From: Burkholderia sp. S171
GTDB taxonomy: Bacteria; Pseudomonadota; Gammaproteobacteria; Burkholderiales; Burkholderiaceae
DNA length: 64,000 nt
Reading direction: 5' to 3'
Assembly: GCF_009766085.1 (NCBI RefSeq)
Contig: NZ_LMUF01000042.1
Span: 72,083 to 136,082, forward strand
The stretch's first letter is position 1. Each line of letters begins with the position of its first letter. Below the pieces are notes generated by a model. The model had not been told where the DNA came from, did no database searches, and saw only the letters and a list, made by a program, of their open reading frames with translations. The position numbers and the translations under genes were made by a program. Below, piece by piece: positions 1-64,000 of this stretch.

Positions 1-53
1 TGTTTGGTTGCTACGCTCAGCACGGCCGCCGGAGCCGCCTGAGCACCGCCGAA

Positions 54-2204
54 TCAATCCGCTTCTCCTACGGGCGCCAGTGCATCGTCCTCGCTTGCGG
101 AGTGGCATTGCGTGTCCTCATGCAGGACGCTATCCGGCGATAGCACGTCGATCAAGTCATCTGCCGACATCGGATGACCGAGCAGGAAACCTTGCAGGGA
201 ATTGCAACCAAGGCGGGTCAGGAATTCTTGCTGCGCCCGCGTCTCCACACCCTCGGCTACGATGTTCAGATTGAGCGTCTGACCCAGCGCCACGATTGCC
301 GACACAATCGCTGCATCCTCTGTGTCGCGGGCCAGGTCGCGGATAAACCCACGGTCGATTTTCAGCTCGCTTGCCGGCAGCCGTTTCAGATAGAGAAGAC
401 TTGAATAGCCCGTGCCAAAGTCGTCGATGGAAATTTGCACGCCCATATCGTGCAATTGCTCCAGGATTTGCAAGCTTGCATCGACATCATGCATGGCCGT
501 GGACTCGGTGATCTCGAGCATCAGGCAGCTCGGTTCCAGCAGATGGCGCGCCAGGGTCTCCCGGACGGTTCGAATAAGACCCGCATGCCTGAACTGCACA
601 GCCGACAGGTTGACCGCCATGGTCAGGTCCCGGTGGCCCGCGTTGCGCAACACCGCAATCTGCCGGCAAGCCTCGTCGAATACCCATTCGCCAATTGGCA
701 CGATCAAGCCGGTTTTCTCCGCCAACGGGATGAACTGGTCCGGCGGAATCAACCCGCGAGTGGGATGCCGCCAACGCACCAGCGCTTCCACGCCGACTAC
801 GGGCCCGTTGGGTGCCGTGAACTTCGGTTGATATTGCAAGATCAACTGGCTCCGATCAACCGCCGCGCGGAGATCTTGCACGAGCTGCAATTGCTCATGC
901 ACATTCGCGTTCATCGAGGCTTCGAAGAAGCAGTAGGTATTTCGTCCCAGCGCCTTCGCGTGATACATCGCGGCATCCGCGTTGATCAGCAATTCCTCCC
1001 GATCAAAACCGTTGCCGGGATACATCGCGATACCAATGCTGGTCGACACACGCAAGTCGCGGCCGGCAAGCTGAAAGGGCTCTCGTATGATGGCCAATAT
1101 TTTATCGGCGAGTGTTGCTGCATCGGCCGGTTCGAATACCTCCGCGAGCAGCACGAACTCGTCACCGCCCACGCGCGCGACCGTGTCCTGGGACCGAACA
1201 TTCACCCCAATGCGTTGCGCGACTTCGACCAGCAACAAGTCGCCAACGTGATGGCCGTAGGCGTCGTTGACTGCCTTGAACCCGTCCAGGTCCATGAACA
1301 TCAGCGCGAAGCGGCCATGCTCGCGAACAGCGCGCTGGATCGCGCGATCGAGCCGATCTTCCAGCAGCACCCGGTTGGGAAGCTTGGTGAGGGCATCGTG
1401 CAACGCCAGGTAGGTCAATTCCTGGTTCGCCTCAGCGAGCGAGACCGCCAATATGGCGGTACGTGACTCCAGCCGAAGGTCAAAAATTGAAATAATCAGT
1501 GCAATGGCGAGTACCGCCAGCGTGGAAACAATGATCACCAGCGCGAGCCATCCTGCGCTCACGCCCTCATGCACGGCACCACACACGCTCCCAAGCGGAA
1601 ACTGCGCGGCGGCCATGCCGGTGTAGTGCATCGTGACAATCGCAAGGCCCATCACCACCGCGGCGCCTGCACGCATCGGCCGAACCATGGGTAAAAGGCG
1701 ACGCAGGTGGAATGCAATCCACAACGCCGCGCCCGACGCGAGAATCGCGATGACGACGGAAAGGATAAAAAGCGACGGGATGTAGCTGATTCCGGGCGTC
1801 ATGCGCAACGCAGCCATGCCCGTATAGTGCATACCCGCGACGCCGGCACCCATCAATACGGCGCCACCGATCAATCGCGACACGGGCAGCTCGTTCTGGC
1901 CCACAAGCCACAGCGCGAACGCCGACGACGCGATGGCGATCAGAAGCGAAAGTACCGTGATGGCCGGGTCATAGCCGAGCGAGATCGGCAAGCTGAAGGC
2001 CAGCATGCCGACAAAGTGCATCGACCAGATGCCCGTGCCCATGGCGCACGCGCCGCCTATCAGCCATCCAAAGGATGCCCGTCCCTGTGAGGTAGAAATG
2101 CGGCCCGCCATGTCCAGGCCCGTATACGAGGCCAGAATCGCGACAAGCAGCGAGAACAAGACGAGCAAACTATTGTAGCTGCCAGCAAGCATGGGGTATT
2201 CCAT
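54..2204 (-). CDS. MHYT-GGDEF-EAL cyclic-di-GMP signalling protein
   Basis: Inner-membrane protein of 716 residues that probably both makes and degrades cyclic di-GMP. The N-terminal third is a run of hydrophobic helices carrying the MHYT sensor repeats (SMHFVG once and MHYTG twice), thought to bind metal, CO, NO or O2. It is followed by a diguanylate cyclase domain with an intact GGDEF motif at residues 346-350. The EAL phosphodiesterase domain has EALVRW from residue 473, then EITES, IDDFGTGYSSL and VAEGVET. All key catalytic motifs of both enzymes look intact, so which activity dominates cannot be told. The ATG at 2204 has only a weak ribosome site; an ATG four codons further in (MLAGSYNS) is also possible. 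It has no operon partner in view. Confidence 0.93.
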   Translation of the reverse strand: MEYPMLAGSYNSLLVLFSLLVAILASYTGLDMAGRISTSQGRASFGWLIGGACAMGTGIWSMHFVGMLAFSLPISLGYDPAITVLSLLIAIASSAFALWLVGQNELPVSRLIGGAVLMGAGVAGMHYTGMAALRMTPGISYIPSLFILSVVIAILASGAALWIAFHLRRLLPMVRPMRAGAAVVMGLAIVTMHYTGMAAAQFPLGSVCGAVHEGVSAGWLALVIIVSTLAVLAIALIISIFDLRLESRTAILAVSLAEANQELTYLALHDALTKLPNRVLLEDRLDRAIQRAVREHGRFALMFMDLDGFKAVNDAYGHHVGDLLLVEVAQRIGVNVRSQDTVARVGGDEFVLLAEVFEPADAATLADKILAIIREPFQLAGRDLRVSTSIGIAMYPGNGFDREELLINADAAMYHAKALGRNTYCFFEASMNANVHEQLQLVQDLRAAVDRSQLILQYQPKFTAPNGPVVGVEALVRWRHPTRGLIPPDQFIPLAEKTGLIVPIGEWVFDEACRQIAVLRNAGHRDLTMAVNLSAVQFRHAGLIRTVRETLARHLLEPSCLMLEITESTAMHDVDASLQILEQLHDMGVQISIDDFGTGYSSLLYLKRLPASELKIDRGFIRDLARDTEDAAIVSAIVALGQTLNLNIVAEGVETRAQQEFLTRLGCNSLQGFLLGHPMSADDLIDVLSPDSVLHEDTQCHSASEDDALAPVGEAD

Positions 2205-2518
2205 AGGTGTTGATCCGAACTGCGTGGATCTCTCTCGCCGCGTCCGCGCACGACAGCGTGAGCATCAAGTGATTGTCGAGCGTTAGCCTCCCACGTGAAA
2301 CAGGTGCCTGAGGCACGAAGAAAAAGCGGCAAGGAGAGTCAGCCCGGTGTGCGCAAGTCGCGATAGCCGTGCTCACGGCAACGGTTCACGCATTACTTAT
2401 AACGACCCGATGCCCGAAAACTTGAAAGCAACTTGAACCGTATGACGGTTTTTTGCAACGCGGGCGAGGTCACTCTGATGCGGGCGGCCGTGGGGGCGGG
2501 CCGACGCATGAAACATAC

Positions 2519-2562
2519 GTGCCCGGCAGCAATCGATTGAAGAATCGACCTCTGCCGGGCAC
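2519..2562 (-). terminator. nested inverted repeat, probable terminator of the monooxygenase gene
   Basis: GTGCCCGGCAG (2519-2529) pairs perfectly with CTGCCGGGCAC (2552-2562). Inside the loop a second perfect repeat, TCGATT/AATCGA, closes on GAAG. It lies just past the minus-strand monooxygenase stop at 2603. The minus-strand sequence after the stem contains only a short TTT, so termination is likely but not certain. The rest of 2205-2602 shows nothing gene-like. Confidence 0.5.
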
Positions 2563-2602
2563 GGCTGACACTCCGTTGCAAAGCGTCAGTTACAGCCTGC
2601 CA

Positions 2603-4405
2603 CTACGACAAATGATGCACCTCTTGCAAGCCGAACACCGGCGTTGGAATCCCCTCCATCCGCGCCTTGAGTTGCAGCGATAAATACTGCGAGTAATGCC
2701 GCGATTGATGCAGGTTCCCGCCATGGAACCACAACGCCTGCTGCTGCGTGGGTTTCCACATGTTGCGCTGCTCGCCTTCCCACGGCCCCGGGTCCTTGGT
2801 CGTATTCGATCCCAATCCCCACACCTTGCCCACCTTGTCCGCCACCTCGCGCGATATAAGATCCGCGGCCCAGCCGTTCATCGACCCATAACCGGTCGCG
2901 TACACAACCAGATCCGCTTCAAGTTCGCTGCCATCGCTAAGCACGACCGAGTGCTCTTTCAGCTCCACGACACCCACGCCGCTCTTCAGCTTGATCTTGC
3001 CATCCGCGACGAGGTCCCCTGCGCCCACGTCAATATAATAGCCCGATCCGCGCCGCAGATATTTCATGAAGAGACCCGAGTCGTCATCGCCGAAATCAAG
3101 CATGAAACCTCTTTTCTCCAGCCGGTCATAAAACTCCGCGTCACGCTCCCTGATCGCCTTGTACACCGGGATCTGAAACTCGTGCAGGATCTTGTACGGA
3201 ACCGATGCGAACGTCAGGTCAGCCTTCATCGTGGTCATGCCCGCCGCCACCGCGCGCTCGGAGTAAAGATCACCCAGCGCCAGGTCCATCAGCGAGTCCG
3301 ACTTGACTATGTGCGTGGATGAACGCTGCACCATGGTCACATCCACGCCCGCTTCCCACAGCGCCCCGCAGATATCGTGCGAAGAGTTATTCGCGCCGAT
3401 CACCACGACCTTCTTGCCCTTGTAAGCATCCGGTCCCGGATGTTTCGACGAATGATGCTGCTCGCCTTTGAACACATCCATGCCCTTGAACTTCGGCAGA
3501 TTCGGTTTGCCCGACATGCCGGTGGCAAGCACGAGTTGCTTCGGCCGAAGCGTCAGTTTTTCTCCGCCCCGCTCGACTTCCACGATCCATTCGCCCGCGG
3601 CCTCGTCGTATCGAGCGGACGTGCACGTGGTCGCCCCCCAGTAGTTCAACTCCATCACCTTTGTGTACATTTCAAGCCAGTCGCCAATCTTGTCCTTCGG
3701 CGAAAACACCGGCCAGTTGTCCGGGAACGGCAAATACGGCATGTGGTCGTACCAGACCGGATCATGCAGGCACAGTGTTTTATAACGTGCACGCCAGGCG
3801 TCGCCAGGCCGCTCGTTCTTATCGATAATGATGGCAGGCACACCCAGTTGCCGCAGCCGCGCGCCTAACGCAATGCCGCCCTGCCCGCCGCCGACGATCA
3901 GGCAATACGGCTGCTTCTCATAACCCAGCGTCTCCTGTTCGGCCTCGCGATTCTCTTTCCAGCTAGTGCGGTCCGTACGCGCGCCGTGTTCGGCGCCCAT
4001 CGGCCGCTTGGCGCCCTTCGGTTCTTCGTGGCCCTTGAGTTCGGTCATGGTCGTGAGCAACGTCCAGATCTGCCCGTCCTTCACGCGGATAAAACCCGTG
4101 CCGCGCGCAACGCCCGTCTCGAACGTGATCCACGCTTGCGTCACGCCATCCGCTTCGGTCGCCGTTTCGTTATCGGCAATCTTCAGTTTCGACGGCTTGA
4201 CCGTGTTCAACTGCGAATTCAGCATCGCGGCAATCTGCTCGCGGCCTTCCATCGTCTTGATGTTCCAGGTGAACGCGACAAGGTCGCGCCAGTAACCATC
4301 GGGCTGGAATAGCGCAACGGCCGCCTCTGTGTCGCCGCTTTTTAGCGCGGCCTCGAATGTCTCCAGGATGTTCGTGATGGTTTGGTTCGGATTCTGTTCA
4401 GACAT
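2603..4405 (-). CDS. flavin-containing monooxygenase with NTF2/SnoaL-like N-terminal extension
   Basis: Predicted FAD/NADPH monooxygenase of 600 residues. Residues 1 to about 130 look like a small NTF2/SnoaL-type cone domain. The flavoprotein core starts near residue 165 with a Rossmann motif (VGGGQGGIALG); a second nucleotide motif (VIGANNSSHDICG) probably binds NADPH, and YATGYG is the usual C-terminal FMO/BVMO signature. Such enzymes insert oxygen into soft nucleophiles or ketones; the substrate is unknown. The start is well supported: GGAGGAG lies five bases before the ATG. It is encoded just downstream of, and in the same direction as, a GAF-Fis regulator, which is the best candidate for its control. 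No canonical sigma54 promoter is seen in the 99-bp gap. Confidence 0.88.
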   Translation of the reverse strand: MSEQNPNQTITNILETFEAALKSGDTEAAVALFQPDGYWRDLVAFTWNIKTMEGREQIAAMLNSQLNTVKPSKLKIADNETATEADGVTQAWITFETGVARGTGFIRVKDGQIWTLLTTMTELKGHEEPKGAKRPMGAEHGARTDRTSWKENREAEQETLGYEKQPYCLIVGGGQGGIALGARLRQLGVPAIIIDKNERPGDAWRARYKTLCLHDPVWYDHMPYLPFPDNWPVFSPKDKIGDWLEMYTKVMELNYWGATTCTSARYDEAAGEWIVEVERGGEKLTLRPKQLVLATGMSGKPNLPKFKGMDVFKGEQHHSSKHPGPDAYKGKKVVVIGANNSSHDICGALWEAGVDVTMVQRSSTHIVKSDSLMDLALGDLYSERAVAAGMTTMKADLTFASVPYKILHEFQIPVYKAIRERDAEFYDRLEKRGFMLDFGDDDSGLFMKYLRRGSGYYIDVGAGDLVADGKIKLKSGVGVVELKEHSVVLSDGSELEADLVVYATGYGSMNGWAADLISREVADKVGKVWGLGSNTTKDPGPWEGEQRNMWKPTQQQALWFHGGNLHQSRHYSQYLSLQLKARMEGIPTPVFGLQEVHHLS

Positions 4406-4433
4406 AGTTGCTCCTCCATGAGATACGGATCAC

Positions 4434-4451
4434 TAAGTATCGATTTAGTAT
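4434..4451. repeat. tandem AGTATCG repeat in the monooxygenase 5' region
   Basis: AGTATCG occurs at 4434-4440 and 4445-4451 within the wider pattern TWAGTATCGRT. The 11-base period is one helical turn, 29-46 bases before the monooxygenase ATG. Such phasing suits a regulator operator. No other copy was noticed. Confidence 0.3.
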
Positions 4452-4504
4452 CGGTTTAAAAAGACGGGTTCTCTGCCCGCTAGAATAAAAATCCCTGCTT
4501 ACTG

Positions 4505-5647
4505 CTAGCGCCTGTGCGGCGCCACTATTCCAAACTTCGTTATGCGCCGGTACAACGTTGCCCGAGATAAACCCAGCGCTTGCGCCGCTATGACGGGCCG
4601 CCATTTAGCATCGGTCATCGCAGCAAGTATGCGGGCACGTTCCAGTGTTTCGCTTTCGGACAACGCGGGCGTGACAGGTTGGGCGGCTTCGCGCGATGTC
4701 GGCGACGAGCTTCTGGAAGCGCGCAGGACAGGCAGCCTGACACGCGCATGCAGCGGCGACCCGGACTCGATCAACCTGAACGAGATGAGATCGCGTCCGG
4801 GGCGTGCATCGAGCAGACGTTCCGCGCGGATATCGAAGAGTTCAGAGACGTGGCGCGGCAACCGATCCAGCCCCGGCACACATTCCTTCGCGCGCCGGTT
4901 AGCCGCGATCGCGTAACCGCGTGCATCGAAAGCGATGAGTATTTCCGGCTGCGCCTCAACGTAATGCCGGCTGCGATGCGCGAGCAAAACCCAGCAGTGC
5001 GTAGTCGCGTTGAGAAAGAAACCGTCCTCAATCAGCAACGCGCTTTGCCGCACGATATGGTTGACCAGCCGCTGACTATCGCGCTCCTCGGGCGAGCGCA
5101 CCGCTGAGGCATCCAGTACGCCGATCAACTCGCCTTGCACACCGAAGATAGGCGATGCGCTACACGTCAGCGTAGTAAACGCCGCGCGGAAATGATCGGT
5201 CTTGTGAACGGTGATCGCCTCGGCGTCGAGCAATACCGACGCAACGCCGCATGTCCCCTCTTCGCGTTCGGACCAGCACGACCCGGGATACAAACCCGCA
5301 CGCTTGAATTCGTGCCGGCGATCGCGATCCACGCGGTAGTCGATGGTCACGCCCTGTGCATCGGTCAACATCACGCAGTAGTCGGCTTCGCGTACAGTTT
5401 CATGCAGTCGCGAAAGGCATTCGCCCGATGCACGCAGCACGGTTTCTTCGCGCTGCTGGACATCGCGTAATTCGGGAACGGTCAGGATGCGCGGGCCAAT
5501 AGTCGCGCCCGGGTCGAGATGATATTGCTCCAGCGACCGCTTATACGATGACGCCAGCCGCGACCCATCGGCACCCGGGCTGCTCATGCGGCCTTCTATC
5601 ACGTTGCGCACGCGATCGATGTGTCTGGTCTGCGAAACATACGGCAT
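4505..5647 (-). CDS. AcoR-like GAF/Fis-HTH regulator lacking the AAA+ domain
   Basis: DNA-binding regulator of about 380 residues resembling the two ends of an AcoR-type enhancer-binding protein. The N-terminal GAF-like part contains the family pattern CSASPIFGVQGELIGVLDAS, and the C-terminus is a Fis-type helix-turn-helix (IAAQALGLSRATLYRRI). No Walker A, no GAFTGA and no room for an AAA+ domain exist between them, so it cannot drive sigma54 open-complex formation in the normal way. It may be a sigma70 regulator or an anti-activator. The ATG at 5647 (MPYVSQ) has GGAGA seven bases upstream and is preferred over an upstream in-frame start at 5683. It sits between the monooxygenase and a full-length AcoR homologue on the same strand. 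Confidence 0.85.
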   Translation of the reverse strand: MPYVSQTRHIDRVRNVIEGRMSSPGADGSRLASSYKRSLEQYHLDPGATIGPRILTVPELRDVQQREETVLRASGECLSRLHETVREADYCVMLTDAQGVTIDYRVDRDRRHEFKRAGLYPGSCWSEREEGTCGVASVLLDAEAITVHKTDHFRAAFTTLTCSASPIFGVQGELIGVLDASAVRSPEERDSQRLVNHIVRQSALLIEDGFFLNATTHCWVLLAHRSRHYVEAQPEILIAFDARGYAIAANRRAKECVPGLDRLPRHVSELFDIRAERLLDARPGRDLISFRLIESGSPLHARVRLPVLRASRSSSPTSREAAQPVTPALSESETLERARILAAMTDAKWRPVIAAQALGLSRATLYRRITKFGIVAPHRR

Positions 5648-5777
5648 GAAGAGTCTCCGGCGGATTCGGTGCGCTCGCGTCATTCACGACACGCTGCAAC
5701 CCGAAAACTTAAACGCATGGTGACGTTTTAGCATGCGTGTTCCGGGAGATCACACCGCAGTGCACCATCGAAGTTGA

Positions 5778-5806
5778 TGAGACATTTGTCTCAGTCATTT
5801 GTCTCA
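5778..5806. repeat. TGAGACA/TGTCTCA palindrome with a third half-site
   Basis: TGAGACA (5778-5784) and TGTCTCA (5787-5793) form a perfect palindrome around TT. CATTTGTCTCA then recurs at 5796-5806, 13 bases after its first copy (5783-5793). The site lies upstream of the GAF-Fis regulator (start 5647) and just past the stop of the sigma54 activator. It looks like an operator for one of these two Fis-type proteins, possibly autoregulatory. Confidence 0.4.
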
Positions 5807-5819
5807 ACCAACGGCGACG

Positions 5820-7811
5820 TTATCGACGCCGCGTTTCCTCGATCGCAGCCATCTTCCGGTAGAGCGTGTTACGCGATACGCCAAGCATTCGCGCCGCCGC
5901 CGAGACGTTGCCGGCGTGTGTATCGAGCGCTGCCGCAACGGCGGACAACGCGAGATCGTCAAGCCGAGCGCTACTGTCCCTGGCAGACGGCTGCGAAGCC
6001 GCTTGCACGCTCTCCGCGTGGCGTTCGTCATCGAAGAAATCTTGCGGCAGATGATCAAGGTCAATGCACGTTTCATGATCATCGAGCATCGCGCATGCGG
6101 TCCTCAGCACGTTCGCGAGTTGCCGGAAGTTTCCTGGCCACGGATGCCGTGTGAACGCCGCCAGCACCTCAGGCGACACCCTGATGGACTCGCCGGTCGC
6201 GCGCTCGGCACGCAGGATCTTTTCGACGGTCACCGCCAGGTCCGTACGCTGGCGCAACGGCGGCAGCGTCACCAGCAGACCGTTGATCCGGTAGTAAAGA
6301 TCCTCGCGGAATTCGCCCGCGGTGACGCGCTCGCGCAGATTGCGGTTGGTCGCGCAGATCAGGGCGAAATCAACCGGCACAGCGCGCGTGCTGCCCAGCG
6401 GCGTCACCGTGCGCTCTTGAAGCACGCGCAGCAAACGGCTTTGCAATGAGAACGGCATATCGCCAATTTCATCAAGGAACAATGTGCCGCCATCGGCTTG
6501 CAGGATCTTGCCGCAAGCGCCGCGTTTGGACGCACCCGTGAACGCCCCTTCCTCATAACCGAACAACTCCGCTTCTATCAGCGTGTCCGGGATCGACGCA
6601 CAATTCACCGCCACGAACGGCCCGTCGCGACGCGGCGAGTCACGATGCACCGCGCTCGCCAGGACATCCTTGCCGGTACCCGTCTCGCCGCCAATCAGGA
6701 TTGGAATATTTTTACCGATTACCTTGCGTACCCGTTCAACGAGCGCCGCAACTTGGGCATCGCCGGTCATCAGGTAACGCAGGCCGGAGAGTTTCGGCTG
6801 CGGTTCGGAGATGCGTTTGCGAACGACGACATCGGTGACATCGTGGGTATCGGTCGAGAGTGCAACGGCGGTCGAACGTCTCAGATCAGCGCTGGCAAAT
6901 ACGTTGACGCCACTGTGCAGGCAGAGCGAAATCGTGCGCTCGACGGGCGTGCCCACGCTGCTGCGTACACGGTCGAACAGCTCGCCACACGAGACGTTGA
7001 ATAACGATGACAAGGTATGCGCGCGCAACGAGGCTAGCGGCATTCCAAATTGAAATTGTGCGCTGCGATTCGCCGATAGAAACCGGCCATCGGACCTGAA
7101 CGCGACAATGCCTTCCATCAGCGTGCCAATAAACTCGGGACGCCCGTGAAAATGAATGCGCAGTGCTTCAGGGAAGGCGCTGGTGAACAAATGATTTTCG
7201 ATCATCTGCGCGGACATCTTGGCAAGCGCCATGGTGTGACGGCTATGGCCACGGCAATCGCCGGTTACATCGAGAACGCCTAACAGCTCACCGAACGGAT
7301 CGAGAATGGGCACGCTCGAACACGCAAGGAACCGGTTCGCACGCAGGTAGTGCTGGTCGCCGAACACCATGGTGGCGTCGCGTGCGGCAATGGCCGTGCC
7401 AATGGCGTTGGTGCCCTGTTGCTGTTCGCTCCATAGCGCGCCCGGACGCAGCGCGACGCGGTCGGCACGAGCGAGGAAATCGTCGTCGCCGAGCGAATGC
7501 AGGATCAGCCCTTCAGAGTCGGTCAGCACAACCATGCTATGCGTATTGGCGATCTGCCCGTAGAGCGTTTCTATGACGGGCAGCGCGTGCGAGCAGAGCG
7601 CGCGGTTCTGTTCGCGCTTGAGCAGGAGATCGGGTTCGGCGAGCACGCGGTAGTCGGGGCGCATGGTGTCCGACAGCCCAAAGCTCCGGGAACGTTCGTG
7701 CGATTGCCTAATGATGTCCTGGCCCTCCATACGACCAGCGTGATCGCTGGCCAGCAGCGCGGATCGGCTTGATCCGCTTGAACGTTCGATAGAAACCGGG
7801 TTCATAACCAT
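5820..7811 (-). CDS. sigma54-dependent transcriptional activator, AcoR family
   Basis: Enhancer-binding protein of 663 residues that should activate sigma54 promoters. It has an N-terminal GAF-type sensor region, then an AAA+ domain with Walker A GETGTGK near residue 375, the sigma54-contact motif GAFTGA near 420, Walker B-type GGTLFLDEIGD and ATNRNLRE. It ends in a Fis-type helix-turn-helix (VSAAARMLGVSRNTLYRKM). The start at 7811 has GGAGGAG four bases upstream; an ATG two codons later is also possible. AcoR proteins typically respond to acetoin, acetaldehyde or related carbonyls. The aldehyde dehydrogenase upstream carries a sigma54 promoter and paired upstream sites, so it is the likely target. 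Confidence 0.93.
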   Translation of the reverse strand: MVMNPVSIERSSGSSRSALLASDHAGRMEGQDIIRQSHERSRSFGLSDTMRPDYRVLAEPDLLLKREQNRALCSHALPVIETLYGQIANTHSMVVLTDSEGLILHSLGDDDFLARADRVALRPGALWSEQQQGTNAIGTAIAARDATMVFGDQHYLRANRFLACSSVPILDPFGELLGVLDVTGDCRGHSRHTMALAKMSAQMIENHLFTSAFPEALRIHFHGRPEFIGTLMEGIVAFRSDGRFLSANRSAQFQFGMPLASLRAHTLSSLFNVSCGELFDRVRSSVGTPVERTISLCLHSGVNVFASADLRRSTAVALSTDTHDVTDVVVRKRISEPQPKLSGLRYLMTGDAQVAALVERVRKVIGKNIPILIGGETGTGKDVLASAVHRDSPRRDGPFVAVNCASIPDTLIEAELFGYEEGAFTGASKRGACGKILQADGGTLFLDEIGDMPFSLQSRLLRVLQERTVTPLGSTRAVPVDFALICATNRNLRERVTAGEFREDLYYRINGLLVTLPPLRQRTDLAVTVEKILRAERATGESIRVSPEVLAAFTRHPWPGNFRQLANVLRTACAMLDDHETCIDLDHLPQDFFDDERHAESVQAASQPSARDSSARLDDLALSAVAAALDTHAGNVSAAARMLGVSRNTLYRKMAAIEETRRR

Positions 7812-7913
7812 TGTCTCCTCCGCCAGCATTCGCGGAAGGAGTCGGTCGTCAGCTCCGCCCGTCGCGTGGTCGATCGAGACAATGTACCACTGCTACAGCG
7901 TTCAACCCCGGGT

Positions 7914-8306
7914 TTAGCCCGTCACGTGCTCGACCGGATGGCGCTCGAGCCAGGCAGATTCGGTATCGTCGAAAAGACGTGATCGCGTCAGAAAACGCAA
8001 CCCGCTGGGGCGTTCCAGCGAAAACATGCCGCCATTGCCCGGCACGCAATCGATGATCAACTGGGTGTGCTGCCAGTATTCAAATTGCGATTCGCTCATG
8101 TAGAACGGCACGCCGGCGATCTCGCCGAGTTTGACGTCCGATGAGCCGACCATGAATTCAGCGACCGGGAAACACATGGGCGCGCTGCCGTCGCAACAAC
8201 CGCCGGACTGATGGAATAACACTAGCCCGTGCTCGGCCTTCAGCTTCTCGATCAACTCGATTGCTGCCGGAGTTACCACCACGCGCGAAACTTCTTGTTC
8301 GGTCAT
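7914..8306 (-). CDS. DUF779 family protein
   Basis: Small protein of about 130 residues with the DUF779 hallmark HQSGGCCDGSAPMC and a later YMSESQFEYWQHTQ segment. The family has no proven activity but is very often encoded next to aldehyde or alcohol dehydrogenases, as here, where it follows the dehydrogenase on the same strand with a gap of about 75 bp. The clustered cysteines and histidines suggest metal binding or redox work. The ATG at 8306 is chosen; an in-frame GTG at 8318 is possible, and neither has a strong ribosome site. Confidence 0.9.
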   Translation of the reverse strand: MTEQEVSRVVVTPAAIELIEKLKAEHGLVLFHQSGGCCDGSAPMCFPVAEFMVGSSDVKLGEIAGVPFYMSESQFEYWQHTQLIIDCVPGNGGMFSLERPSGLRFLTRSRLFDDTESAWLERHPVEHVTG

Positions 8307-8380
8307 AAGGGTTTCCACTTAACGCGCAACATGGCGAGCCGCAAAAGCGGCCCGCTATTCAGATCAAACAACTACGCCGA

Positions 8381-9901
8381 TCAGAAGAAACCAAGCGGCT
8401 TCTGGCTATAACTGACCAACAGGTTTTTCGTCTGCTGATAGTGATCGAGCATCATCTTGTGATTTTCCCGGCCAATGCCCGATTGCTTGTAACCACCGAA
8501 CGCAGCATGTGCCGGATACGCGTGATAGCAGTTGGTCCACACACGTCCAGCCTGGATGTCGCGGCCGAAACGATAAGCCCGCGTACCATCGCGCGTCCAC
8601 ACGCCCGCACCGAGGCCATAAAGCGTGTCGTTGGCGATCTCCAGTGCCTCGGCCTCATTCTTGAACGTCGTCACCGACAACACCGGCCCGAAAATTTCCT
8701 CCTGGAAGATGCGCATCTTGTTGTGACCGCGGAAGACCGTCGGCTTGATGTAGTAGCCGTTCTTCAACTCGCCGTCGAGCGCATTGCGTTCGCCGCCGAT
8801 CAGGCATTCAGCGCCTTCCTGCTTGCCGAGATCGATATACGAGAGAATCTTCTCAAGCTGCTCCTGCGAGGCTTGAGCACCAATCATCGTCTTGGAGTCG
8901 AGCGGATGCCCCTGGCTGATCGCCGCCACGCGCTTGAGGGCGCGTTCCATAAAGCGATCGTAGATGCTCTCTTCGACCAACGCGCGCGACGGACACGTAC
9001 ACACTTCGCCCTGGTTCAGCGCGAACATGGCGAACCCTTCAAGCGCCTTGTCGAAGTAGCTGTCGTCGGCGTTCATGACATCGGCGAAGAAAATGTTCGG
9101 GCTCTTGCCGCCCAGTTCAAGCGTCACCGGAATGAGGTTCTGGCTGGCGTACTGCATGATCAGGCGGCCGGTCGTGGTTTCGCCCGTGAACGCGATCTTG
9201 GCAATGCGCTTATTCGATGCCAGCGGTTTGCCCGCCTCCAGCCCAAAACCATTGACCACGTTCAGCACGCCGGCGGGCAACAGATCTTCGATCAACTCGA
9301 GCAGCACAAGTATGGAAGCGGGTGTTTGCTCGGCGGGTTTCAGCACCACGCAATTGCCGGCCGCCAGCGCAGGCGCGAGTTTCCACACCGCCATCAGGAT
9401 CGGGAAATTCCACGGAATGATCTGTCCCACAACGCCTAGCGGCTCGTGGAAGTGATATGCGACCGTGTCTTCGTCGATCTGCGAAATCGAGCCTTCCTGA
9501 GCGCGCACGCAACCGGCGAAATAGCGGAAATGATCGATCGCCAGCGGGATATCGGCGGCCATGGTTTCACGTAGGGGCTTGCCGTTATCGATGGTTTCCG
9601 CCACCGCGATACGCACCAGATTCGTTTCCATCCGGTCCGCGATCTTGTTCAGGATGTTGGCTCGCTCGGCAGGCGAGGTCTTGCCCCAGGCCGTCTTGGC
9701 TTTGTGCGCTGCATCAAGCGCGAGTTCAATATCGGCTTCGCGCGAGCGCGGGATGGAGGTGAACGCTTCGCCTGTGATGGGCGAAATATTGTCGAAATAC
9801 TCACCGCCTACCGGCTTGACCCATTGACCACCGATGAAGTTGCCATACTGCTTTTTATATGGGAAGTCTGTGTTCAAAAATTGCATCTCGGCGTGATTCA
9901 T
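8381..9901 (-). CDS. NAD-dependent aldehyde dehydrogenase, AcoD/acetaldehyde type
   Basis: Aldehyde dehydrogenase of 506 residues, oxidising an aldehyde (probably acetaldehyde or another short one) to the acid with NAD+. The family features are present in order: the cofactor region [19 protein letters not shown], the glycine motif FTGETTTGR, the catalytic glutamate in LELGGKSPN and the catalytic cysteine in [11 protein letters not shown]. The double-cysteine GEVCTC form is typical of the AcoD/ExaC group. The ATG at 9901 (MNHAEMQF) is preceded by GAGGAG at good spacing; upstream in-frame codons read through the promoter and are not coding. It is co-directional with DUF779 and probably under sigma54 control by the AcoR-like activator. 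Confidence 0.95.
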
Positions 9902-9973
9902 GTGCGTGCTCCTCGCATGTCGGTGAGAATGACCGCCGCGACTATGATTGCCGCAACCGGTGGGAACATGCTT

Positions 9974-9988
9974 GCGAGATGCGTGCCA
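9974..9988 (-). promoter_or_regulatory. sigma54 (-24/-12) promoter of the aldehyde dehydrogenase
   Basis: Read on the minus strand the bases are TGGCAC-GCATC-TCGC, matching the sigma54 consensus TGGCAC-N5-TTGC at all but one position, with the invariant GG and GC correctly spaced. Transcription would start near 9962, giving a leader of about 60 bases before the ATG at 9901. Confidence 0.72.
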
Positions 9989-10053
9989 ATGGGCGTCTTT
10001 CCGATGGGCAAAGGCAGTGGGCGTTATTCGCTTGCGCACAAGCACGACCATGC

Positions 10054-10100
10054 GTTCCGTTTCGGAACACTTGCGTGGGCAATCGTGTTGAAACGGAACA
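10054..10100. promoter_or_regulatory. paired upstream activator sites (GTTCCG/CGGAAC)
   Basis: GTTCCG-TTT-CGGAAC (10054-10068) is a perfect 15-bp palindrome. TGTTGAAACGGAACA (10086-10100) is a second, imperfect copy keeping the CGGAAC half. The centres are 32 bases apart, about three helical turns, and roughly 75 and 105 bases upstream of the sigma54 promoter. This is the usual placement for enhancer-binding protein sites. The AcoR-like protein encoded at 5820-7811 is the obvious ligand. Confidence 0.6.
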
Positions 10101-10220
10101 GCGCAGCGGCGCAATGTTTGAGCATGACGCGCGGTGGCTTTGTTGTGCAAACTAGGGATTCGGGCCGTGAATCAAGACGGTGGCGTTTCGTCACGGGTAG
10201 AACTAGAACGGAGGCACGCA

Positions 10221-10943
10221 ATGGCATTGACCGGCGTTAAGGCATTCGTATTCGACGTATTCGGCACTGTCGTGGATTGGCGCAGCGGCGTGGCACGCGA
10301 CGCAGCGCTGTTTCTGCGCCGGCATCCGATCAACGGCATTGACCCGATGCAATTCGCCGACGCCTGGCGTCGCCGGTATGGCCCTGCCATGGAGGAAGTG
10401 CGCAGCGGCCGGCGAGCATTTGTCCGGCTGGACGTGTTGCACCGCGAGAATTTGCTGGCGGTGCTGGCGGACTATGGAATTGATGCCGCAAGCCTTCCGG
10501 CGGAGGAAGTCGATGAACTGAATCTTGCGTGGCATCGGCTGGATCCGTGGCCCGACTCGCTCAGCGGCCTCACGCGACTCAAGGCCAGTCACATCATTGC
10601 ACCGCTTTCGAATGGCAACGTCGCTCTGATGCTGGACATGGCGAAACGCGCCGGCATTCCGTGGGACGCAATTCTGGGCGCGGAAGTCGTGCAGGCTTAC
10701 AAGCCGATGCCCGAGGCGTATTTGCGAACGGCCGATGTCTTAGGTCTTCGGCCGGAGCAATTGTGCCTGGTCGCCGCGCACAACAGCGATCTCGCGGCAG
10801 CAAGGCAATGCGGATACAAGACGGCGTTTGTGGCACGCCCGACGGAACATGGGCCGGAGCAGACCACGGACTTAAAGGCCGAGGCGGACCGGGACGTGGT
10901 CGCGCGTGACTTCAATGAATTGGCGGATAAGGTGGGGGCTTAG
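10221..10943 (+). CDS. haloacid dehalogenase, type II (HAD superfamily)
   Basis: HAD-fold hydrolase of 240 residues resembling type II L-2-haloacid dehalogenases. The nucleophile motif FDVFGTVVDW places the catalytic aspartate at residue 12; later motifs include LSNGN (motif II Ser/Asn), a lysine in VQAYKPMPEAY and VAAHNSDL (motif III), all typical of the type II group. True substrates may be 2-haloacids or merely small organic phosphates. GGAGG six bases before the ATG fixes the start. It is divergent from the aldehyde dehydrogenase, and no operon partner is apparent. Confidence 0.88.
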   Translation: MALTGVKAFVFDVFGTVVDWRSGVARDAALFLRRHPINGIDPMQFADAWRRRYGPAMEEVRSGRRAFVRLDVLHRENLLAVLADYGIDAASLPAEEVDELNLAWHRLDPWPDSLSGLTRLKASHIIAPLSNGNVALMLDMAKRAGIPWDAILGAEVVQAYKPMPEAYLRTADVLGLRPEQLCLVAAHNSDLAAARQCGYKTAFVARPTEHGPEQTTDLKAEADRDVVARDFNELADKVGA

Positions 10944-10956
10944 GGTGACTTAAGCC
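10937..10956. terminator. possible bidirectional terminator between convergent genes
   Basis: GGCTTA (10937-10942) pairs with TAAGCC (10951-10956) across an eight-base loop. It overlaps the dehalogenase stop and lies just before the convergent LacI stop at 10960. The stem is short and there is no clear T-run. Confidence 0.3.
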
Positions 10957-10959
10957 GCC

Positions 10960-12030
10960 TCAAACCGTCTGCCGCTCGACAATATGAAAGCCGACATCGA
11001 CCACGTTCGTTTCCGTCACGCCTTTCAAGCGCTCTAACAAACAGCGCGCTGCGCTGATGCCAATACGCGTGCCGTCCACGCCCACGGTCGTCAACTGCGG
11101 GCTCGTCTCCGAGGCGAACTCCAAATCGCCGAAACCGCAGATGGCCAGTTGCGACGGCACGTCGATACCCCGGCGTTTTGCCTCGCCCAGCACGCCGATA
11201 GCCAACAGATCCGAACCGCAGAAAACCGCATCGAGTGATGGCATCTGCTCCAGCAACTTAGGCAACGCGACCTTGCCGATGGACACCGAACTAGGCGGCG
11301 CAACGATCACGTCTGCGACATCATGGATCCCTGCGCGCGCCAGCCGTTCGCGAAAGCCGGTGATACGTGCGACGGCGCGATCATCGTTGGCCGACACCAG
11401 GCCCGGATACAAAACCCCTCGCGCGAGGAAGCGCTCCGCAACCGCAACGCCCACTTGATAATGCGAGAAACCCACGAGCATATCGATCGGCGTCTCCGTC
11501 ATGTCCCACGTTTCCACAATCGGAATGCCGACATTACGCAACCGCTCGCGCAACGAATCCGTATGCGCCACGCCCGTCAACAACACCCCTTCAGGACGTC
11601 GGCTCAAGACCGCATCGAGCAGCGTTTCCTCACTGGAATCGCTGTAGCCGCTCAACGCGAGCAGCACCTGATAACCGGCCTTCGACATCGTCTCGCTGAA
11701 CACCTGAATGGTTTCGGAGAACAACGAGTGCGCGATGGTCGGGACAATAGCCGCGATCAGCCGCGACTTCGACGAGGACAACCCGCCCGCCAGCCGGTTG
11801 GGTACATACCCAAGCTTCTGGACGACCTGACGCACGCGCTCAAGCGTTTCCGGCGCGACGGATTCCGGATTGTTGAAGACACGCGACACCGTGATCGGCG
11901 ACACGCCCGCGGCGGCCGCTACGTCGGTGATGCGAAGCCCTTTCGGACCGCCGCGCGAGCGCTTGACGGGCGTGGGCGGGGCTTCGTCCGGAGCATCGAT
12001 AGGATAGGCGGTCGGCTTGTCGTTCGGCAT
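10960..12030 (-). CDS. LacI/GntR-type transcriptional repressor of the aldonate operon
   Basis: LacI-family regulator of about 356 residues. The N-terminal helix-turn-helix (ITDVAAAAGVSPITVSRVF) and hinge (YVPNRLAGGL) are followed by a periplasmic-binding-protein-like effector domain; overall it resembles gluconate-type GntR members. The ATG at 12030 (MPNDKPTA) is preferred over a TTG at 12075, neither having a strong ribosome site. It is the last gene of a minus-strand operon (dehydratase, RraA-like, MFS, LacI), so it probably represses its own operon until the aldonate or its dehydration product is present. Confidence 0.9.
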   Translation of the reverse strand: MPNDKPTAYPIDAPDEAPPTPVKRSRGGPKGLRITDVAAAAGVSPITVSRVFNNPESVAPETLERVRQVVQKLGYVPNRLAGGLSSSKSRLIAAIVPTIAHSLFSETIQVFSETMSKAGYQVLLALSGYSDSSEETLLDAVLSRRPEGVLLTGVAHTDSLRERLRNVGIPIVETWDMTETPIDMLVGFSHYQVGVAVAERFLARGVLYPGLVSANDDRAVARITGFRERLARAGIHDVADVIVAPPSSVSIGKVALPKLLEQMPSLDAVFCGSDLLAIGVLGEAKRRGIDVPSQLAICGFGDLEFASETSPQLTTVGVDGTRIGISAARCLLERLKGVTETNVVDVGFHIVERQTV

Positions 12031-12105
12031 GGTTCGCTTGCTTGCAGGAGGGCTTGACGCCGGTATTGTAGTCAACGCCGACCGGGCCTCGTCGCAGGAA
12101 CAGCT

Positions 12106-13440
12106 CTACGTCGCTTCCACCCTCCTTCGAGCGCTCGCCTCCGGCGTACCGTCATGACGATTGCGACGACTCAAAATCAGCGTGACGACGCCGAACGTAA
12201 AGAGACACGCGGCGGGAATCAACATAGGCGCCTTCGTGCTGCCGCTCACCTGCCGGACCCATGGCACCAGATTCTGCGCGATAAAACCACCCACATTACC
12301 CAGTGAATTGATCGCCGCGATTCCAGCGGCCGCACGCGCACCCGTCAGGAACTTCGACGGCAGCGTCCAGAAACACGGCAGGAGCAAATACATGCACGGC
12401 GCGCCAAGACTCAAGGCAATGAAACGCAACGTGTTGGTCGGCAGGAACACGCTGCCGAGAAAGAACATCACACCGAGTACCGACGCGCAGAGCATCGCGG
12501 TCATTGTGCGGTCGGCGGCGCGCAATTTCGACGGCAACCACGCAAGCACGATAGTCGCGAGCAGCCACGGCACGATGTTGATCAGGCCGTTGACGGTATT
12601 GCTGACACCGAACCCCTTGACCAGCGTCGGCAGCCAGTAGCTCACGCCATACACCGACATGGACAGCATCATGTAGTACAACGCCATGCCAATCACGCGC
12701 GGTTCCGTCAACACGCTCAGAAACGTTGTCTTGCCCGCTTCGGTTTGCGCTGCGAGGGCGCGTTCGTTATCGAGGGTATCGGCTAGCCATTTCTTTTCGG
12801 CATCCGACATGAATGTTGCTTTTAGCGGAGACGCAGGCAAATACAACAGCACGACAGCCGTCAGTAGGATGGACGGTACGCCCGTGACAATGAACACGAG
12901 CTGCCAGCCTTGCAGGCCAAAGAGTCCACCCTTGTCCAGCAGCCAGCCGCAAATAGGCGCGCCGACCATGTTGCCCAGACTGCTGCCCACCGTGAAATAC
13001 CCGAGCATCCGCACCCGATGCCGCGATGGAAACCACAACGTCAGGTAATAAATCACGCCGGGGTAAAGCCCGGCTTCGGAAGCACCGAGCAGGAAGCGCA
13101 GCACGTAGAACGTGGTGGCGTTTTTCGTGAACGCGAGCAGCACGGTGACAATGCCCCACGTCAGCATGATGCGTGCGATCCAGCGCGGCGCGCCGTACTT
13201 GTGCAGCAGCACGTTGCTCGGCACCTCGAAGATCAGATAGCCGATGAAAAACAACGACGCGCCAAGCCCATACGCCAATTCGCTCAAACCGAGACTGCTC
13301 AGCATCTGCAGCTTGGCGAAGCTGATATTCGAACGGTCGATATACGCAATCAGATAGAGCAGGCCAAGCAGCGGCATCAGCCTGAATGCGAGCCGGTTGA
13401 TGAGCGGTATTTCGTCTATCGCTTGCGGAACAGTATTCAC
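12106..13440 (-). CDS. MFS transporter, anion:cation symporter (ACS) family
   Basis: Twelve-helix major facilitator protein of 444 residues. The motif YIDRSNISFAKLQM near the first helix, with GLSELAYGLGASLFFIGYLIFEVPSNVLLHKYGA split over helices 2 and 3, is characteristic of ACS-family organic acid and sugar acid importers (D-galactonate, glucarate or tartrate types). The GTG at 13440 has AGGAG five bases upstream and is preferred over an ATG eight codons earlier. It lies between the RraA-like gene and the LacI gene and presumably imports the sugar acid used by the dehydratase. Confidence 0.92.
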   Translation of the reverse strand: MNTVPQAIDEIPLINRLAFRLMPLLGLLYLIAYIDRSNISFAKLQMLSSLGLSELAYGLGASLFFIGYLIFEVPSNVLLHKYGAPRWIARIMLTWGIVTVLLAFTKNATTFYVLRFLLGASEAGLYPGVIYYLTLWFPSRHRVRMLGYFTVGSSLGNMVGAPICGWLLDKGGLFGLQGWQLVFIVTGVPSILLTAVVLLYLPASPLKATFMSDAEKKWLADTLDNERALAAQTEAGKTTFLSVLTEPRVIGMALYYMMLSMSVYGVSYWLPTLVKGFGVSNTVNGLINIVPWLLATIVLAWLPSKLRAADRTMTAMLCASVLGVMFFLGSVFLPTNTLRFIALSLGAPCMYLLLPCFWTLPSKFLTGARAAAGIAAINSLGNVGGFIAQNLVPWVRQVSGSTKAPMLIPAACLFTFGVVTLILSRRNRHDGTPEASARRRVEAT

Positions 13441-13500
13441 CGTATCTCCTGCGCCCCGCTGCATACCGGCGGGCGTTAACGTTCAAAGGTCGATACGTTG

Positions 13501-14232
13501 TTATTTTTGCGCGCGCCATTGCGCATACGCCGCCAACGTTTCTTCATTCGGCGGATAGGTCCCACGCAACGGCCTGCCTTCATCAATACGCTGCGAGATG
13601 AAGATCTCCAGTTGCTCCTGCTCGGTCGCATCGCGCGCAACGTCTTCCGCCATTTCGCGCGGTACGATCACGACGCCGTCCACATCGGCGACAACAATAT
13701 CGCCGGGGTACACTGCCACGCCGCCGCATGCTATGGGCACGTTCATATCCACCGCGTGATGTTTGGCGAGGTTCAACGGCGCGCTCGCGCCCGCGCACCA
13801 CAGCGGCAGGCCGAGGCCGGAAATCGTGCCGCTGTCACGCACTGCGCCATCGGAAACCATGCCTGCCACGCCGCGCTTCGCCAGCCGTAGGGCGAGAATC
13901 GATCCCACCGATGCCACCGACCGGTCACCGCGACAATCCTGAACCAGCACGCTACCCGGCGGCGCGCTTTCCACCGCCTTGCGCTGCGGATGGTCGGGGT
14001 CCTGGAACACACCCACGTGATCGAGGTCTTCACGCGCGGGAATATTGCGCAGCGTGAATGCGGGTCCAACCAGGTTCGGTGCGCCCGGTGCGGGTTTGAC
14101 GAGCGGCGCGACACCTTGCAGGAAGACGTTGCGCAAGCCGCGCTTGAACAGTTGCGTGGTGAGCGTCGCCGTGCTGACGTGGCGCAATAGTTCAAGCGCG
14201 GCGCTGCTGACGGGGGTATCGGATGGATTCAT
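13501..14232 (-). CDS. RraA-family protein, probable class II pyruvate aldolase
   Basis: Protein of 243 residues of the RraA/HMG-aldolase family (menG-like). The conserved segment GMVSDGAVRDSGTI keeps the Arg-Asp pair that family aldolases use for substrate and divalent metal. Some members bind RNase E; others cleave 4-hydroxy-2-oxo acids to pyruvate plus an aldehyde or oxo-acid. Set 25 bases behind a sugar-acid dehydratase, an aldolase role on the 2-keto-3-deoxy product is more plausible than RNase E control. That is inference. The ATG at 14232 (MNPSDTPV) starts the conserved part; the longer frame to 14355 runs into the dehydratase gene. Confidence 0.85.
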   Translation of the reverse strand: MNPSDTPVSSAALELLRHVSTATLTTQLFKRGLRNVFLQGVAPLVKPAPGAPNLVGPAFTLRNIPAREDLDHVGVFQDPDHPQRKAVESAPPGSVLVQDCRGDRSVASVGSILALRLAKRGVAGMVSDGAVRDSGTISGLGLPLWCAGASAPLNLAKHHAVDMNVPIACGGVAVYPGDIVVADVDGVVIVPREMAEDVARDATEQEQLEIFISQRIDEGRPLRGTYPPNEETLAAYAQWRAQK

Positions 14233-14257
14233 AAGGAGTGCTCTTCTCTGAATAAGG

Positions 14258-16042
14258 TTAGTGAATCTCGGGTTCGTCGCGGTTCGCGCTCGCTGCCGGT
14301 GCAACGGTTCCAGACGACGACACGGCCACCGGTTCTTCCAGGAAATCGAAGTCACAGCCCTTGTTCGCCTGCGTGACGTGAAGCTGATGCATCACGCCAA
14401 AGCCGCGCTCGAACGGACGTTTCGGCGCCTTCCACGCTTCCCGGCGAGTGGCGAGTTCTTCGTCGCTGACATCGAGATGAAGACGTCGGCCGGGCACATC
14501 GAGCTCGATCATGTCGCCGTCTTTCACCAGCGCGAGCGGACCACCCACAAACGATTCCGGCGCTACATGCAGCACGCACGCGCCGTAGCTCGTGCCGCTC
14601 ATGCGGGCGTCCGAGATTCGCACCATGTCGCGTACGCCCTGCTTCAACAGCTTCTGCGGGATCGGCAACTGGCCCCACTCGGGCATGCCGGGTGCACCCA
14701 CCGGACCCGCGTGTTGCAGCACGACCACCGACTCCGCGGTGATGTCAAGTTCTTCGCTGTCGATGCGTGCCGCCATGTCGGCGTAATCCTTGAATACGAC
14801 GGCCGGTCCGCGCGCCTTCAGCAGATGCTGCTCCATGGCGGCCGGCTTGATGACGGCGCCATCCGGCGCGAGGTTGCCGGTCAGCACGGCGAGGCCGTCG
14901 CGTTCCACCAGCGGGTTAGCGCGCTTGCGAATCACGTCTTCGTCGAAGATCTCCGCGCCCGCGATGTTTTCGGCGAGCGTCGACCCGCTCACCGTCATCT
15001 GCGTGCCGTCGATCAGGCCCCCCAGTTCCACGAGCAACGCGCGCAAACCACCTGCGTAGAAGAAATCTTCCATGAGGTATTTGCCGGCCGGGCGCAGGTT
15101 CGCGAGCACGGGCGTGATGCGCGCGAGTTCATCGAAGCGCGCGGTCGTCAGGTCGATACCCGCCCGGCGCGCGACCGCCACCAGATGCACGATCGCGTTC
15201 GTGGAACCGGACATGGAAAGCACGGTGGTGACGGCGTTATCGAAGGATTTCGCGGTCAGGATGTCCGACGGTTTCTGGTCGATCCAGACCATCTCCACAA
15301 TCCGCTGGCCGGTCAGCGATGCGAACTGAGCATGGCGCGAATCGACCGCGGGGATCGACGAAAAGCCGGGTAGCGTCAGGCCGAGTGATTCGGTGGCCGT
15401 GGTCATGGTCGATGCCGTGCCCATGGTCATGCAGTGTCCTGGCGAGCGCGCAATGCCGCTTTCGATGCCCTTCCACTCCTCTTCCGTGATCTTGCCCGCG
15501 CGCAGTTCCGCCCAGTATTTCCAAGTGTCCGAGCCGCTTCCGAGCGTGCGGCCGTTCCAGTTGCCGCGCAGCATCGGCCCGGCGGGTAAATAGATACTCG
15601 GCAGGTTCATGCTGATCGCGCCCATCAACAGGCCGGGCGTGGTCTTGTCACAGCCGCCCATCAGCACGCAGCCGTCGAACTGATACGACTTCAGCAATTC
15701 CTCGGTTTCCATCGCGAGGAAGTTTCGATACAGCATGGTCGTCGGTTTCTGGAACGGCTCGGCGAGGGTCATCACGGGCATTTCGACCGGGAACCCGCCG
15801 GCCTGCCAGACGCCGCGCTTGACCTCCTCCACGCGTTGCTTGAAGTGCGTGTGGCACGAGTTCAGCTCGCTCCACGTATTGACGATGGCGATGACCGGCT
15901 TGCCCATGTAATCGGACGGGTGATAGCCCATCTGCGCCGTGCGCGAACGGTGTCCGAAGGAGCGCAGGTCGTTCACGCCATACCAGCGGTAGCTCCGTAA
16001 TTGTTCAGGGGTCTTGCGGGGAGGCGTGGGATTCGAAGACAA
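14258..16042 (-). CDS. IlvD/Edd-family sugar-acid dehydratase
   Basis: Iron-sulfur dehydratase of 594 residues, closest by appearance to L-arabinonate/D-xylonate-type enzymes rather than IlvD itself. It carries the cluster cysteines in GGCDKTTPG and [23 protein letters not shown] near the N-terminus, and a C-terminal [11 protein letters not shown] motif. It should remove water from an aldonate to give a 2-keto-3-deoxy acid. The start is a TTG at 16042 with AAGGAG eight bases upstream, which is stronger evidence than any later ATG. As first gene of the operon it lies directly under two candidate LacI operators. Confidence 0.92.
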
Positions 16043-16054
16043 GCTTTTTTCTCC

Positions 16055-16105
16055 TTGATAGCAATATCAACACGCTCTTGAATGGGCGAATGGTAACGCT
16101 ATCAT
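16055..16105. promoter_or_regulatory. two similar candidate LacI operators upstream of the dehydratase
   Basis: TTGATAGCAATATCAA (16055-16070) and, on the other strand, ATGATAGCGTTACCAT (16090-16105) align as TGATAGCNNTAYCA, with 11 of 14 bases shared. The second has a central CG as in typical LacI-family operators. One overlaps the region just before the dehydratase ribosome site, the other is 35 bases further up, as expected for repression by the LacI protein ending this operon. Confidence 0.5.
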
Positions 16106-16201
16106 TGTGGAACGTCCGTAAGGGATTTCACGCATAAGGCGGGTGGCAGCAAGCGGAGATCGACGGGACTTCGGCCGCAGGAACGCAAGCGCAAAAACCG
16201 C

Positions 16202-16248
16202 TTGCGCCGATCAGACATCCCCGTACAATACTGTATATATATACAGTT
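16202..16248 (+). promoter_or_regulatory. SOS promoter with LexA box
   Basis: CTGTATATATATACAG at 16231-16246 equals the E. coli LexA core consensus, and flanking TA and TT extend the match to 19 of 20 bases. A sigma70-like promoter, TTGCGC (16202-16207), 16-base spacer and TACAAT (16224-16229), puts the start of transcription inside the box. Repression by LexA and induction by DNA damage follow directly. The position also rules out start codons before about 16236 for the next gene. Confidence 0.88.
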
Positions 16249-16261
16249 AAGCGCTGACGAA

Positions 16262-17473
16262 ATGGAACTGCTCAAGAAGCTCGAAGTGCTGGCAGACGCG
16301 GCGAAATATGACGCGTCTTGCGCCAGCAGCAGCGCGCCGAAACGCAGTTCGCGAGGTGGGCCGGGGCTAGGGTCGAGCACGGGCGCCGGTATCTGTCACA
16401 GCTTCACGCCGGATGGCCGCTGCGTGTCGCTACTGAAAATCCTCCTGACCAATTTCTGCCTGTACGACTGTCAGTACTGCGTGAACCGCCGGTCCAGCAA
16501 CGTACCGCGTGCGCGCTTCACACCTGAAGAAGTGGTGGACCTGACGCTGGATTTTTACCGGCGCAACTATATCGACGGCCTGTTTTTAAGCTCCGGCATC
16601 ATCCAGTCGTCGAACTACACCATGGAGCAACTCGTTCGCGTCGCGCAGTCATTGCGTGAGGACCACCAGTTCCGCGGCTACTTGCACCTCAAGACCATTC
16701 CCGACGCGGATCCGGGACTGATCGCACAGGCCGGAAAATATGCTGACCGGCTAAGTGTCAATATCGAACTGCCGACCGAGGTCAGCCTCGAAAGGCTCGC
16801 GCCCGAGAAGAGTGCCCGCACGATCAAGTTGGCTATGAGTTCAATCCGGCTCGGACAGGACGAAGCGCTCAGCGACAAAAAAGCGCCTAAATTCGCACCC
16901 GCTGGTCAAAGTACGCAGATGATCGTCGGTGCAGACGCTACGGACGACCGGACCATCTTGCGTACAGCCGAGACGCTGTACGGGTCGTATAAATTGAAGC
17001 GGGTTTACTACTCGGCGTTCAGCCCGATCCCGGACAGTCCTTCCGCCCTGCCCTCGCAGGCGCCGCCGCTGTTGCGCGAGCACCGGCTTTATCAGGCTGA
17101 CTTCCTGATGCGCGGTTACGGCTTCAACGTGGCCGAACTGTTCGGTGACACCGGTTCGTTGTCACTTGATATCGACCCGAAGCTTGCGTGGGCGCTGTCT
17201 CACCGGCATCAGTTTCCCGTCGATCTCAATCGTGCGCCGCTTCGCATGATTGCGCGCGTGCCAGGAATCGGCATGCGCAATGCCCAACGGCTGGTGGAGC
17301 TGCGTCGCTCGCGCGCTGTGCGTTACCAGGATCTGGTGCAGTTGCGCTGCTCAATGGCAAAGATCAAGCCGTTTATCGTCACACAGGATTATCGGGCGCC
17401 ATTGAAGGAGGTGTCGTCGGAACAGCTGCGGCGAGTGCTGACGCCGCCACCTGTGCAGCTTGCACTGCTGTGA
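16262..17473 (+). CDS. radical SAM DNA modification/repair protein (SplB-like, UDG-linked)
   Basis: Predicted radical S-adenosylmethionine enzyme of 403 residues from the family regularly encoded beside UdgX-type proteins and thought to act on damaged DNA. CLYDCQYC supplies the CX3CX2C motif for the 4Fe-4S cluster. The C-terminus has a helix-hairpin-helix DNA-binding element (ARVPGIGMRNAQRLVELR). The exact lesion or reaction is unknown; spore photoproduct lyase is only a distant relative. The ATG at 16262 (MELLKKLEV) is chosen because the promoter and LexA box lie over the upstream in-frame ATG at 16202. It is followed by the UdgX fusion 27 bases later in an evident SOS operon. Confidence 0.9.
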   Translation: MELLKKLEVLADAAKYDASCASSSAPKRSSRGGPGLGSSTGAGICHSFTPDGRCVSLLKILLTNFCLYDCQYCVNRRSSNVPRARFTPEEVVDLTLDFYRRNYIDGLFLSSGIIQSSNYTMEQLVRVAQSLREDHQFRGYLHLKTIPDADPGLIAQAGKYADRLSVNIELPTEVSLERLAPEKSARTIKLAMSSIRLGQDEALSDKKAPKFAPAGQSTQMIVGADATDDRTILRTAETLYGSYKLKRVYYSAFSPIPDSPSALPSQAPPLLREHRLYQADFLMRGYGFNVAELFGDTGSLSLDIDPKLAWALSHRHQFPVDLNRAPLRMIARVPGIGMRNAQRLVELRRSRAVRYQDLVQLRCSMAKIKPFIVTQDYRAPLKEVSSEQLRRVLTPPPVQLALL

Positions 17474-17500
17474 GCGCGCATGCTTCCGAGCGGACATTCA

Positions 17501-18979
17501 ATGCAAACCATCGCCATAGAGAATACGTATCGCGCGTGGCGTGCCGCCGCGCTGCGGATGCTCGCGGCAAACGTGTCCCCGGAAGCCATCGACTGGCGGG
17601 TCAAAGACTTTGCGCATGGTGCTTCGAACGGTCATTTGGAGCCAACCAGCGGTTCGTTCGATTTCAACGCGAATCAGACGGGCGACGACGAAGCGGTGTC
17701 CGCGCCGCGTCCTGTCGACTCTGCCGGGCCGTCACTGGCAGTGGGCATTTCGAAAACGCTCGCGGCCCAACTCAACGATGCCGCGCTATATCGGGATCCG
17801 CTTCGCTGGGCGTTTCTGTATAAGGTCATTTGGCGATGGCACCAGGGCGATCGCGCCGTGGCATCGCCCGCCGACGTCGACGGTGCACGTCTGCAGCAAA
17901 TGGCAAAAGCGGTTCGACGTGACAAACACGACATGATCGCGTACGTGCGCTTTCGCCAGTGCGCGCAACATGCCGCGGGCGAGCCGGAGTACGTCGCTTG
18001 GTATGAACCGGCGCACGACATCCTCGCGTGGGGCGCCGAGCAATTCGCCCAGCGTATGGGCCGCTCGACCTGGCTGATCGCCGCGCCGTCGGGCGCTGCG
18101 TCGTGGGACGGCGTCACATTGCACCTGAAATACGGTCGAGCAGAGCGCAGCGCGATTGCGCCTGACGCCGCCGAAGCGCTCTGGCTCGCGTATTACCGCA
18201 GCACCTTCAATCCGGCGCGGCTGAATGAGACGGCCCTGCATCAGCACATGCCGGTTCGTTACTGGAAGGGACTGCCCGAAGGCATGCTGATTCCATCAAT
18301 GATCAGCGAAGCGAAGACGGGTGCTCGACGGCTTGCGCAAGCGAGCGGCATCGGTGCAATGGATGGAAAAGCCATTTCTGTCGATGCCGAAGCGGCGCAG
18401 CCGTCGCGAACCGCGCCTGGTTCGCTCGATGCGTGCCGCCGCTGCGAGCTGTGGCAGCACGCAACGCAGGCCGTGGAGGGCGAAGGTCCGGCGGATGCGC
18501 GCATCGTATTGCTGGGCGAACAGCCCGGGGACCAGGAGGACCTGAGCGGCAAACCATTTGTAGGACCAGCGGGGCAACTGCTTGACGAGGCCATTCAGCG
18601 TGCGGGGTTGCGTCGTAGCGATCTCTATCTGACGAACGCGGTCAAACACTTCAAGTGGACACCACGGGGCAAACGGCGGCTGCACAAAACGCCGGCGCAG
18701 CGCGAAGTGCAGGCTTGCGCTGTTTGGCTCGAACGTGAGTTGCAACGCGTTCGACCCGCTGTCATTGTCACGCTAGGTGCGACGGCGCTGGGCGCATTGC
18801 TTGGCGAAAAAGTCAGTTTGCAAGGGTATCTCGGCGATTCGTTCGAACTGAATGGCGTACGGGTGATCCCAACCTATCATCCGTCGTTTGCACTGCGCCG
18901 GGATGACGCGGGAGGACGTGAGCAGGTCACCCAGGCGATCAGCGATGCGTTGGCGCGCGCCAAAGACCTGACGGCTTAG
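17501..18979 (+). CDS. DUF4130-UdgX fusion, uracil-DNA-binding/glycosylase protein
   Basis: Two-domain protein of about 492 residues. The N-terminal part, through residue 270 or so, matches the DUF4130 type that accompanies the radical SAM protein. The C-terminal part is a family 4-like uracil-DNA glycosylase with GEQPGDQEDLSGKPFVGPAG (motif A), CRRC and further cysteines for a 4Fe-4S cluster, and YHPSFALR (motif B). It keeps the UdgX-specific loop GKRRLHKTP, whose histidine in characterised UdgX forms a covalent bond to the DNA sugar after uracil excision. Start at 17501 is chosen by family alignment; an ATG at 17480 is possible. It shares the LexA-controlled transcript of the preceding gene. 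Confidence 0.88.
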   Translation: MQTIAIENTYRAWRAAALRMLAANVSPEAIDWRVKDFAHGASNGHLEPTSGSFDFNANQTGDDEAVSAPRPVDSAGPSLAVGISKTLAAQLNDAALYRDPLRWAFLYKVIWRWHQGDRAVASPADVDGARLQQMAKAVRRDKHDMIAYVRFRQCAQHAAGEPEYVAWYEPAHDILAWGAEQFAQRMGRSTWLIAAPSGAASWDGVTLHLKYGRAERSAIAPDAAEALWLAYYRSTFNPARLNETALHQHMPVRYWKGLPEGMLIPSMISEAKTGARRLAQASGIGAMDGKAISVDAEAAQPSRTAPGSLDACRRCELWQHATQAVEGEGPADARIVLLGEQPGDQEDLSGKPFVGPAGQLLDEAIQRAGLRRSDLYLTNAVKHFKWTPRGKRRLHKTPAQREVQACAVWLERELQRVRPAVIVTLGATALGALLGEKVSLQGYLGDSFELNGVRVIPTYHPSFALRRDDAGGREQVTQAISDALARAKDLTA

Positions 18980-19230
18980 CTCTCTGACCCGCCTGTGGGC
19001 GATCAGAAAAGCGTGCGACAGTGCTACAGAACCGAGGGCTGGTTTGCAAATAGCGGTGCATTCGGCCAGCATTGATGACGACCTGAATATCCCGCCGTAT
19101 TTTGCGCTGTTATCCTTGCCAAATCCCGTTTATGCCGGGCCGACGCTGTCCCGACCACGTGTGCAATGCGGATCCATTGCAAAGCCGGCCACCGGTATGA
19201 CGCCCATTTAATTTGCATGGGAGGTTCGCC

Positions 19231-20106
19231 ATGCTGCGATCGTTCGACCAACTCTGTCAGCCGGCCGACAAGGGCCTGCTGGTCGCCGCCGACCACGGCC
19301 ACGCGACGCTCACCGGCGGCGGCACCTACGCCATGCCGTGGCACTGGCACGATTGCCTGATGTTCATCCTGCCGAGCCACGGCGCCGTCGAGCTTCGGCA
19401 CGAAGACCAGCGCGCGGGCACCTGGCTGTCGCAGGATCGTTTCGCGGTCGTGCCTTCGGGACGGGCGCATCAAACCCGCGCAGGGTTCGCCACGCACACG
19501 CATGTCGCCGTGTACGTGACCGACGACGCGCTGCAAAAACTCGATACCGGAATCGGCTCACTCGGCGAATTCCGCCGGCGCACGCGCGTCCCCCTCCTCG
19601 TGCATCGAACCCCCGCAATTCGTGCACTACAGGAAATCTCGCTGCGCAACGACATGGGGACCTATGGCGGCCCGTCGATCCGCCAAGCTTTGTCGTCGGC
19701 CTTGCTGATGCAGTGCATTGGCGAGGTCCTCGCTGGCGAGACGGTCCCGGGGGCTTCACCCCGAGAGCACGGCATGGCGCTGGTTGCCGAACTCGAAGCC
19801 TTCATTACCCGCCATGCCGATCAGGACATCCCGCTTGATGACCTGGAACAACGCTTCGGCATCTCCCGCCGTCACATTACGCGCCTGTTCCGCGAAGGCA
19901 CCGGCCTCTCGATCGGTGAATTCCAGCAGCGCACGCGTTACGAGAATGCCTGCCGGCTGCTCGCCGAGACTGACCTGCCGGTCGGCGAGATCGCATTCCG
20001 CGTAGGTTTTGAAAGCGGCGCGGCCCTCGCGCGCGCTATGCGCCGGATTGGCGACCATTCGCCCTCGGACTTGCGTACCGGCATGGCCCGTTCGGTCAAA
20101 ATGTAA
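19231..20106 (+). CDS. AraC-family transcriptional regulator with cupin sensor
   Basis: Regulator of 291 residues. The N-terminal half is a cupin-like ligand domain (MPWHWHDCLMFILP) and the C-terminal 100 residues form the two AraC helix-turn-helix motifs (LDDLEQRFGISRRHITRLF and GEIAFRVGFESGAALARAM). GGGAGG six bases before the ATG at 19231 decides the start. It precedes the phzF-ridA-ABC-hydrolase operon by 48 bp on the same strand and is its likely activator; the effector is presumably the transported amino-acid-like compound. Confidence 0.9.
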   Translation: MLRSFDQLCQPADKGLLVAADHGHATLTGGGTYAMPWHWHDCLMFILPSHGAVELRHEDQRAGTWLSQDRFAVVPSGRAHQTRAGFATHTHVAVYVTDDALQKLDTGIGSLGEFRRRTRVPLLVHRTPAIRALQEISLRNDMGTYGGPSIRQALSSALLMQCIGEVLAGETVPGASPREHGMALVAELEAFITRHADQDIPLDDLEQRFGISRRHITRLFREGTGLSIGEFQQRTRYENACRLLAETDLPVGEIAFRVGFESGAALARAMRRIGDHSPSDLRTGMARSVKM

Positions 20107-20154
20107 GGCCCGTTCGAGCGCGCGGCGCCTTTTTGATCCCCGTAATCTGACCGG

Positions 20155-21129
20155 ATGGAAACACACTCCCCGGTCAGCGGGGTTCATCCCGTCATGCCTC
20201 AACGCGACACAGCCCCACGCGCACTCCGCCACGCAGTCGAACTTGTCAGCGTGTTTGCCGCCGGTCCCGGCGGCGGCAACCCGGCGCCTATCGTGGTCGA
20301 TGCTGCCGGCATGTCGGACGCGCACATGCAGGAAATAGCACGGCGCTACGGCCACGAAAGCGGCTTCGTCCTGCCGGCCCCGCCCGGCTCTGACTGCGAT
20401 TACGAGTTTCGCTTCTGGGTCCCCAACCACGAGATGCCGATGTGCGGACACGCCACGGTCGGCGCGGTCTGGCTGCTCCATCAACGCGGGCAATTGCAGC
20501 ACAACCGGCTGACCATCCAGACCCGCAGCGGTAAGGTCGGCGCTCGTATTACCGGGCAGACGGCCGAAGGCGCCGCGGTCGAAATTTCTCAACCCGCAGG
20601 CCGTATCGATGCATTGTCGGAGGCGCAACTCAGCCGGGACGAGATCCTCGATGTGCTCGGCATCAGCGCCTCGCAGCTCGCGCCGCTTCCGGTCCAAAAT
20701 GCTTGCACAAGCCGCGTCAAAACGTTGATTCCGCTCGCGAGCACTGCTGACCTTGATAGCCTTCAGCCGCGCTTCGATAAAATCGAGGCGCTGTGCGAGC
20801 GAATAGGCTCTACCGGCCTTTATCCCTACGCCGCCTTCGACGCGGACCGGCAAATCTTCGACGCCCGGCAGTTTCCGCGCGCCTCGGGTTATCCGGAAGA
20901 TGCCGCCACCGGAATCGCGGCCTCGGCACTATCTTTTGGCCTCCTGACCAATGGCCTGGTTGAAGCCTCCGAGCGGACCATCACGATCCGCCAGGGACGC
21001 GCGATGAAACGCCCGTCGCAGATCTCGGTGCGCTTCAGTTTCGACGCGGGCCTTGAGCGTAGCCAGCCCGACGGCTGCTGGCTCGGCGGCCCGGTTTCTT
21101 TCGAAGCGCACGCCGGAGCACCATCATGA
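20155..21129 (+). CDS. PhzF-family isomerase/epimerase
   Basis: Protein of 324 residues with the diaminopimelate-epimerase-like double fold of PhzF. Diagnostic segments are GGNPAPIVV, RYGHESGFVL (with the glutamate PhzF uses as acid/base), RFWVPNHEMPMCGHATVGA and GYPEDAATGIAASAL. Characterised members isomerise or cyclise amino-acid-derived compounds; the substrate here is unknown. Its stop overlaps the next start as ATGA, so it is translationally coupled to RidA. The first ATG is used; MPQRD at 20194 is a possible alternative. Confidence 0.9.
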   Translation: METHSPVSGVHPVMPQRDTAPRALRHAVELVSVFAAGPGGGNPAPIVVDAAGMSDAHMQEIARRYGHESGFVLPAPPGSDCDYEFRFWVPNHEMPMCGHATVGAVWLLHQRGQLQHNRLTIQTRSGKVGARITGQTAEGAAVEISQPAGRIDALSEAQLSRDEILDVLGISASQLAPLPVQNACTSRVKTLIPLASTADLDSLQPRFDKIEALCERIGSTGLYPYAAFDADRQIFDARQFPRASGYPEDAATGIAASALSFGLLTNGLVEASERTITIRQGRAMKRPSQISVRFSFDAGLERSQPDGCWLGGPVSFEAHAGAPS

Positions 21130-21644
21130 CGATCGATATCGCCGGCCGGCTGGCGCAACTGGGTCTGACGCTGCCCGTTGCGCCCTCGCCGCGAGGCGTC
21201 TACGTCGGTGCGGTGATCCACGATGGCATCGCTTATATCAGCGGCCAGGTCAGCCGTGTAGGCGACGAGATCATCACCGGACCCGTCGATCACGATACGC
21301 CGCCCGACGTCATCCGGCACGCGGCACGGACCTGCGTGCTGCGCGCCCTGAGCGTGCTCGTTGCAACGCTGCCGGCCGCGGCGGCGGTCGAACGCATCCT
21401 GTTCCTGCGCGGTATCGTCAATGCCGTGCCCGGCTTCGTGAACCACAGCCAGGTCATGGATGAAGCCTCGGCCCTCCTCCACGACATCTTCGGTGAAAGC
21501 GGCCGGCACGCGAGATCGGCGCTCGGCGTTGCAAGCCTGCCGGGCAACGGCTTGCTCGAAATCGAACTCACGCTCGCGTTGAGCACTGTGGTTCCACCCG
21601 TGCCTCACGACCGTCCGCGAGGACACATCGACACCCGGCAATAA
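21126..21644 (+). CDS. RidA/YjgF-family deaminase-like protein
   Basis: RidA-family protein of 172 residues, somewhat longer than the usual 130 and closer to the YjgH/RutC-like subgroups. It reads as one YjgF domain with IAYISGQV near residue 40 and GLLEIELTLAL near the C-terminus. RidA proteins hydrolyse reactive enamine/imine intermediates from amino-acid-using enzymes. Its start overlaps the PhzF stop, and the ABC transporter follows 78 bases later. This fits a pathway that makes an unstable imine from an imported amino compound. Confidence 0.85.
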   Translation: MTIDIAGRLAQLGLTLPVAPSPRGVYVGAVIHDGIAYISGQVSRVGDEIITGPVDHDTPPDVIRHAARTCVLRALSVLVATLPAAAAVERILFLRGIVNAVPGFVNHSQVMDEASALLHDIFGESGRHARSALGVASLPGNGLLEIELTLALSTVVPPVPHDRPRGHIDTRQ

Positions 21645-21722
21645 AACACCAGCCATAACAAACACCGGACCGTCCTGGAAACGGCAGGCCCGGCTCGATT
21701 CCCTTACCGTGGAGGCAACACC

Positions 21723-22475
21723 ATGAATCGCCGTCAACTGCTGCAACTCAGCCTGGCAGCCGCACCCGCCATCCTGCTGTCCCGTGTCGTCCAGGCTGCC
21801 GACTCTGAACTGATCGTCGGCTCCAACGTGGGCGCGCCACCTTTCGTATTCAAGCAGGGCGACAGCTATAGCGGCTTCGACGTCGAAGTCTGGAACGAGA
21901 TAGCGAAGGGCATGAACCGCAAATGGCGGCTGCAACCCATGGAGTTCGGCGCGCTGATCCCGGCACTTCAGACCCGCAATATCGACGTGATCGTGTCGCA
22001 ACTCTTCATCAAGCCGGAGCGCCAGCAGGTGATCGATTTTTCCGATCCCTACTATAAAAGCGGCCTGATCGCACTGACCCGCGCCGACAACACCACGATT
22101 CACTCCCCCGCCGATCTTGCCGGCAAACACATCGGCACCGAAACGGGCACGCTCGCGGTCGGATACATCAAGGATCACATCAAGGACGCCACGGTCGAGC
22201 AGCTGCCCAGCATCAACAACGCGTTGCTGGCGCTGGAAGCCGGCCGCACCGACGCGGTCGTCTACGACAAACCCCAAATGCTTTACTACGCCAACAACGC
22301 CGGCAAGAACAAGGTCAGGGTGGTGCAGCCGGCGCTGGAGGGCCTTGATGTCGGCATCGGCTTCCAGAAGGGCAGCCCGCTGGTCGCCGCGGTCAATGTT
22401 CAACTCGCCGCGATGAAAGCCGATGGACGGCTCCAGGCACTCGGCCGCAAATGGTTCGGCGAGGCGTCGTCATGA
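21723..22475 (+). CDS. polar amino acid ABC transporter, substrate-binding protein
   Basis: Periplasmic binding protein of 250 residues. A signal peptide (MNRRQLLQLSLAAAPAILLS, cleavage after VVQA near residue 25) precedes a family 3 solute-binding domain with GFDVEVWNEIAKG and the DVIVSQLFIKPERQQVIDFSDPYY region cut over the ligand site. A ribosome site (GTGGAGG) lies just upstream. Family 3 proteins bind polar amino acids or close analogues. The stop overlaps the permease start. Confidence 0.93.
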   Translation: MNRRQLLQLSLAAAPAILLSRVVQAADSELIVGSNVGAPPFVFKQGDSYSGFDVEVWNEIAKGMNRKWRLQPMEFGALIPALQTRNIDVIVSQLFIKPERQQVIDFSDPYYKSGLIALTRADNTTIHSPADLAGKHIGTETGTLAVGYIKDHIKDATVEQLPSINNALLALEAGRTDAVVYDKPQMLYYANNAGKNKVRVVQPALEGLDVGIGFQKGSPLVAAVNVQLAAMKADGRLQALGRKWFGEASS

Positions 22476-23128
22476 CCTTTGACTGGGCGGCAGTCATTGC
22501 CGCGCTGCCGGACCTGCTGCAAGGCCTTCAGCTCACCCTCCTGATCGCACTCGCTGGCCTCGCCGGAGGCATCGTGCTCGGCATCCTCGCGGGCGTGGCG
22601 CTGACCTACGGCGGCCGGCTCACCGTCTTGCCGGCTCAGCTCTATGTGGCATTGATCCGCGGTACGCCGATCGTGGTTCAGGTGATGTTCGTCTACTTCG
22701 CATTGCCAATCATGATGAATATCCGTATCAGCGGGACGAGCGCCGCCATCATCACGCTGGTCGTCAACTCAGGCGCCTATAACGCGGAGATCATCCGCGG
22801 CGCGCTCGACGGCGTGCCGTTCGGACTCCGTGAGGCGGGTCTTGCGATGGGGCTGCCTTTTCGAACGGTGCTGCTTCACGTCATCACGCCTATCGCGTTT
22901 CGTCGCGCGTTGCCGGCAATGGGAAACCAGTTCGTCAACCTGGTGAAGGACACCTCGATCTTTCTCGTCATCGGCGTCGGCGAACTGACCCGGCGCGGCC
23001 AGGAAATCATGGCCGCGAACTTTCGGGCGGTGGAAATCTGGAGTGCGGTGGCGGTCATCTACCTGCTTGTGATCAGCGTGCTCGCGCTGAGTCTGCGAGT
23101 GCTTGAACGGAGAGTACGTCTGCCATGA
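22472..23128 (+). CDS. polar amino acid ABC transporter, permease
   Basis: Inner-membrane permease of 218 residues of the HisMQ/GlnP type. It has the EAA-loop region GVPFGLREAGLAMGLPFRTVLLHVITPIAFR contacting the ATPase and about five hydrophobic helices. The start is set by the ATGA overlap with the binding-protein stop (22472-22475), and its own stop overlaps the ATPase start in the same way. Only one permease gene is present, so it probably forms a homodimer. Confidence 0.92.
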   Translation: MTFDWAAVIAALPDLLQGLQLTLLIALAGLAGGIVLGILAGVALTYGGRLTVLPAQLYVALIRGTPIVVQVMFVYFALPIMMNIRISGTSAAIITLVVNSGAYNAEIIRGALDGVPFGLREAGLAMGLPFRTVLLHVITPIAFRRALPAMGNQFVNLVKDTSIFLVIGVGELTRRGQEIMAANFRAVEIWSAVAVIYLLVISVLALSLRVLERRVRLP

Positions 23129-23853
23129 GCATGATCGAATTTCAGCAAGCCTCGAAGCAATTCGGCGCCAACGTCGTTCTCCATCCGCTCGACCTCGCGA
23201 TCGAACGGGGAGAAGTCGCGGTGATCGTTGGGCCATCCGGGTCCGGCAAATCAACGATGCTCCGCTGCATCAACGGGCTCGAAAAAATCAGCGGCGGCGA
23301 CTTGCGTGTCGACGATCTCAGCGTGCTCGGCTCCGCGCGCGACATCAGGCGTATCAGGCTCGAAGCCGGGATGGTGTTCCAGCAATTCAACCTTTTTCCG
23401 AACCTCACGGCGATGCAGAACGTCATGTTCGGACCGATCCGGGCACGACGCCAAACGCGGGCGGAAGCGCGCGAGATCGCCACCGCGCTTCTGCATAAAG
23501 TCGGCCTGTCCGAGCGGATGAATCACTATCCGTCGCAGCTTTCCGGCGGTCAGCAGCAACGCGTCGCCATCGCACGGGCGCTTGCGGTCCAGCCAAAGCT
23601 GATGCTGTTCGACGAACCGACTTCGGCGCTCGATCCGGAACTGCGCCAGGAAGTCCTCAAGGTCATGCAGACACTCGCCAGCGAGGGCATGACGATGGTC
23701 GTGGTCACGCACGAAATGGGCTTTGCGCAACGCGTGGGTTCGCGCCTCCTTTTCATGGAGGCCGGCCGCGTGGTGCACGACGGCAAGCCCGTCGAAATGC
23801 TGTCGTCGCCGCCGGGAGAACGCTTTCGCGACTTTCTGCAGCACGTTAATTGA
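23125..23853 (+). CDS. polar amino acid ABC transporter, ATP-binding protein
   Basis: ATPase of 242 residues of the GlnQ/HisP type. Walker A is GPSGSGKST, the Q-loop is in VFQQFNLFPNLT, the signature is LSGGQQQRVAIARAL and Walker B is LMLFDEPTSALDPE, followed by the switch histidine in VVTHEMGFAQ. It overlaps the permease by four bases and completes a three-component importer. Confidence 0.95.
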   Translation: MSMIEFQQASKQFGANVVLHPLDLAIERGEVAVIVGPSGSGKSTMLRCINGLEKISGGDLRVDDLSVLGSARDIRRIRLEAGMVFQQFNLFPNLTAMQNVMFGPIRARRQTRAEAREIATALLHKVGLSERMNHYPSQLSGGQQQRVAIARALAVQPKLMLFDEPTSALDPELRQEVLKVMQTLASEGMTMVVVTHEMGFAQRVGSRLLFMEAGRVVHDGKPVEMLSSPPGERFRDFLQHVN

Positions 23854-23899
23854 TGCCCTCGTTTTTTCACGACCGCACGCAAAGGAGCCTGCAGGCAAG

Positions 23900-25084
23900 A
23901 TGATCTCTTCACATTTCGAAAGCGACTACGGCTTTTGCCGGGACAGTGTCTGGCACAGCAACTGGCGTGAAGCCCCGTGGAATGTCTGGGCCTTTCGCCA
24001 TGTCCACGAGCTGATTCCAACGGCGCGAATCCCGGCCACGTCCGGTCTCGCTGAGGAACCCAAGGTCGACGCCACCGCGTTGACCGAACACGAATTCGTG
24101 CTCGACGGCGAACGCCGCACGGTCGCCTCAATTTTGCGGCAGACTTCCACCGATGCAATCACGGTGATGCGAGGCGGACGTTTTATCGCGGATTTTCATG
24201 CGCCGAACTTTACCTTGCAGAGTCGCCACATCCTGTTTTCGGCGAGCAAGTCAATCGCTGGCTTGCTCGCCGGCATGCTTGTCGGCGATGGTCTTCTGGA
24301 CCCCGACGCGCCGGTCGGGCATTACGTGCCGGAGCTCGCTCAGTCGGCCTATGGCGACGCCCGCGTCAGGCACGTGCTGGATATGCGCACGAGCCTCACG
24401 TTCAACGAAGACTATCTCGATCCGACGGGCGTTTATGCCCGCTATCGCCGGGCCGGCCTGTGGGACCCGCGGCGAGACGGCGAAAAACCGGAGACGGTGA
24501 TCGGCTTCATTGCGTCGCTGCCCAAAGGCACGGGCGAGCACGGGGGTCCTTTCCACTACTGTTCTCCCAACTCTGACGTACTTGGTCTCGTGATCGAACG
24601 TGCCTCGGGCACACGCTACGCAGACTTTGCAGCGACGCGTCTATGGCAGCCGCTGGGGTTACGGCACGACGGTAACGTGACAGTGGATCTCGCCGGCACT
24701 GCGCGCTCGGGCGGCGGCGTGAGCATGACGGTACGCGATCTGGCAAGGATCGGCGAGCTGGTACGTGCGGGCGGTGCGGTTGACGGAAAGAGGCTGATAC
24801 CCGCGGACTGGGTACACGACACGCTCACGGGCGGGAGCGTCGAAGCGTGGCAACAGGGAAGTTTTGCAGCGTGGTTGCCGAACGGCAAGTACCGCAACAA
24901 GTGGTACCAGGTCGGCAATGCGAGCGGAGCCTGCTTCGCGATCGGCATCCATGGCCAGTGGTTATACATCGACCCGTTACGAGAGACGGTGATTGCCAAA
25001 TTCTCGTCTCAAGCGCAACCGGCCAATGACGATCTCAAGCGCCTCAACCTCGCATTGCTCGAAGCGATCGCGGCGATGACGTGA
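23900..25084 (+). CDS. serine hydrolase, class C beta-lactamase/NylB-like fold
   Basis: Hydrolase of 394 residues with the penicillin-binding/beta-lactamase class C fold. SASK in FSASKSIAG gives the SxxK nucleophile pair and YCSPN is the counterpart of the YxN motif. The nearby VLDMRTSLTFNEDYLDP closely resembles 6-aminohexanoate-dimer hydrolase (NylB) and EstB-like esterases. No signal peptide is seen, so it probably acts in the cytoplasm on an amide or ester taken up by the ABC transporter. The ATG at 23900 begins the conserved part; the longer frame overlaps the ATPase gene. Last gene of the operon. Confidence 0.88.
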   Translation: MISSHFESDYGFCRDSVWHSNWREAPWNVWAFRHVHELIPTARIPATSGLAEEPKVDATALTEHEFVLDGERRTVASILRQTSTDAITVMRGGRFIADFHAPNFTLQSRHILFSASKSIAGLLAGMLVGDGLLDPDAPVGHYVPELAQSAYGDARVRHVLDMRTSLTFNEDYLDPTGVYARYRRAGLWDPRRDGEKPETVIGFIASLPKGTGEHGGPFHYCSPNSDVLGLVIERASGTRYADFAATRLWQPLGLRHDGNVTVDLAGTARSGGGVSMTVRDLARIGELVRAGGAVDGKRLIPADWVHDTLTGGSVEAWQQGSFAAWLPNGKYRNKWYQVGNASGACFAIGIHGQWLYIDPLRETVIAKFSSQAQPANDDLKRLNLALLEAIAAMT

Positions 25085-25202
25085 AGATCGATGTTCTTCA
25101 GGATTTGCGAGCATGAGCCATGCTTCCCAACGGTAGGCCGAGCGAAGCTTTTTCAGCAGCGGTCGCTTAGAAAAATCGGCCTGATTGCCCGATGGTAACA
25201 AC

Positions 25203-25225
25203 GGGCCGGTCGAATCGACCGGCCC
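25203..25225. terminator. strong hairpin between convergent genes
   Basis: GGGCCGGTCG (25203-25212) and CGACCGGCCC (25216-25225) pair perfectly across AAT. It lies between the serine hydrolase (plus) and the membrane protein (minus). T-rich sequence (GTTGTT) follows on the minus strand, so it probably ends the minus transcript and may act in both directions. Confidence 0.6.
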
Positions 25226-25245
25226 CCATTCAGCACGCGGTTAAA

Positions 25246-25956
25246 TCAGGAAACCCTGCGCCGTCCCATGGCATCGGTCACTACAGCGTCATCGCGCGCA
25301 GATCCCCCGCCTTCTTCAAACGGCGGTTGATGGCGAAAACCCGCGCTGCCCGACACCACCGCGATGATCGCGCCCACCAGCAGCGCCGCAAACGAATACC
25401 ACGTCGCGCGAGCAATGCCACGCGCAGCCGTTTGCGTCGCTTGCATCGCGTCCTGCTGCGCGTCGGCGCTGGTCACGGCCGACGCTCCCCCATCCAGCGC
25501 TGCCTGCGCCTGCTGCTTGGCGGACTCGGCGAGCGATCCGGTGCCTTGACCGCCTTGATTACTCGCCGCCGCCCCGACGTTCGCCGTGGCGACCGCCACA
25601 TTACCCGCCACGCTGACCGCTCCGCCAATGATCGATGTCATGCCATAGAGCAGCAGCAGGGTCATCACGGCCCACGCGAGCAAACCGTGCAGCCATCCAA
25701 GCACCGGCGCGCAGCGTCCGGCGAAGTACGAACCGACAAACACGGCTAGCACAGTTGTAACAATCACCCACACGCCTGAGCCAAATCCAAACACGCGCCC
25801 GGGATTTGGCTGCGACATGGGCGCCAGAAGAGACGCGCCGATCGCGGTCCCCAGCACGCTCATGATCAGGTAAACGATCAGCGACAGGATCACGCCGGCT
25901 ATGACCGCGCCCCACGAGATACGGGGCAAGCCATCTTGAGTAGTTAGGAGTCGCAT
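25246..25956 (-). CDS. membrane protein of unknown function
   Basis: Protein of 236 residues with four likely transmembrane helices: two in the first 80 residues (ISWGAVIAGVILSLIVYLIM and VWVIVTTVLAVFVGSYF), one near 90-115 and one near 190 (FAALLVGAIIAVVSG). An Ala/Gln-rich loop of about 70 residues lies before the last helix. The layout resembles small proteobacterial inner-membrane proteins often annotated as PhnA-like or YrzE-like without proven function. The start has GAGGGGA nine bases upstream. No operon partner. Confidence 0.75.
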   Translation of the reverse strand: MRLLTTQDGLPRISWGAVIAGVILSLIVYLIMSVLGTAIGASLLAPMSQPNPGRVFGFGSGVWVIVTTVLAVFVGSYFAGRCAPVLGWLHGLLAWAVMTLLLLYGMTSIIGGAVSVAGNVAVATANVGAAASNQGGQGTGSLAESAKQQAQAALDGGASAVTSADAQQDAMQATQTAARGIARATWYSFAALLVGAIIAVVSGSAGFRHQPPFEEGGGSARDDAVVTDAMGRRRVS

Positions 25957-26156
25957 AGGTGTCCCCTCGGAACGGGCAAGCGATTAGTGAACGAATTGCC
26001 GGCGCTGCTGCGCCGTGCACCCGCTCAGTGCAATCGCCGTTCCCACACTGTGGTGGAGGATCAAAGCTGGCATCTTCGTTGCAAGGTGTTCAGAACGAAC
26101 GCGCGATCTCGTTCGGTTCAACCGCTCCCAAACATCCGCTTAATACCGAGGCAATC

Positions 26157-26507
26157 GTGCACATCCTGTTTATTGACGACCACAAAGATTCAGCCGACGC
26201 CTTTGGCGAAATAGCGTCCGGCCTGGGACACAAGGTTCAAGTTGCATACGACGGCCGCTCGGCAATGGCGTTGACCCAGGCGCAGAGTTTCGATGTCGTT
26301 TTCTTCGATATCGAATTACCCGACGCCGATGGCCGGGAGCTATGCCGGCGGGTACGCAATGAAGGCGCGTCCCGCGACGCGTGCGTGATCGCGGTGACCG
26401 GCAGGACCGATCTTCGGGACAAGGACCTTGAACCGTTCGATGGTTACCTGCACAAGCCGATCAGCCCGGCCACTTTGCAGCACGCGCTGAAATTCTCGGA
26501 AGGTTGA
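26157..26507 (+). CDS. single-domain response regulator
   Basis: Stand-alone receiver domain of about 116 residues with no output domain. Acidic pocket LFIDDHKDS, phospho-acceptor aspartate in VVFFDIELPDADG, switch threonine in IAVTGRTDL and the lysine in YLHKPIS are all present. The GTG at 26157 has GAGG five bases upstream and begins the conserved beta-1 strand; the longer frame to 25959 has no homologous look. Such proteins act as phosphate shuttles for hybrid kinases; a hybrid kinase is encoded 12 kb away but no link is shown. Confidence 0.88.
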   Translation: MHILFIDDHKDSADAFGEIASGLGHKVQVAYDGRSAMALTQAQSFDVVFFDIELPDADGRELCRRVRNEGASRDACVIAVTGRTDLRDKDLEPFDGYLHKPISPATLQHALKFSEG

Positions 26508-26521
26508 ATCACCGCGTGGCG

Positions 26522-27376
26522 TTACCGCGCGGCGTTCTTGCGACCCTCGGCGTTTGTCGCAACGGCGATCGCGTCTAGATTCTGCGGGTACGCGAAGTTC
26601 AGGCCGAGCAACTGGCGCATTGTCGGGCTGGCGTTCTTGACGAACGTTTCGCCGACCATCGCGCGCAAGTCTTCCATCGGCTTGATGAATTTCGGCAGGT
26701 ACTGAATTAGTACCGCGCTGCGATCCTGTGTGCTGTGGTTTGGCATGGCGCAATGCCAGGCCGCGCCGAAAAAAACAATGGCATCGCCCGGCTCTGCTTC
26801 CATGCGCTCGCAGCGCTCGAAGAAGGCATCACCCTCGCCGGGATAACGCAATTCATGCTGCGTGTGCGGCACAAAAGCCGTCGCGCCGGTTTGCGCCGTG
26901 AACGGATCGAGTGGAATCGTCACTTGCGCGTTGAGCGGAAAACTCGTGTTGATGCCGAGGGGAAATGTCGTTGGCGAGTGGAAATCCCAGTACGGGTAAT
27001 CGATATGCGGCTCTTGTCCGGGACCGTCCGGCAAGATCCGGTTTGCCGCGATCGACCCCATGATGAAGTCGTCGCCGAGAAAGAGCCGCATGGCCGCAAC
27101 AATATCGGGCTGCTCGGCCATCTCCGAAAATACATCGCCTTTGGCAAGCAGATTCCACACGCGCCGCTGCAAATGCAGCCGCTGATCTTCGGCCGCCTGC
27201 CCCTGGAAATGCGTGACTGTCTGCGCGCGGTCCTGCGAATGCGCCATCACCACGCGGCGCGCTTCCGCCACTTGCGCCGCGCTGAACACGCCGCGAATAC
27301 GCACCGCGCCCGGCCCACGCAGCAGCGCTTCAACCACTCCCTCAGGCGTCACCGCACCCGCATCCACACTGTTCAC
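26522..27376 (-). CDS. phytanoyl-CoA dioxygenase (PhyH) family protein
   Basis: Predicted Fe(II)/2-oxoglutarate oxygenase of 284 residues. The iron ligands are visible as HIDYP (H-x-D) and the distal histidine in AWHCAMPNHS, with the 2-oxoglutarate arginine in STQDRSAVLIQY. Substrate unknown; bacterial members hydroxylate or dealkylate small molecules. Start GTG at 27376 with GGAG six bases upstream. It is divergent from the di-iron oxygenase cluster across a 311-bp regulatory region and may share its regulation. Confidence 0.88.
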   Translation of the reverse strand: MNSVDAGAVTPEGVVEALLRGPGAVRIRGVFSAAQVAEARRVVMAHSQDRAQTVTHFQGQAAEDQRLHLQRRVWNLLAKGDVFSEMAEQPDIVAAMRLFLGDDFIMGSIAANRILPDGPGQEPHIDYPYWDFHSPTTFPLGINTSFPLNAQVTIPLDPFTAQTGATAFVPHTQHELRYPGEGDAFFERCERMEAEPGDAIVFFGAAWHCAMPNHSTQDRSAVLIQYLPKFIKPMEDLRAMVGETFVKNASPTMRQLLGLNFAYPQNLDAIAVATNAEGRKNAAR

Positions 27377-27535
27377 AGCAGTCTCCTTGGACGAGTCAAC
27401 GCAGCACTCCGGCTGCTAATGGACACAAGCATAGAAGGCTGCTCGCGGCAATGCAAAGAAAATTTCATGCGCCAATTCAGTGGAATTTAATTTCTATTTT
27501 GATAAACCATAGCCGACGCGGCCCACAGCCGCACT

Positions 27536-27558
27536 TGATGGAAATCCATCATTTTTTT
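27536..27558 (+). terminator. intrinsic-terminator-like hairpin in the leader of the oxygenase cluster
   Basis: TGATGG (27536-27541) and CCATCA (27546-27551) pair perfectly around AAAT and are followed at once by seven Ts (27552-27558). No plus-strand gene precedes it, so it would end a short RNA or attenuate the oxygenase transcript starting upstream. Confidence 0.5.
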
Positions 27559-27647
27559 GAGTGAGCAGCAGGCGGCAGTCATCTATCGTTCTCTCAACAA
27601 GAAGGCCGCCCGGCGGTTGAACCTGACGGGAAGCGCTCAAACATTGC

Positions 27648-27669
27648 TTGAATACTAGTTTGAATACTA
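27648..27669. repeat. direct repeat TTGAATACTA upstream of the oxygenase gene
   Basis: TTGAATACTA occurs at 27648-27657 and 27660-27669, a 12-base period, ending 18 bases before the ATG at 27688 and just before its AGGAG ribosome site. It may be a regulator binding site or part of the promoter. Confidence 0.35.
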
Positions 27670-27687
27670 TTAAGCAGGAGACAACCC

Positions 27688-28761
27688 ATGTCCTCGACAC
27701 CCGACGTCAGCGGCGGCGATGCGGCCACGCCCGGCCTCACCGATCCAAAGCTCGATGAGCGTATCGGCCAGCAGTGGTATCAGCCGCGCATCCCGCGCGC
27801 CGTTCTGAAAGAGCTGATGAAACGCAGCGATGCCGAAGGCCTCCGCAACTTCGTGCCATGGTTATTGTTGCTGGTTGCGTCGGGTTGGGTGGCTGCATTG
27901 TGTTGGGGTACGTGGTGGGCAGTGCCGGCCTTCCTGGTCTACGGCACGATCTATTCGTCCAGCGACGCCCGTTGGCACGAACTCGCTCATGGCACACCGT
28001 TCAAGACCCGCTGGCTCAACGACGCCTTCTACCACCTGTCTTCGTTCATGACGATCCGCGAAGGCTACTGGTGGCGCTGGAGTCACGCGCGGCATCACAC
28101 GCACACGTACTTTCAGGAGCGTGATCCGGAAATCCAGGTCGCACGGCCGACGCAGGTCTTGCCGATCTTTATCGATTTCTTCGGACTGCTGGGTAGTTCG
28201 CTTGAGATCCGCAAGGTCGTCCGGCATGCATTCGGCCGCGTAGATGCCACCACAGACGCGTTTCTCCCCGCCACCGAAAAACCAAAGATGATCTGGTCAT
28301 GCCGCATCTATCTGCTCGTGGTTATCGGCACGATTGGATTGGCTATCGCGCTCCACAGCTTCCTGCCGTTGATGTTCGTATGGACGCCCCGTTTTTACGG
28401 CGGCTGGCTGCATCAATTGCTCGGCCTGACGCAGCATGCGGGCCTCGCGGTCAACGTGAAAGACCATCGGCTGAACACACGCACCGTGTATATCAACCCG
28501 GTCTACCGCTTTCTGTACCTGAACATGAACTACCACCTCGAACACCATCTCCTGCCCATGGTGCCGTTTCACGCGTTGCCGCGTTTGCACGAAGTCATCA
28601 AGGATCAGCTTCCGCCCGCTTATCCGAGCCTTTACGCGGTGTATCGCGAGATGGTGCCCGCGTTATGGAAACAGCGTTCCGAGCCGGGCCATGTGATCGA
28701 ACGCACGGTGCCGGCTGAAAGCGCCCCGCACGGCTCATTCGCGACCCAGTCGGGCATCTGA
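27688..28761 (+). CDS. membrane fatty-acid-desaturase-like di-iron oxygenase (MocD-like)
   Basis: Integral-membrane di-iron enzyme of 357 residues. The histidine boxes are HELAH, HARHHTH and HLEHH near the C-terminus, with hydrophobic segments around residues 50-90 and 205-235. Superfamily members are desaturases, alkane hydroxylases and the rhizobial MocD protein. Its direct partners downstream are a MocE-like Rieske ferredoxin and a ferredoxin reductase, which together form a complete electron chain. By analogy with mocDEF, needed for O-demethylation of rhizopine, an O-demethylase or hydroxylase role on a small polar molecule is proposed rather than lipid desaturation. AGGAG sits seven bases before the ATG. 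Confidence 0.85.
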   Translation: MSSTPDVSGGDAATPGLTDPKLDERIGQQWYQPRIPRAVLKELMKRSDAEGLRNFVPWLLLLVASGWVAALCWGTWWAVPAFLVYGTIYSSSDARWHELAHGTPFKTRWLNDAFYHLSSFMTIREGYWWRWSHARHHTHTYFQERDPEIQVARPTQVLPIFIDFFGLLGSSLEIRKVVRHAFGRVDATTDAFLPATEKPKMIWSCRIYLLVVIGTIGLAIALHSFLPLMFVWTPRFYGGWLHQLLGLTQHAGLAVNVKDHRLNTRTVYINPVYRFLYLNMNYHLEHHLLPMVPFHALPRLHEVIKDQLPPAYPSLYAVYREMVPALWKQRSEPGHVIERTVPAESAPHGSFATQSGI

Positions 28762-28789
28762 AAACAACTCCAACAACCCGGAGGCTTTT

Positions 28790-29140
28790 GTGGCCGTTGA
28801 AACGAATGACATCGAATGGGTCGTCGCCTGCGCTGCCAGCGAGATTGCCGAGGAAGACGTAATCCGCTTCGATCATGCCGGCGCGAGTTACGCGGTGTAT
28901 CGGATAGCTGAAGGTTTTTTTGCGTCGGATGGCTGGTGCACGCACGAACGCGCACATCTTGCCGATGGCTTCGTGCTCAATCGGGAAATTGAATGCCCCC
29001 TGCATCAGGGACGTTTCGATATCCCCACAGGCAAGCCCAAAAGCCCGCCCGTCTGCGTCCATCTGAAGACCTACCCGGTGCGCATTGAAGGCGGCGAAGT
29101 GCTGCTCGGTGTACCGCCGCCAGCCAAGGCAGCGTCATGA
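28790..29140 (+). CDS. Rieske-type 2Fe-2S ferredoxin, MocE family
   Basis: Small soluble Rieske ferredoxin of 116 residues. The cluster ligands are C50-T-H52 and C69-P-L-H72, in WCTHERAHLADG and ECPLHQGRFD. It carries electrons from a reductase to an oxygenase. GGAGG five bases before the GTG start supports 28790. It is 28 bases downstream of the di-iron oxygenase, and its stop overlaps the reductase start as ATGA. The short acidic protein and gene order match the MocE ferredoxin of rhizopine clusters. Confidence 0.9.
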   Translation: MAVETNDIEWVVACAASEIAEEDVIRFDHAGASYAVYRIAEGFFASDGWCTHERAHLADGFVLNREIECPLHQGRFDIPTGKPKSPPVCVHLKTYPVRIEGGEVLLGVPPPAKAAS

Positions 29141-30390
29141 AAAACCGTCCTGCGATGGTGATCATCGGCGCCGGGCAAAGCGGAGCGCGCGCCGCCCATG
29201 CGTTGCGCGACAACGGCTGGGATGGTGAGATCACGCTGCTCGGCAACGAAGGGGTCGCGCCTTATGACAGGCCGCCGCTCTCCAAGGCCGTGCTGCTCGG
29301 TCAGAAAACCACCGCACAATGCGCGCTGTATGACGAGACGTTTTACTCAGAGCAACGCATCGACCTGCGTGTGAACGCCAGCGTTCAACAAATCGACCGT
29401 GCAGCGCGCAAGGTGATTTTGAAGGACGGGCATACCGTCGCCTATCAACGTCTGCTGATCGCCACGGGCGCGGCGCCACGGCGTCTGAGCGTGCCCGGTT
29501 CAACGCTTGAGGGCGTACATGTCTTGCGCACGGCAGCAGACGCGTCGAGTGTCGTCGGCGAGTTGTTGCCAGGACGGAAGATCGCGATTGTGGGTGCGGG
29601 GTTTATCGGGCTGGAGATTGCAGCGACCGCTATTGCAAGAGGGTGTGAAGTGATTGTGATCGAAGCCGCAGCGCGTGCGCTCATGCGCGCCGTGCCGGAG
29701 ATCGTTGCGGCGTATCTGGTGGAAAGGCACACGCAGATGGGCGTGGACGTGCGCTTCGCCGTGCAGGTCGACCGGATCATCGGATCAAACATGAAACGCG
29801 TCGCGGGCGTGAAGCTCTCCGACGGCACGACCGTCACGTGCGATTGCGTGATCGCCGGCATTGGCGTGAAGCCGCGCACGGAATTGGCGGAAGCGGCGGG
29901 TATCGACGTGGCAGATGGTATTGCCGTGGACGACACGCTGCGCACCAATGATCCGCACATTTTCGCAGCAGGCGATGTCTGCTCGTTTCCGCACCGGCTG
30001 TTCCGGCGGCGCATGCGGCTCGAATGCTGGAAGAACGCGGAGGACCATGCGCGGATTGTCGCGCGCAACATGCTGGACCGCGGCGAGACCTATTCCGAAG
30101 TGCCGTGGTTCTGGTCCGATCAATACGACATGACCATCCAGATTGCAGGCATGCCAGCGTTCGGCGTCACTTCCGTCGTACGCGAAACGAGCGCCGCATC
30201 GCGAGTCTTCTTTGCACTGGATCGCGATGGCGTGCTGGTCGGCGCGAGCGGAGTTGGACAGGCAAGCGAGATCGCGCGTGACGTGCGAGTAGCGCAGGAG
30301 TTGATTGCGCGGCGCGCATGTATTGAGCCTTCATTGCTCTCGGATCGAAGCGTCAAGCTCAAGCCGCTGCTTGCCGTGGAGGCGCTATGA
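29137..30390 (+). CDS. FAD-dependent ferredoxin reductase (MocF-like)
   Basis: Reductase of 417 residues of the putidaredoxin/BphA4 type. FAD binding motif IIGAGQSGARAAHAL at the N-terminus, PYDRPPLSK, the NAD(P)H motif IVGAGFIGLEIAA near residue 150 and the FAD-tail motif IFAAGDVCSFPH. It oxidises NAD(P)H and reduces the Rieske protein encoded just before, feeding the di-iron oxygenase. Both ends overlap neighbours by four bases, so ferredoxin, reductase and the TIM-barrel gene are translationally coupled. Confidence 0.92.
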   Translation: MKNRPAMVIIGAGQSGARAAHALRDNGWDGEITLLGNEGVAPYDRPPLSKAVLLGQKTTAQCALYDETFYSEQRIDLRVNASVQQIDRAARKVILKDGHTVAYQRLLIATGAAPRRLSVPGSTLEGVHVLRTAADASSVVGELLPGRKIAIVGAGFIGLEIAATAIARGCEVIVIEAAARALMRAVPEIVAAYLVERHTQMGVDVRFAVQVDRIIGSNMKRVAGVKLSDGTTVTCDCVIAGIGVKPRTELAEAAGIDVADGIAVDDTLRTNDPHIFAAGDVCSFPHRLFRRRMRLECWKNAEDHARIVARNMLDRGETYSEVPWFWSDQYDMTIQIAGMPAFGVTSVVRETSAASRVFFALDRDGVLVGASGVGQASEIARDVRVAQELIARRACIEPSLLSDRSVKLKPLLAVEAL

Positions 30391-31256
30391 CGCAACGGCT
30401 CGACATCTATCAGTCGCTATGGGCAATGGAGCGTCGTCACACCGACGGTCATGAGCGCTCTCTCGAAGACAACGTAACGATGATCGCGCAAGCGGGTTTC
30501 AACGGCGTCAGTGCGGGTTATGCATCGCGTGAAGACGTGCGCAGGTTTAGCGGTTTGCTAAAGCAGTTCGGTCTGCAAGCGGAAGGACAATGTTTTCCGC
30601 GCACGGTAGATGACCTGCAACCGATCCTTGAAATAGCCACCGAGTTCGGTGTGCATCACATCGACTTGCAACCGGATGTACGGCCGCGTCGACTGGATGA
30701 AGCGCTCAAGTTGATCGATGGATGGACGCGACTCGCCGAGCAAGTGGACTTTCCGGTGTATATCGAAACGCATCGGGACCGCATGACGACCGACCTGCAT
30801 TTCACGCTCGATCTGCTCGATGCCCGGCCTGATTTGAAATTGCTCGGCGATATCTCGCACTATCTCGTCGGGCGTGAATTCGCAGTGCCTGTGTCCGATG
30901 AAAACCATGCGGACATGCACCGGATCCTCGACCACTCGTGGGCGTTTCATGGCCGCATCGCCAGCCGCGAGCAAGTGCAGATAGAGATTTCGTTCGAGCC
31001 GCACCGGATATGGGTGGACCTGTTTCTCGACTGGTGGCGATACGGCTTTGCATCGTGGCAACGCCGCGCTGGTCCCGACGACACACTGGTCTTCACGTGC
31101 GAACTCGGACCCAAGCCTTACGCAATCATCGGCCGCGATGGCAACGACACAACCGACCGCTGGACCGAATCCCTGCTGATGCGCGACTGGATCCGCGATC
31201 TATGGAATGGCCTGAGCCTCAAGGAAAAACCCGCGCCCTTAGCGCTTAGTCGCTGA
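30387..31256 (+). CDS. sugar phosphate isomerase/epimerase-like TIM-barrel protein (MocC/IolE-like)
   Basis: Protein of 289 residues with the AP-endonuclease-2/xylose-isomerase TIM-barrel look. Candidate metal ligands are in VYIETHRD, KLLGDISHY and FTCELGPKPY. Relatives include IolE (inosose dehydratase), IolI and MocC, all acting on cyclitols or sugars, which suits the neighbouring transporter and SDR. The start overlaps the reductase stop by ATGA. Its 3' end overlaps the end of the convergent LacI gene by 11 bases (31246-31256). Confidence 0.82.
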   Translation: MTQRLDIYQSLWAMERRHTDGHERSLEDNVTMIAQAGFNGVSAGYASREDVRRFSGLLKQFGLQAEGQCFPRTVDDLQPILEIATEFGVHHIDLQPDVRPRRLDEALKLIDGWTRLAEQVDFPVYIETHRDRMTTDLHFTLDLLDARPDLKLLGDISHYLVGREFAVPVSDENHADMHRILDHSWAFHGRIASREQVQIEISFEPHRIWVDLFLDWWRYGFASWQRRAGPDDTLVFTCELGPKPYAIIGRDGNDTTDRWTESLLMRDWIRDLWNGLSLKEKPAPLALSR

Positions 31257-32286
31257 GCGGAAGGTTTTCGCGCAACAACACCGTGACCGGAATCTGCTGC
31301 GGCAACGCCACGCCGGGATCGCGATGATAGTGCCGCAAGATGATTTCGATGGAACGCATGGCTTCGGCGGCCGGGTTCTGGTCGAGCACGGCGTCAAGCG
31401 TTCCTTCAATGAGCAAGCGGCGCGAAATGTCGTTGAGTTCGTGGCCCACGAATACTGTCGAACGAACGCGGTCGAGCGCCTGGAGTGCTGCGCCGACACC
31501 TTCGTCGCCGACTGAAATGTTGTAGATGCCGCGCAGGTCCGGATAGCGCCGGAAGGCGTCGCGAGTGAGGCTTTCGGTGACCGCCGATTGCTCGCGGCTC
31601 TCGACCGTCTCCACGATGTCGCAGTTGGGAAAACGCCGCCGCAGTACCGAGCGGAAACCGCTTTCGCGTTCTTCATGGCCGAGGAAATCATGCATGCCCG
31701 TCATCACGAGCACCTTGCCTCCCGCATCGCCGAGAAAGCGGCCCATGAGCTCGCCCGCGACGCGTCCAGCCCCGCGATTGTCGATCCCCACATAGGCAAG
31801 TCTTCCCGTTCCCGGCAGATCGCTGGCGAGCGTGACGACCGGCATCGTGCGGCTGACCTGACGCAACGCCGCCGTGATGTCGGGATGCTCATACGCGACG
31901 ATGATCAGCGCGTCGGCCTTCTGCGTCGCGCGACTGATGGTCTCGACTACGCGCGCCGGTTCGAGGTTGTCGAAGTAGGTCACGGCGCAGATCACGCGCT
32001 GCGCCTCGAACGCCTTCTGGGCAATTTCAAAACCCTGCTTGAGATAGATGTAATACGGCGCAACGGGTTGTTGCAACAGGATGGCGATACGCAGCCAGCG
32101 GACGGACACCGCGTCGAGCGCCCGATCAATCTTGAGCTTGCGCGCCCATTCGAGTACGCGCCGCTCCTTCTCGCGCGAGACGCCGCCGCGACCGTTGAGC
32201 ACGCGGTCCACGGTTGCCTCGCTGACGTCGGCGGCCTTGGCGATATCGGCCATGCTCGTTTTACGGCGGTGGGTCAGGTCGGGCAT
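31246..32286 (-). CDS. LacI-family regulator of the oxygenase/sugar-transport cluster
   Basis: Regulator of 346 residues with an N-terminal LacI headpiece (MADIAKAADVSEATVDRVLN) and a periplasmic-binding-type effector domain of the RbsB-like kind (PYYIYLKQGFEIAQ, GHEERESGFRSVL). The VDRVLNGRGGV hinge variant is typical of regulators of sugar or cyclitol ABC operons. It is divergent from the ABC transporter genes and convergent with the oxygenase genes, so it could repress both arms. The ATG at 32286 fits the headpiece. Confidence 0.9.
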   Translation of the reverse strand: MPDLTHRRKTSMADIAKAADVSEATVDRVLNGRGGVSREKERRVLEWARKLKIDRALDAVSVRWLRIAILLQQPVAPYYIYLKQGFEIAQKAFEAQRVICAVTYFDNLEPARVVETISRATQKADALIIVAYEHPDITAALRQVSRTMPVVTLASDLPGTGRLAYVGIDNRGAGRVAGELMGRFLGDAGGKVLVMTGMHDFLGHEERESGFRSVLRRRFPNCDIVETVESREQSAVTESLTRDAFRRYPDLRGIYNISVGDEGVGAALQALDRVRSTVFVGHELNDISRRLLIEGTLDAVLDQNPAAEAMRSIEIILRHYHRDPGVALPQQIPVTVLLRENLPLSD

Positions 32287-32484
32287 GGGCCTTACACGGT
32301 TTAGGAAAATGAACCACGGGACTGACCCGATGATCGCATCAACTGCACTGACCGATCAAGCGAGTGCATGAAGTGAAGCCCCAATAAGTCACCGGCCACG
32401 AACGGCGACAGCAGTACCCCGCACGCCGGCCTGACATTCGCACCGCGGATGCAGCCGCGCACGGGACATAACAGGAGACAGGAG

Positions 32485-33495
32485 ATGGCCCGGAGATTCA
32501 GTACATTCCAAACGCGTTCGAAGTTCGCGATAGCCGCATGCATCACGTCCACGCTTTTCGCTGCGAGCGTTGCTCGCAGCGCGGAGCCGCTGAACATTGT
32601 GATGCTGACACATGGCGCGGCGACCAACGCATTCTGGCAGGCCGTGAAGAAAGGTTTCGACGATGCCTGCACGCGCGTTCAGGCACATTGCCAGATAGTC
32701 TTTACCCAAACCGACGGTTCGATCGAACAGCAAAGCGCAAACTTCCAGGCCGCGGTCGCGCGCAAACCCGATGCAATCCTGACGACCATTGTGGATGACA
32801 ACGCGCTCACGCCGATGATCAACGACGCCCGCGCGAAGCACATCATTGTGATTGCTTTTAACGTCGATCAAAGCGGTGGCGCAGCGGGTGCAGCGAAACG
32901 GCAGGCGTTTATCGGCCAGAATTTTGTCCCGGCCGGGCGCAGTCTCGCGCATCAACTCACCAGCCAGTTTCCGAAAGACGGACCGATCCGCGTGCTGATC
33001 GGTGTCAGCGCGCCGGGGCAGAACTGGGCCGAGCAACGCGCGAAAGGCGTGATGGAAGGTCTCGATGAATGGAAGCGCGCCAATCCGACTCGCACCGTTG
33101 TGATCGACCGGATCGATTCGGGCACGGATCTCTCGGTGACAGGTGAACGCGTTGGCGCATATCTCACTGCGCACCCCGATACAACAGCGTACTTCGACAT
33201 GGGTTTCTTCCATGCAGCAGTAGCACGCACATTGCAGGACCGCAACGTGCCGCCGGGCAAGGTGCTGCTTGCGGGCTTCGATATCGTGCCGCAAGTCCTG
33301 CAGATGATGAAGGCCGGTTACATTCAGGCCGAGGTCGATCAGCAACCGTATGCGCAGGGGTTCATGCCCGTGATGCAGGTGTATCTCGCGAAATCTTTCG
33401 GCCTTGCACCCACCGATATCAACACCGGCAATTCGCTCGTCATGCCCGCTCAGGCGGACTCGGTCATCGCGCTCTCGCAACAAGGCTTGCGCTAG
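32485..33495 (+). CDS. sugar ABC transporter substrate-binding protein (RbsB/MocB-like)
   Basis: Periplasmic sugar-binding protein of 336 residues. A signal peptide ends near residue 32 (SVARSAEP). The mature part resembles ribose/inositol/rhizopine-binding proteins, with HGAATNAFWQAVKKGFDDA and the hinge region in RVLIGVSAPGQNWAEQRAKG. The ATG at 32485 has AGGAG seven bases upstream; the longer frame to 32449 adds no recognisable leader. First gene of a plus-strand operon with permease, ATPase and SDR. Confidence 0.92.
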   Translation: MARRFSTFQTRSKFAIAACITSTLFAASVARSAEPLNIVMLTHGAATNAFWQAVKKGFDDACTRVQAHCQIVFTQTDGSIEQQSANFQAAVARKPDAILTTIVDDNALTPMINDARAKHIIVIAFNVDQSGGAAGAAKRQAFIGQNFVPAGRSLAHQLTSQFPKDGPIRVLIGVSAPGQNWAEQRAKGVMEGLDEWKRANPTRTVVIDRIDSGTDLSVTGERVGAYLTAHPDTTAYFDMGFFHAAVARTLQDRNVPPGKVLLAGFDIVPQVLQMMKAGYIQAEVDQQPYAQGFMPVMQVYLAKSFGLAPTDINTGNSLVMPAQADSVIALSQQGLR

Positions 33496-33504
33496 GAGAT
33501 TCGC

Positions 33505-34485
33505 ATGAAAAAGCTGCTCAAGATCTATCTGCAGAAGCCGGAATTGGCGGGCATCGTATTGCTCGCGGTGTTGATCGGCTTGTTCCAGGTGCGCTCGCAG
33601 ATGATATTTCTCAGCGCCGAAAATATCCGTGGCGTGCTTGGCGTGTTGCCTGAAGTAGGACTGGTGGCTATAGGCGTGACGCTGCTGATGATCTGCGGTG
33701 AGTTCGATTTATCGGTGGGATCGGTTTTTGCGCTCACACCGATGTCGATCACACTGTTGATGAATGCCGGCGTGCCATTCTGGCCGGCATTTTTTATCGG
33801 GCTGGTGGTAGCCGCGTGCGTGGGACTCGCGAACGGATTGATCACACTGGTCTTCAACATACCGAGCTTCATCACGACGCTCGGCATGTTGTTCATCGTG
33901 CGATCACTGACCGTCGTGCTATCCGGTGGCTTTCCGCCAAATCTGCCGATCGAACGAATGCCCGCGCAGCTTTTCGTGAGTTTCATCGGGCCGGAGGGAT
34001 TGTTTCGCGCGTCGTTTCTTTGGTTCATCGCCATTGGTGCGGCGGCGGCATTCTTGCTGTCCGCGACCAATCTTGGGAACTGGATGAAAGCGACCGGCGG
34101 CTTCCTTGAAGCGTCCATATCGAGCGGTGTGCCGGCGCGGCGCGTGAAGCTGTTCTCCTTCGTGCTGTGCTCGGTGCTTGCCGGTTTCGCCGGCTTGATC
34201 CAGGTGCTACGGCTAGGCGCGGCGCTTCCTTCAATAGGCGATGGTCTTGAGCTGCAAGCAGTGGCCGCTGCCGTGATCGGCGGGACCGCGCTGTCTGGCG
34301 GGATTGGCAATGTGCTCGGTGCGGTGGTCGGTGCCCTGCTGATTCGCGTGATCGATAACGGCCTGGTGCTGACGCAAGTCGATGCCAACTGGTTCAAGTT
34401 CGCGGTTGGCAGCCTGACCATCTTCGCGGTCGTCGCCAACGCATGGATGCGCCGCACGGCTCGACATCTGAAGGTGCAGCTATGA
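33505..34485 (+). CDS. sugar ABC transporter permease (RbsC-like)
   Basis: Very hydrophobic protein of 326 residues with eight to ten helices and the family segment GEFDLSVGSVFALTPM near residue 70. The C-terminal ALSGGIGNVLGAVVGALLI motif is typical of ribose/inositol-class permeases. AGGAG precedes the ATG at good spacing. The stop overlaps the ATPase start by ATGA. Confidence 0.92.
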   Translation: MKKLLKIYLQKPELAGIVLLAVLIGLFQVRSQMIFLSAENIRGVLGVLPEVGLVAIGVTLLMICGEFDLSVGSVFALTPMSITLLMNAGVPFWPAFFIGLVVAACVGLANGLITLVFNIPSFITTLGMLFIVRSLTVVLSGGFPPNLPIERMPAQLFVSFIGPEGLFRASFLWFIAIGAAAAFLLSATNLGNWMKATGGFLEASISSGVPARRVKLFSFVLCSVLAGFAGLIQVLRLGAALPSIGDGLELQAVAAAVIGGTALSGGIGNVLGAVVGALLIRVIDNGLVLTQVDANWFKFAVGSLTIFAVVANAWMRRTARHLKVQL

Positions 34486-35288
34486 ACACACTCTCCTCCG
34501 CTGCTCACCCTACCGGTCTACGCTCGCATGAAGACACCACCGCCGACGCGCTGAGCACATCGACTTCGCTGATGGCCGTACGCAACTTGCACAAATGGTA
34601 CTCCGGCGTGCATGCGCTCAAAGGCGTGAGCCTCGAATTCAAACGCGGCGAAGTCGTGGGTCTGCTCGGCGACAACGGCGCGGGCAAGTCGACGCTCATC
34701 AAGATTCTCTCGGGGGTGCATCGGCCCGATGAAGGCGAGATCCTGTTCCAGGGCCGGCCTGTGCGCATCCCCACGCCGAAAGCGGCGATGCAGTTAGGTA
34801 TCGAAACGATCCATCAGAACAACTCACTCGTGCCGAATCTGTCGATTGCGCGCAATCTGTTTATCGGGCGCGAACCGCTGTTGTTTTCGCTGTTTGGCAT
34901 TGGTCCCATGGACCATGCGCGCATGCGTACCGACGCCGTCAAAGCCATAGCAGATGTTGACCTGCATCTGCGTTCCGCAGAAGCGCTGCTAGGAGAACTA
35001 TCGGGCGGCCAGCGCCAGGGCGTAGCGATTGCGCGCGCGATGCATTTCAAGTCGAAACTGCTGATCCTCGATGAACCGACGAATCATTTATCCGTGAAGG
35101 AGACGGACAAGGTGATCGGGTTTGTGCGGGGCCTATCGGCGCAGGGCATTACCGGCGTGTTCATCAGCCACAACCTGCAGCACGTGTTTCACTCGTGCGA
35201 CCGGATTGTCGCGATGGCGCGTGGCGAAGTCGTGCTCGACCGGCCGGTGGCGCAGACGTCTATCGAAGAAGTGACCGAGATGCTTTGA
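34482..35288 (+). CDS. sugar ABC transporter ATP-binding protein (single-domain)
   Basis: ATPase of 268 residues with one nucleotide-binding domain: Walker A GDNGAGKST, signature LSGGQRQGVAIARAM and Walker B LLILDEPTNHLS. Ribose-class transporters usually have a double-length RbsA; this one is half that length, so it probably works as a homodimer (as in FrcA-type fructose importers). The start at 34482 follows from the four-base overlap with the permease; the open frame upstream belongs to the permease region. Confidence 0.92.
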   Translation: MNTLSSAAHPTGLRSHEDTTADALSTSTSLMAVRNLHKWYSGVHALKGVSLEFKRGEVVGLLGDNGAGKSTLIKILSGVHRPDEGEILFQGRPVRIPTPKAAMQLGIETIHQNNSLVPNLSIARNLFIGREPLLFSLFGIGPMDHARMRTDAVKAIADVDLHLRSAEALLGELSGGQRQGVAIARAMHFKSKLLILDEPTNHLSVKETDKVIGFVRGLSAQGITGVFISHNLQHVFHSCDRIVAMARGEVVLDRPVAQTSIEEVTEML

Positions 35289-35319
35289 TCGAATCGACTA
35301 CAGAGTGGAGAATAAATCG

Positions 35320-36129
35320 ATGGGACAGTCCGACGGCAAGGTGGCTGTTGTCACCGGTGGTACACAGGGGCTTGGCGCGGCGATCGCGGCGCTGTTCGTT
35401 GAGCGCGGAGCGAGAGGCGTGGTTATTTGCGGGCGCTCGAAGGAGAAGGGCGAAGCGAAGGCGCGTGAACTGAGCGAGGCAAGCGGCGCAGACGTGCGTT
35501 ATATGCAAGCGGATCTTTCGCAAGTCGACGATTGCCGGGCGGTGATCGCGGCGGCGGACGCGCGGTTCGGCCGTATCGATGTACTGGTCAATGCAGCGGC
35601 CGTGACTGATCGCGGCACGATCCTGGATACCGATCCCGCGCTCTTCGACAGCATCTTTTCAACCAACGTGCGAGCGCCGTTCTTCCTGATGCAGGAGGCC
35701 ATTCGCGTCATGCGGCGCGAGCGCATTGAAGGGTCGATCGTCAACATCTGCTCGATGTCCGCGATGGCAGGGCAACCGTTCATTGCTGCGTATTGCGCGT
35801 CGAAGGGAGCGCTGGCCACGCTCACGCAGAACACGGCTTACGCGCTGCTGCGTAACCGGATTCGGGTGAATGGCTTGAATCTCGGCTGGATGGCGTCCGA
35901 TGGCGAGGATCGGATTCAGCGGGAATATCACGGCGCGGCCGACGACTGGCTGACGCAGGCGAGTGCTGCGCAGCCATTTGGGCGATTGATCGACCCGCAG
36001 GAAGCGGCGCGTGCGGTGGCGTTTCTGGCGAGTGGAGAGTCAGGTCTGATGACGGGGTCGATGGTGAACTACGATCAATCGGTATGGGGTGCGTTCGACG
36101 ACGCGCCGCATCCGGGAGTAGCGCTTTAG
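35320..36129 (+). CDS. short-chain dehydrogenase/reductase
   Basis: NAD(P)-dependent SDR of 269 residues. Cofactor motif TGGTQGLGAA, structural NAAA element in VLVNAAAVTD, and the catalytic serine and YxxxK in SMSAMAGQPFIAAYCASKGA. It closes the ABC operon (31 bases after the ATPase) and probably oxidises the imported polyol or the demethylated product. The ATG at 35320 has GGAG upstream; a GTG five codons earlier is less likely. Confidence 0.9.
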   Translation: MGQSDGKVAVVTGGTQGLGAAIAALFVERGARGVVICGRSKEKGEAKARELSEASGADVRYMQADLSQVDDCRAVIAAADARFGRIDVLVNAAAVTDRGTILDTDPALFDSIFSTNVRAPFFLMQEAIRVMRRERIEGSIVNICSMSAMAGQPFIAAYCASKGALATLTQNTAYALLRNRIRVNGLNLGWMASDGEDRIQREYHGAADDWLTQASAAQPFGRLIDPQEAARAVAFLASGESGLMTGSMVNYDQSVWGAFDDAPHPGVAL

Positions 36130-36140
36130 TGCACAAGAGC

Positions 36141-36175
36141 AAGCCAGCGGACTTGTTGCCCGGGTTCGCTGGCTT
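36141..36175. terminator. hairpin between convergent SDR and phosphatase genes
   Basis: AAGCCAGCG (36141-36149) pairs perfectly with CGCTGGCTT (36167-36175). It lies in the 57-bp gap between two convergent stops and probably terminates in both directions, though no long T-run follows. Confidence 0.5.
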
Positions 36176-36186
36176 ATGCGCCCTAG

Positions 36187-37890
36187 TCACCCGTTAAGCC
36201 TACTCCTGCGCATCTTCGAAAACGTGACCGTCTCAAACAGCTCATAAACCGCAGTCGGCGTCTGATCTGCCCCGACCGCGTGATAGTAGTTCATCGTAAT
36301 GGTGGTCTTGCCGCCCGGCTTCCCCGGATCATGATCGAACACGGCAATGCCGTAACCCGTACCCGTATCGCGCTGCGCCGACCAAATCGCATCTTCCAGC
36401 GCATCGGCAGGCTGACGCACGAACGTGGTCGCCGCGGTCCCGGGTATAGGCCGGTTGGGCTTGGTGAACACCTTTGCCTGCACATTGCCGGTTCCGGTAT
36501 CCAGCCCATAGACATCCAACGGCGCACTCGTGCCGCCACCGCCCAGGATCAGGTGGATCGTGCCCTGGCTGGTATCGAACGCGCCGTCAGCCGGATTCGA
36601 CGTAATGACCGGACGAGGCTGCAGCGTATCCACCGGTTCGCCCGTCACGGCATCCGTGCCCGCATGATGATTGCACCCGCGCACGGGATAGCTGCGCTCG
36701 TAATCATGATCATGGCCGCAGAGTACGAGATCGACGCCATGGCGGTCGAACAAGGGCAGCCACGCCTCCCGGATGCCCTTGTCGGAGCCATTGCCAGTCT
36801 TCGAGGAAGTCAGCGCATCCTGGTGCATCTGGACGACGATCCAGTCGATATCCTTGTCCTCGGCCGCCCGGCGCAATGTCTCGCCTAGCCAGCGCGTCTG
36901 CTCACCGTGACTGTAGCCGCGTACATAGAGCGACGTGCCCGGGGCAATCGGCGGATTGCCGGTACTCGCCGCCGGCACCAAAGGATCCGGACCGGCGACG
37001 AAAGCTGCCGCGTCCTGGTAGACCACGTCATCCGCATCGAGCGACACGAACAGCACCGAACTCACACGGAAGCTATACCAGCGGCCGGGGAAACGCGTGC
37101 CATTCTCCGGCAACGTATAACGCGCCAGATACGAGTCAAGTCCCTGCTCGCCGTTATTGAATTCCAGCTCATGATTACCCGGACAAGGCATCCAGGGACG
37201 ATTGGCCGCCGAGGTCTGCGCATTGTTGCCGAAGTCGCGCCATACCTCGGGCTGATGGGCCGGGTTCAGGTTGGCATAGCAGAGATCGCCGTTGAGCAAG
37301 TGAAACAGCGGCTGGAACCGCTCCACTGCCTGCACGGCGAAGCGGCTCTGCGGCGACGAGAGCACCCAGCCGGTATTCGGCGTGGCAAGGTCACCATAGC
37401 TGGTCCAGCGAAACGGAGCCCGGCCGTGCGGGGCAGTCTGGAAACTCGCCGTGAAGGGGTGGGCCGCATTGCTGTCGTTGTCGGCGGTGACTTCATACTC
37501 GTAGTTGACCGCGGGTTTCAGTCCATGGAGACGCGCGTGATACGTGCAGACAATCTCGCCGTTGAGTCCATCGGTATAAGTACGTTGTACGCCATGCACG
37601 GTTACCCGGGTCTCACCGGCACGGCCGAAGCGCACACGTGGATTGACCGCCGGGGCGAGCGAGGCCCACGAGATCACCACCTCAGCCCACGGCTCCTTGC
37701 CCCAGGTCAGGTGGATCTGCTCAGGCGTGCCGTCCGGGTTCACGGCAGCCGTAGCGGCCCGGCTAGCTGAAGCCAGACCGCCTGCAGCCGTTGCCAGTCC
37801 GGAAGCACCGGCAAGCTTGAGAAAACCGCGTCGGGAAACAGTCGCGCCCTGCTCGGCCGGAAGAAGATCGTCAATGTTCTTGTTCGACAT
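36187..37890 (-). CDS. Tat-exported purple acid phosphatase-like metallophosphoesterase
   Basis: Periplasmic phosphoesterase of 567 residues. The twin-arginine signal SRRGFLKLAGASG lies near residues 30-45. An N-terminal fibronectin-like domain (residues about 60-160) precedes the catalytic domain. Metal-binding motifs are those of purple acid phosphatases in order: SYGDLATP, NGDLCYAN, GNHE, VVQMHQD and GHDHDYERSYP. It should hydrolyse phosphate esters at acidic or neutral pH. The ATG at 37890 (MSNKNIDD) gives a normal Tat leader; a GTG at 37935 would add 15 residues. It stands alone on the minus strand. Confidence 0.92.
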   Translation of the reverse strand: MSNKNIDDLLPAEQGATVSRRGFLKLAGASGLATAAGGLASASRAATAAVNPDGTPEQIHLTWGKEPWAEVVISWASLAPAVNPRVRFGRAGETRVTVHGVQRTYTDGLNGEIVCTYHARLHGLKPAVNYEYEVTADNDSNAAHPFTASFQTAPHGRAPFRWTSYGDLATPNTGWVLSSPQSRFAVQAVERFQPLFHLLNGDLCYANLNPAHQPEVWRDFGNNAQTSAANRPWMPCPGNHELEFNNGEQGLDSYLARYTLPENGTRFPGRWYSFRVSSVLFVSLDADDVVYQDAAAFVAGPDPLVPAASTGNPPIAPGTSLYVRGYSHGEQTRWLGETLRRAAEDKDIDWIVVQMHQDALTSSKTGNGSDKGIREAWLPLFDRHGVDLVLCGHDHDYERSYPVRGCNHHAGTDAVTGEPVDTLQPRPVITSNPADGAFDTSQGTIHLILGGGGTSAPLDVYGLDTGTGNVQAKVFTKPNRPIPGTAATTFVRQPADALEDAIWSAQRDTGTGYGIAVFDHDPGKPGGKTTITMNYYHAVGADQTPTAVYELFETVTFSKMRRSRLNG

Positions 37891-38167
37891 GTCTGGTGTT
37901 CTAGTCCTTGAGAGGAAAAGCCAGCGAGGCACCACGGCGGCGCAGAGAGCAGACCGGCTCGAAGAACTGCATTATTGCCAGATGCGTTTACCGGGCCATG
38001 ACATGGTTGCAGTAATTTGCTTTTGCCGCGAAATCTGTATTATCCCGCCAGCGATTGGCGGCATTTCCGTCGGGATGCACACCACTGAACAAGGTGTCGG
38101 GACATTCCGCTTACGCTAATCATTCGGTCGAACCGCGCTTTTTGCGCATTAAATAACAGGGATAAAA

Positions 38168-41100
38168 ATGCCCGAGCATACTGCTGTCGACCAGCTTGGC
38201 TTTCGCCGCATAATTCGTCGCAACATCGCGCTGCCGATCGGTGCGGGCTTGACGACCGCCGCGGTATTCGTCGCCCTTCTGTTCTATCTGCTGTCGGCCA
38301 TGGACTGGCTCGACCACTCTGAGCGCGTAGTCGCCGACGGCAACGACCTGATCAAGATAGCCGTCGATCGCGAGTCCGGCTTGCGGGGTTTCCTGGTCAC
38401 CGGCGACGACGCCTATCTTGCGCCTTACGAATTGGGTCATGCCAGTTTCACGGCGAAGCTGGCTACGCTGACCGATCTCGTCAGCGACAACCCGCCGCAA
38501 ATCGAACGTCTGAAACGTATCGGCGCACTGGAGGCGCAGTGGGACGGGATTGCCGGACAACTCATCACCTTGCGTCGTGCAAACCAGGATTACCTGGGCG
38601 TCATGCGAACCGGCAAGGGAAAGCTCGAGTTCGATGAAATGCGCCGTGAGTTCAATACCTTCATGGATGTCGAGTTAAACCTGCGCTGGGAACGTACAGC
38701 AACGGTCAGGCGCGTCACCATCACCGCCGTGGCACTGTTCCTCGGCATCAGCCTTTCGCTTAGCTTGCTGCTCGCCCTGCTTGGCCGGCGCGAGCTGACG
38801 AATCTGTCGACCACCTACGATCGCGCACTGCGGGCGCAGACCGAACACACTGAAACCCTGCAACAACAAGCGTGGTTGCGTACCGGGCAGAGCCTGCTGG
38901 GGGAAAGCGCCGCCGGACAACAGGCGCTGCCGCAACTCAGCCGAGCGATGCTCGAGTTTCTTGCCCAGTACCTCGGCGTGGTAGTCGCGGCGCTTTATGT
39001 CCGCGATGAAACCGGCACGCTACGTCGCGAGGCCGCCTACGGTTTCAGCCGCGAAAACGAAGAGCGCCCACAATCCTTTACCGGCACGCAGACGCTGGTC
39101 GGACAAGCTGCCACAGATGGCCGGCTGATCGAAGTCGAGAACATCCCGGACAACTATCTCAAGGTGACATCGGGACTGGGAACGAGCGCGCCGAAGAGCG
39201 TCGTCATGGCACCGATCGAGAACGGCGGCAGGGTGAATGGCGTGTTAGAACTCGGGTTCATGAAGCCGGTATCGGCGCGGGACATCGAATTCCTGAAGCT
39301 GATCGCAGGAAACATGGGCGCGTCGGTTGAAGCGGCACTGTATCGCCAACGCCTGCAGGACACACTCGAGGAAACGCAACGTCTCAACGAGGAAATGCAG
39401 CTTCAACAGGAAGAATTGCGCACCGCGAATGAGGAACTCGAAGAGCAGACCGCTGCGCTCGAAGAGTCGCAAGCGGATCTGGGCAATCAGAAAGCGGAGC
39501 TCGAATCGATCAACGAGCAGCTCACTTTCCAGGCCCTTGCACTCGATCAAAAGAACGAGGAACTCAGCCATGCTCAAGCAGAACTGGAACAGCGCGCCGA
39601 CGACCTGCAGCGTGCCAGTCAGTACAAGTCAGAATTCCTGGCAAACATGTCGCACGAGTTGCGCACGCCGCTCAATAGTTCGCTGATCCTTGCCAAACTG
39701 CTGTCGGAAAACCAGGGCGGAAATTTAAGCGCCGAGCAAGTCAAGTTCGCCAATACGATCTATTCAGCCGGCAACGATCTGCTCAACCTGATCAACGACA
39801 TCCTCGACATCTCCAAGGTCGAGGCAGGCAAGCTTGAACTCGCGCCGGAAGATGTATCGATGCGCCGCCTGGTTGAATCGTTGAAGCGGACCTTCGAGCC
39901 GCTTGCCGCCCAAAAGCAATTGAAATTCGTCGTCGATATAACGGCGGACATGCCGTCATCCCTATTCACCGATTCGCGGCGGCTGGAACAGATTCTCAAG
40001 AACCTTCTCTCGAATGCAGTGAAGTTCACCGACGCGGGTACCATCCTGCTCGCCTTGGGTGTGGACAGCGGCAATCGGGTGCGCTTTGCCGTAACAGACA
40101 CGGGTATCGGCATTGCGCCGGAACACCAGCAAGCGATTTTCGAAGCATTCCGTCAAGCCGATGGAACCACTAGCCGGCGCTATGGCGGCACGGGCCTGGG
40201 CCTGTCGATCTCGCGCGATCTTGCAACGCTGCTTGGCGGTGCGATCCGCGTAAGCAGCACACTCGGCGCAGGCAGCACGTTCGAGCTGACGCTGCCCACT
40301 CAGTGGACGGACATCAGCGCGCCGATAAAACATGCCCCTGCATTAGCGGCACCGGCACCTATGCCGCGGCCGACTCCGGCCGTCGTCGCGCCGACTCAGA
40401 CACAAGCCTCCCCGGCGCAAGACGTGGCAGCGTATGCCGACGATCGCGCGAACTGGACACCCGGCCGCCGATCGGTGCTTGTGATTGAAGACGACGTGTC
40501 ATTCGCCGGAATTCTGTTCGAGCTTGCCCATGAAATGCAGTACGGCTGCCTGGTCGCACAGACCGCAGTTGAAGCACTGCAACTCGCCGCGCAGCACTTG
40601 CCTGATGCCATTCTTCTCGACATCGGCTTACCGGATCGGTCGGGCCTCGCGCTGCTGCAGCAGTTGAAAGACGGGCCGCTCACGCGTCACATTCCTGTGC
40701 ATGTAGTGTCTGCTGTTGATAGTAGCGAGGCCGCCTTGCATCTTGGCGCAATCGGCTATGCAATCAAGCCGACCACGCGCGAGCAACTGAAGGACATCTT
40801 CCACAAGCTGGAGGAAAAATTCACGCAGAAGGTCAAGCGCGTACTGCTGGTGGAAGACGACGCACGCCAGCGCGAAAGCATCGTGCAACTCATTGCGGAC
40901 GGCGATATCGACATCACCGCCGTCGAGCTTGGCGAAGAGGCGCTGGCGCTGCTGCGAACGACTATCTTCGACTGCATGATCATCGACTTGAAGTTGCCCG
41001 ACATGCAAGGCGGCGAGTTGCTGCGGAAGATGTCGAGCGAAAGCATGTGCTCTTTCCCGCCGGTGATCGTTTATACCGGACGCAACCTGACGCATGCGGA

Positions 41101-41656
41101 AGAAGCCGAGCTGTTGAAATATTCGCGCTCGATCATCATCAAGGGCGCGCGCTCGCCCGAACGCTTGCTGGATGAAGTCACCCTGTTCCTGCACAAGGTC
41201 GAAGCCGACCTGTCGTACGAACGACAAACCATGTTAAAGGCGGTGCGTAGCCGGGATCGTGCCTTCGAGGGCCGGCGCATCCTGCTCGTCGACGACGATA
41301 TCCGCAACATCTTCTCGTTGAGCAGCGCGCTCGAGCATAAGGGCATGACGGTGGAGATCGCACGCAACGGCTTCGAAGCGATCACCCAGTTAAACGAAAC
41401 ACCGGACATCGACCTCGTGCTGATGGACGTGATGATGCCCGGCATGGACGGACTCGAGGCCACGCGCCGGATTCGCACCGACCCTCGCTTTGCCAGCCTG
41501 CCGATCATTGCGATTACAGCGAAAGCGATGAAAGACGATCAGGAACAGACTCGTGTAGCGGGCATGACGGACTATCTCGCCAAGCCGATCGATCTGGACC
41601 GGCTCTATTCGCTGCTGCGCGTGTGGCTACCGAGCGTTGAACGGATGCGGGGCTGA
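38168..41656 (+). CDS. hybrid sensor histidine kinase (CHASE3-GAF-HisKA-HATPase-three receivers)
   Basis: Membrane kinase of 1162 residues. Order: transmembrane helix near 20-45, periplasmic CHASE3 domain (DRESGLRGFLVTGDD), second helix near 188-212, GAF domain about 250-395, a long Glu/Gln-rich coiled coil about 400-490, HisKA with phosphorylated His496 in MSHELRTPL, and an ATPase domain with DTGIGI and GGTGLGLSI. Three receiver domains follow, with phospho-aspartates at about 818, 940 and 1087. All catalytic motifs look intact. The multi-receiver layout suggests a phosphorelay or internal phosphate sink. There is no adjacent response regulator; a single-domain receiver is encoded at 26157-26507. 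Confidence 0.94.
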   Translation: MPEHTAVDQLGFRRIIRRNIALPIGAGLTTAAVFVALLFYLLSAMDWLDHSERVVADGNDLIKIAVDRESGLRGFLVTGDDAYLAPYELGHASFTAKLATLTDLVSDNPPQIERLKRIGALEAQWDGIAGQLITLRRANQDYLGVMRTGKGKLEFDEMRREFNTFMDVELNLRWERTATVRRVTITAVALFLGISLSLSLLLALLGRRELTNLSTTYDRALRAQTEHTETLQQQAWLRTGQSLLGESAAGQQALPQLSRAMLEFLAQYLGVVVAALYVRDETGTLRREAAYGFSRENEERPQSFTGTQTLVGQAATDGRLIEVENIPDNYLKVTSGLGTSAPKSVVMAPIENGGRVNGVLELGFMKPVSARDIEFLKLIAGNMGASVEAALYRQRLQDTLEETQRLNEEMQLQQEELRTANEELEEQTAALEESQADLGNQKAELESINEQLTFQALALDQKNEELSHAQAELEQRADDLQRASQYKSEFLANMSHELRTPLNSSLILAKLLSENQGGNLSAEQVKFANTIYSAGNDLLNLINDILDISKVEAGKLELAPEDVSMRRLVESLKRTFEPLAAQKQLKFVVDITADMPSSLFTDSRRLEQILKNLLSNAVKFTDAGTILLALGVDSGNRVRFAVTDTGIGIAPEHQQAIFEAFRQADGTTSRRYGGTGLGLSISRDLATLLGGAIRVSSTLGAGSTFELTLPTQWTDISAPIKHAPALAAPAPMPRPTPAVVAPTQTQASPAQDVAAYADDRANWTPGRRSVLVIEDDVSFAGILFELAHEMQYGCLVAQTAVEALQLAAQHLPDAILLDIGLPDRSGLALLQQLKDGPLTRHIPVHVVSAVDSSEAALHLGAIGYAIKPTTREQLKDIFHKLEEKFTQKVKRVLLVEDDARQRESIVQLIADGDIDITAVELGEEALALLRTTIFDCMIIDLKLPDMQGGELLRKMSSESMCSFPPVIVYTGRNLTHAEEAELLKYSRSIIIKGARSPERLLDEVTLFLHKVEADLSYERQTMLKAVRSRDRAFEGRRILLVDDDIRNIFSLSSALEHKGMTVEIARNGFEAITQLNETPDIDLVLMDVMMPGMDGLEATRRIRTDPRFASLPIIAITAKAMKDDQEQTRVAGMTDYLAKPIDLDRLYSLLRVWLPSVERMRG

Positions 41657-41783
41657 GGTGTTTCTGTCAGGGTCCGCCCTCCGGCGCGGATCCTCAGGAG
41701 TTGCATCCACGGCCGCAAATCAAGCGTCACAAAACAACCGCATAACTTCTTAAGCCAGCCTCGAAACCGGCTAGCGCTGCGTC

Positions 41784-42686
41784 ATGATGCGAATTGATCG
41801 CCGACTAATAGTCGCGTTGCTTACCGTGCTGGTTTCGTTTTCGTCACAGGCGATCGCGGTGCCAATGCGACTTCAGGATTACCTTGCCTTGGCGGGTCCC
41901 CCTCCTGACGCGCGTATCGCATATGGCCCGGCACAGTCGCAATTTGTCGAGTTGTTCCGGCCGACCGGCGCGGGTCCCTATCCCGTGGTCGTATTAATTC
42001 ACGGTGGATGCTGGGCGCACAAATATGGTGGTCTGACCCAGGTCGCTGCAATGGGCCGGACGTTAGCGAACGAAGGGATCGCCGTTTGGAGCATTGAATA
42101 CAGAGGCGTAGATGAAGACGGCGGTGGTTTTCCCGGCACCTATGAGGACATCGCAGCCGCGTTGGACACGCTAAGGGATCAGTCGTCCGCGCTTGATATC
42201 GACTTGACTCGCCTTGTGGCAGTCGGTCATTCGGCAGGCGCACAACTCGCGCAATGGGCCGCCGCACAGGCGCGTATCAGCCCGGCAAGTCCGCTCTACG
42301 CAGCAACACCGTTGCCCATTCCAGCAGTCATAGGCCTGGGCACGTTACCCGATTTACACGATACCCGGTCGATCGAACGCGCGTGCGGGCTCAACCCCAT
42401 TGCGCTTACAGGTACGCCGCAAGCCGGCAGGCAAGACGTGCTGGCCGACACATCCCCCACCGCCATGCTGCCCTCAGGAGCACGCACCGTGTTGATCAAC
42501 GGTGAACTGGACACGGTCGCGCCGCCCGATCTTGCAGCGCGCTATGCGGCGCTGGCCCGTGGCGCGGGCAATGACGTATTGATCATCGTTGTTCCCGATG
42601 CTAGCCACTACGATGAAGTGTCGGTGAACTCACCGGTATGGCCCGTGCTACACGCGGAAATACGCAAGGCACTTAATATCAGATAG
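41784..42686 (+). CDS. secreted alpha/beta hydrolase (esterase-like)
   Basis: Alpha/beta-hydrolase of 300 residues with a hydrophobic N-terminal signal (VALLTVLVSFSSQAIA). The oxyanion segment is LIHGGCWA, the nucleophile elbow is GHSAGAQLAQW, and the catalytic Asp and His are probably in NGELDTVAPP and PDASHYDEV. This set resembles BD-FAE/carboxylesterase-type enzymes; the substrate is unknown. Two adjacent ATG codons (41784 and 41787) are both possible starts. It is monocistronic and ends just before a minus-strand small gene. Confidence 0.85.
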   Translation: MMRIDRRLIVALLTVLVSFSSQAIAVPMRLQDYLALAGPPPDARIAYGPAQSQFVELFRPTGAGPYPVVVLIHGGCWAHKYGGLTQVAAMGRTLANEGIAVWSIEYRGVDEDGGGFPGTYEDIAAALDTLRDQSSALDIDLTRLVAVGHSAGAQLAQWAAAQARISPASPLYAATPLPIPAVIGLGTLPDLHDTRSIERACGLNPIALTGTPQAGRQDVLADTSPTAMLPSGARTVLINGELDTVAPPDLAARYAALARGAGNDVLIIVVPDASHYDEVSVNSPVWPVLHAEIRKALNIR

Positions 42687-42695
42687 CCGTCAAGC

Positions 42696-42899
42696 TTACG
42701 CGTGCGGCACGAAAGCGCCTCGCGCCCTAGCCAGCAATCGTTCACGACCGAGATCCGACGCCTGGATCCGGGAAAATACTTGTTCCGCATAGCCCAGTTC
42801 GCGAAGGCGCTTCAAAAGAGCCGGGGGCACCGCAGCATCGCCATTTATTGCTAGTTCAAGAAGCCAGTTAAGCTCGAACTCAGTGAGGTCGTTGCGCAT
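42696..42899 (-). CDS. small hypothetical protein
   Basis: 67-residue protein (MRNDLTEFELNWLLELAI...) that I do not recognise. It is mostly helical in look, with several leucine/arginine stretches and no signal peptide or cysteines. The case for a real gene is a textbook ribosome site, AAGGAG six bases before the ATG, and a clean stop 10 bases from the convergent hydrolase end. Confidence 0.6.
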   Translation of the reverse strand: MRNDLTEFELNWLLELAINGDAAVPPALLKRLRELGYAEQVFSRIQASDLGRERLLARARGAFVPHA

Positions 42900-43084
42900 C
42901 GCTTACTCCTTAGCCAGGCAAAACTTGGCAAAGCACGGCCTATCCGCATTCGCAAGCGGATCCCTCGATAAGTCAGTATTTAATTCAAATGCCCGAAGCT
43001 TTGGATAACGTTAGACGAGATACGTAAGGCGTCCACGTTCAGATGCAGCGCAATCGTCTTTTTAATGGCGCGGCTTTCCGTTTG

Positions 43085-43981
43085 CTAAATCGCCTCGGCA
43101 TGCGCGTGCTCGTGCAGTTGAGCCGGGATAACCCCGCGTTCGAGACCACCATCGCTTAACCACGCACGTGTTTGCACAGCCGCACGCTCGATCAGGCGAT
43201 CGCACTGGGTGTAGTCGTAAGGCGATACGTCGAGCGGACACAAGGGCGGAACGACAAAGATCTCCGCACGCGATGAATAGAACGCCAGATCACGCACAAG
43301 CTGCCGCGCGATGATCAGCGTCAGCGCATGAATGGCCTGCGCGATCGCATTGGCCGGCGGCTTGTGCAGCGCACAGGCAAAGCCGGCCGGCAACACGATG
43401 ATGCGCGTCGCGCCGAGCCCGATGGCTACCGAGATCGGCGTATTGTTGGCCACGCCGCCATCGACCAGATCGACTCCGTTAATGCGCACCGGCGGAAACA
43501 CGCCGGGAATCGCGGCGCTTGCCAGGACGGCATCCACCACCGGGCCAGACGATAGGACGACCTCGTTGCCGCTCAGCATGTTGGTCGCGACGACGTGAAG
43601 CGGTATGGTCGCTTGCTCCAGTCGCTGGTACGGCAAATTGTTTTCCAGCAGGATGCGCAGCGCTGTTGCTTCAACGAGATTGGAACGGCGACGCAGCATC
43701 ATCTCGAACAGCCCAAACATGCTGAGCGGCATGATGTCTCGCCGCCTGATGCGGCACCATAGCAATTCGAGCTTGGCGACGCCCTCGGCGTTAGGCCGGC
43801 CGGCAAAATACGCCGCATTGATGGCGCCCGCCGACGCGCCTATCACGCAATCCGGACGCACGCCCCGGTCGAGCAACTCGCGCAGCATGCCGACCTCGAT
43901 CGCGCCGAGGCTGCCACCGCCCGCAAATACGAAGGCGGTCAATCCCGATGAACCGGCTATAGAGGGATGATCGAAAGACAT
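43085..43981 (-). CDS. patatin-like phospholipase (RssA-type)
   Basis: Patatin-family lipid acyl hydrolase of 298 residues. Oxyanion glycine loop FAGGGSLGAIEVG, nucleophile GASAG near residue 50 and the catalytic-dyad aspartate in DGGVANNTP, as in RssA-type bacterial proteins. No signal peptide, so it probably acts on membrane lipids from the cytoplasm. The ATG at 43981 has AGGAG eight bases upstream; the open frame continues to 44047 but lacks support. Monocistronic. Confidence 0.9.
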   Translation of the reverse strand: MSFDHPSIAGSSGLTAFVFAGGGSLGAIEVGMLRELLDRGVRPDCVIGASAGAINAAYFAGRPNAEGVAKLELLWCRIRRRDIMPLSMFGLFEMMLRRRSNLVEATALRILLENNLPYQRLEQATIPLHVVATNMLSGNEVVLSSGPVVDAVLASAAIPGVFPPVRINGVDLVDGGVANNTPISVAIGLGATRIIVLPAGFACALHKPPANAIAQAIHALTLIIARQLVRDLAFYSSRAEIFVVPPLCPLDVSPYDYTQCDRLIERAAVQTRAWLSDGGLERGVIPAQLHEHAHAEAI

Positions 43982-44108
43982 GTCTGCTACTCCTGCGGGG
44001 CAATACCGGATGCAATGCGCATTAATCGCCGACATGCAACCGGCCAATCTGCGTCGCCCCGGCGTTGGGGTTACCGAAGCAGCCTCGGTAGATTGTCGAC
44101 GGCCAGGG

Positions 44109-44402
44109 CTAGTGGCCCTTGAACAGATCCAGCAGCTGGTTCTGCATCTGCATCATTTCGTGCTCGTGCTTCATCTCCATTTGCGCCATGGCTTCCTTGT
44201 GGTCCATTTCCATTTGCATCATTTTCTGCTGAATGGTGATGGCCTGGGTCCGTTGCTCGGGCGTCAACTTGTCCATCATCATTTGATAGTCCTGCGGCAT
44301 CAGGTACATGCCGGCGTGCCCAATTCCCTGAGCATGCGCGAGGCCGGTTGCCAACGACAGCGGAAGCATCGCGCACAGGATGATTTTTCGAATCGATTTC
44401 AT
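44109..44402 (-). CDS. small secreted Met/His-rich protein
   Basis: 97-residue exported protein. The signal peptide (MKSIRKIILCAMLPLSLATG, cleaved after LAHA near 24) leads to a mature chain of about 70 residues with many methionines (roughly one in five in places, such as QKMMQMEMDHKEAMAQME) and several histidines. It resembles short periplasmic CpxP/Spy- or copper-binding-like proteins with LTPEQR, but I cannot assign a family. Metal (copper) or chaperone binding is a guess. GGAG lies five bases before the ATG. Confidence 0.75.
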   Translation of the reverse strand: MKSIRKIILCAMLPLSLATGLAHAQGIGHAGMYLMPQDYQMMMDKLTPEQRTQAITIQQKMMQMEMDHKEAMAQMEMKHEHEMMQMQNQLLDLFKGH

Positions 44403-44459
44403 CAGATCTCCAGTTTCGTGGTTAAAGTAAAAATATAAGGATGACTACATAATTGGCGT

Positions 44460-44488
44460 GTATCCATACAGTTGGAAGGCGGTGTCAA
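44460..44488 (-). promoter_or_regulatory. possible promoter of the Met-rich secreted protein
   Basis: On the minus strand TTGACA (44488-44483) is followed after 17 bases by GGATAC (44465-44460). The start of transcription would be about 50 bases before the ATG at 44402. The -35 is perfect, the -10 weak. Confidence 0.4.
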
Positions 44489-44570
44489 TCATCCTTCGGG
44501 TACTCTGATCGTTCCGGCCGGCCTTGCAGTAACTGACGGGCTGCGCTTGGTACCTTGCCCTGCCCGTTGC

Positions 44571-44816
44571 TTAATGGCGGGAGAAATTCGGCGTGCCCCC
44601 CGGTCCATACGGATCAGGGTTACCGAAACGTGAGATGGTGCCATCCATACGAGCGTGGGCCAGTTCAGCACGCACTTGCTCGCGTGTTTTCGGACCTTGA
44701 TTCGATGTCACCGCCATTGCGTTTCCGTCCACAGGCTGCACGGATTGCGCGCTCGCCAGCGTGGACACACCAAGGGCCGCTACGGTCATGACCATCATTA
44801 ACTTGTTCAGTTTCAT
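44571..44816 (-). CDS. DUF4148 family secreted protein
   Basis: 81-residue protein with a signal peptide ending after ASA near residue 24 and the DUF4148 feature KTREQVRAELAHAR. The family is common in Burkholderia relatives, exported and uncharacterised; the C-terminal part ends in NPDPYGPGGTPNFSRH. Two adjacent ATGs (44819, 44816) follow GGAGAG; 44816 has better spacing. It is co-directional with the Met-rich protein but separated by 168 bp, so probably not one operon. Confidence 0.85.
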   Translation of the reverse strand: MKLNKLMMVMTVAALGVSTLASAQSVQPVDGNAMAVTSNQGPKTREQVRAELAHARMDGTISRFGNPDPYGPGGTPNFSRH

Positions 44817-44819
44817 CAT

Positions 44820-45270
44820 TACTCTCCAAAAAGGTCATTTATCGACCGTTGATCTGCAAACGTGCCTGCCAGTCCAGAGGACGCTTGAGTACAGGCGCTT
44901 CATAGGGTATTTCGCCCAATTACCGGCAACGGTTACAGCGCGCCCAAAAGATGTGCGGAGGGTGATGAGAAGGCATATGAAAGGTGCGTACGCGCCGATG
45001 CCATCAAGATGATCTGGATGGCTGCCGCATGCAGTGGAACTGAACTGAAGAACAACCGCGAAGGCCCATGACAAGAATTTACAGTGCCGCGGTCCGCTCA
45101 GTGATATTGTCATTGACGATGCCGGTTAGACTTCCGTCATCAATGTAAGACATGCCCCTCGTTGTCGCGCACTTCAAATGGGCGTATTTGTCGACGAGGC
45201 TGAAATAGGAAGAAAGTGTCGCCGGTGGAAGATGCCGCTGAAGATTCCAACCGCGACGTCCTTTGATATG
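44820..45270. other. 450-bp gap without a convincing gene
   Basis: Between the DUF4148 gene and the small gene at 45321 no reading frame has both a ribosome site and a protein-like composition. A minus-strand frame at 44835-45113 has a lipoprotein-like start but no ribosome site. The stretch ends in a terminator-like hairpin, so a non-coding RNA is possible but no promoter is convincing. Confidence 0.4.
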
Positions 45271-45310
45271 CGTGAACGTGAAATAGTGCGCGTTCACGTT
45301 TTATATATAC
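45271..45310 (+). terminator. hairpin with T-rich tail, no gene upstream
   Basis: CGTGAACG (45271-45278) pairs with CGTTCACG (45291-45298), followed by TTTTATATATA. This looks like an intrinsic terminator read on the plus strand, yet no plus-strand gene lies before it within 1.5 kb. Alternatively it is an operator for the small gene just after it. Confidence 0.4.
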
Positions 45311-45320
45311 GGTGATCGAT

Positions 45321-45530
45321 ATGGGCTTTCTGGATGAAGTAGGTAAGGTCGCGGGTGCAATCGCGGCAGTGGAAGCGACGGACAAGGTCGATCCGGATGC
45401 TTCAATTCTGACGAAAGGGATTGCGGCCGTCGCCGGCTTTAAAGGCGCTGGCGCTCTGGAGTCGCTGGTAGAAAAGAAAGAGGACGAAGCCAGTCCGGAC
45501 GACGCGGACAGTGCCGGAACACAGGCCTGA
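45321..45530 (+). CDS. small hypothetical acidic protein
   Basis: 69-residue protein (MGFLDEVGKVAGAIAAVEATDK...) that I do not recognise. It is acidic, with an Ala/Gly/Val-rich helix-forming first half and a disordered acidic tail (KKEDEASPDDADSAG). GGTGAT lies before the ATG at 45321; a GTG three codons earlier is the alternative. A strong terminator hairpin follows directly, which supports a real transcript. Confidence 0.6.
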   Translation: MGFLDEVGKVAGAIAAVEATDKVDPDASILTKGIAAVAGFKGAGALESLVEKKEDEASPDDADSAGTQA

Positions 45531-45542
45531 TTTCCTGTCGCG

Positions 45543-45575
45543 CCAAGCCAGCCGCCGTAAAAGGGGCTGGCTTGG
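45543..45575 (+). terminator. terminator after the small acidic protein gene
   Basis: CCAAGCCAGCC (45543-45553) pairs perfectly with GGCTGGCTTGG (45565-45575) across an 11-base loop, 13 bases after the stop at 45530. No T-run follows the stem. Confidence 0.55.
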
Positions 45576-45756
45576 TGCATAGCGTTCACCTGTCGCGCGA
45601 CGTCATGTGACGCTCAACGTCGTGCCTGCTAAGCCCCGGTTAGCACTGGTCGCTTTCCCTGCAATAGAGCAATCACAATCGGCCGTCACGCGCCGAAAAT
45701 AATCTCCCATCTAATCCATATTCATCGTACGTATCTGAACGTCGAATCATCGCCCG

Positions 45757-46560
45757 GTGGATTCGCTCCCTCCCAATACCGTTCAATGGGACCACCCGCC
45801 TGTCGCCATCCATGCTCAGGACGATGGAACCTTCGAACTTGCGTTCCGCCATGGTCGAACTGAGACAGTCGATCTCGTCGTCGGAGCCGATGGCGCAGGG
45901 TCGTGCGTCCGGCCGCTCGTTTCGGAAGCACGACCCGTGTACAGCGGCGTGACGTTCCTTGAGTTGGGCATTGATGACGTCGACACCCGTTTTCCCGAAC
46001 TGGCAAGCCTCATTGGGCGCGGCTTGACGTTCGCGGTGGGAGACTCCAAGGCGCTCATTGGTCACCGCGACGCCAACGCCCACATCACGGTCTATGCGGC
46101 CATGCGCGTGCCGGAAGACTGGATCGAAAAGGGTGGGCTGGATCTGTCTTCAGCGGACGCGAAACGGGCAAGCATCGCGGCTCACTTCGCGGGGTGGTCG
46201 GAGAATCTGCTCGAGCTCATCTACCGGAGCGGCGACAGGATAACGCCGCGAACCATCCAGGCGCTACCCGTTGGTCACCGCTGGGAGCATCGGCCGGGCG
46301 TGACATTGTTGGGCGATGCAGCGCATTTGATGTCTCCTTTCGGCGGCAATGGCGCTAACCTCGCCATGCTGGACGCCGCCGATCTCGCGCTAGCCTTGAC
46401 GCAAACAGAAGACTGGAGAGCAGCGCTCCAGGCTTACAAGGTCGCCATGCTTGCGCGCGCAGAAGAGGCCGCAGCCGCAGCGAGCGATGCGGTCAATTCC
46501 GTCTTCTCAGAGGACGGCCTGGCCCACACGCTTCAGGCTATGGAATCACAACGCGGCTGA
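45757..46560 (+). pseudogene. 5'-truncated FAD-dependent monooxygenase (TetX/PHBH-like)
   Basis: The 267-residue open frame matches the middle and C-terminal parts of an aromatic-hydroxylase-type FAD monooxygenase. VDLVVGADGAGSCVRP is the DG motif and VTLLGDAAHLMSPFGGNGANLAMLDAADL is the GD motif. The N-terminal 110-120 residues with the FAD-binding GxGxxG are absent: the frame opens at a GTG directly at LDSLPPNTVQW-type sequence, with an in-frame stop seven codons before it. No upstream frame supplies the missing part. It is probably a relic without function. No mobile element is visible at the break. Confidence 0.8.
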
Positions 46561-46565
46561 AAATC

Positions 46566-46588
46566 GAGGCGTGCCACGCACACGCCTC
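46566..46588. terminator. terminator hairpin between the relic and the chemoreceptor
   Basis: GAGGCGTG (46566-46573) pairs perfectly with CACGCCTC (46581-46588). It overlaps the chemoreceptor stop codon. On the minus strand the stem is followed by GATTTTC, favouring termination of the chemoreceptor transcript. Confidence 0.55.
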
Positions 46589-48185
46589 AAAGCCGAAACA
46601 CCTCGACAGCCTCGCTTAACGTTCTTGCCTGACTCTTGAGGGACTGTGCCGCGGCGGCGGCTTCCTCGACGAGCGCCGCGTTTTGCTGCGTGCTCTGGTC
46701 CATGGTCGCAACCGCCAGATTGACCTGCTCGATCCCCTTGCTTTGTTCGCCCGCCGCAGCGGATATCTCCGTCACGATCTGGCAGACACGTTCGACGGCG
46801 CTCACCACGCTGCCGATGGTCGTCCCTGCGCTTTCCACCAGCGTCGATCCGGCGTCGATATGCGCGCTCGAGTCCTGGATGAGCATCTTGATCTCCTGAG
46901 CCGCCGATGCGCTGCGCTGCGCGAGACTGCGCACCTCGCCGGCCACGACCGCAAAACCTCGCCCCTGTTCGCCGGCACGCGCCGCTTCCACGGCCGCGTT
47001 AAGCGCCAGGATGTTCGTCTGAAAAGCGATGCCGTCGATCACGCTCGTGATCTCCGAAATTTTCTTCGAATGGGCGGCAATGCCTTGCATCGTGGTCACC
47101 ACGTTGCCGACGACTGCACCTCCCTTGACCGCCATTTCCGATGCTGTCGTCGCCATCTCTCTCGCTTGCCGGGCGCTCTCGAAGCTCGCCTTCGCCGTCG
47201 CGGTGATTTGCTCCATGCTGCTCGCCGTGGTTTCCAGCGACGCCGCCTGTTGCTCTGTCCGAATGGAAAGGTCGTTGTTGCCGCTAGCGATTTCCGTCGC
47301 CCCGACGTTGATCGACTCGGTACTGGCGCGCACGGTCGTCACCGTCTCAACCAGCGATTGCTGCATCTGCTCAAGCGCACGCAATAGCGCGCCCATCTCG
47401 TTGTCGCGGCCGATATCGACGGGATTCGTCAGGTCGCCCGCAGCGATCCGTTGAAACTGGCGAATCGCTTGCCCGACCGGTTTGACGATTGCGTTAAGCA
47501 ATGCATGACGCGCGAATGTACCGATCACCACCGACGCGCACGCCGCTGCAGCAAGAAGCCAGAGCATCATGTGGAAGCGGTCTTGAGCATGGGTATAGCG
47601 TGCCTTCTGACGCTCGGTGAGAACCCCTTCCAATGCAGCCACCTGCGCGCCAAAGTCATTGGCCAGCGCTTCCGTTTCAGCGCCCTGCAGCGACTTGTAG
47701 GCCGAGAAATCGCTGTTACCCAGCGCATTGAATGAGGCTTCCAGACCGTCGTGCAAGTACTTCTGACGGGCGGCGACAAAGCGGGAGCGCAGTGCCGTTT
47801 CTGTATCGTCAGCCGATGCGCTCGCGAGGTATGCCTTCACTTCCTCGTCCGATTGACGCAGGTCGTTATGCGCACCTTCAAGCAACGCCGGCTGAACGTC
47901 GCCTAGTCCATAAAGCGCCGCAAAGCTGCCCAGCGCGAGACGCGCATGCATGACGCGTTCATAGCTGCTTTTTATTTGAAGAAGTGAGCGCGTGTCTTCC
48001 GTGTACATCTTTTCAATCGCGGCGTTGCTCGATTGAAGCGCGACGCCAGCCAGTGCGCTAACCGCAATCAGCAGCCCGGCAAAAACCGTCAATACGAGCG
48101 TGATGCTGGTACGCAAGCTGATGCGGCTAAAGAGGCTGTTATTTCCCGAGAAATGGGATACGGCAGGCGTTTTTAATATTTTCAT
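46587..48185 (-). CDS. methyl-accepting chemotaxis protein (Tar/Tsr type)
   Basis: Chemoreceptor of 532 residues. Transmembrane helix near 25-50, periplasmic four-helix-bundle sensor to about 205, second helix near 210-230, HAMP domain, then the cytoplasmic coiled coil. The highly conserved tip is [19 protein letters not shown] continuing into [17 protein letters not shown]. It relays ligand binding to CheA; the ligand is unknown. No C-terminal CheR-docking pentapeptide is seen. GGAG eight bases before the ATG at 48185 decides the start over a longer frame to 48275. Confidence 0.94.
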
Positions 48186-48361
48186 CCGATTGTCTCCGAC
48201 TCGTCGTGTACGTTCTGTCGAAGGTATATCGGCGGGCTGGAGACAGGACTGGAGGGTCTTTGAGGAATAAAGCAAACCGGCCCAATTAGCGGGATTTTTG
48301 CTGGTTATAGGCGATTAAACAAGGTTATTCTTCGGTACACCACACCACCCCGGAGCGCCCC

Positions 48362-49438
48362 ATGCAGACAGTCCGTCGTTTAGCGTTCCTTGCGTTGACA
48401 TGCAGTGTCATCGGTTTATCGCCTTCATCGAACGCATTGGCCGAGTCTGCCGAATCTGCCGTTCCGCAACGGAGCATCAAGCAGGTCGTCTCGTTCGGGG
48501 ATAGTCTTTCGGACGTTGGCACCTATGCGTATGCCCGGAAATTCGGCGGCGGCACGTACACCACGAATCCGGGCGCTATCTCCGTGCAGCTTATCGCGGA
48601 ACATTATAGGTCGGGCCTGACGCCTGCGTTGACGGGCGGCTTCGGGCAACCTAGCGTGGTTCATCCGGAAGGATTTGGCTACGCCCAAGGCGGTGCCCGG
48701 GTCGCAGGGGCGCCGAATCCCGGCGATGCAACCGGCGACACCGGTGAGTTGCAGACGCCACTGACCTCACAGGTGACCGCCTATCTCCAGTCACATACAC
48801 GCTTCACCGCACAGCAGCTCGTACTGATGCAAGGCGGCGCCAATGACGTTCAGGACGCCTATGGCGCATGGGCGGGATCGGTTGCGACCGGCGGCGATCC
48901 GGCCGCCTCGTTGCAGGCGGTGCTACCTTCGCTGAGACAGGCAGCGCAGCAATTTGCGGGGTTGGTGCACAACGTGCAACAACATGGCGCCACTCATATC
49001 GTTGTACAAAACGTGCCGGACATCAGCAAGGCGCCCATCGCAAACCTGGCCGAGCAGCAACTGCCGGGCTCCGCGAAAGTGCTGCGGCGGCTGTCGCAGG
49101 TGTTCAACACGGCGCTGGATGAAGCGCTTCCTTCATCGCCGGCCGTGTTGCGGATCGACGCATTCGCGTTCATCGATGAAACGTCGGAGAACTATCGCCA
49201 GCTTGGCTTTCGCTTTGACGGCAGTGTGGGTACCAACGTAGCATGCGCCCCCGCCAACCTGCCGCCGGCGTTTCAAGCCGATGACACCAGCGCGCTGTTC
49301 TGCTCACGCTCGACATATGTCTCACCCCATGCTGACGCCATCTACATGTTCGCCGACGCTTATCATCCGGCGACTCACCTGCAACAACTCATAGCGGACT
49401 ACGTTGTGATCCAGATCGACGAGTGGTTGCACGAATAA
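48362..49438 (+). CDS. secreted GDSL-family (SGNH) lipase/esterase
   Basis: Exported hydrolase of 358 residues. Signal peptide cleaved after NALA near residue 27, block I VVSFGDSLSDVG with the nucleophile Ser48, the GGAND-type block III (MQGGANDVQ) and the C-terminal DAYHPATH containing the catalytic Asp and His. It probably hydrolyses lipids or esters outside the cytoplasm; no autotransporter barrel is attached. GGAG lies six bases before the ATG. It is divergent from the chemoreceptor and monocistronic. Confidence 0.93.
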   Translation: MQTVRRLAFLALTCSVIGLSPSSNALAESAESAVPQRSIKQVVSFGDSLSDVGTYAYARKFGGGTYTTNPGAISVQLIAEHYRSGLTPALTGGFGQPSVVHPEGFGYAQGGARVAGAPNPGDATGDTGELQTPLTSQVTAYLQSHTRFTAQQLVLMQGGANDVQDAYGAWAGSVATGGDPAASLQAVLPSLRQAAQQFAGLVHNVQQHGATHIVVQNVPDISKAPIANLAEQQLPGSAKVLRRLSQVFNTALDEALPSSPAVLRIDAFAFIDETSENYRQLGFRFDGSVGTNVACAPANLPPAFQADDTSALFCSRSTYVSPHADAIYMFADAYHPATHLQQLIADYVVIQIDEWLHE

Positions 49439-49447
49439 GTCATCGCC

Positions 49448-50299
49448 CTAGCCCTTCGTTGCCCCGAACGTCAGCCCTGCAACGAAGTGCCGCTGCATCG
49501 CGAAGAACATCATGACCGACGGCAACGCCGCCAGGATCGATCCCGCCGAGACCAGGTTCCACGACGTCACCCACTGGCCCTTGAGCGCGGCGACGCCCAC
49601 GGTAATGGGCGCTGCCTCGTCTCCCGTAGTGAGGCACAGCGCCCAGAAGTAGTCGTTCCACACGAACGTAAAGACCAAAATTGCCAGCGCGGCCAATGCC
49701 GGACGAATCAACGGCAGGACGATGCGAAAGAACACCGTCCATTCATTCGCTCCTTCAATGCGTGCGGCTTCCACCAACTCGAACGGCAATTGCTTGATGA
49801 AATTGCGCAGGAACAGCGCGCAAAAGCCGGTCTGAAACGCGACGTGAAACAGGATCAGCGCGCCGACGGTATTGAAGATTCCCAACTGCAAGGACAGGTC
49901 CCGCACAGGGATCATCAGTATCTGGATAGGCACGAAATTCCCCGCGACAAAGGCCGCGAACAACGTGGTGTTACCCCGGAACGAATAGATCGCCAATGCA
50001 AAACCCGCCATGGAAGCCAGCACAATCGAGCCAACCACAGCCGGTACCGTAATCAGCACGCTGTTCCACATGTAGTGGAGCATTGGTGACGTCGTCAGCG
50101 CGTCGCTATAGTTGGCGATCAGCGAGAAGTGCCGTGGCCAGCCCCAGTAATTGCCTTCGACGAGTTCATCGGAGGAACGAATGGACGTCACCATGACCGC
50201 TATGAGCGGCAGTAACCAGATCACCAGCGCGACCGGTAACGAGAATTTGTAAAGCGCCCGGTTCACGGGCTTCCACTTGGCGACGGGCATCGGAAACAT
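49448..50299 (-). CDS. carbohydrate ABC transporter permease (MalG/GanQ type)
   Basis: Inner-membrane permease of 283 residues with six helices and the EAA loop EAARIEGANEWTVFFRIVLPLIRP. AGGAG precedes the ATG. Last gene of the operon ATPase, GH42, binding protein, permease, permease; its stop lies nine bases from the convergent lipase stop. It probably imports beta-galactosides or galacto-oligosaccharides. Confidence 0.94.
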   Translation of the reverse strand: MFPMPVAKWKPVNRALYKFSLPVALVIWLLPLIAVMVTSIRSSDELVEGNYWGWPRHFSLIANYSDALTTSPMLHYMWNSVLITVPAVVGSIVLASMAGFALAIYSFRGNTTLFAAFVAGNFVPIQILMIPVRDLSLQLGIFNTVGALILFHVAFQTGFCALFLRNFIKQLPFELVEAARIEGANEWTVFFRIVLPLIRPALAALAILVFTFVWNDYFWALCLTTGDEAAPITVGVAALKGQWVTSWNLVSAGSILAALPSVMMFFAMQRHFVAGLTFGATKG

Positions 50300-50312
50300 G
50301 ACGTACTCCTGC

Positions 50313-51221
50313 TTATTGCTCGGTGCGCAACATTCTGCGCAAGTGATAAACGATGTACACCATCATGATCGCGAAGAGCACCACGGCGATCGCGGCGGAG
50401 TAACCGATGCGGTAATACTTGATCGCCTGGTCGTACATGTAATACGCCAGCACGGTCGAGCTTTCGAACGGGCCGCCGCCGCTCATGACGGAGATCAGGT
50501 CGAAGCTGCGCAGGGCGCCAATGATCGTGACCACGATCGCCATGAAGGTCGTTGGACGGAGCTGCGGCAGGACGACGTGCCACAACATGGTCCAGCCCTT
50601 CGCGCCTTCCATGCGAGCGGCTTCTATCTGCTCGGAATTAAGCGATGTCAATCCGGTCAGGTACAGGATCATGCAGTAAGCAGTCTGCGGCCAAAGTGCG
50701 GCAAAGATGATGCCAAAGGTCACGTAATGCGGATCGCCAAGTACCGGCACGCCATGACCGAGGATCAGCTTCAGCAAGCCGAAGGTCGGATCGTAGAACC
50801 AGCTGAACATCAGGCCGACCACCACGCCGGACAACACGAACGGCGCGAAGAACAGCGACTTCACCATGCGAATGCCACGCACAGCCTGGTTCAGGTACAA
50901 CGCAACGGCGAGACCCATCGGCGGCGCCATCAGGAACAGGATCAGCCACAAGACATTGTTCTTGAGCGCGGTATAGAACGTAGGCGCATGGAAGAGTTCG
51001 ACGTAGTTATCGAAACCGATAAATGTCTTCTCCGTCATCCCATCCCAGTTATAAAAGCTGAGCCTGAGGCTGGAGAAAATCGGCCAGATCACGTAGATCG
51101 CCACCATGATGCAAGCCGGCGCGAGGAACAGGAATGCGGCCAGCCGCTGCTGACGCGCAGTGGCCGACATCTTTCTGCGGCGCTTTGTTTTTATCGCCGG
51201 AACGCTGAGGGTTTCGGACAT
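50313..51221 (-). CDS. carbohydrate ABC transporter permease (MalF/GanP type)
   Basis: Inner-membrane permease of 302 residues with six helices and the EAA loop EAARMEGAKGWTMLWHVVLPQLRP. AGGAG is well placed before the ATG. It partners the MalG-type permease 13 bases downstream. Confidence 0.94.
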   Translation of the reverse strand: MSETLSVPAIKTKRRRKMSATARQQRLAAFLFLAPACIMVAIYVIWPIFSSLRLSFYNWDGMTEKTFIGFDNYVELFHAPTFYTALKNNVLWLILFLMAPPMGLAVALYLNQAVRGIRMVKSLFFAPFVLSGVVVGLMFSWFYDPTFGLLKLILGHGVPVLGDPHYVTFGIIFAALWPQTAYCMILYLTGLTSLNSEQIEAARMEGAKGWTMLWHVVLPQLRPTTFMAIVVTIIGALRSFDLISVMSGGGPFESSTVLAYYMYDQAIKYYRIGYSAAIAVVLFAIMMVYIVYHLRRMLRTEQ

Positions 51222-51278
51222 GACGTGCTCTCCTGATCGCCGAGGCGGCTCGCGGTATTTGCGGGCCGCCGTCTTACA

Positions 51279-52523
51279 CTACTTCTTGTAGATACGCTTG
51301 CGCGTGGCTTCGAGCTGCGCCAGGATCGCGTCAAGCTGCGTCGGGTCTGACACGAACTGCTGCATGCCCTTCATGCCTTCGTCGGCCATCTCCTTGGTCA
51401 TGTCGCGGTCGTAGAATTGCGCGATGCCACCCTTCGTCTGCGAGAGGATCTGGAAGCCGATCTTCGAGATGGGATCGTCCGGTTCCGGCGCCTTGCTGTT
51501 TGCCGGCAACGACCCCAATCCCTTCGCCAGTTGCGCGCTGATGTCCGGCGTTTCCGCGAATGCCAGGAACGTGTGTGCGTCCGCCTTGTTCTTCGCCTTC
51601 GACGGAATATGCAACGATTCCACCGGGCCATCTTCAGCGGTCGGCACGTTGCTGTCGATAATCGGGAACTGGAAGAAGCCCATCTGCGGCTTGATGTTCT
51701 CCGGGAATCCGCCGGTAATGAACGTGCCCATCAGCATCATGGCGGCCTTGCCCTGGAACAGGAACGGCTGCACCGCATCGAGGTCGTAGGACAGCGAGTT
51801 GTCGATGAACACCTTGTTATCAATCAAGTCCTTCCACGCCGTGTAGACCTTCTTCACGCGCGGGTCCGTGTAGGCAATATCGCCTGCCATCAACTTCTGA
51901 TGAAACGCGTTGCCGTTGATGCGCAGGTCGAGATAATCGAACCAGCCGGCGAGTGTCCATGCATCGCGCCCTGCCACCGCGACCGGTGCAATGCCCGCTG
52001 CCTTCAGCTTCTTGCAGGCATCGAGGAATTCGGGCCACGTCTTAGGTTCTGCCGTGATTCCAACCTTCTGGAACAAGTCCTTCCGGTAGAACATGCCCCA
52101 GGCGTAATACACGGTCGGCGCCGAATATTGCTTGCCGTTGTACGTGGACGATTCCTTCGTCGACGCGTACATCCCGTTCCAGCCGTTCTTGTTCCAGTCA
52201 GGCGTCAGATCCTCGAACAAGCCGCGCTTCGCGTAATACGCCATGCGCTCGCCGTTGTGCCAGTTGACAATGTCAGGCGAGACCGTTGTGAGCCAGCCGG
52301 GCAATTGCACCTTGTAGGCTTCTTCATCGACGAAGGTCACCTTTACGTCAATATCCGGATGCGCCTTCTTGAAGGCGTCGAATGTCTGTTGCCAGACCGC
52401 GCGCTGGCTTGCGCCTTTGAACGCGATGTTCGCGGTCAAGGTCCCTGCCTGTGCAATGCTCGCTGTGGATATTGCAACGGCCAGCGCAACGCCGGTCAGT
52501 CCGTGGCGAATCAAGGTTTTCAT
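51279..52523 (-). CDS. carbohydrate ABC transporter substrate-binding protein
   Basis: Periplasmic sugar-binding protein of 414 residues, family 1. The signal peptide ends after AQA near residue 26. The mature start KGASQRAVWQQTFDAFKKAHPDIDVKV is typical of oligosaccharide-binding proteins, and FQGKAAMMLMGTF is the usual mid-domain motif. GAGGAG precedes the ATG. It lies between the beta-galactosidase and permease genes, pointing to a galactoside ligand. Confidence 0.94.
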   Translation of the reverse strand: MKTLIRHGLTGVALAVAISTASIAQAGTLTANIAFKGASQRAVWQQTFDAFKKAHPDIDVKVTFVDEEAYKVQLPGWLTTVSPDIVNWHNGERMAYYAKRGLFEDLTPDWNKNGWNGMYASTKESSTYNGKQYSAPTVYYAWGMFYRKDLFQKVGITAEPKTWPEFLDACKKLKAAGIAPVAVAGRDAWTLAGWFDYLDLRINGNAFHQKLMAGDIAYTDPRVKKVYTAWKDLIDNKVFIDNSLSYDLDAVQPFLFQGKAAMMLMGTFITGGFPENIKPQMGFFQFPIIDSNVPTAEDGPVESLHIPSKAKNKADAHTFLAFAETPDISAQLAKGLGSLPANSKAPEPDDPISKIGFQILSQTKGGIAQFYDRDMTKEMADEGMKGMQQFVSDPTQLDAILAQLEATRKRIYKK

Positions 52524-52558
52524 GCGTGTCTCCTCATCGATGAGTGTTGTGTGCCTAG

Positions 52559-54499
52559 CTATGCTCTATAAATCGCGACGCCCTGCGGTTCTACCTCTTC
52601 CTGCCCCACTATGAAACTGGCGGCCGCCGGAATCCTGTACGGCGTCGCGTTGTAATTGAAGACATAGGTCAAGCCACCACGCCGGCTGATCCGGATGCCC
52701 TCGGGCAGCGGTGCGGCATCCAGTCCGGCCGCTTTTGCCACATTCAGAAAGAGGTCCTGCGTGAGGGTTTCATCGAAGAGGCTGGCGAGGTAGAGCACCG
52801 AGCCGCACCGTACAATGGCGGGGTGCCCATCGGCGAACGTCGCTTCAATCTGCGCGCCGTCGCTCGTCTCGATGAAGTCGCGCCAGTGACGCGCCTCACC
52901 GCGTTGGTCCACTTTTTCGGTCACGTTCGGCCGCATCGATTCAACGCGCCATACGCGGATGGGCATCAATTTGCTAAGACCTTCACCCGGCGGCAACGCG
53001 CTCGGGATGGTCAGGTTGACCGTCTTTGATCCCGTGCGCGGTCCGAGCACAACCTGCGCTCCGCTTGCCGCGAGCCTGTCGGAAAAGTCCGCAGGCACCA
53101 CCGGCAGCGGCGGCACAACGATCATCTTGTATCCGTCCAGTGGCGCATCCACCGGGATCACATCGACATCAAGCCCAAGGCTGCGCAACGCACTGTAGTA
53201 CTCGAACGCGAAACGGGGATAGTGAAAGTCAGCACCTTGCGGATGAATTTCGAATAACCACTTTGCTTCGTAATCCCAAACAAGTGCAACTTTGGTGGAT
53301 ACCGCCGACTCACCGTCCGCCTCCAGCACCTGCTCGATTTCCTTCGCCACCACCGACGCTTCCGCGCCGCCCATATCGAGCCGGTTATCCGGTGTGTTCA
53401 GACCCGCGTGCATCTGTTCCTGCGCGAACGGCGCTTGCCGCCAGCGGAAATACGATACACACCCCGCGCCATGCGCGAACGCTTCCCAACTCCATAGACG
53501 CACCATGCCCGGCAGCGGCGCGGGATTCCAGTGCGCCCAGTTCACCGGACCCGGCTGCTGCTCCATCACCCAGAACGGCAGCTTCGACATGCCGCGATAC
53601 ACATCGTGATTGAACGATGCGAAGTCGGGATGCCCCGTGCGCAGCCACTTCGACTTGATCGACGGATCGAACCACTGCTCCTCCAGCGCGCCGAGCGGAT
53701 AGCTGTCCCAGGTCGCGATATCGAGGTCGGCAGCCACCTTGTAGTGATCGAACTCGGTGAATAGCTGCATGAAGTTGTGCGCGACCGGCCGCTGCGGCGA
53801 ATGCGCGCGAATGATCTCGGTCTGCATGTGGTTGTAGCGCACGACTTCGTCCGAAGCGAATCGCCGGTAGTCCAGGCGATGCGTCGGATGGGCTTCCGTC
53901 ACAGTGCCAACGGGCAGATCGATTTCGTCGAAGCTGCGGAACTCCATGCTCCAGAAAACCGTGCCCCATGCAGTGTTGAGCGCATCGATGGTCCCGTAGC
54001 GTTGCTTCAGCCATCCTCTGAAACGCTGCAACGCGGCTGGTGAATAGCTGACTACGGTGTTGTGGCAGCCGAACTCATTATCTGTTTGCCAGAACGCGAC
54101 GGCGGGATGCTTGCCGTAACGCTCGGCCACCGCCGTGCAAATCTTCTGCGACGCCTCGAAGTACGAAGGCGACGAAAAATCGTAGTGGCGACGCGAGCCG
54201 AACGCACGCGGACGGCCATCCGCACCAATGGGCAGGATGTCTGGATGACGATCGATCAGCCACTTCGGCGGCGTCGCGGTCGGCGTGCACATGACGACCT
54301 TTAGGCCCGCATCGCCAAGCACATCGATAGCGCGGTCCAGCCAAGCCCAGTTGTATTCACCTGGCGACGGCTCGATACGGCTCCACGCGAATTCTGCAAT
54401 CCGGACGCGATCGATGCCCAGCGCTTTCATGCGCGCCGCATCGTCTTTCCACATCGATTCGGGCCAGTGTTCCGGGTAGTAACAGACTCCAAGACGCAT
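52559..54499 (-). CDS. beta-galactosidase, glycoside hydrolase family 42
   Basis: Cytoplasmic GH42 beta-galactosidase of 646 residues. The N-terminus LGVCYYPEHWPESMW is the family signature; the acid/base glutamate is in WQTDNEFGCH and the nucleophile glutamate in FWVMEQQPGPVNWA. A trimerisation domain and C-terminal small beta domain fill the rest. It would split imported beta-galactosides to galactose and the aglycone sugar. AGGAG lies eight bases before the ATG. There is no secretion signal, consistent with action after ABC uptake. Confidence 0.95.
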   Translation of the reverse strand: MRLGVCYYPEHWPESMWKDDAARMKALGIDRVRIAEFAWSRIEPSPGEYNWAWLDRAIDVLGDAGLKVVMCTPTATPPKWLIDRHPDILPIGADGRPRAFGSRRHYDFSSPSYFEASQKICTAVAERYGKHPAVAFWQTDNEFGCHNTVVSYSPAALQRFRGWLKQRYGTIDALNTAWGTVFWSMEFRSFDEIDLPVGTVTEAHPTHRLDYRRFASDEVVRYNHMQTEIIRAHSPQRPVAHNFMQLFTEFDHYKVAADLDIATWDSYPLGALEEQWFDPSIKSKWLRTGHPDFASFNHDVYRGMSKLPFWVMEQQPGPVNWAHWNPAPLPGMVRLWSWEAFAHGAGCVSYFRWRQAPFAQEQMHAGLNTPDNRLDMGGAEASVVAKEIEQVLEADGESAVSTKVALVWDYEAKWLFEIHPQGADFHYPRFAFEYYSALRSLGLDVDVIPVDAPLDGYKMIVVPPLPVVPADFSDRLAASGAQVVLGPRTGSKTVNLTIPSALPPGEGLSKLMPIRVWRVESMRPNVTEKVDQRGEARHWRDFIETSDGAQIEATFADGHPAIVRCGSVLYLASLFDETLTQDLFLNVAKAAGLDAAPLPEGIRISRRGGLTYVFNYNATPYRIPAAASFIVGQEEVEPQGVAIYRA

Positions 54500-54510
54500 A
54501 CGGTGCGCTC

Positions 54511-55653
54511 CTACGCAAATTGTTGGACAGCAGCCGACGTGACGGCGAAGCCGTCCTCGGTGAAGAGATGACAGGAAGCTGGCGGCACATTAAAGACAAC
54601 ACTCTCGCCTTGCCGTGGCGTCTTGTCGCCGGGCGCCTTGGCGATTAGCACTGCGCCGCCGGGTTGATCGAGGTGCAGATAGCTGTGCTCGCCGAGTTGT
54701 TCGACCAGCGACACTGTGCGGCTGATTTGTTGAGTAGATCCGCCGCTTGCGGCCGGCTCAAGATGCTCAGGACGAATGCCAAGCGTGACGGCCTGATCGG
54801 GCCGCAAGGCCTCGCCATTAGCGTGGACTTCAAGCCGTTCGTTCGTTCCGTCAAGGACAATCGACACGCTTTCCGCGCTGCCCAATACAACCCGCGCAGG
54901 CAGGAAGTTCATTCGCGGCGAGCCGATAAACCCCGCCACAAAGCGGCTTTTCGGCCGGTGATACAACTCGAGCGGCGCCCCCACTTGCGCGATGCTGCCG
55001 TACTTCGCCGTATCCGCGCCTGCATGCAGCAGGACGATCTTGTCGGCGAGCGTCATGGCTTCTATCTGGTCATGAGTGACGTAGACAACGCTCGCCGTAT
55101 TGAACTGCTTGTGCAGGCGCGCGATCTCGACCCGCGTTTGACCACGCAATGTTGCATCGAGATTGGAGAGCGGTTCATCGAAGAGAAACACGCTCGGACT
55201 CCGAACGATTGCCCGGCCGATCGCCACGCGTTGACGTTGTCCGCCGGACAACTCTTTCGGCCTGCGTTCCAGCAAGGCCTCAAGCTGGAGCACGCGCGCC
55301 GCTTCCTTCACTTTCTGATCGATTACGTCCTTCGGCGTCTTCGCGAGCGTCAGGCCGAACGCCATGTTCTGGTAGACGGTCATGTGCGGAAAGAGCGCGT
55401 AACTCTGGAACACCATCGCGACGCCACGCTGTGCAGCCGGCACTTCGTTGACGAGTTTTCCGTCGATATACAGGTCGCCGTCCGTGATGTCTTCCAGACC
55501 CGCGATCATGCGCAGCAAGGTGGATTTGCCGCATCCGGAAGGACCGAGGAACACGCAGAATTCGTGTTCGCCGATCTCCAGATCGACATCGCGAATCACG
55601 AGTGCGTGATCGCCATACGCTTTTTGAACCGATCGTAACGAGATGCTCGCCAT
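54511..55653 (-). CDS. carbohydrate ABC transporter ATPase (MalK/UgpC type)
   Basis: ATPase of 380 residues with Walker A GPSGCGKST, signature LSGGQRQRVAIGRAI, Walker B VFLFDEPLSNLDA and the C-terminal TOBE/regulatory domain of the MalK group (IGSPRMNFLPA, GIRPEHLE). First gene of the galactoside operon; GGAGA precedes the ATG. The upstream region carries the LacI operator. Confidence 0.95.
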   Translation of the reverse strand: MASISLRSVQKAYGDHALVIRDVDLEIGEHEFCVFLGPSGCGKSTLLRMIAGLEDITDGDLYIDGKLVNEVPAAQRGVAMVFQSYALFPHMTVYQNMAFGLTLAKTPKDVIDQKVKEAARVLQLEALLERRPKELSGGQRQRVAIGRAIVRSPSVFLFDEPLSNLDATLRGQTRVEIARLHKQFNTASVVYVTHDQIEAMTLADKIVLLHAGADTAKYGSIAQVGAPLELYHRPKSRFVAGFIGSPRMNFLPARVVLGSAESVSIVLDGTNERLEVHANGEALRPDQAVTLGIRPEHLEPAASGGSTQQISRTVSLVEQLGEHSYLHLDQPGGAVLIAKAPGDKTPRQGESVVFNVPPASCHLFTEDGFAVTSAAVQQFA

Positions 55654-55688
55654 GCCGACGTCTCCGTGTTTTACCGGGGAGACAACGA

Positions 55689-55708
55689 AAGGTTAAGCGC
55701 TTAACCTT
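55689..55708. promoter_or_regulatory. perfect 20-bp LacI-family operator palindrome
   Basis: AAGGTTAAGCGCTTAACCTT is fully self-complementary with a central CG, the form bound by LacI/GalR dimers. It lies 36 bases before the ATPase start and between that operon and the divergent LacI gene, so the LacI protein encoded at 55944-56960 is the likely ligand. Confidence 0.75.
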
Positions 55709-55717
55709 CTGCCTGTG

Positions 55718-55742
55718 AAAAAACGATCCGTGTTTGGGATCG
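55718..55742 (-). terminator. terminator-like hairpin in the galactoside operon leader
   Basis: Read on the minus strand, CGATCC (55742-55737) and GGATCG (55729-55724) pair around CAAACAC and are followed by six Ts (55723-55718). It lies just upstream of the LacI operator and downstream of a candidate minus-strand promoter. It could attenuate the operon or stop stray transcription. Confidence 0.5.
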
Positions 55743-55810
55743 CTTTGACCGGCTGTCTCCGTCTATGTTTTTTAGCTGCCTTGGGTGTCGAATTTAGCGG
55801 CGTCGGCCGA

Positions 55811-55839
55811 TTTATACAAATGCCGGGAAGCCATCCCAA
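55811..55839 (-). promoter_or_regulatory. candidate promoter reading toward the galactoside operon
   Basis: On the minus strand TTGGGA (55839-55834), a 17-base spacer and TATAAA (55816-55811). A transcript starting near 55803 would cross the leader hairpin and the operator before the ATPase ATG at 55653. Confidence 0.4.
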
Positions 55840-55943
55840 AATGTGGACGACGAGAGAGCTATTTGGACGAAGCGCCCAAACCGGCGACAGTTCACCGCAC
55901 TTAGCCGATGTTGTGCTCGCGTTAACCCTTGTCTTGAGATTCG

Positions 55944-56960
55944 ATGACTACTTTGGCCGAAGTCGCTGTACGCGCCGGCGTCACGCCGGCAACCGTCTCC
56001 AATGTGCTGCGCAAGCGCGGCAAGGTGGGCGCCGCAACGCGTCAGCGGGTGCTCGATGCAGTGGAAGCATTGGGCTATCGGCCGCACCTGACAGCGCGGG
56101 CGCTGGCCGAAGGGAGCGCGCCTACTCTCGCCCTGATGGTGACCAGTATCGCGAACCCGTTTTATCCGGAGTTTGCGCTGGCGGCAGAACGGGCTGCGCG
56201 CAAGAACGGACGTTTTCTGATCGTATGTAATACGAACGAAGATCCGGTGATCAGCCGCGCGTACCTCGACCAGATTGCGGGGACGTTGTCGGAAGGTGTG
56301 TTGGTGATGAACTCCCGAATCGACTTCGATGATCTTCACACCACGCGCGCACGCGGCACGCCGGTCGTGCTGTGCATGTGGGAACGTCCCGAGGTATCGC
56401 CGGGATTGCCTTGCATCGCGGTCGACTTTTTTGCTGCCGGCGCCCTGGCCGCACAGCATCTGCTGGACCTCGGGCATACACGGATTGGCGCGATCATCGG
56501 GAGCCAGCCGGATGGTGTACAGGCAGCGCGATACGCCGGCTTTTGTCACACGATGAAGGCTGCGGGAGTCGCGCATCCGGAGCAGGAAGCGCGGTTCACG
56601 CGCGACGCTGTCCAAGGCGGCTACGAAGCCGCGTGTGAGTTGCTGACGGAACACGAGCACCTGACCGCGATCTTCGCGACCAACGACTTGCCGGCGTTAG
56701 GCGCGATGCACGCAGCAGCGGACCGCGGCATGCGTATTCCCGACGACCTGTCGGTCATCGGGATTACCGACATTCAACTGGCACGCGAATCACGGCCGGG
56801 GTTATCGACCGTTGCGGTGCCTACCGATGCCGCCGCTGCCATGGCTGTAGAACTGCTGGAGGCGTTGATCGAAAGCGGCGGCCACTGCGAAACACCCATG
56901 CGTGTCGCACCCCAGCCCGTACTGGTTCAACGAGCATCGACGGGACGGGTGCGTAGTTGA
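55944..56960 (+). CDS. LacI-family repressor of the galactoside operon
   Basis: LacI/GalR regulator of 338 residues with headpiece MTTLAEVAVRAGVTPATVSNVL and an effector domain containing VTSIANPFYPEF and GIIGSQPDG-like GAIIGSQPDG. The divergent position beside the GH42/ABC operon and the palindrome between them point to galactoside-responsive repression. The ATG at 55944 follows a weak GAGA ribosome site but is the only sensible start for the headpiece. Confidence 0.92.
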   Translation: MTTLAEVAVRAGVTPATVSNVLRKRGKVGAATRQRVLDAVEALGYRPHLTARALAEGSAPTLALMVTSIANPFYPEFALAAERAARKNGRFLIVCNTNEDPVISRAYLDQIAGTLSEGVLVMNSRIDFDDLHTTRARGTPVVLCMWERPEVSPGLPCIAVDFFAAGALAAQHLLDLGHTRIGAIIGSQPDGVQAARYAGFCHTMKAAGVAHPEQEARFTRDAVQGGYEAACELLTEHEHLTAIFATNDLPALGAMHAAADRGMRIPDDLSVIGITDIQLARESRPGLSTVAVPTDAAAAMAVELLEALIESGGHCETPMRVAPQPVLVQRASTGRVRS

Positions 56961-56973
56961 AGCATTATTTACG

Positions 56974-57005
56974 CCCTGAGAAAACCTAATTACGCTCTCT
57001 CAGGG
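56974..57005. terminator. hairpin at the convergent ends of LacI and RclA-like genes
   Basis: CCCTGAGA (56974-56981) pairs perfectly with TCTCAGGG (56998-57005). The right arm lies in the last codons of the RclA-like gene. Probably a bidirectional terminator; the T-run on the minus side is interrupted. Confidence 0.45.
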
Positions 57006-58375
57006 ATCTTCGCGAACAGCATGTTCAGCCCTTCCGCGATAGTCGGATGCGAGAGGATCGCGTCCCGGACAGCGGTGTACGGGAGATTACCGAGCATCGC
57101 CATCTGCACCACCGCAACCACTTCGCCGGCGTTCGAACCAAGCATCGTGAAACCAAGGATGCGGTCCGATTGCGTATCCACAATCGCTTTCATAAAGCCG
57201 TGCGTGTCACCGGTCGTACGAGCGCGCGGGATAGACGCCATCGGCAGTTTCGCCACGCGCACCGCGATGCCCTGCCGTTGCGCATCGCTTTCGTTGATAC
57301 CAACACGTGCAAGCTCCGGTTCGATGAACATCGCGTACGGAATGACGCGATCACGCGTGGTCAGATTACCGCCGGCGAGTTGCGACCTGAGCACGCGATA
57401 GTCATCGAACGATGCATGCGTGAACATCGGCGTGCCCGCTACTTCACCCATTGCCCATGTGTTCGTTGCGGACGTCGCGAGACGTTCATCGACTTTGATA
57501 AATCCACGTTCATCGAGCGCTACTTCGGCCACGTCCAGTCCTATACCTGCCGTACGCGGCACCCTGCCCGTCGCGACCAGCACATGCGTGCCCGTCACCT
57601 GCGTGCCGTCGTTCAGTTCGACAGTGACGGATTGCCCGGAACGCCCGCTGACTTTCAAGGGCTTGACCGACACCCTCACGTCGACCCCTTCGTTGGCAAG
57701 GACCGATTGAATCGCATCCGTGACGTCAGCGTCCTCGCGCATGGCAACACGCGGCGCCTCTTGCACTACAGTGACTTTGCTGCCCAGACGACTAAACGCC
57801 TGCGCCATTTCCAACCCGATATATCCCCCGCCGATCACGATCAGATGCTCCGGCAGCGAGTCGAGTTCGAGTGCTTCAACATGCGTCATGGGCGCAGCGT
57901 CGCGCAGGCCGGGAATATCCGGAACCGCGGCGTACGTCCCTGTGTTGATGAACACATGCTCGCCCTCGACCACGCGTTCGCGTCCATCGTTCATCGCGAC
58001 CTGGATGCGGCGCGGCGCCACGAAATGTCCGGTGCCGAGGATCAGGTCAAAGCCCGATGCTTCGAACGCTTTTGCGTTGATATCCACCATGCCATCCACC
58101 ACTTCACGTACGCGGCGATGAACCTGCGTCATATCTACATTGGCGTCTTGAGCGGCGCCCTTCAATATGTCTGCGGATCGCACGGCGTGCATGATGCGCG
58201 CGGTTTGAATCAGCGCCTTGCTCGGAATACATGCCACGTTGATACAGGAGCCACCGATCATTCCTTCTTCGACGACCGCCACGCGCTTGCCTGCTTTGGC
58301 GAGTTCCATCGCCAGCGACTTGCCGCCCTTTCCGCCGCCCAGAAACACATATTCGAATTGTTCGATCGTCGACAT
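56990..58375 (-). CDS. RclA-like pyridine nucleotide-disulfide oxidoreductase
   Basis: Flavoprotein of 461 residues. FAD motif LGGGKGGKSLAMELAKAG, redox-active pair Cys44/Cys49 in GGSCINVACIPSK, NAD(P)H motif IVIGGGYIGLEMA, WAMGEVAG and the C-terminal SHPTIAEGLN with the His-Glu pair. Several stretches (FINTG, IPRARTTGDTHGFMKAIVD, NAGEVVAV) look much like E. coli RclA, a flavoenzyme protecting against hypochlorous acid and able to reduce Cu(II), more than lipoamide dehydrogenase. It is divergent from an RclR-like regulator. GGGAG precedes the ATG. Confidence 0.85.
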   Translation of the reverse strand: MSTIEQFEYVFLGGGKGGKSLAMELAKAGKRVAVVEEGMIGGSCINVACIPSKALIQTARIMHAVRSADILKGAAQDANVDMTQVHRRVREVVDGMVDINAKAFEASGFDLILGTGHFVAPRRIQVAMNDGRERVVEGEHVFINTGTYAAVPDIPGLRDAAPMTHVEALELDSLPEHLIVIGGGYIGLEMAQAFSRLGSKVTVVQEAPRVAMREDADVTDAIQSVLANEGVDVRVSVKPLKVSGRSGQSVTVELNDGTQVTGTHVLVATGRVPRTAGIGLDVAEVALDERGFIKVDERLATSATNTWAMGEVAGTPMFTHASFDDYRVLRSQLAGGNLTTRDRVIPYAMFIEPELARVGINESDAQRQGIAVRVAKLPMASIPRARTTGDTHGFMKAIVDTQSDRILGFTMLGSNAGEVVAVVQMAMLGNLPYTAVRDAILSHPTIAEGLNMLFAKIPERA

Positions 58376-58544
58376 TTCAGCTCCCTTTCAAAGGTTTGCG
58401 CATAGCTGAACCGAGCCCGTATGGGCAGATTCGCACTATGCCGAGAGAGCGGGTTGGTTTCGATGCAACCCTGCCCCCGCCATGACGTAAATGTAGACGC
58501 CGGGGCGCTGAATCTCCATGCCGGACCGGCTCGAAAGGATGCTC

Positions 58545-58580
58545 ATTCGTCTCATTGCCCGGTTTTCATTGCAGACGAAT
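58545..58580. promoter_or_regulatory. inverted and direct repeats between the RclA- and RclR-like genes
   Basis: ATTCGTCT (58545-58552) and AGACGAAT (58573-58580) form a perfect inverted repeat. Between them TCATTGC occurs twice (58552-58558 and 58566-58572), 14 bases apart. This sits centrally in the 320-bp divergent region and is a candidate site for the AraC-type RclR-like protein. Confidence 0.45.
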
Positions 58581-58695
58581 AGCGTAGGGAGCGCGGTGTA
58601 CGCACAAATTCCGGCCGATCATCGCGGGCTCTTTTCTCCGGTAAGATCGCTAAGCCGCCGTTAATGCCTTGCTACTTGCCCCTCTTCGCTCAACC

Positions 58696-59613
58696 ATGGA
58701 TGCACTCGACCGACTGATCCAGTTATCTCGCCTGCAAGGCGCGCTCGACCTGCGCTGCCTTCTGAGCGGGCAGTGGGCGCTGGATCATCCGCCCGCTCCG
58801 CCGAGCGAAGCGGTGTACCACGTGGTACTGGAAGGAAGTTGTCTCCTCAAATTCCGCGGGAAAGCGGACGTGCTGCTGAAAACCGGCGATATTGTCATGT
58901 TGCCGCGCGGCGATGCGCACGTGCTCCAGGGAGTGGAACTAGCTAACGGCCGCGAACAGGGTGAGATGGAGAGCCGCCATAACGGCGCAGTGACCGTCCG
59001 CTCGAATTGCGGGCCGAATGCCGCGAGTCTCGATTTGTTATGCGGCCGCTTTAACTACGCGGCGAATGCATTGCTTATCGACGTGCTGCCGGATCTCGTG
59101 AAAATGTCCTTTGCCCGCGCCGATGTCCCCGACCTCACCCGCATGGTCGGCATGATGCGCAAGGAAGCGAGCGAGGCGGCGCCCGGCGCGTATTCCATAG
59201 TGTCGGCGCTCTCTACGGCGTTGTTCACGCTGTTGCTGCGGGCGCATCTTGAACAGCAGCCATCCACCACCGATGTGCTCGCGTTGCTCGCGCATCCACG
59301 GCTTGGGGCGTCGGTGATTGCCATGCTGGAACGACCCGCTGAGCGATGGACGATCGACATGCTGGCGCAGCAATCCGCGATGTCACGCGCCACCTACATG
59401 CGAACGTTCAGCGCACTCACCGAGGACTCGCCGATGTCTCTGCTCACCCGCATTCGCATGCAGCTTGCTGGGACCTTGCTGACGCGTACATCGAAGAGCA
59501 TTGGCGAGATTGCGGACGATGTCGGTTATCAGTCGGAATCGGCGTTCAGCAAGAAGTTTAAAGATGCGTACGGGGTGGGGCCGGGCGGGTTCAGGCATGC
59601 GCGGGGTTCTTGA
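58696..59613 (+). CDS. RclR-like AraC-family regulator (cupin_6)
   Basis: AraC-type activator of 305 residues with an N-terminal cupin-like domain and two C-terminal helix-turn-helix motifs (IDMLAQQSAMSRATYMRTF and IGEIADDVGYQSESAFSKKF). The start MDALDRLIQLSRLQGALDLRC puts a cysteine at residue 21, the same position as the redox-sensing Cys21 of E. coli RclR. Further cysteines at 105 and 116 are candidates for the second redox cysteine. It probably senses hypochlorous acid and activates the divergent RclA-like gene. The ATG at 58696 is chosen on this alignment. Confidence 0.85.
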   Translation: MDALDRLIQLSRLQGALDLRCLLSGQWALDHPPAPPSEAVYHVVLEGSCLLKFRGKADVLLKTGDIVMLPRGDAHVLQGVELANGREQGEMESRHNGAVTVRSNCGPNAASLDLLCGRFNYAANALLIDVLPDLVKMSFARADVPDLTRMVGMMRKEASEAAPGAYSIVSALSTALFTLLLRAHLEQQPSTTDVLALLAHPRLGASVIAMLERPAERWTIDMLAQQSAMSRATYMRTFSALTEDSPMSLLTRIRMQLAGTLLTRTSKSIGEIADDVGYQSESAFSKKFKDAYGVGPGGFRHARGS

Positions 59614-59641
59614 GCCGGGCGGAGCGCTTTTTACGCTTCGG

Positions 59642-59995
59642 TCAGGCAGTGAAGATGTCGAGCACCAGCTTGTGCGAGTGGCCGATCCACACTGCCGCGT
59701 CGCGATGGTCTCGCAGCGAATCGCCGGTGTTTGGATGGAGGAAAACATCTAGCACGCCGTGGTTGAGCGTCAGCCATTCGACGATATCGGCAAATTGCGC
59801 GCGCTCGAAAGCGAGCTGGTACGACCATTTTGGATGCGGGCCGACGGGCTTCTCGTGGAACCGGCCGAGTTGCAGGGCATCGCCGAAATGGGCCGCGATC
59901 TTCTCGCGGAGCTGCCAAGCGGTGTCGCGGGTGGCGGCGTCGAAGTAGATGTGGGCGTGCCAGGTTTGGATGGACGAAGTGGTGAGGAGGATCAT
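59642..59995 (-). CDS. DOPA 4,5-dioxygenase-like protein
   Basis: Small protein of 117 residues matching the DOPA 4,5-dioxygenase family: WHAHIYFDAAT near the N-terminus, VGPHPKWSYQLAF centrally and HPNTGDSLRDH near the C-terminus, rich in candidate iron-binding histidines. Plant and fungal members open catechol rings for betalain synthesis; bacterial members are poorly studied. The start lacks a ribosome site. It is monocistronic and convergent with the RclR-like gene. Confidence 0.88.
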   Translation of the reverse strand: MILLTTSSIQTWHAHIYFDAATRDTAWQLREKIAAHFGDALQLGRFHEKPVGPHPKWSYQLAFERAQFADIVEWLTLNHGVLDVFLHPNTGDSLRDHRDAAVWIGHSHKLVLDIFTA

Positions 59996-60162
59996 GGAGG
60001 GGTGGGGTTGCTCGCGCCGGTGGAGGGGTGAGGAATCTGCTGCCGGGCGCAGTGGTCGCCTAGTTTGGTTATTCTATTACCTCAATGTCCATCCTGCTCG
60101 CGTTGGCTTTCAATCCCATACTTCGTACTTCCCTGCCCTGCGTGACGCGCAATAGAAACCTG

Positions 60163-60591
60163 CTACCGGTCGACGTCCTCACGCGTCGTAAGCCGGGCTT
60201 GTCCCTCTGGCGTGAAATACGTGCCATAGCGAACAAGTCCTCCCTGGTGCAATTCACAGGTCATCGTGAAACTGAGCAGCATGCCCTCCTCTGGATCGGC
60301 GAACGCTATGTCGATCGATTTCAGACGCGGCTCGTACTTGAGCAACGTGCCTTCAATCTCACGCCGAAGCGTGTGTGCCGAAGCCGGCATGTGTCGATAA
60401 ATCTTCGACAAATCGCCCAGCCCGTAATCGGGCAAGTGCGCCAGGCTATTTCGACGGCTGTTCAGAATCCTTTGGATATTGTCCCGGACCGACAGGAACG
60501 TTTGCGTGTTCCTATCGTGCAAACCGATAGGATCGCCGTTCGCAAAATGCCCCGTCACCACTTCAAAGAGTCCAGGACCGCCGCGCGTCAT
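60163..60591 (-). CDS. tssE: type VI secretion baseplate protein TssE
   Basis: 142-residue gp25-like baseplate wedge protein of the type VI secretion system. It shows the central SVRDNIQRILNSRRNS and DYGLGDLSKIY motifs and the C-terminal IDIAF/LSFTMTCEL strand pattern of the GPW/gp25 fold. The ATG at 60591 overlaps the clpV stop as ATGA. It reads intact, but its upstream partner clpV is truncated, so expression from a normal promoter is doubtful. Confidence 0.92.
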   Translation of the reverse strand: MTRGGPGLFEVVTGHFANGDPIGLHDRNTQTFLSVRDNIQRILNSRRNSLAHLPDYGLGDLSKIYRHMPASAHTLRREIEGTLLKYEPRLKSIDIAFADPEEGMLLSFTMTCELHQGGLVRYGTYFTPEGQARLTTREDVDR

Positions 60592-61337
60592 GGCGCGATC
60601 TCTTCGCTGATCGATGCCGTGGGAAGATCGCCCAGTGCCTCATCGAAATCCACCGCGATTCCGGTTTCGTCCGAGTACGACAACCTGACCGCATGAAGCG
60701 TCTTCGCTTGTGCAACCCGCGCCAGCAACTCCCGCGAAAGCACGGGCAGGATCTGCTGGTCGAGCAGACTATCAATATTGCGTGCGCCCGAATCCGGCAA
60801 CTGGCACGCGCGCACGAGTTCGCCGATCAGTGCGTCATCGCAGATCAGCGGCACATTGAACTTACGCTCGATGCGCTGCGCCACCTTCGCAAGCTTCATG
60901 CGTACGATCGTGGTCATTGCTTCGGAAGAGAGCGGCCGGTACACAACCGTCTGAAAGCGGGCGAGCAGCGCCGGCTGGAAGTGTTCGATCAGCGTCGGCC
61001 TGATTGCCTCCATCAGCATGCCGGTGGTGACCTCACCGCCGGCTTCGACCACAGCCTCCTGCGCAGCCATGATCAGTTCGCTGCCCAGATTCGATGTCAT
61101 CACAATCACCGTATTGCGAAAGTCGATCACACGTCCTTCACCGTCGCGCATGAAACCGCGATCGAATACTTGATAGAAAACGTTCAAGACATCGCGATGC
61201 GCTTTCTCAACTTCATCGAGCAGGATCACGCTGTAAGGGCGCCGGCGCACAGCTTCCGTGAGCACGCCACCTTGTCCATAACCGACATAACCCGGAGGCG
61301 AGCCCTTGAGCTGAGAAACCGTATGGGCTTCCTGGTA
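60588..61337 (-). pseudogene. tssH: clpV (tssH), 3' fragment only
   Basis: About 250 C-terminal residues of the type VI sheath-recycling ATPase ClpV, normally near 900 residues. Recognisable from YQEAHTVSQLKGSPPGYVGYG through Walker B VILLDEVEKAH, the sensor FRNTVIVMTSNLGSEL and the C-terminal D2-small domain. The N-domain, the first AAA+ ring and the Walker A of the second are missing. Homology stops at the tyrosine codon at 61337. The open frame continues to 61718, but those 127 codons are antisense to tssF and not ClpV. Non-functional as an unfoldase. Confidence 0.88.
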
Positions 61338-61342
61338 TCGCG
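61333..61342. other. rearrangement junction between clpV and tssF fragments
   Basis: ClpV sequence on the minus strand ends at about 61337, where the expected Ser-Glu before YQEAHT is replaced. TssF-like sequence on the plus strand (YRVHTVKARGDFVEAYSVDS) begins at about 61335. The two meet within a few bases with no insertion sequence or repeat between them. Confidence 0.8.
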
Positions 61343-62142
61343 TGCACACGGTGAAGGCTCGCGGTGACTTCGTGGAAGCGTATTCGGTCGATTCCCTCGT
61401 CGGCTTTGAAACCTCGAACGGCTCGCGTTTCGAGTACGCGCCATTTGCGTCGTTCAGGCATCGCGGCGGCATGTTGCGCCATGAGATGCCCGAACGATAC
61501 TTCCATACCCGTTCACGACGGGGACCGTCAGGGCGGTTCGACACTTGGGTTGTACTGGGCGGGCATGCGTGGGAAGGCGAGACCACGCTGCCCGAGGAAA
61601 CGCTATCACTCTCGGTGACGGGCACGAACGGCATGTTGCCACGCAAAGGTCTGCGCGAAGCAAGCATCAACCGCACACGCGGCGGCTTTACAAACGTGGC
61701 TTCGGTGAGAAACCTCACCGCGCCGACCTTGCCCGTCTATCCGCCCACAGGCGACCGCTTTCATTGGCGTGTGCTCTCGCATCTGGCGCCGAACTATCTG
61801 TCTTTGCTGGATGCAGAGATCCTGCGCGGCAGTCTCGCGCTCTACGACTGGACCGATGGAGAGCTGAACCGGCGGCGTATCGATGCGATTATCGATGTCA
61901 AACATCGGCTGCTGCAAAAGCTCGTCAAGGGTGGCTTGCTGCGGGGTGTGGAAATCGAAGTCACGCTTAACAGCGACAAGTTTGCGGGCGATGGTGATCT
62001 CGCGTTGTTCGGCGAAATGCTCAACCGCTTCCTCGCGCTGTACGCGACGATGAATATCTATACGAAGCTGGTGGTCATTTCGTTGCCGAGTGGGCGCCGC
62101 ATTACGTGGCCTGATAACAAAGCTGAAGGCGCACCGTTTTGA
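61338..62142 (+). pseudogene. tssF: tssF, 3' fragment only
   Basis: About 267 C-terminal residues of the type VI baseplate protein TssF, usually near 600 residues. The fragment starts inside the motif EAYSVDSL and keeps RFHWRVLSHLAPNYLSL, LVKGGLLRGVEIEV and FAGDGDLALFGEMLNRFLALYA. A GTG at 61342 is the first in-frame start but has no ribosome site. The 5' half is absent. The stop overlaps the tssG start, the normal arrangement at this end. Confidence 0.88.
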
Positions 62143-63194
62143 ACGCGCCTCATCGAGAGTTTCCAGTGCTTAGTGAACGGGTGGAGCGCGTGCTGCTGCC
62201 CGCTTTGCTGCAAGACGCGACACGCATGAACTTCATGCGCTTTTGTGAGTTGATTGAACTCGCCGCGCCCTCTCTGCCCTCGCTTGGCTCGACCGACTCA
62301 CTAGCAAACGAACCGGTACGCTTTCGCTCGCGCGCTCGGCTCGGGTTTCCGGGCAAGGAAATCGATGCGGTCGAATTCGATTACGACGACAGATCGAAAC
62401 CTCCGGCTATCCGCACGACGTTTCTGGGACTGTACGGCGTCGACGCCCGCATGCCTTCGTACTTCATCGATGAAGTCGCGCAGAACCGCGACGGCGCTGA
62501 ATCGTTGTCGGGCTTTCTGGACATGTTCCATCACCGGATCGCGACGCAGTTTTATCGGGCGTGGCGCAGGTATCGATTCCCGGCAGGCTTCGCAAAAGGC
62601 GGTACGGATGACGTCTCGCGCTACCTGCTTAGCCTTGTCGGATTGGGGATCGGGCACCCGGCGATCGAGCAGACAGTGGGTACGCGCAAGCTTCTCTCAA
62701 TGCTCGGGCTCGCCAGTCAGCGCACGCGCACAGCGGAAGGTCTCGCTGGCGTGCTGCAACACGCCGTGCCTGACGCAACAATCACGGTCACCGAATTCCA
62801 TCCGGTTTGGATTCAGTTAAACGAGTTTGAGCCAACTGCGCTGGGTGAAAACTGTGTACTCGGACGCGGTTTCTACGATCGCGGTAATTGCGCGCGCGTC
62901 GTGATCGCACCAACGACAACCGAATCGGTATTGGGCCTGACGCCCGGCCATCAAATGCACAGCGAAGTCATGGCGCTGCTGAGCTTCTATCTCGGCTACG
63001 AAGCGAACGCGCATCTGGAGATGCACGTCTCGCCGGACCTGATGCCACGAGTGGATATCGCTTCCGATCAAGTTCGACTCGGCTACACAAGCCAGTTGCA
63101 ACAGGTCAAGCGACCCTACGAAACGGGTGCCATCACGCGTGTGCAGCTTGGCATATGGAATGGTCGAACCGCGAACACACGTACAACACATTAA
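62139..63194 (+). CDS. tssG: type VI secretion baseplate protein TssG
   Basis: TssG of 351 residues, complete by length. FCELIELAAP near residue 30, VRFRSRARLGFPG, FLDMFHHRIATQFYRAWRRYRF and the C-terminal LGYTSQL are family features. It binds TssF and TssK in the baseplate wedge. The start is a TTG at 62139 overlapping the tssF stop; with tssF broken, coupled translation may fail. Confidence 0.92.
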   Translation: MNAPHREFPVLSERVERVLLPALLQDATRMNFMRFCELIELAAPSLPSLGSTDSLANEPVRFRSRARLGFPGKEIDAVEFDYDDRSKPPAIRTTFLGLYGVDARMPSYFIDEVAQNRDGAESLSGFLDMFHHRIATQFYRAWRRYRFPAGFAKGGTDDVSRYLLSLVGLGIGHPAIEQTVGTRKLLSMLGLASQRTRTAEGLAGVLQHAVPDATITVTEFHPVWIQLNEFEPTALGENCVLGRGFYDRGNCARVVIAPTTTESVLGLTPGHQMHSEVMALLSFYLGYEANAHLEMHVSPDLMPRVDIASDQVRLGYTSQLQQVKRPYETGAITRVQLGIWNGRTANTRTTH

Positions 63195-63211
63195 AACACT
63201 GGAACGCAAGC

Positions 63212-63871
63212 ATGAATCCCACGATGATCCGACAGACGCAACTCGCCACCGCGGTCTGTGCCGTGCTTACTTTTGCGGGCTGCGGCGTGGCCCAGTCCGT
63301 GAAAACCGGGACAGTGGACGCAGCGAAATGGGCGTTCACCACGCAGGTGAAAACCATGAACCTCGACTTCGTCAGTCGATCATCGTCGAATACAAGCGGC
63401 GCCGGGCAATCGCTCTCGACCGTGGTGCGAATCTACCAACTGAAGTCGCCGCAAGCGTTCGATCAACTCGACTACGCGCAGTTGCAGACGAACGATATGG
63501 ATGCGCTTAAACCCGACCTGCTCGCCACGACGGATCTCGTGCTTCGGCCTAACGCAAACGCCAGCATCAGTGAGCCGATGAGCGACGACGCGGAGTACGT
63601 CGGCATCGTCGCGTTCTTCCGTGATGACGGGCGGGATTCGAAGTGGAAACTGGTGCTGCCGAAGAAGCAGTGGAAGAAGACCGATCCGGTCAGGGTCGAC
63701 GTTCGGGACAGCTCGCTAAGTGTTGCGGGTATCGACGACGAGGCCGTCAAGCGTCGCAGCGCACCGCAAACGGTGAACACCCAACAATCCGTCAGACCGA
63801 GTGCGACATCGCCGGTCAAGCCGCCGAGCAAAGGCGGTCCGGTAAAAGATGATTGGGCACGTCCGGCCTGA
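63212..63871 (+). CDS. tssJ: type VI secretion outer-membrane lipoprotein TssJ
   Basis: Lipoprotein of 219 residues with a signal peptide and lipobox LTFAGC (cysteine near residue 24). The mature domain has the TssJ pattern VVRIYQLKSPQAFDQLDYAQL and VGIVAFFRD, and anchors the TssLM membrane complex. A proline/serine-rich tail of about 40 residues follows, longer than usual. The ATG at 63212 lies 17 bases after the tssG stop; an ATG four codons later is possible. The last 129 bases of the window hold no visible gene. Confidence 0.9.
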   Translation: MNPTMIRQTQLATAVCAVLTFAGCGVAQSVKTGTVDAAKWAFTTQVKTMNLDFVSRSSSNTSGAGQSLSTVVRIYQLKSPQAFDQLDYAQLQTNDMDALKPDLLATTDLVLRPNANASISEPMSDDAEYVGIVAFFRDDGRDSKWKLVLPKKQWKKTDPVRVDVRDSSLSVAGIDDEAVKRRSAPQTVNTQQSVRPSATSPVKPPSKGGPVKDDWARPA

Positions 63872-64000
63872 TCGCGCGTCTATTAACCTTCGGTCGGACA
63901 AACGACTGCCCGGTCAATCGACGAGACCGCAAGGCCCGCAACCGCTGCTCAAATTACGCGGCGGCTGCGATCACCATCGGCGACACATACGCTCACTTCG

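Follow-up and report, generated by a model that had tools for sequence, protein, structure and literature searches.

The gene cluster described here lies in the genome of a Caballeronia, a soil bacterium, and occupies positions 27688–36129 of the 64,000-nucleotide stretch of DNA that was analysed (the window). Its nine genes form two operons around a single LacI gene; one, D-E-F-C, encodes an oxygenase, a ferredoxin, a reductase and a TIM barrel protein, the other a substrate-binding protein (SBP), a permease, an ATPase and an SDR dehydrogenase. The first-pass annotation had attributed the DNA to a Burkholderia-type bacterium, which agrees with the host found, and all nine open reading frames it named are present, intact and in the order it described; its domain calls are confirmed by Pfam for eight of the nine proteins, the ninth, C, being without a match. 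E and F, as well as F and C, overlap by 4 bp, so that D-E-F-C look coupled. Because LacI (23/28), E (27/28), F (25/28) and C (20/28) recur near D in orthologous loci, the cluster is more than a chance assembly. Paraburkholderia and Pseudomonas also have the set LacI-D-E-F-C, and rhizobia have it in rearranged form; what is new about the cluster is the way in which a bacterial gene module already known, though poorly understood, is arranged, and it does not amount to a system of a new kind.

Judged by domain content and motifs, D (P0001; 27688–28761, plus strand) is a MocD-like membrane di-iron oxygenase of the FA_desaturase superfamily; it scores 123.4 bits with Pfam FA_desaturase (PF00487, cut-off 29.7), and its three histidine boxes (H97, H101, H133, H136, H137, H283, H286 and H287) are invariant in 38 aligned sequences, D included. 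GntB and CrtR are weak NCBIfam matches, and D reaches 44.8 bits where the DesB equivalog model NF052549 requires 500, which places D outside DesB. In a quick tree with long outgroup branches and without MocD of S. meliloti L5-30, in which only the position of D inside a Burkholderiaceae clade (support 100) is firm, a very long branch separates D from the host's own lipid-type family member; this protein, termed lipid-type from a reading of its sequence only, is the outgroup and root, and such a tree cannot nest it within D. A clustering of D with lipid desaturases, the outcome that would have counted against the first-pass annotation, was checked in part and not observed, and on the DesB score and the tree a lipid desaturase identity was rejected. 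Outside Burkholderiaceae, D has its closest relatives in Chloroflexi (59–61% identity).

E (P0002; 28790–29140, plus strand, GTG start) is a MocE-like Rieske [2Fe-2S] ferredoxin with 60.6 bits for Pfam Rieske (cut-off 20.3); the MocE family TIGR02377 is the best of seven families, its 130.1 bits falling just below the cut-off of 136.15. F (P0003; 29137–30390, plus strand) is an FAD-dependent ferredoxin-NAD(P) reductase (Pyr_redox_2, 237.9 bits, cut-off 26.1, plus Reductase_C), HcaD/AndAa-like in NCBIfam and under both cut-offs there. The MocD-E-F gene order is thus seen from domains and order, no curated MocD model having been matched. C (P0004; 30387–31256, plus strand) has no Pfam or NCBIfam match at E ≤ 0.001; an alignment of 32 sequences, C included, and an AlphaFold2 model (pLDDT 88) assign it to the xylose-isomerase-like TIM barrels, and it is a putative keto-inositol dehydratase, isomerase or epimerase. 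It had been called IolE/MocC-like, of which the fold stands, with IolE among the nearest structures, while the equivalog model for IolE (myo-inosose-2 dehydratase, TIGR04379) does not include it. Comparison with TIM families gave 60.7% for IolE, 13.7% for the rhizobial type (the hhalign probability against a set of seven such proteins) and 6.6% for the hydroxypyruvate-isomerase-like type. IolI (1i60) is absent among the 50 structure matches listed for C, which excludes nothing.

The LacI-family regulator (P0005; 31246–32286, minus strand; Pfam LacI and Peripla_BP_4) has orthologs of 80–99% identity near D. Upstream of D lies the palindrome TGATGGAAATCCATCA (27536–27551), a candidate LacI operator on account of its uniqueness and conservation: the exact form TGATGGNNNNCCATCA occurs once in the 8.49-Mb host genome and is found in 25 of the 28 orthologous loci, 24 times upstream of D and once upstream of a PhyH gene; the remaining three carry a copy with one mismatch upstream of D. 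The family form of the palindrome is present in 52 of 105 D loci versus 0–3 sites per shuffled replicate; 53 loci without D, gathered for other reasons and no random sample, served as further controls. With up to three mismatches allowed, TGATGGNNNNCCATCA has 37 matches in the window versus 25.7 expected, and the operator analysis used the exact site only. Beyond it the host genome holds 25 one-mismatch sites, versus four for the reversed pattern; 14 of the 25 were examined, 12 of them inside called ORFs, and since none adjoins a recognisable iol or formaldehyde gene (at L221 an iolA match reaches 32% only) a wider regulon was not found. A second palindrome-like site with the core GATGATCGCATC lies just upstream of lacI (32327–32342) and is a possible autoregulatory or transporter operator; its ATGCGAT core precedes LacI in the window as well as in all 22 other loci examined, evidence that is weaker for the motif having been derived from the same alignment. 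A further LacI-type motif, ANCGNTNNCGNT, was dropped after 14 matches in the window against 14.7 expected.

Divergent from D is a gene for a PhyH-family Fe(II)/2-oxoglutarate dioxygenase (P0010; 26522–27376, minus strand; Pfam PhyH, 68.0 bits, cut-off 22); neither this gene nor the palindrome at 27536–27551 figured in the first-pass annotation. A PhyH gene is near D in 8 of the 28 orthologous loci, the exact palindrome preceding it in P. sartisoli (L075), and the divergent gene may share the palindrome with D as a member of the same regulon.

The second operon begins with an SBP (P0006; 32449–33495; Peripla_BP_4), followed by a permease (P0007; 33505–34485; BPD_transp_2, 132 bits) and a half-size ATPase (P0008; 34443–35288; ABC_tran) which covers only positions 3–237 of the 501 in the RbsA model, all on the plus strand; by these domains they make up a CUT2-class sugar ABC transporter whose ATPase has one ATP-binding domain, not two. 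The best NCBIfam match of P0006 is the rhizopine SBP NF052284 (137.8 bits, cut-off 420), a score that does not discriminate as a substrate clue since an Ensifer SBP reaches 134.8. Relatives of P0006 at E ≤ 1e-60 occur in 2 of 200 family genomes, its own included; the closest transporter relatives found outside Burkholderiaceae, in Ensifer and S. meliloti (54–61%), belong to operons of the acid-sugar type. The operon ends with the SDR dehydrogenase (P0009; 35305–36129, plus strand; adh_short) of the PRK06198 subfamily (NF004847, 454.5 bits, cut-off 240), relatives of which stand near other D clades at 80–83%, 60% and 46% identity. At one locus (L072) D-E-F-C is adjoined by a different CUT2 transporter, with an SBP 58% identical to that of a Marivivens inositol cluster, and behind LacI 47 residues of the window-type SBP are left as a remnant, an apparent transporter swap.

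Inositol (iol) markers, scored at ≥45% identity over ≥180 aa and no further than 9 kb from D, were found in 7 of the 105 loci (L084, L119, L108, L137, L138, L197, L061); the 105 include six hand-picked plasmid matches and seven hand-picked genome matches, which account for three of the iol loci (L137, L138, L197), and several marker queries came from loci being scored. In Aidingimonas (L084) iolC-D-E-A-G is followed by LacI-D-E-F, and in Plasticicumulans (L119) D-E-F-C stands between iolA-iolG-ABC and iolC; L137 is from Peteryoungia, L138 from Marivivens, L197 reads LacI-ABC-iolG-SDR, and L061 has an iolD-like gene. The last is the only one of the 28 orthologous loci with an iol-like gene within 9 kb, and there it belongs to a separate, oppositely oriented gene set. 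Fifteen further loci (14 of Pseudomonas type, one of Chloroflexi) have iolG-like genes, both of two tested being below the iolG cut-offs; in the Chloroflexi relative L082 one gene is nearest to inositol/D-chiro-inositol dehydrogenase (261 bits, cut-off 540) and the SDR is 60% identical to that of the window. Genes of C1 metabolism near D are ketopantoate-hydroxymethyltransferase (KPHMT)-like in nine of the 105 loci, class III glutathione-dependent formaldehyde dehydrogenase in two and purU in one; the two dehydrogenase loci (L047, L050) are paralogous Caballeronia loci, and the L047 enzyme passes TIGR02818 (623.5 versus 543.95). Most of the 105 loci (e.g., L088, L093, L096, L110) show neither iol nor C1 genes in their flanks, and no such gene lies inside the window cluster itself. 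A complete iol cluster is present on another contig of the host genome, with iolG, iolC, iolD, iolE and iolB above cut-offs.

Rhizopine genes are arranged as mocDEF-mocR-mocBA-mocC in S. meliloti L5-30 and R. leguminosarum bv. viciae (PMC10107442). Shared with the window are the order and families of D-E-F, a sugar-type SBP and one further catabolic gene (MocC there); the window differs by LacI and SDR in place of a MocR of the GntR/aminotransferase type and a MocA of the Gfo/Idh/MocA type, by its own permease and half-size ATPase, and by an SBP and a ferredoxin below the rhizopine-family cut-offs. Membership in the rhizopine moc operon was rejected on the regulator, the dehydrogenase and the SBP score, and the annotation was right that the gene set is not identical to moc operons; a transaminase was also absent from the ten proteins searched. 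SBPs above the rhizopine cut-off occur in 4 of 398 genomes of the phylum and in 44 of 146 genomes of one rhizobial genus; at 17 loci with such an SBP (L168–L171, L184–L196) D was found in none within the 5.8–20 kb fetched, nine having at least two iol genes, seven more an IolE-like gene and one neither.

Gene sets LacI/FixV-mocDEF-Msi119, with a TIM gene, have previously been noted in rhizobia (PMC3538637); in P. syringae, mocDEF genes, judged to be of unclear function, were noted together with a xylA-like gene (PMC5132102). The suggestion that the substrate of the cluster may be new is not established. The rhizobial sets resemble the window in LacI beside D-E-F and a TIM barrel gene; their TIM protein is of a different family from C, D is about 50% identical, they carry a KPHMT-like gene that the window lacks, and the exact palindrome form is found in one locus (L198), between LacI and the TIM gene. 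Among 199 Rhizobiaceae genomes TGATGGAANNCCATCA occurs at 14 places in 13 genomes: at L233 (the L198 place), and at L224 and L235 between a LacI 40–44% identical to that of the window and an IolE-like gene of 26–28%, the L235 site being inside a called ORF; the other 11 places are without scored markers except for a purU fragment at L234. The exact form is therefore rare in rhizobia and marks few LacI-D sets. The Pseudomonas LacI-D-E-F-C set is probably the P. syringae mocDEF with xylA2 (PMC5132102); it has the same five genes with C 50–54% identical, and of the 27 loci in named Pseudomonas 24 carry a sister form of the palindrome, TGATAGAAAACTATCA. There LacI is divergent from D, whereas in the window it is convergent with C; iolG-like, SBP and TIM genes stand upstream in many strains, and a window-type ABC operon with SDR was not found nearby. 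With the myo-inositol (iol) pathway the window shares C, whose fold and, weakly, profile resemble those of IolE, and the host's iol cluster could take up the product of the cluster. Neither an oxygenase nor an SDR is known to be part of the iol pathway, whereas the window cluster has both.

From the directly established gene content, domains, conserved synteny, palindrome conservation and presence of an iol cluster we infer each catalytic step, the substrate and the binding of the regulator. The cluster probably, if by no means surely, serves the LacI-controlled use of an O-methylated cyclitol, most likely a plant O-methyl-inositol such as pinitol or ononitol. The ABC transporter would import this compound, and electrons from NAD(P)H would reach the membrane di-iron oxygenase D by way of F (FAD) and then E (Rieske); D would hydroxylate the O-methyl carbon so that formaldehyde is released and free inositol is left. 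The SDR would oxidise inositol or inosose, the presumably metal-dependent C would isomerise or dehydrate the keto-inositol for entry into the iol pathway encoded on the other contig, and general glutathione- or folate-linked enzymes would clear the formaldehyde. LacI is predicted to repress D-E-F-C, and perhaps the divergent phyH, at TGATGGAAATCCATCA until substrate or product appears. Import and oxidative O-demethylation of a methylated inositol, inosamine or sugar had been proposed at the outset; genomic context (the iol, KPHMT-like and formaldehyde dehydrogenase neighbours of D) speaks for inositol or sugar, and inosamine is left weak by the lack of MocR and MocA and by the SBP score. The O-methyl-inositol reading draws further on the host's iol cluster, the apparent transporter swap at L072, the SDR relatives near other D clades and the palindrome. 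Counting against it are the lack of iol and C1 genes inside the window cluster and near most of the 105 loci, the hand-picked origin of three iol loci, the acid-sugar operons that house the transporter relatives from Ensifer and S. meliloti, the equal rhizopine-model score of an Ensifer SBP, verrucomicrobial relatives that adjoin a RhaT-like sugar symporter, and the unclear function assigned to mocDEF of P. syringae.

The main rival keeps the oxygenase chemistry and changes the substrate to a methylated hexose or deoxysugar (O-methyl-fucose, O-methyl-rhamnose), with D as demethylase, the SDR forming a keto compound or lactone and C acting as a ketose epimerase. It deserves to be taken seriously though it is rather unlikely: the Ensifer SDR is just 30% identical to that of the window, the Chloroflexi relatives of D include L082 with its inositol/D-chiro-inositol dehydrogenase-like gene and 60% identical SDR, and at L072 the transporter was apparently replaced by a relative of the one in the Marivivens inositol cluster. 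Less probable still is that D modifies a small molecule without demethylating it, as a hydroxylase or desaturase (by ring or side-chain hydroxylation, for instance), and that the neighbouring sugar genes process the product. Hydroxylases do belong to the FA_desaturase superfamily, GntB and CrtR are among the weak matches, and the fetched flanks of many D loci lack C1 and iol markers; against this, D is repeatedly paired with C1 genes, which is less readily accounted for if no methyl group is released.

A betaproteobacterial moc operon for the catabolism of true rhizopine (3-O-methyl-scyllo-inosamine) would account for the mocDEF-like order and families and for the best match of P0006, and is nevertheless very improbable given the LacI, the missing MocA-type dehydrogenase and transaminase, and the sub-threshold SBP and MocE scores. 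Moreover, D has matches in 288 plasmid records, mainly of Rhizobium (148) and Sinorhizobium (85), and LacI is near D in all six plasmid regions opened and scored, yet rhizopines are described as rare in nature (PMC6668481). As for a lipid desaturase system standing by chance beside a sugar transporter, the Pfam family name speaks for it, and the DesB score, the distance from the host's lipid-type member and the co-conservation of LacI, C and SDR with D make it hardly credible.

O-Methyl-inositols are abundant in plants, and their breakdown by bacteria seems poorly described; among the titles and openings of abstracts listed by literature searches, none dealt with a pinitol demethylase from bacteria. 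Mesorhizobium FixV switches on nifA2 in Lotus nodules. It is conceivable, albeit speculative and on balance doubtful, that FixV-type LacI, the operator TGATRG-N4-CYATCA and D-E-F constitute one widespread methyl-cyclitol regulon in Burkholderiaceae, Pseudomonas and rhizobia, of which Mesorhizobium FixV would be a co-opted member with a plant O-methyl-inositol (pinitol, ononitol) as its inducer. Should the O-methyl-inositol reading of the cluster hold, many genes annotated as "fatty acid desaturase" would become plant-cyclitol demethylases, the operator would make the regulon searchable, and the signal could be of importance to bacteria of roots and nodules.

All nine genes described in the first-pass annotation were found, intact, by an ORF check and domain search. 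The genes for the membrane di-iron oxygenase, the Rieske ferredoxin, the ferredoxin reductase and the TIM-barrel protein (D, E, F and C; 27688–31256) read as a single operon, because E/F and F/C each overlap by 4 bp; a second operon (32449–36129) encodes the SBP, permease and half-size ATPase of a CUT2-class sugar ABC transporter, followed by a dehydrogenase (SDR). The LacI regulator gene lies between both operons, convergent with C and divergent from the SBP gene, and a gene for a PhyH-family dioxygenase (26522–27376) is divergent from D. The GC content of the cluster genes (0.58–0.63) is similar to that of phyH and the downstream neighbours. Those neighbours, read by eye only, are a metallophosphoesterase-like gene (36187–37935) and a gene for a large hybrid sensor kinase (38168–41656); relatives of both reappear in some Caballeronia loci.

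The genome carrying the window comprises 8.49 Mb and, among the matches listed, the named relatives nearest to its D are from Caballeronia (e.g., C. sordidicola, 96%); the genome is accordingly treated as that of a Caballeronia. The genus scan gave a D match at E ≤ 1e-3 in 40 of 58 genomes and one of at least 84% identity in ten (own genome counted); in the phylum scan, 28 of 398 genomes had a match at E ≤ 1e-50. Taking as orthologous the 28 other loci with a D identity of at least 75%, E is found near D in 27, F in 25, LacI in 23, C in 20, SDR in 13 and PhyH in eight, and a permease was scored in ten, two of which (L071, L072) are only ~30% matches, leaving eight of the window type; all these counts are lower bounds, some contigs being short and some SDR matches broken. 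The conserved core is therefore LacI-D-E-F-C, with SDR frequent and the transporter and PhyH optional. Some loci are decayed, as in C. udeis (L057), in which F has been lost along with most of C and most of the transporter. Relatives of the SDR lie beside D in a second Caballeronia clade (80–83%; L043, L046), in Chloroflexi (60%; L082) and in genome G404 (46%; L197), which points to a step common to these clades, before or after demethylation.

The phyH-D intergenic region contains the palindrome TGATGGAAATCCATCA (27536–27551), a candidate operator to which, we infer, LacI binds. TGATGGNNNNCCATCA has a single exact occurrence in the genome and is exact in 25 of the 28 orthologous loci, the remaining three having TGAGGG...CCATCA upstream of D. 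Several Caballeronia keep the PhyH gene next to D; P. sartisoli (L075) has the exact site upstream of PhyH and a one-mismatch copy upstream of D. Of the 105 D loci, 52 contain the broader palindrome TGATNG-N4-CNATCA, with 53 sites over 1.99 Mb; ten first-order Markov replicates gave 0–3 sites apiece, and a non-random sample of 53 loci without D (0.55 Mb) gave none. Of 27 named Pseudomonas loci, 24 carry TGATAGAAAACTATCA in the stretch separating LacI from D. In a rhizobial locus (L198) the site separates LacI from the TIM gene, a position of the type that PMC3538637 gives for the FixV-dependent promoter; most other rhizobial loci are without this form. In two Rhizobiaceae loci (L224, L235), a LacI gene and an IolE-like gene diverge from each other and the same palindrome is present; this LacI is 40–44% identical to that of the window, and the 3-kb stretch gave no D match.

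D matches PF00487 with 123.4 bits, and the eight histidines of its boxes are invariant across 38 aligned sequences. A quick tree of 68 rows, with the own genome's lipid-type family member as outgroup, places the window's D inside a 12-row Burkholderiaceae clade (support 100), grouped with sequences from Anaerolineae and two from Alphaproteobacteria; the outgroup lies far from D, as do two other family members. In Anaerolineae (Chloroflexi; L078, L080, L082) D and E are naturally fused in a single frame of about 480 codons, in support of electrons passing from E to D.

The 105 D loci scored for neighbours were drawn from the best 80 of 214 relatives from one scan, genus-mates, seven further genome loci and six plasmid regions, the last two groups being chosen from hits; 13 duplicates, L181 (short) and L001–L031 (4 kb) were not counted, and a few same-strain pairs (L118/L120, L125/L126) are still included. 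Marker queries were partly drawn from scored loci, which guaranteed self-matches in L119, L138, L082, L101, L047, L137 and L094. Within 9 kb of D, iol (inositol catabolism) genes are found in seven loci, against a chance expectation, estimated from genome sizes, of about one, and iolG-like genes in 15 more. Clearest are Aidingimonas L084 (iolC-iolD-iolE-iolA-iolG-SBP, then LacI-D-E-F-D), Plasticicumulans L119 (iolA-iolG-ABC-D-E-F-C-LacI-iolC), Marivivens L138 (LacI-D-E-KPHMT-LacI-TIM-ABC-iolG-iolC-iolD) and L197 (KPHMT-F-E-D, LacI-ABC-iolG-SDR); in L061, also one of the seven, the iolD-like gene belongs to a separate gene set of opposite orientation.

An apparent replacement of the transporter is seen in a Paraburkholderia MAG (L072), whose D, C and LacI are 82, 80 and 82% identical to those of the window. 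Its D-E-F-C genes precede a TIM gene and another CUT2 transporter, the SBP of which shares 58% identity with the one in the Marivivens inositol cluster. This transporter lies upstream in place of the window-type one, whose own SBP is reduced to a 47-residue remnant (E 5.6e-12) behind LacI. This suggests that the window-type transporter and its replacement have the same substrate or similar ones. The remnant (L072:19655–20410) has LacI on one side and, on the other, a formaldehyde dehydrogenase gene which is truncated by the contig edge and may have come to lie there only through the deletion.

That gene is outside the two class III formaldehyde dehydrogenase loci counted among the 105, in which purU occurs once and a ketopantoate hydroxymethyltransferase (KPHMT)-like gene nine times within 9 kb of D (L082, L108, L132, L136–L139, L197, L198). 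KPHMT proteins use methylene-folate; the two KPHMT-like proteins profiled are both under the PanB cut-offs, and those near D may handle formaldehyde-derived carbon. Genome G046 has, besides a window-type cluster, a locus (L047) where a paralogous D-E pair adjoins the gene of a glutathione-dependent formaldehyde dehydrogenase (623.5 bits; cut-off 543.95). The SBP there is of the inositol/rhizopine type (231 bits, below the family cut-off) and is 69% identical to that of the iol cluster of the window's genome. That cluster, on contig 35, encodes IolG (417; cut-off 355), IolC/J (1086.8; 600), IolD (919.6; 715), IolE (400.4; 290) and IolB (332.2; 205); free inositol is therefore probably usable.

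The first-pass annotation had proposed import and oxidative O-demethylation of a methylated inositol, inosamine or sugar. This reading is partly supported: O-demethylation remains likely and an O-methyl-inositol is our best guess for the substrate, while rhizopine, the methylated inosamine, is unlikely. Proteins above the cut-off of NF052284 ("rhizopine SBP") sit in iol clusters of rhizobial and related genomes (L168, L169, L184–L190); the sequence taken around them contained no D, and the equivalog may thus be named too narrowly. The arrangement has been noticed before, as FixV/LacI-mocDEF-Msi119 sets of rhizobia (PMC3538637) and as mocDEF-xylA2 of P. syringae, the function of which was judged unclear (PMC5132102); mocDEF homologues of R. 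mesoamericanum are induced by root exudate (PMC5789663), and ononitol has been proposed as a rhizopine precursor (PMC6668481). In the text available of these four papers, the genes were not tested on O-methyl-inositols. As for methylated sugars, a RhaT-like symporter is encoded within 9 kb of D in five of the 105 loci; in Verrucomicrobia and an unclassified MAG (L089, L090, L091, L094) it adjoins D and E, perhaps as a methyl-deoxysugar version of the set, and in L090 and L094 a distant TIM barrel is also there.
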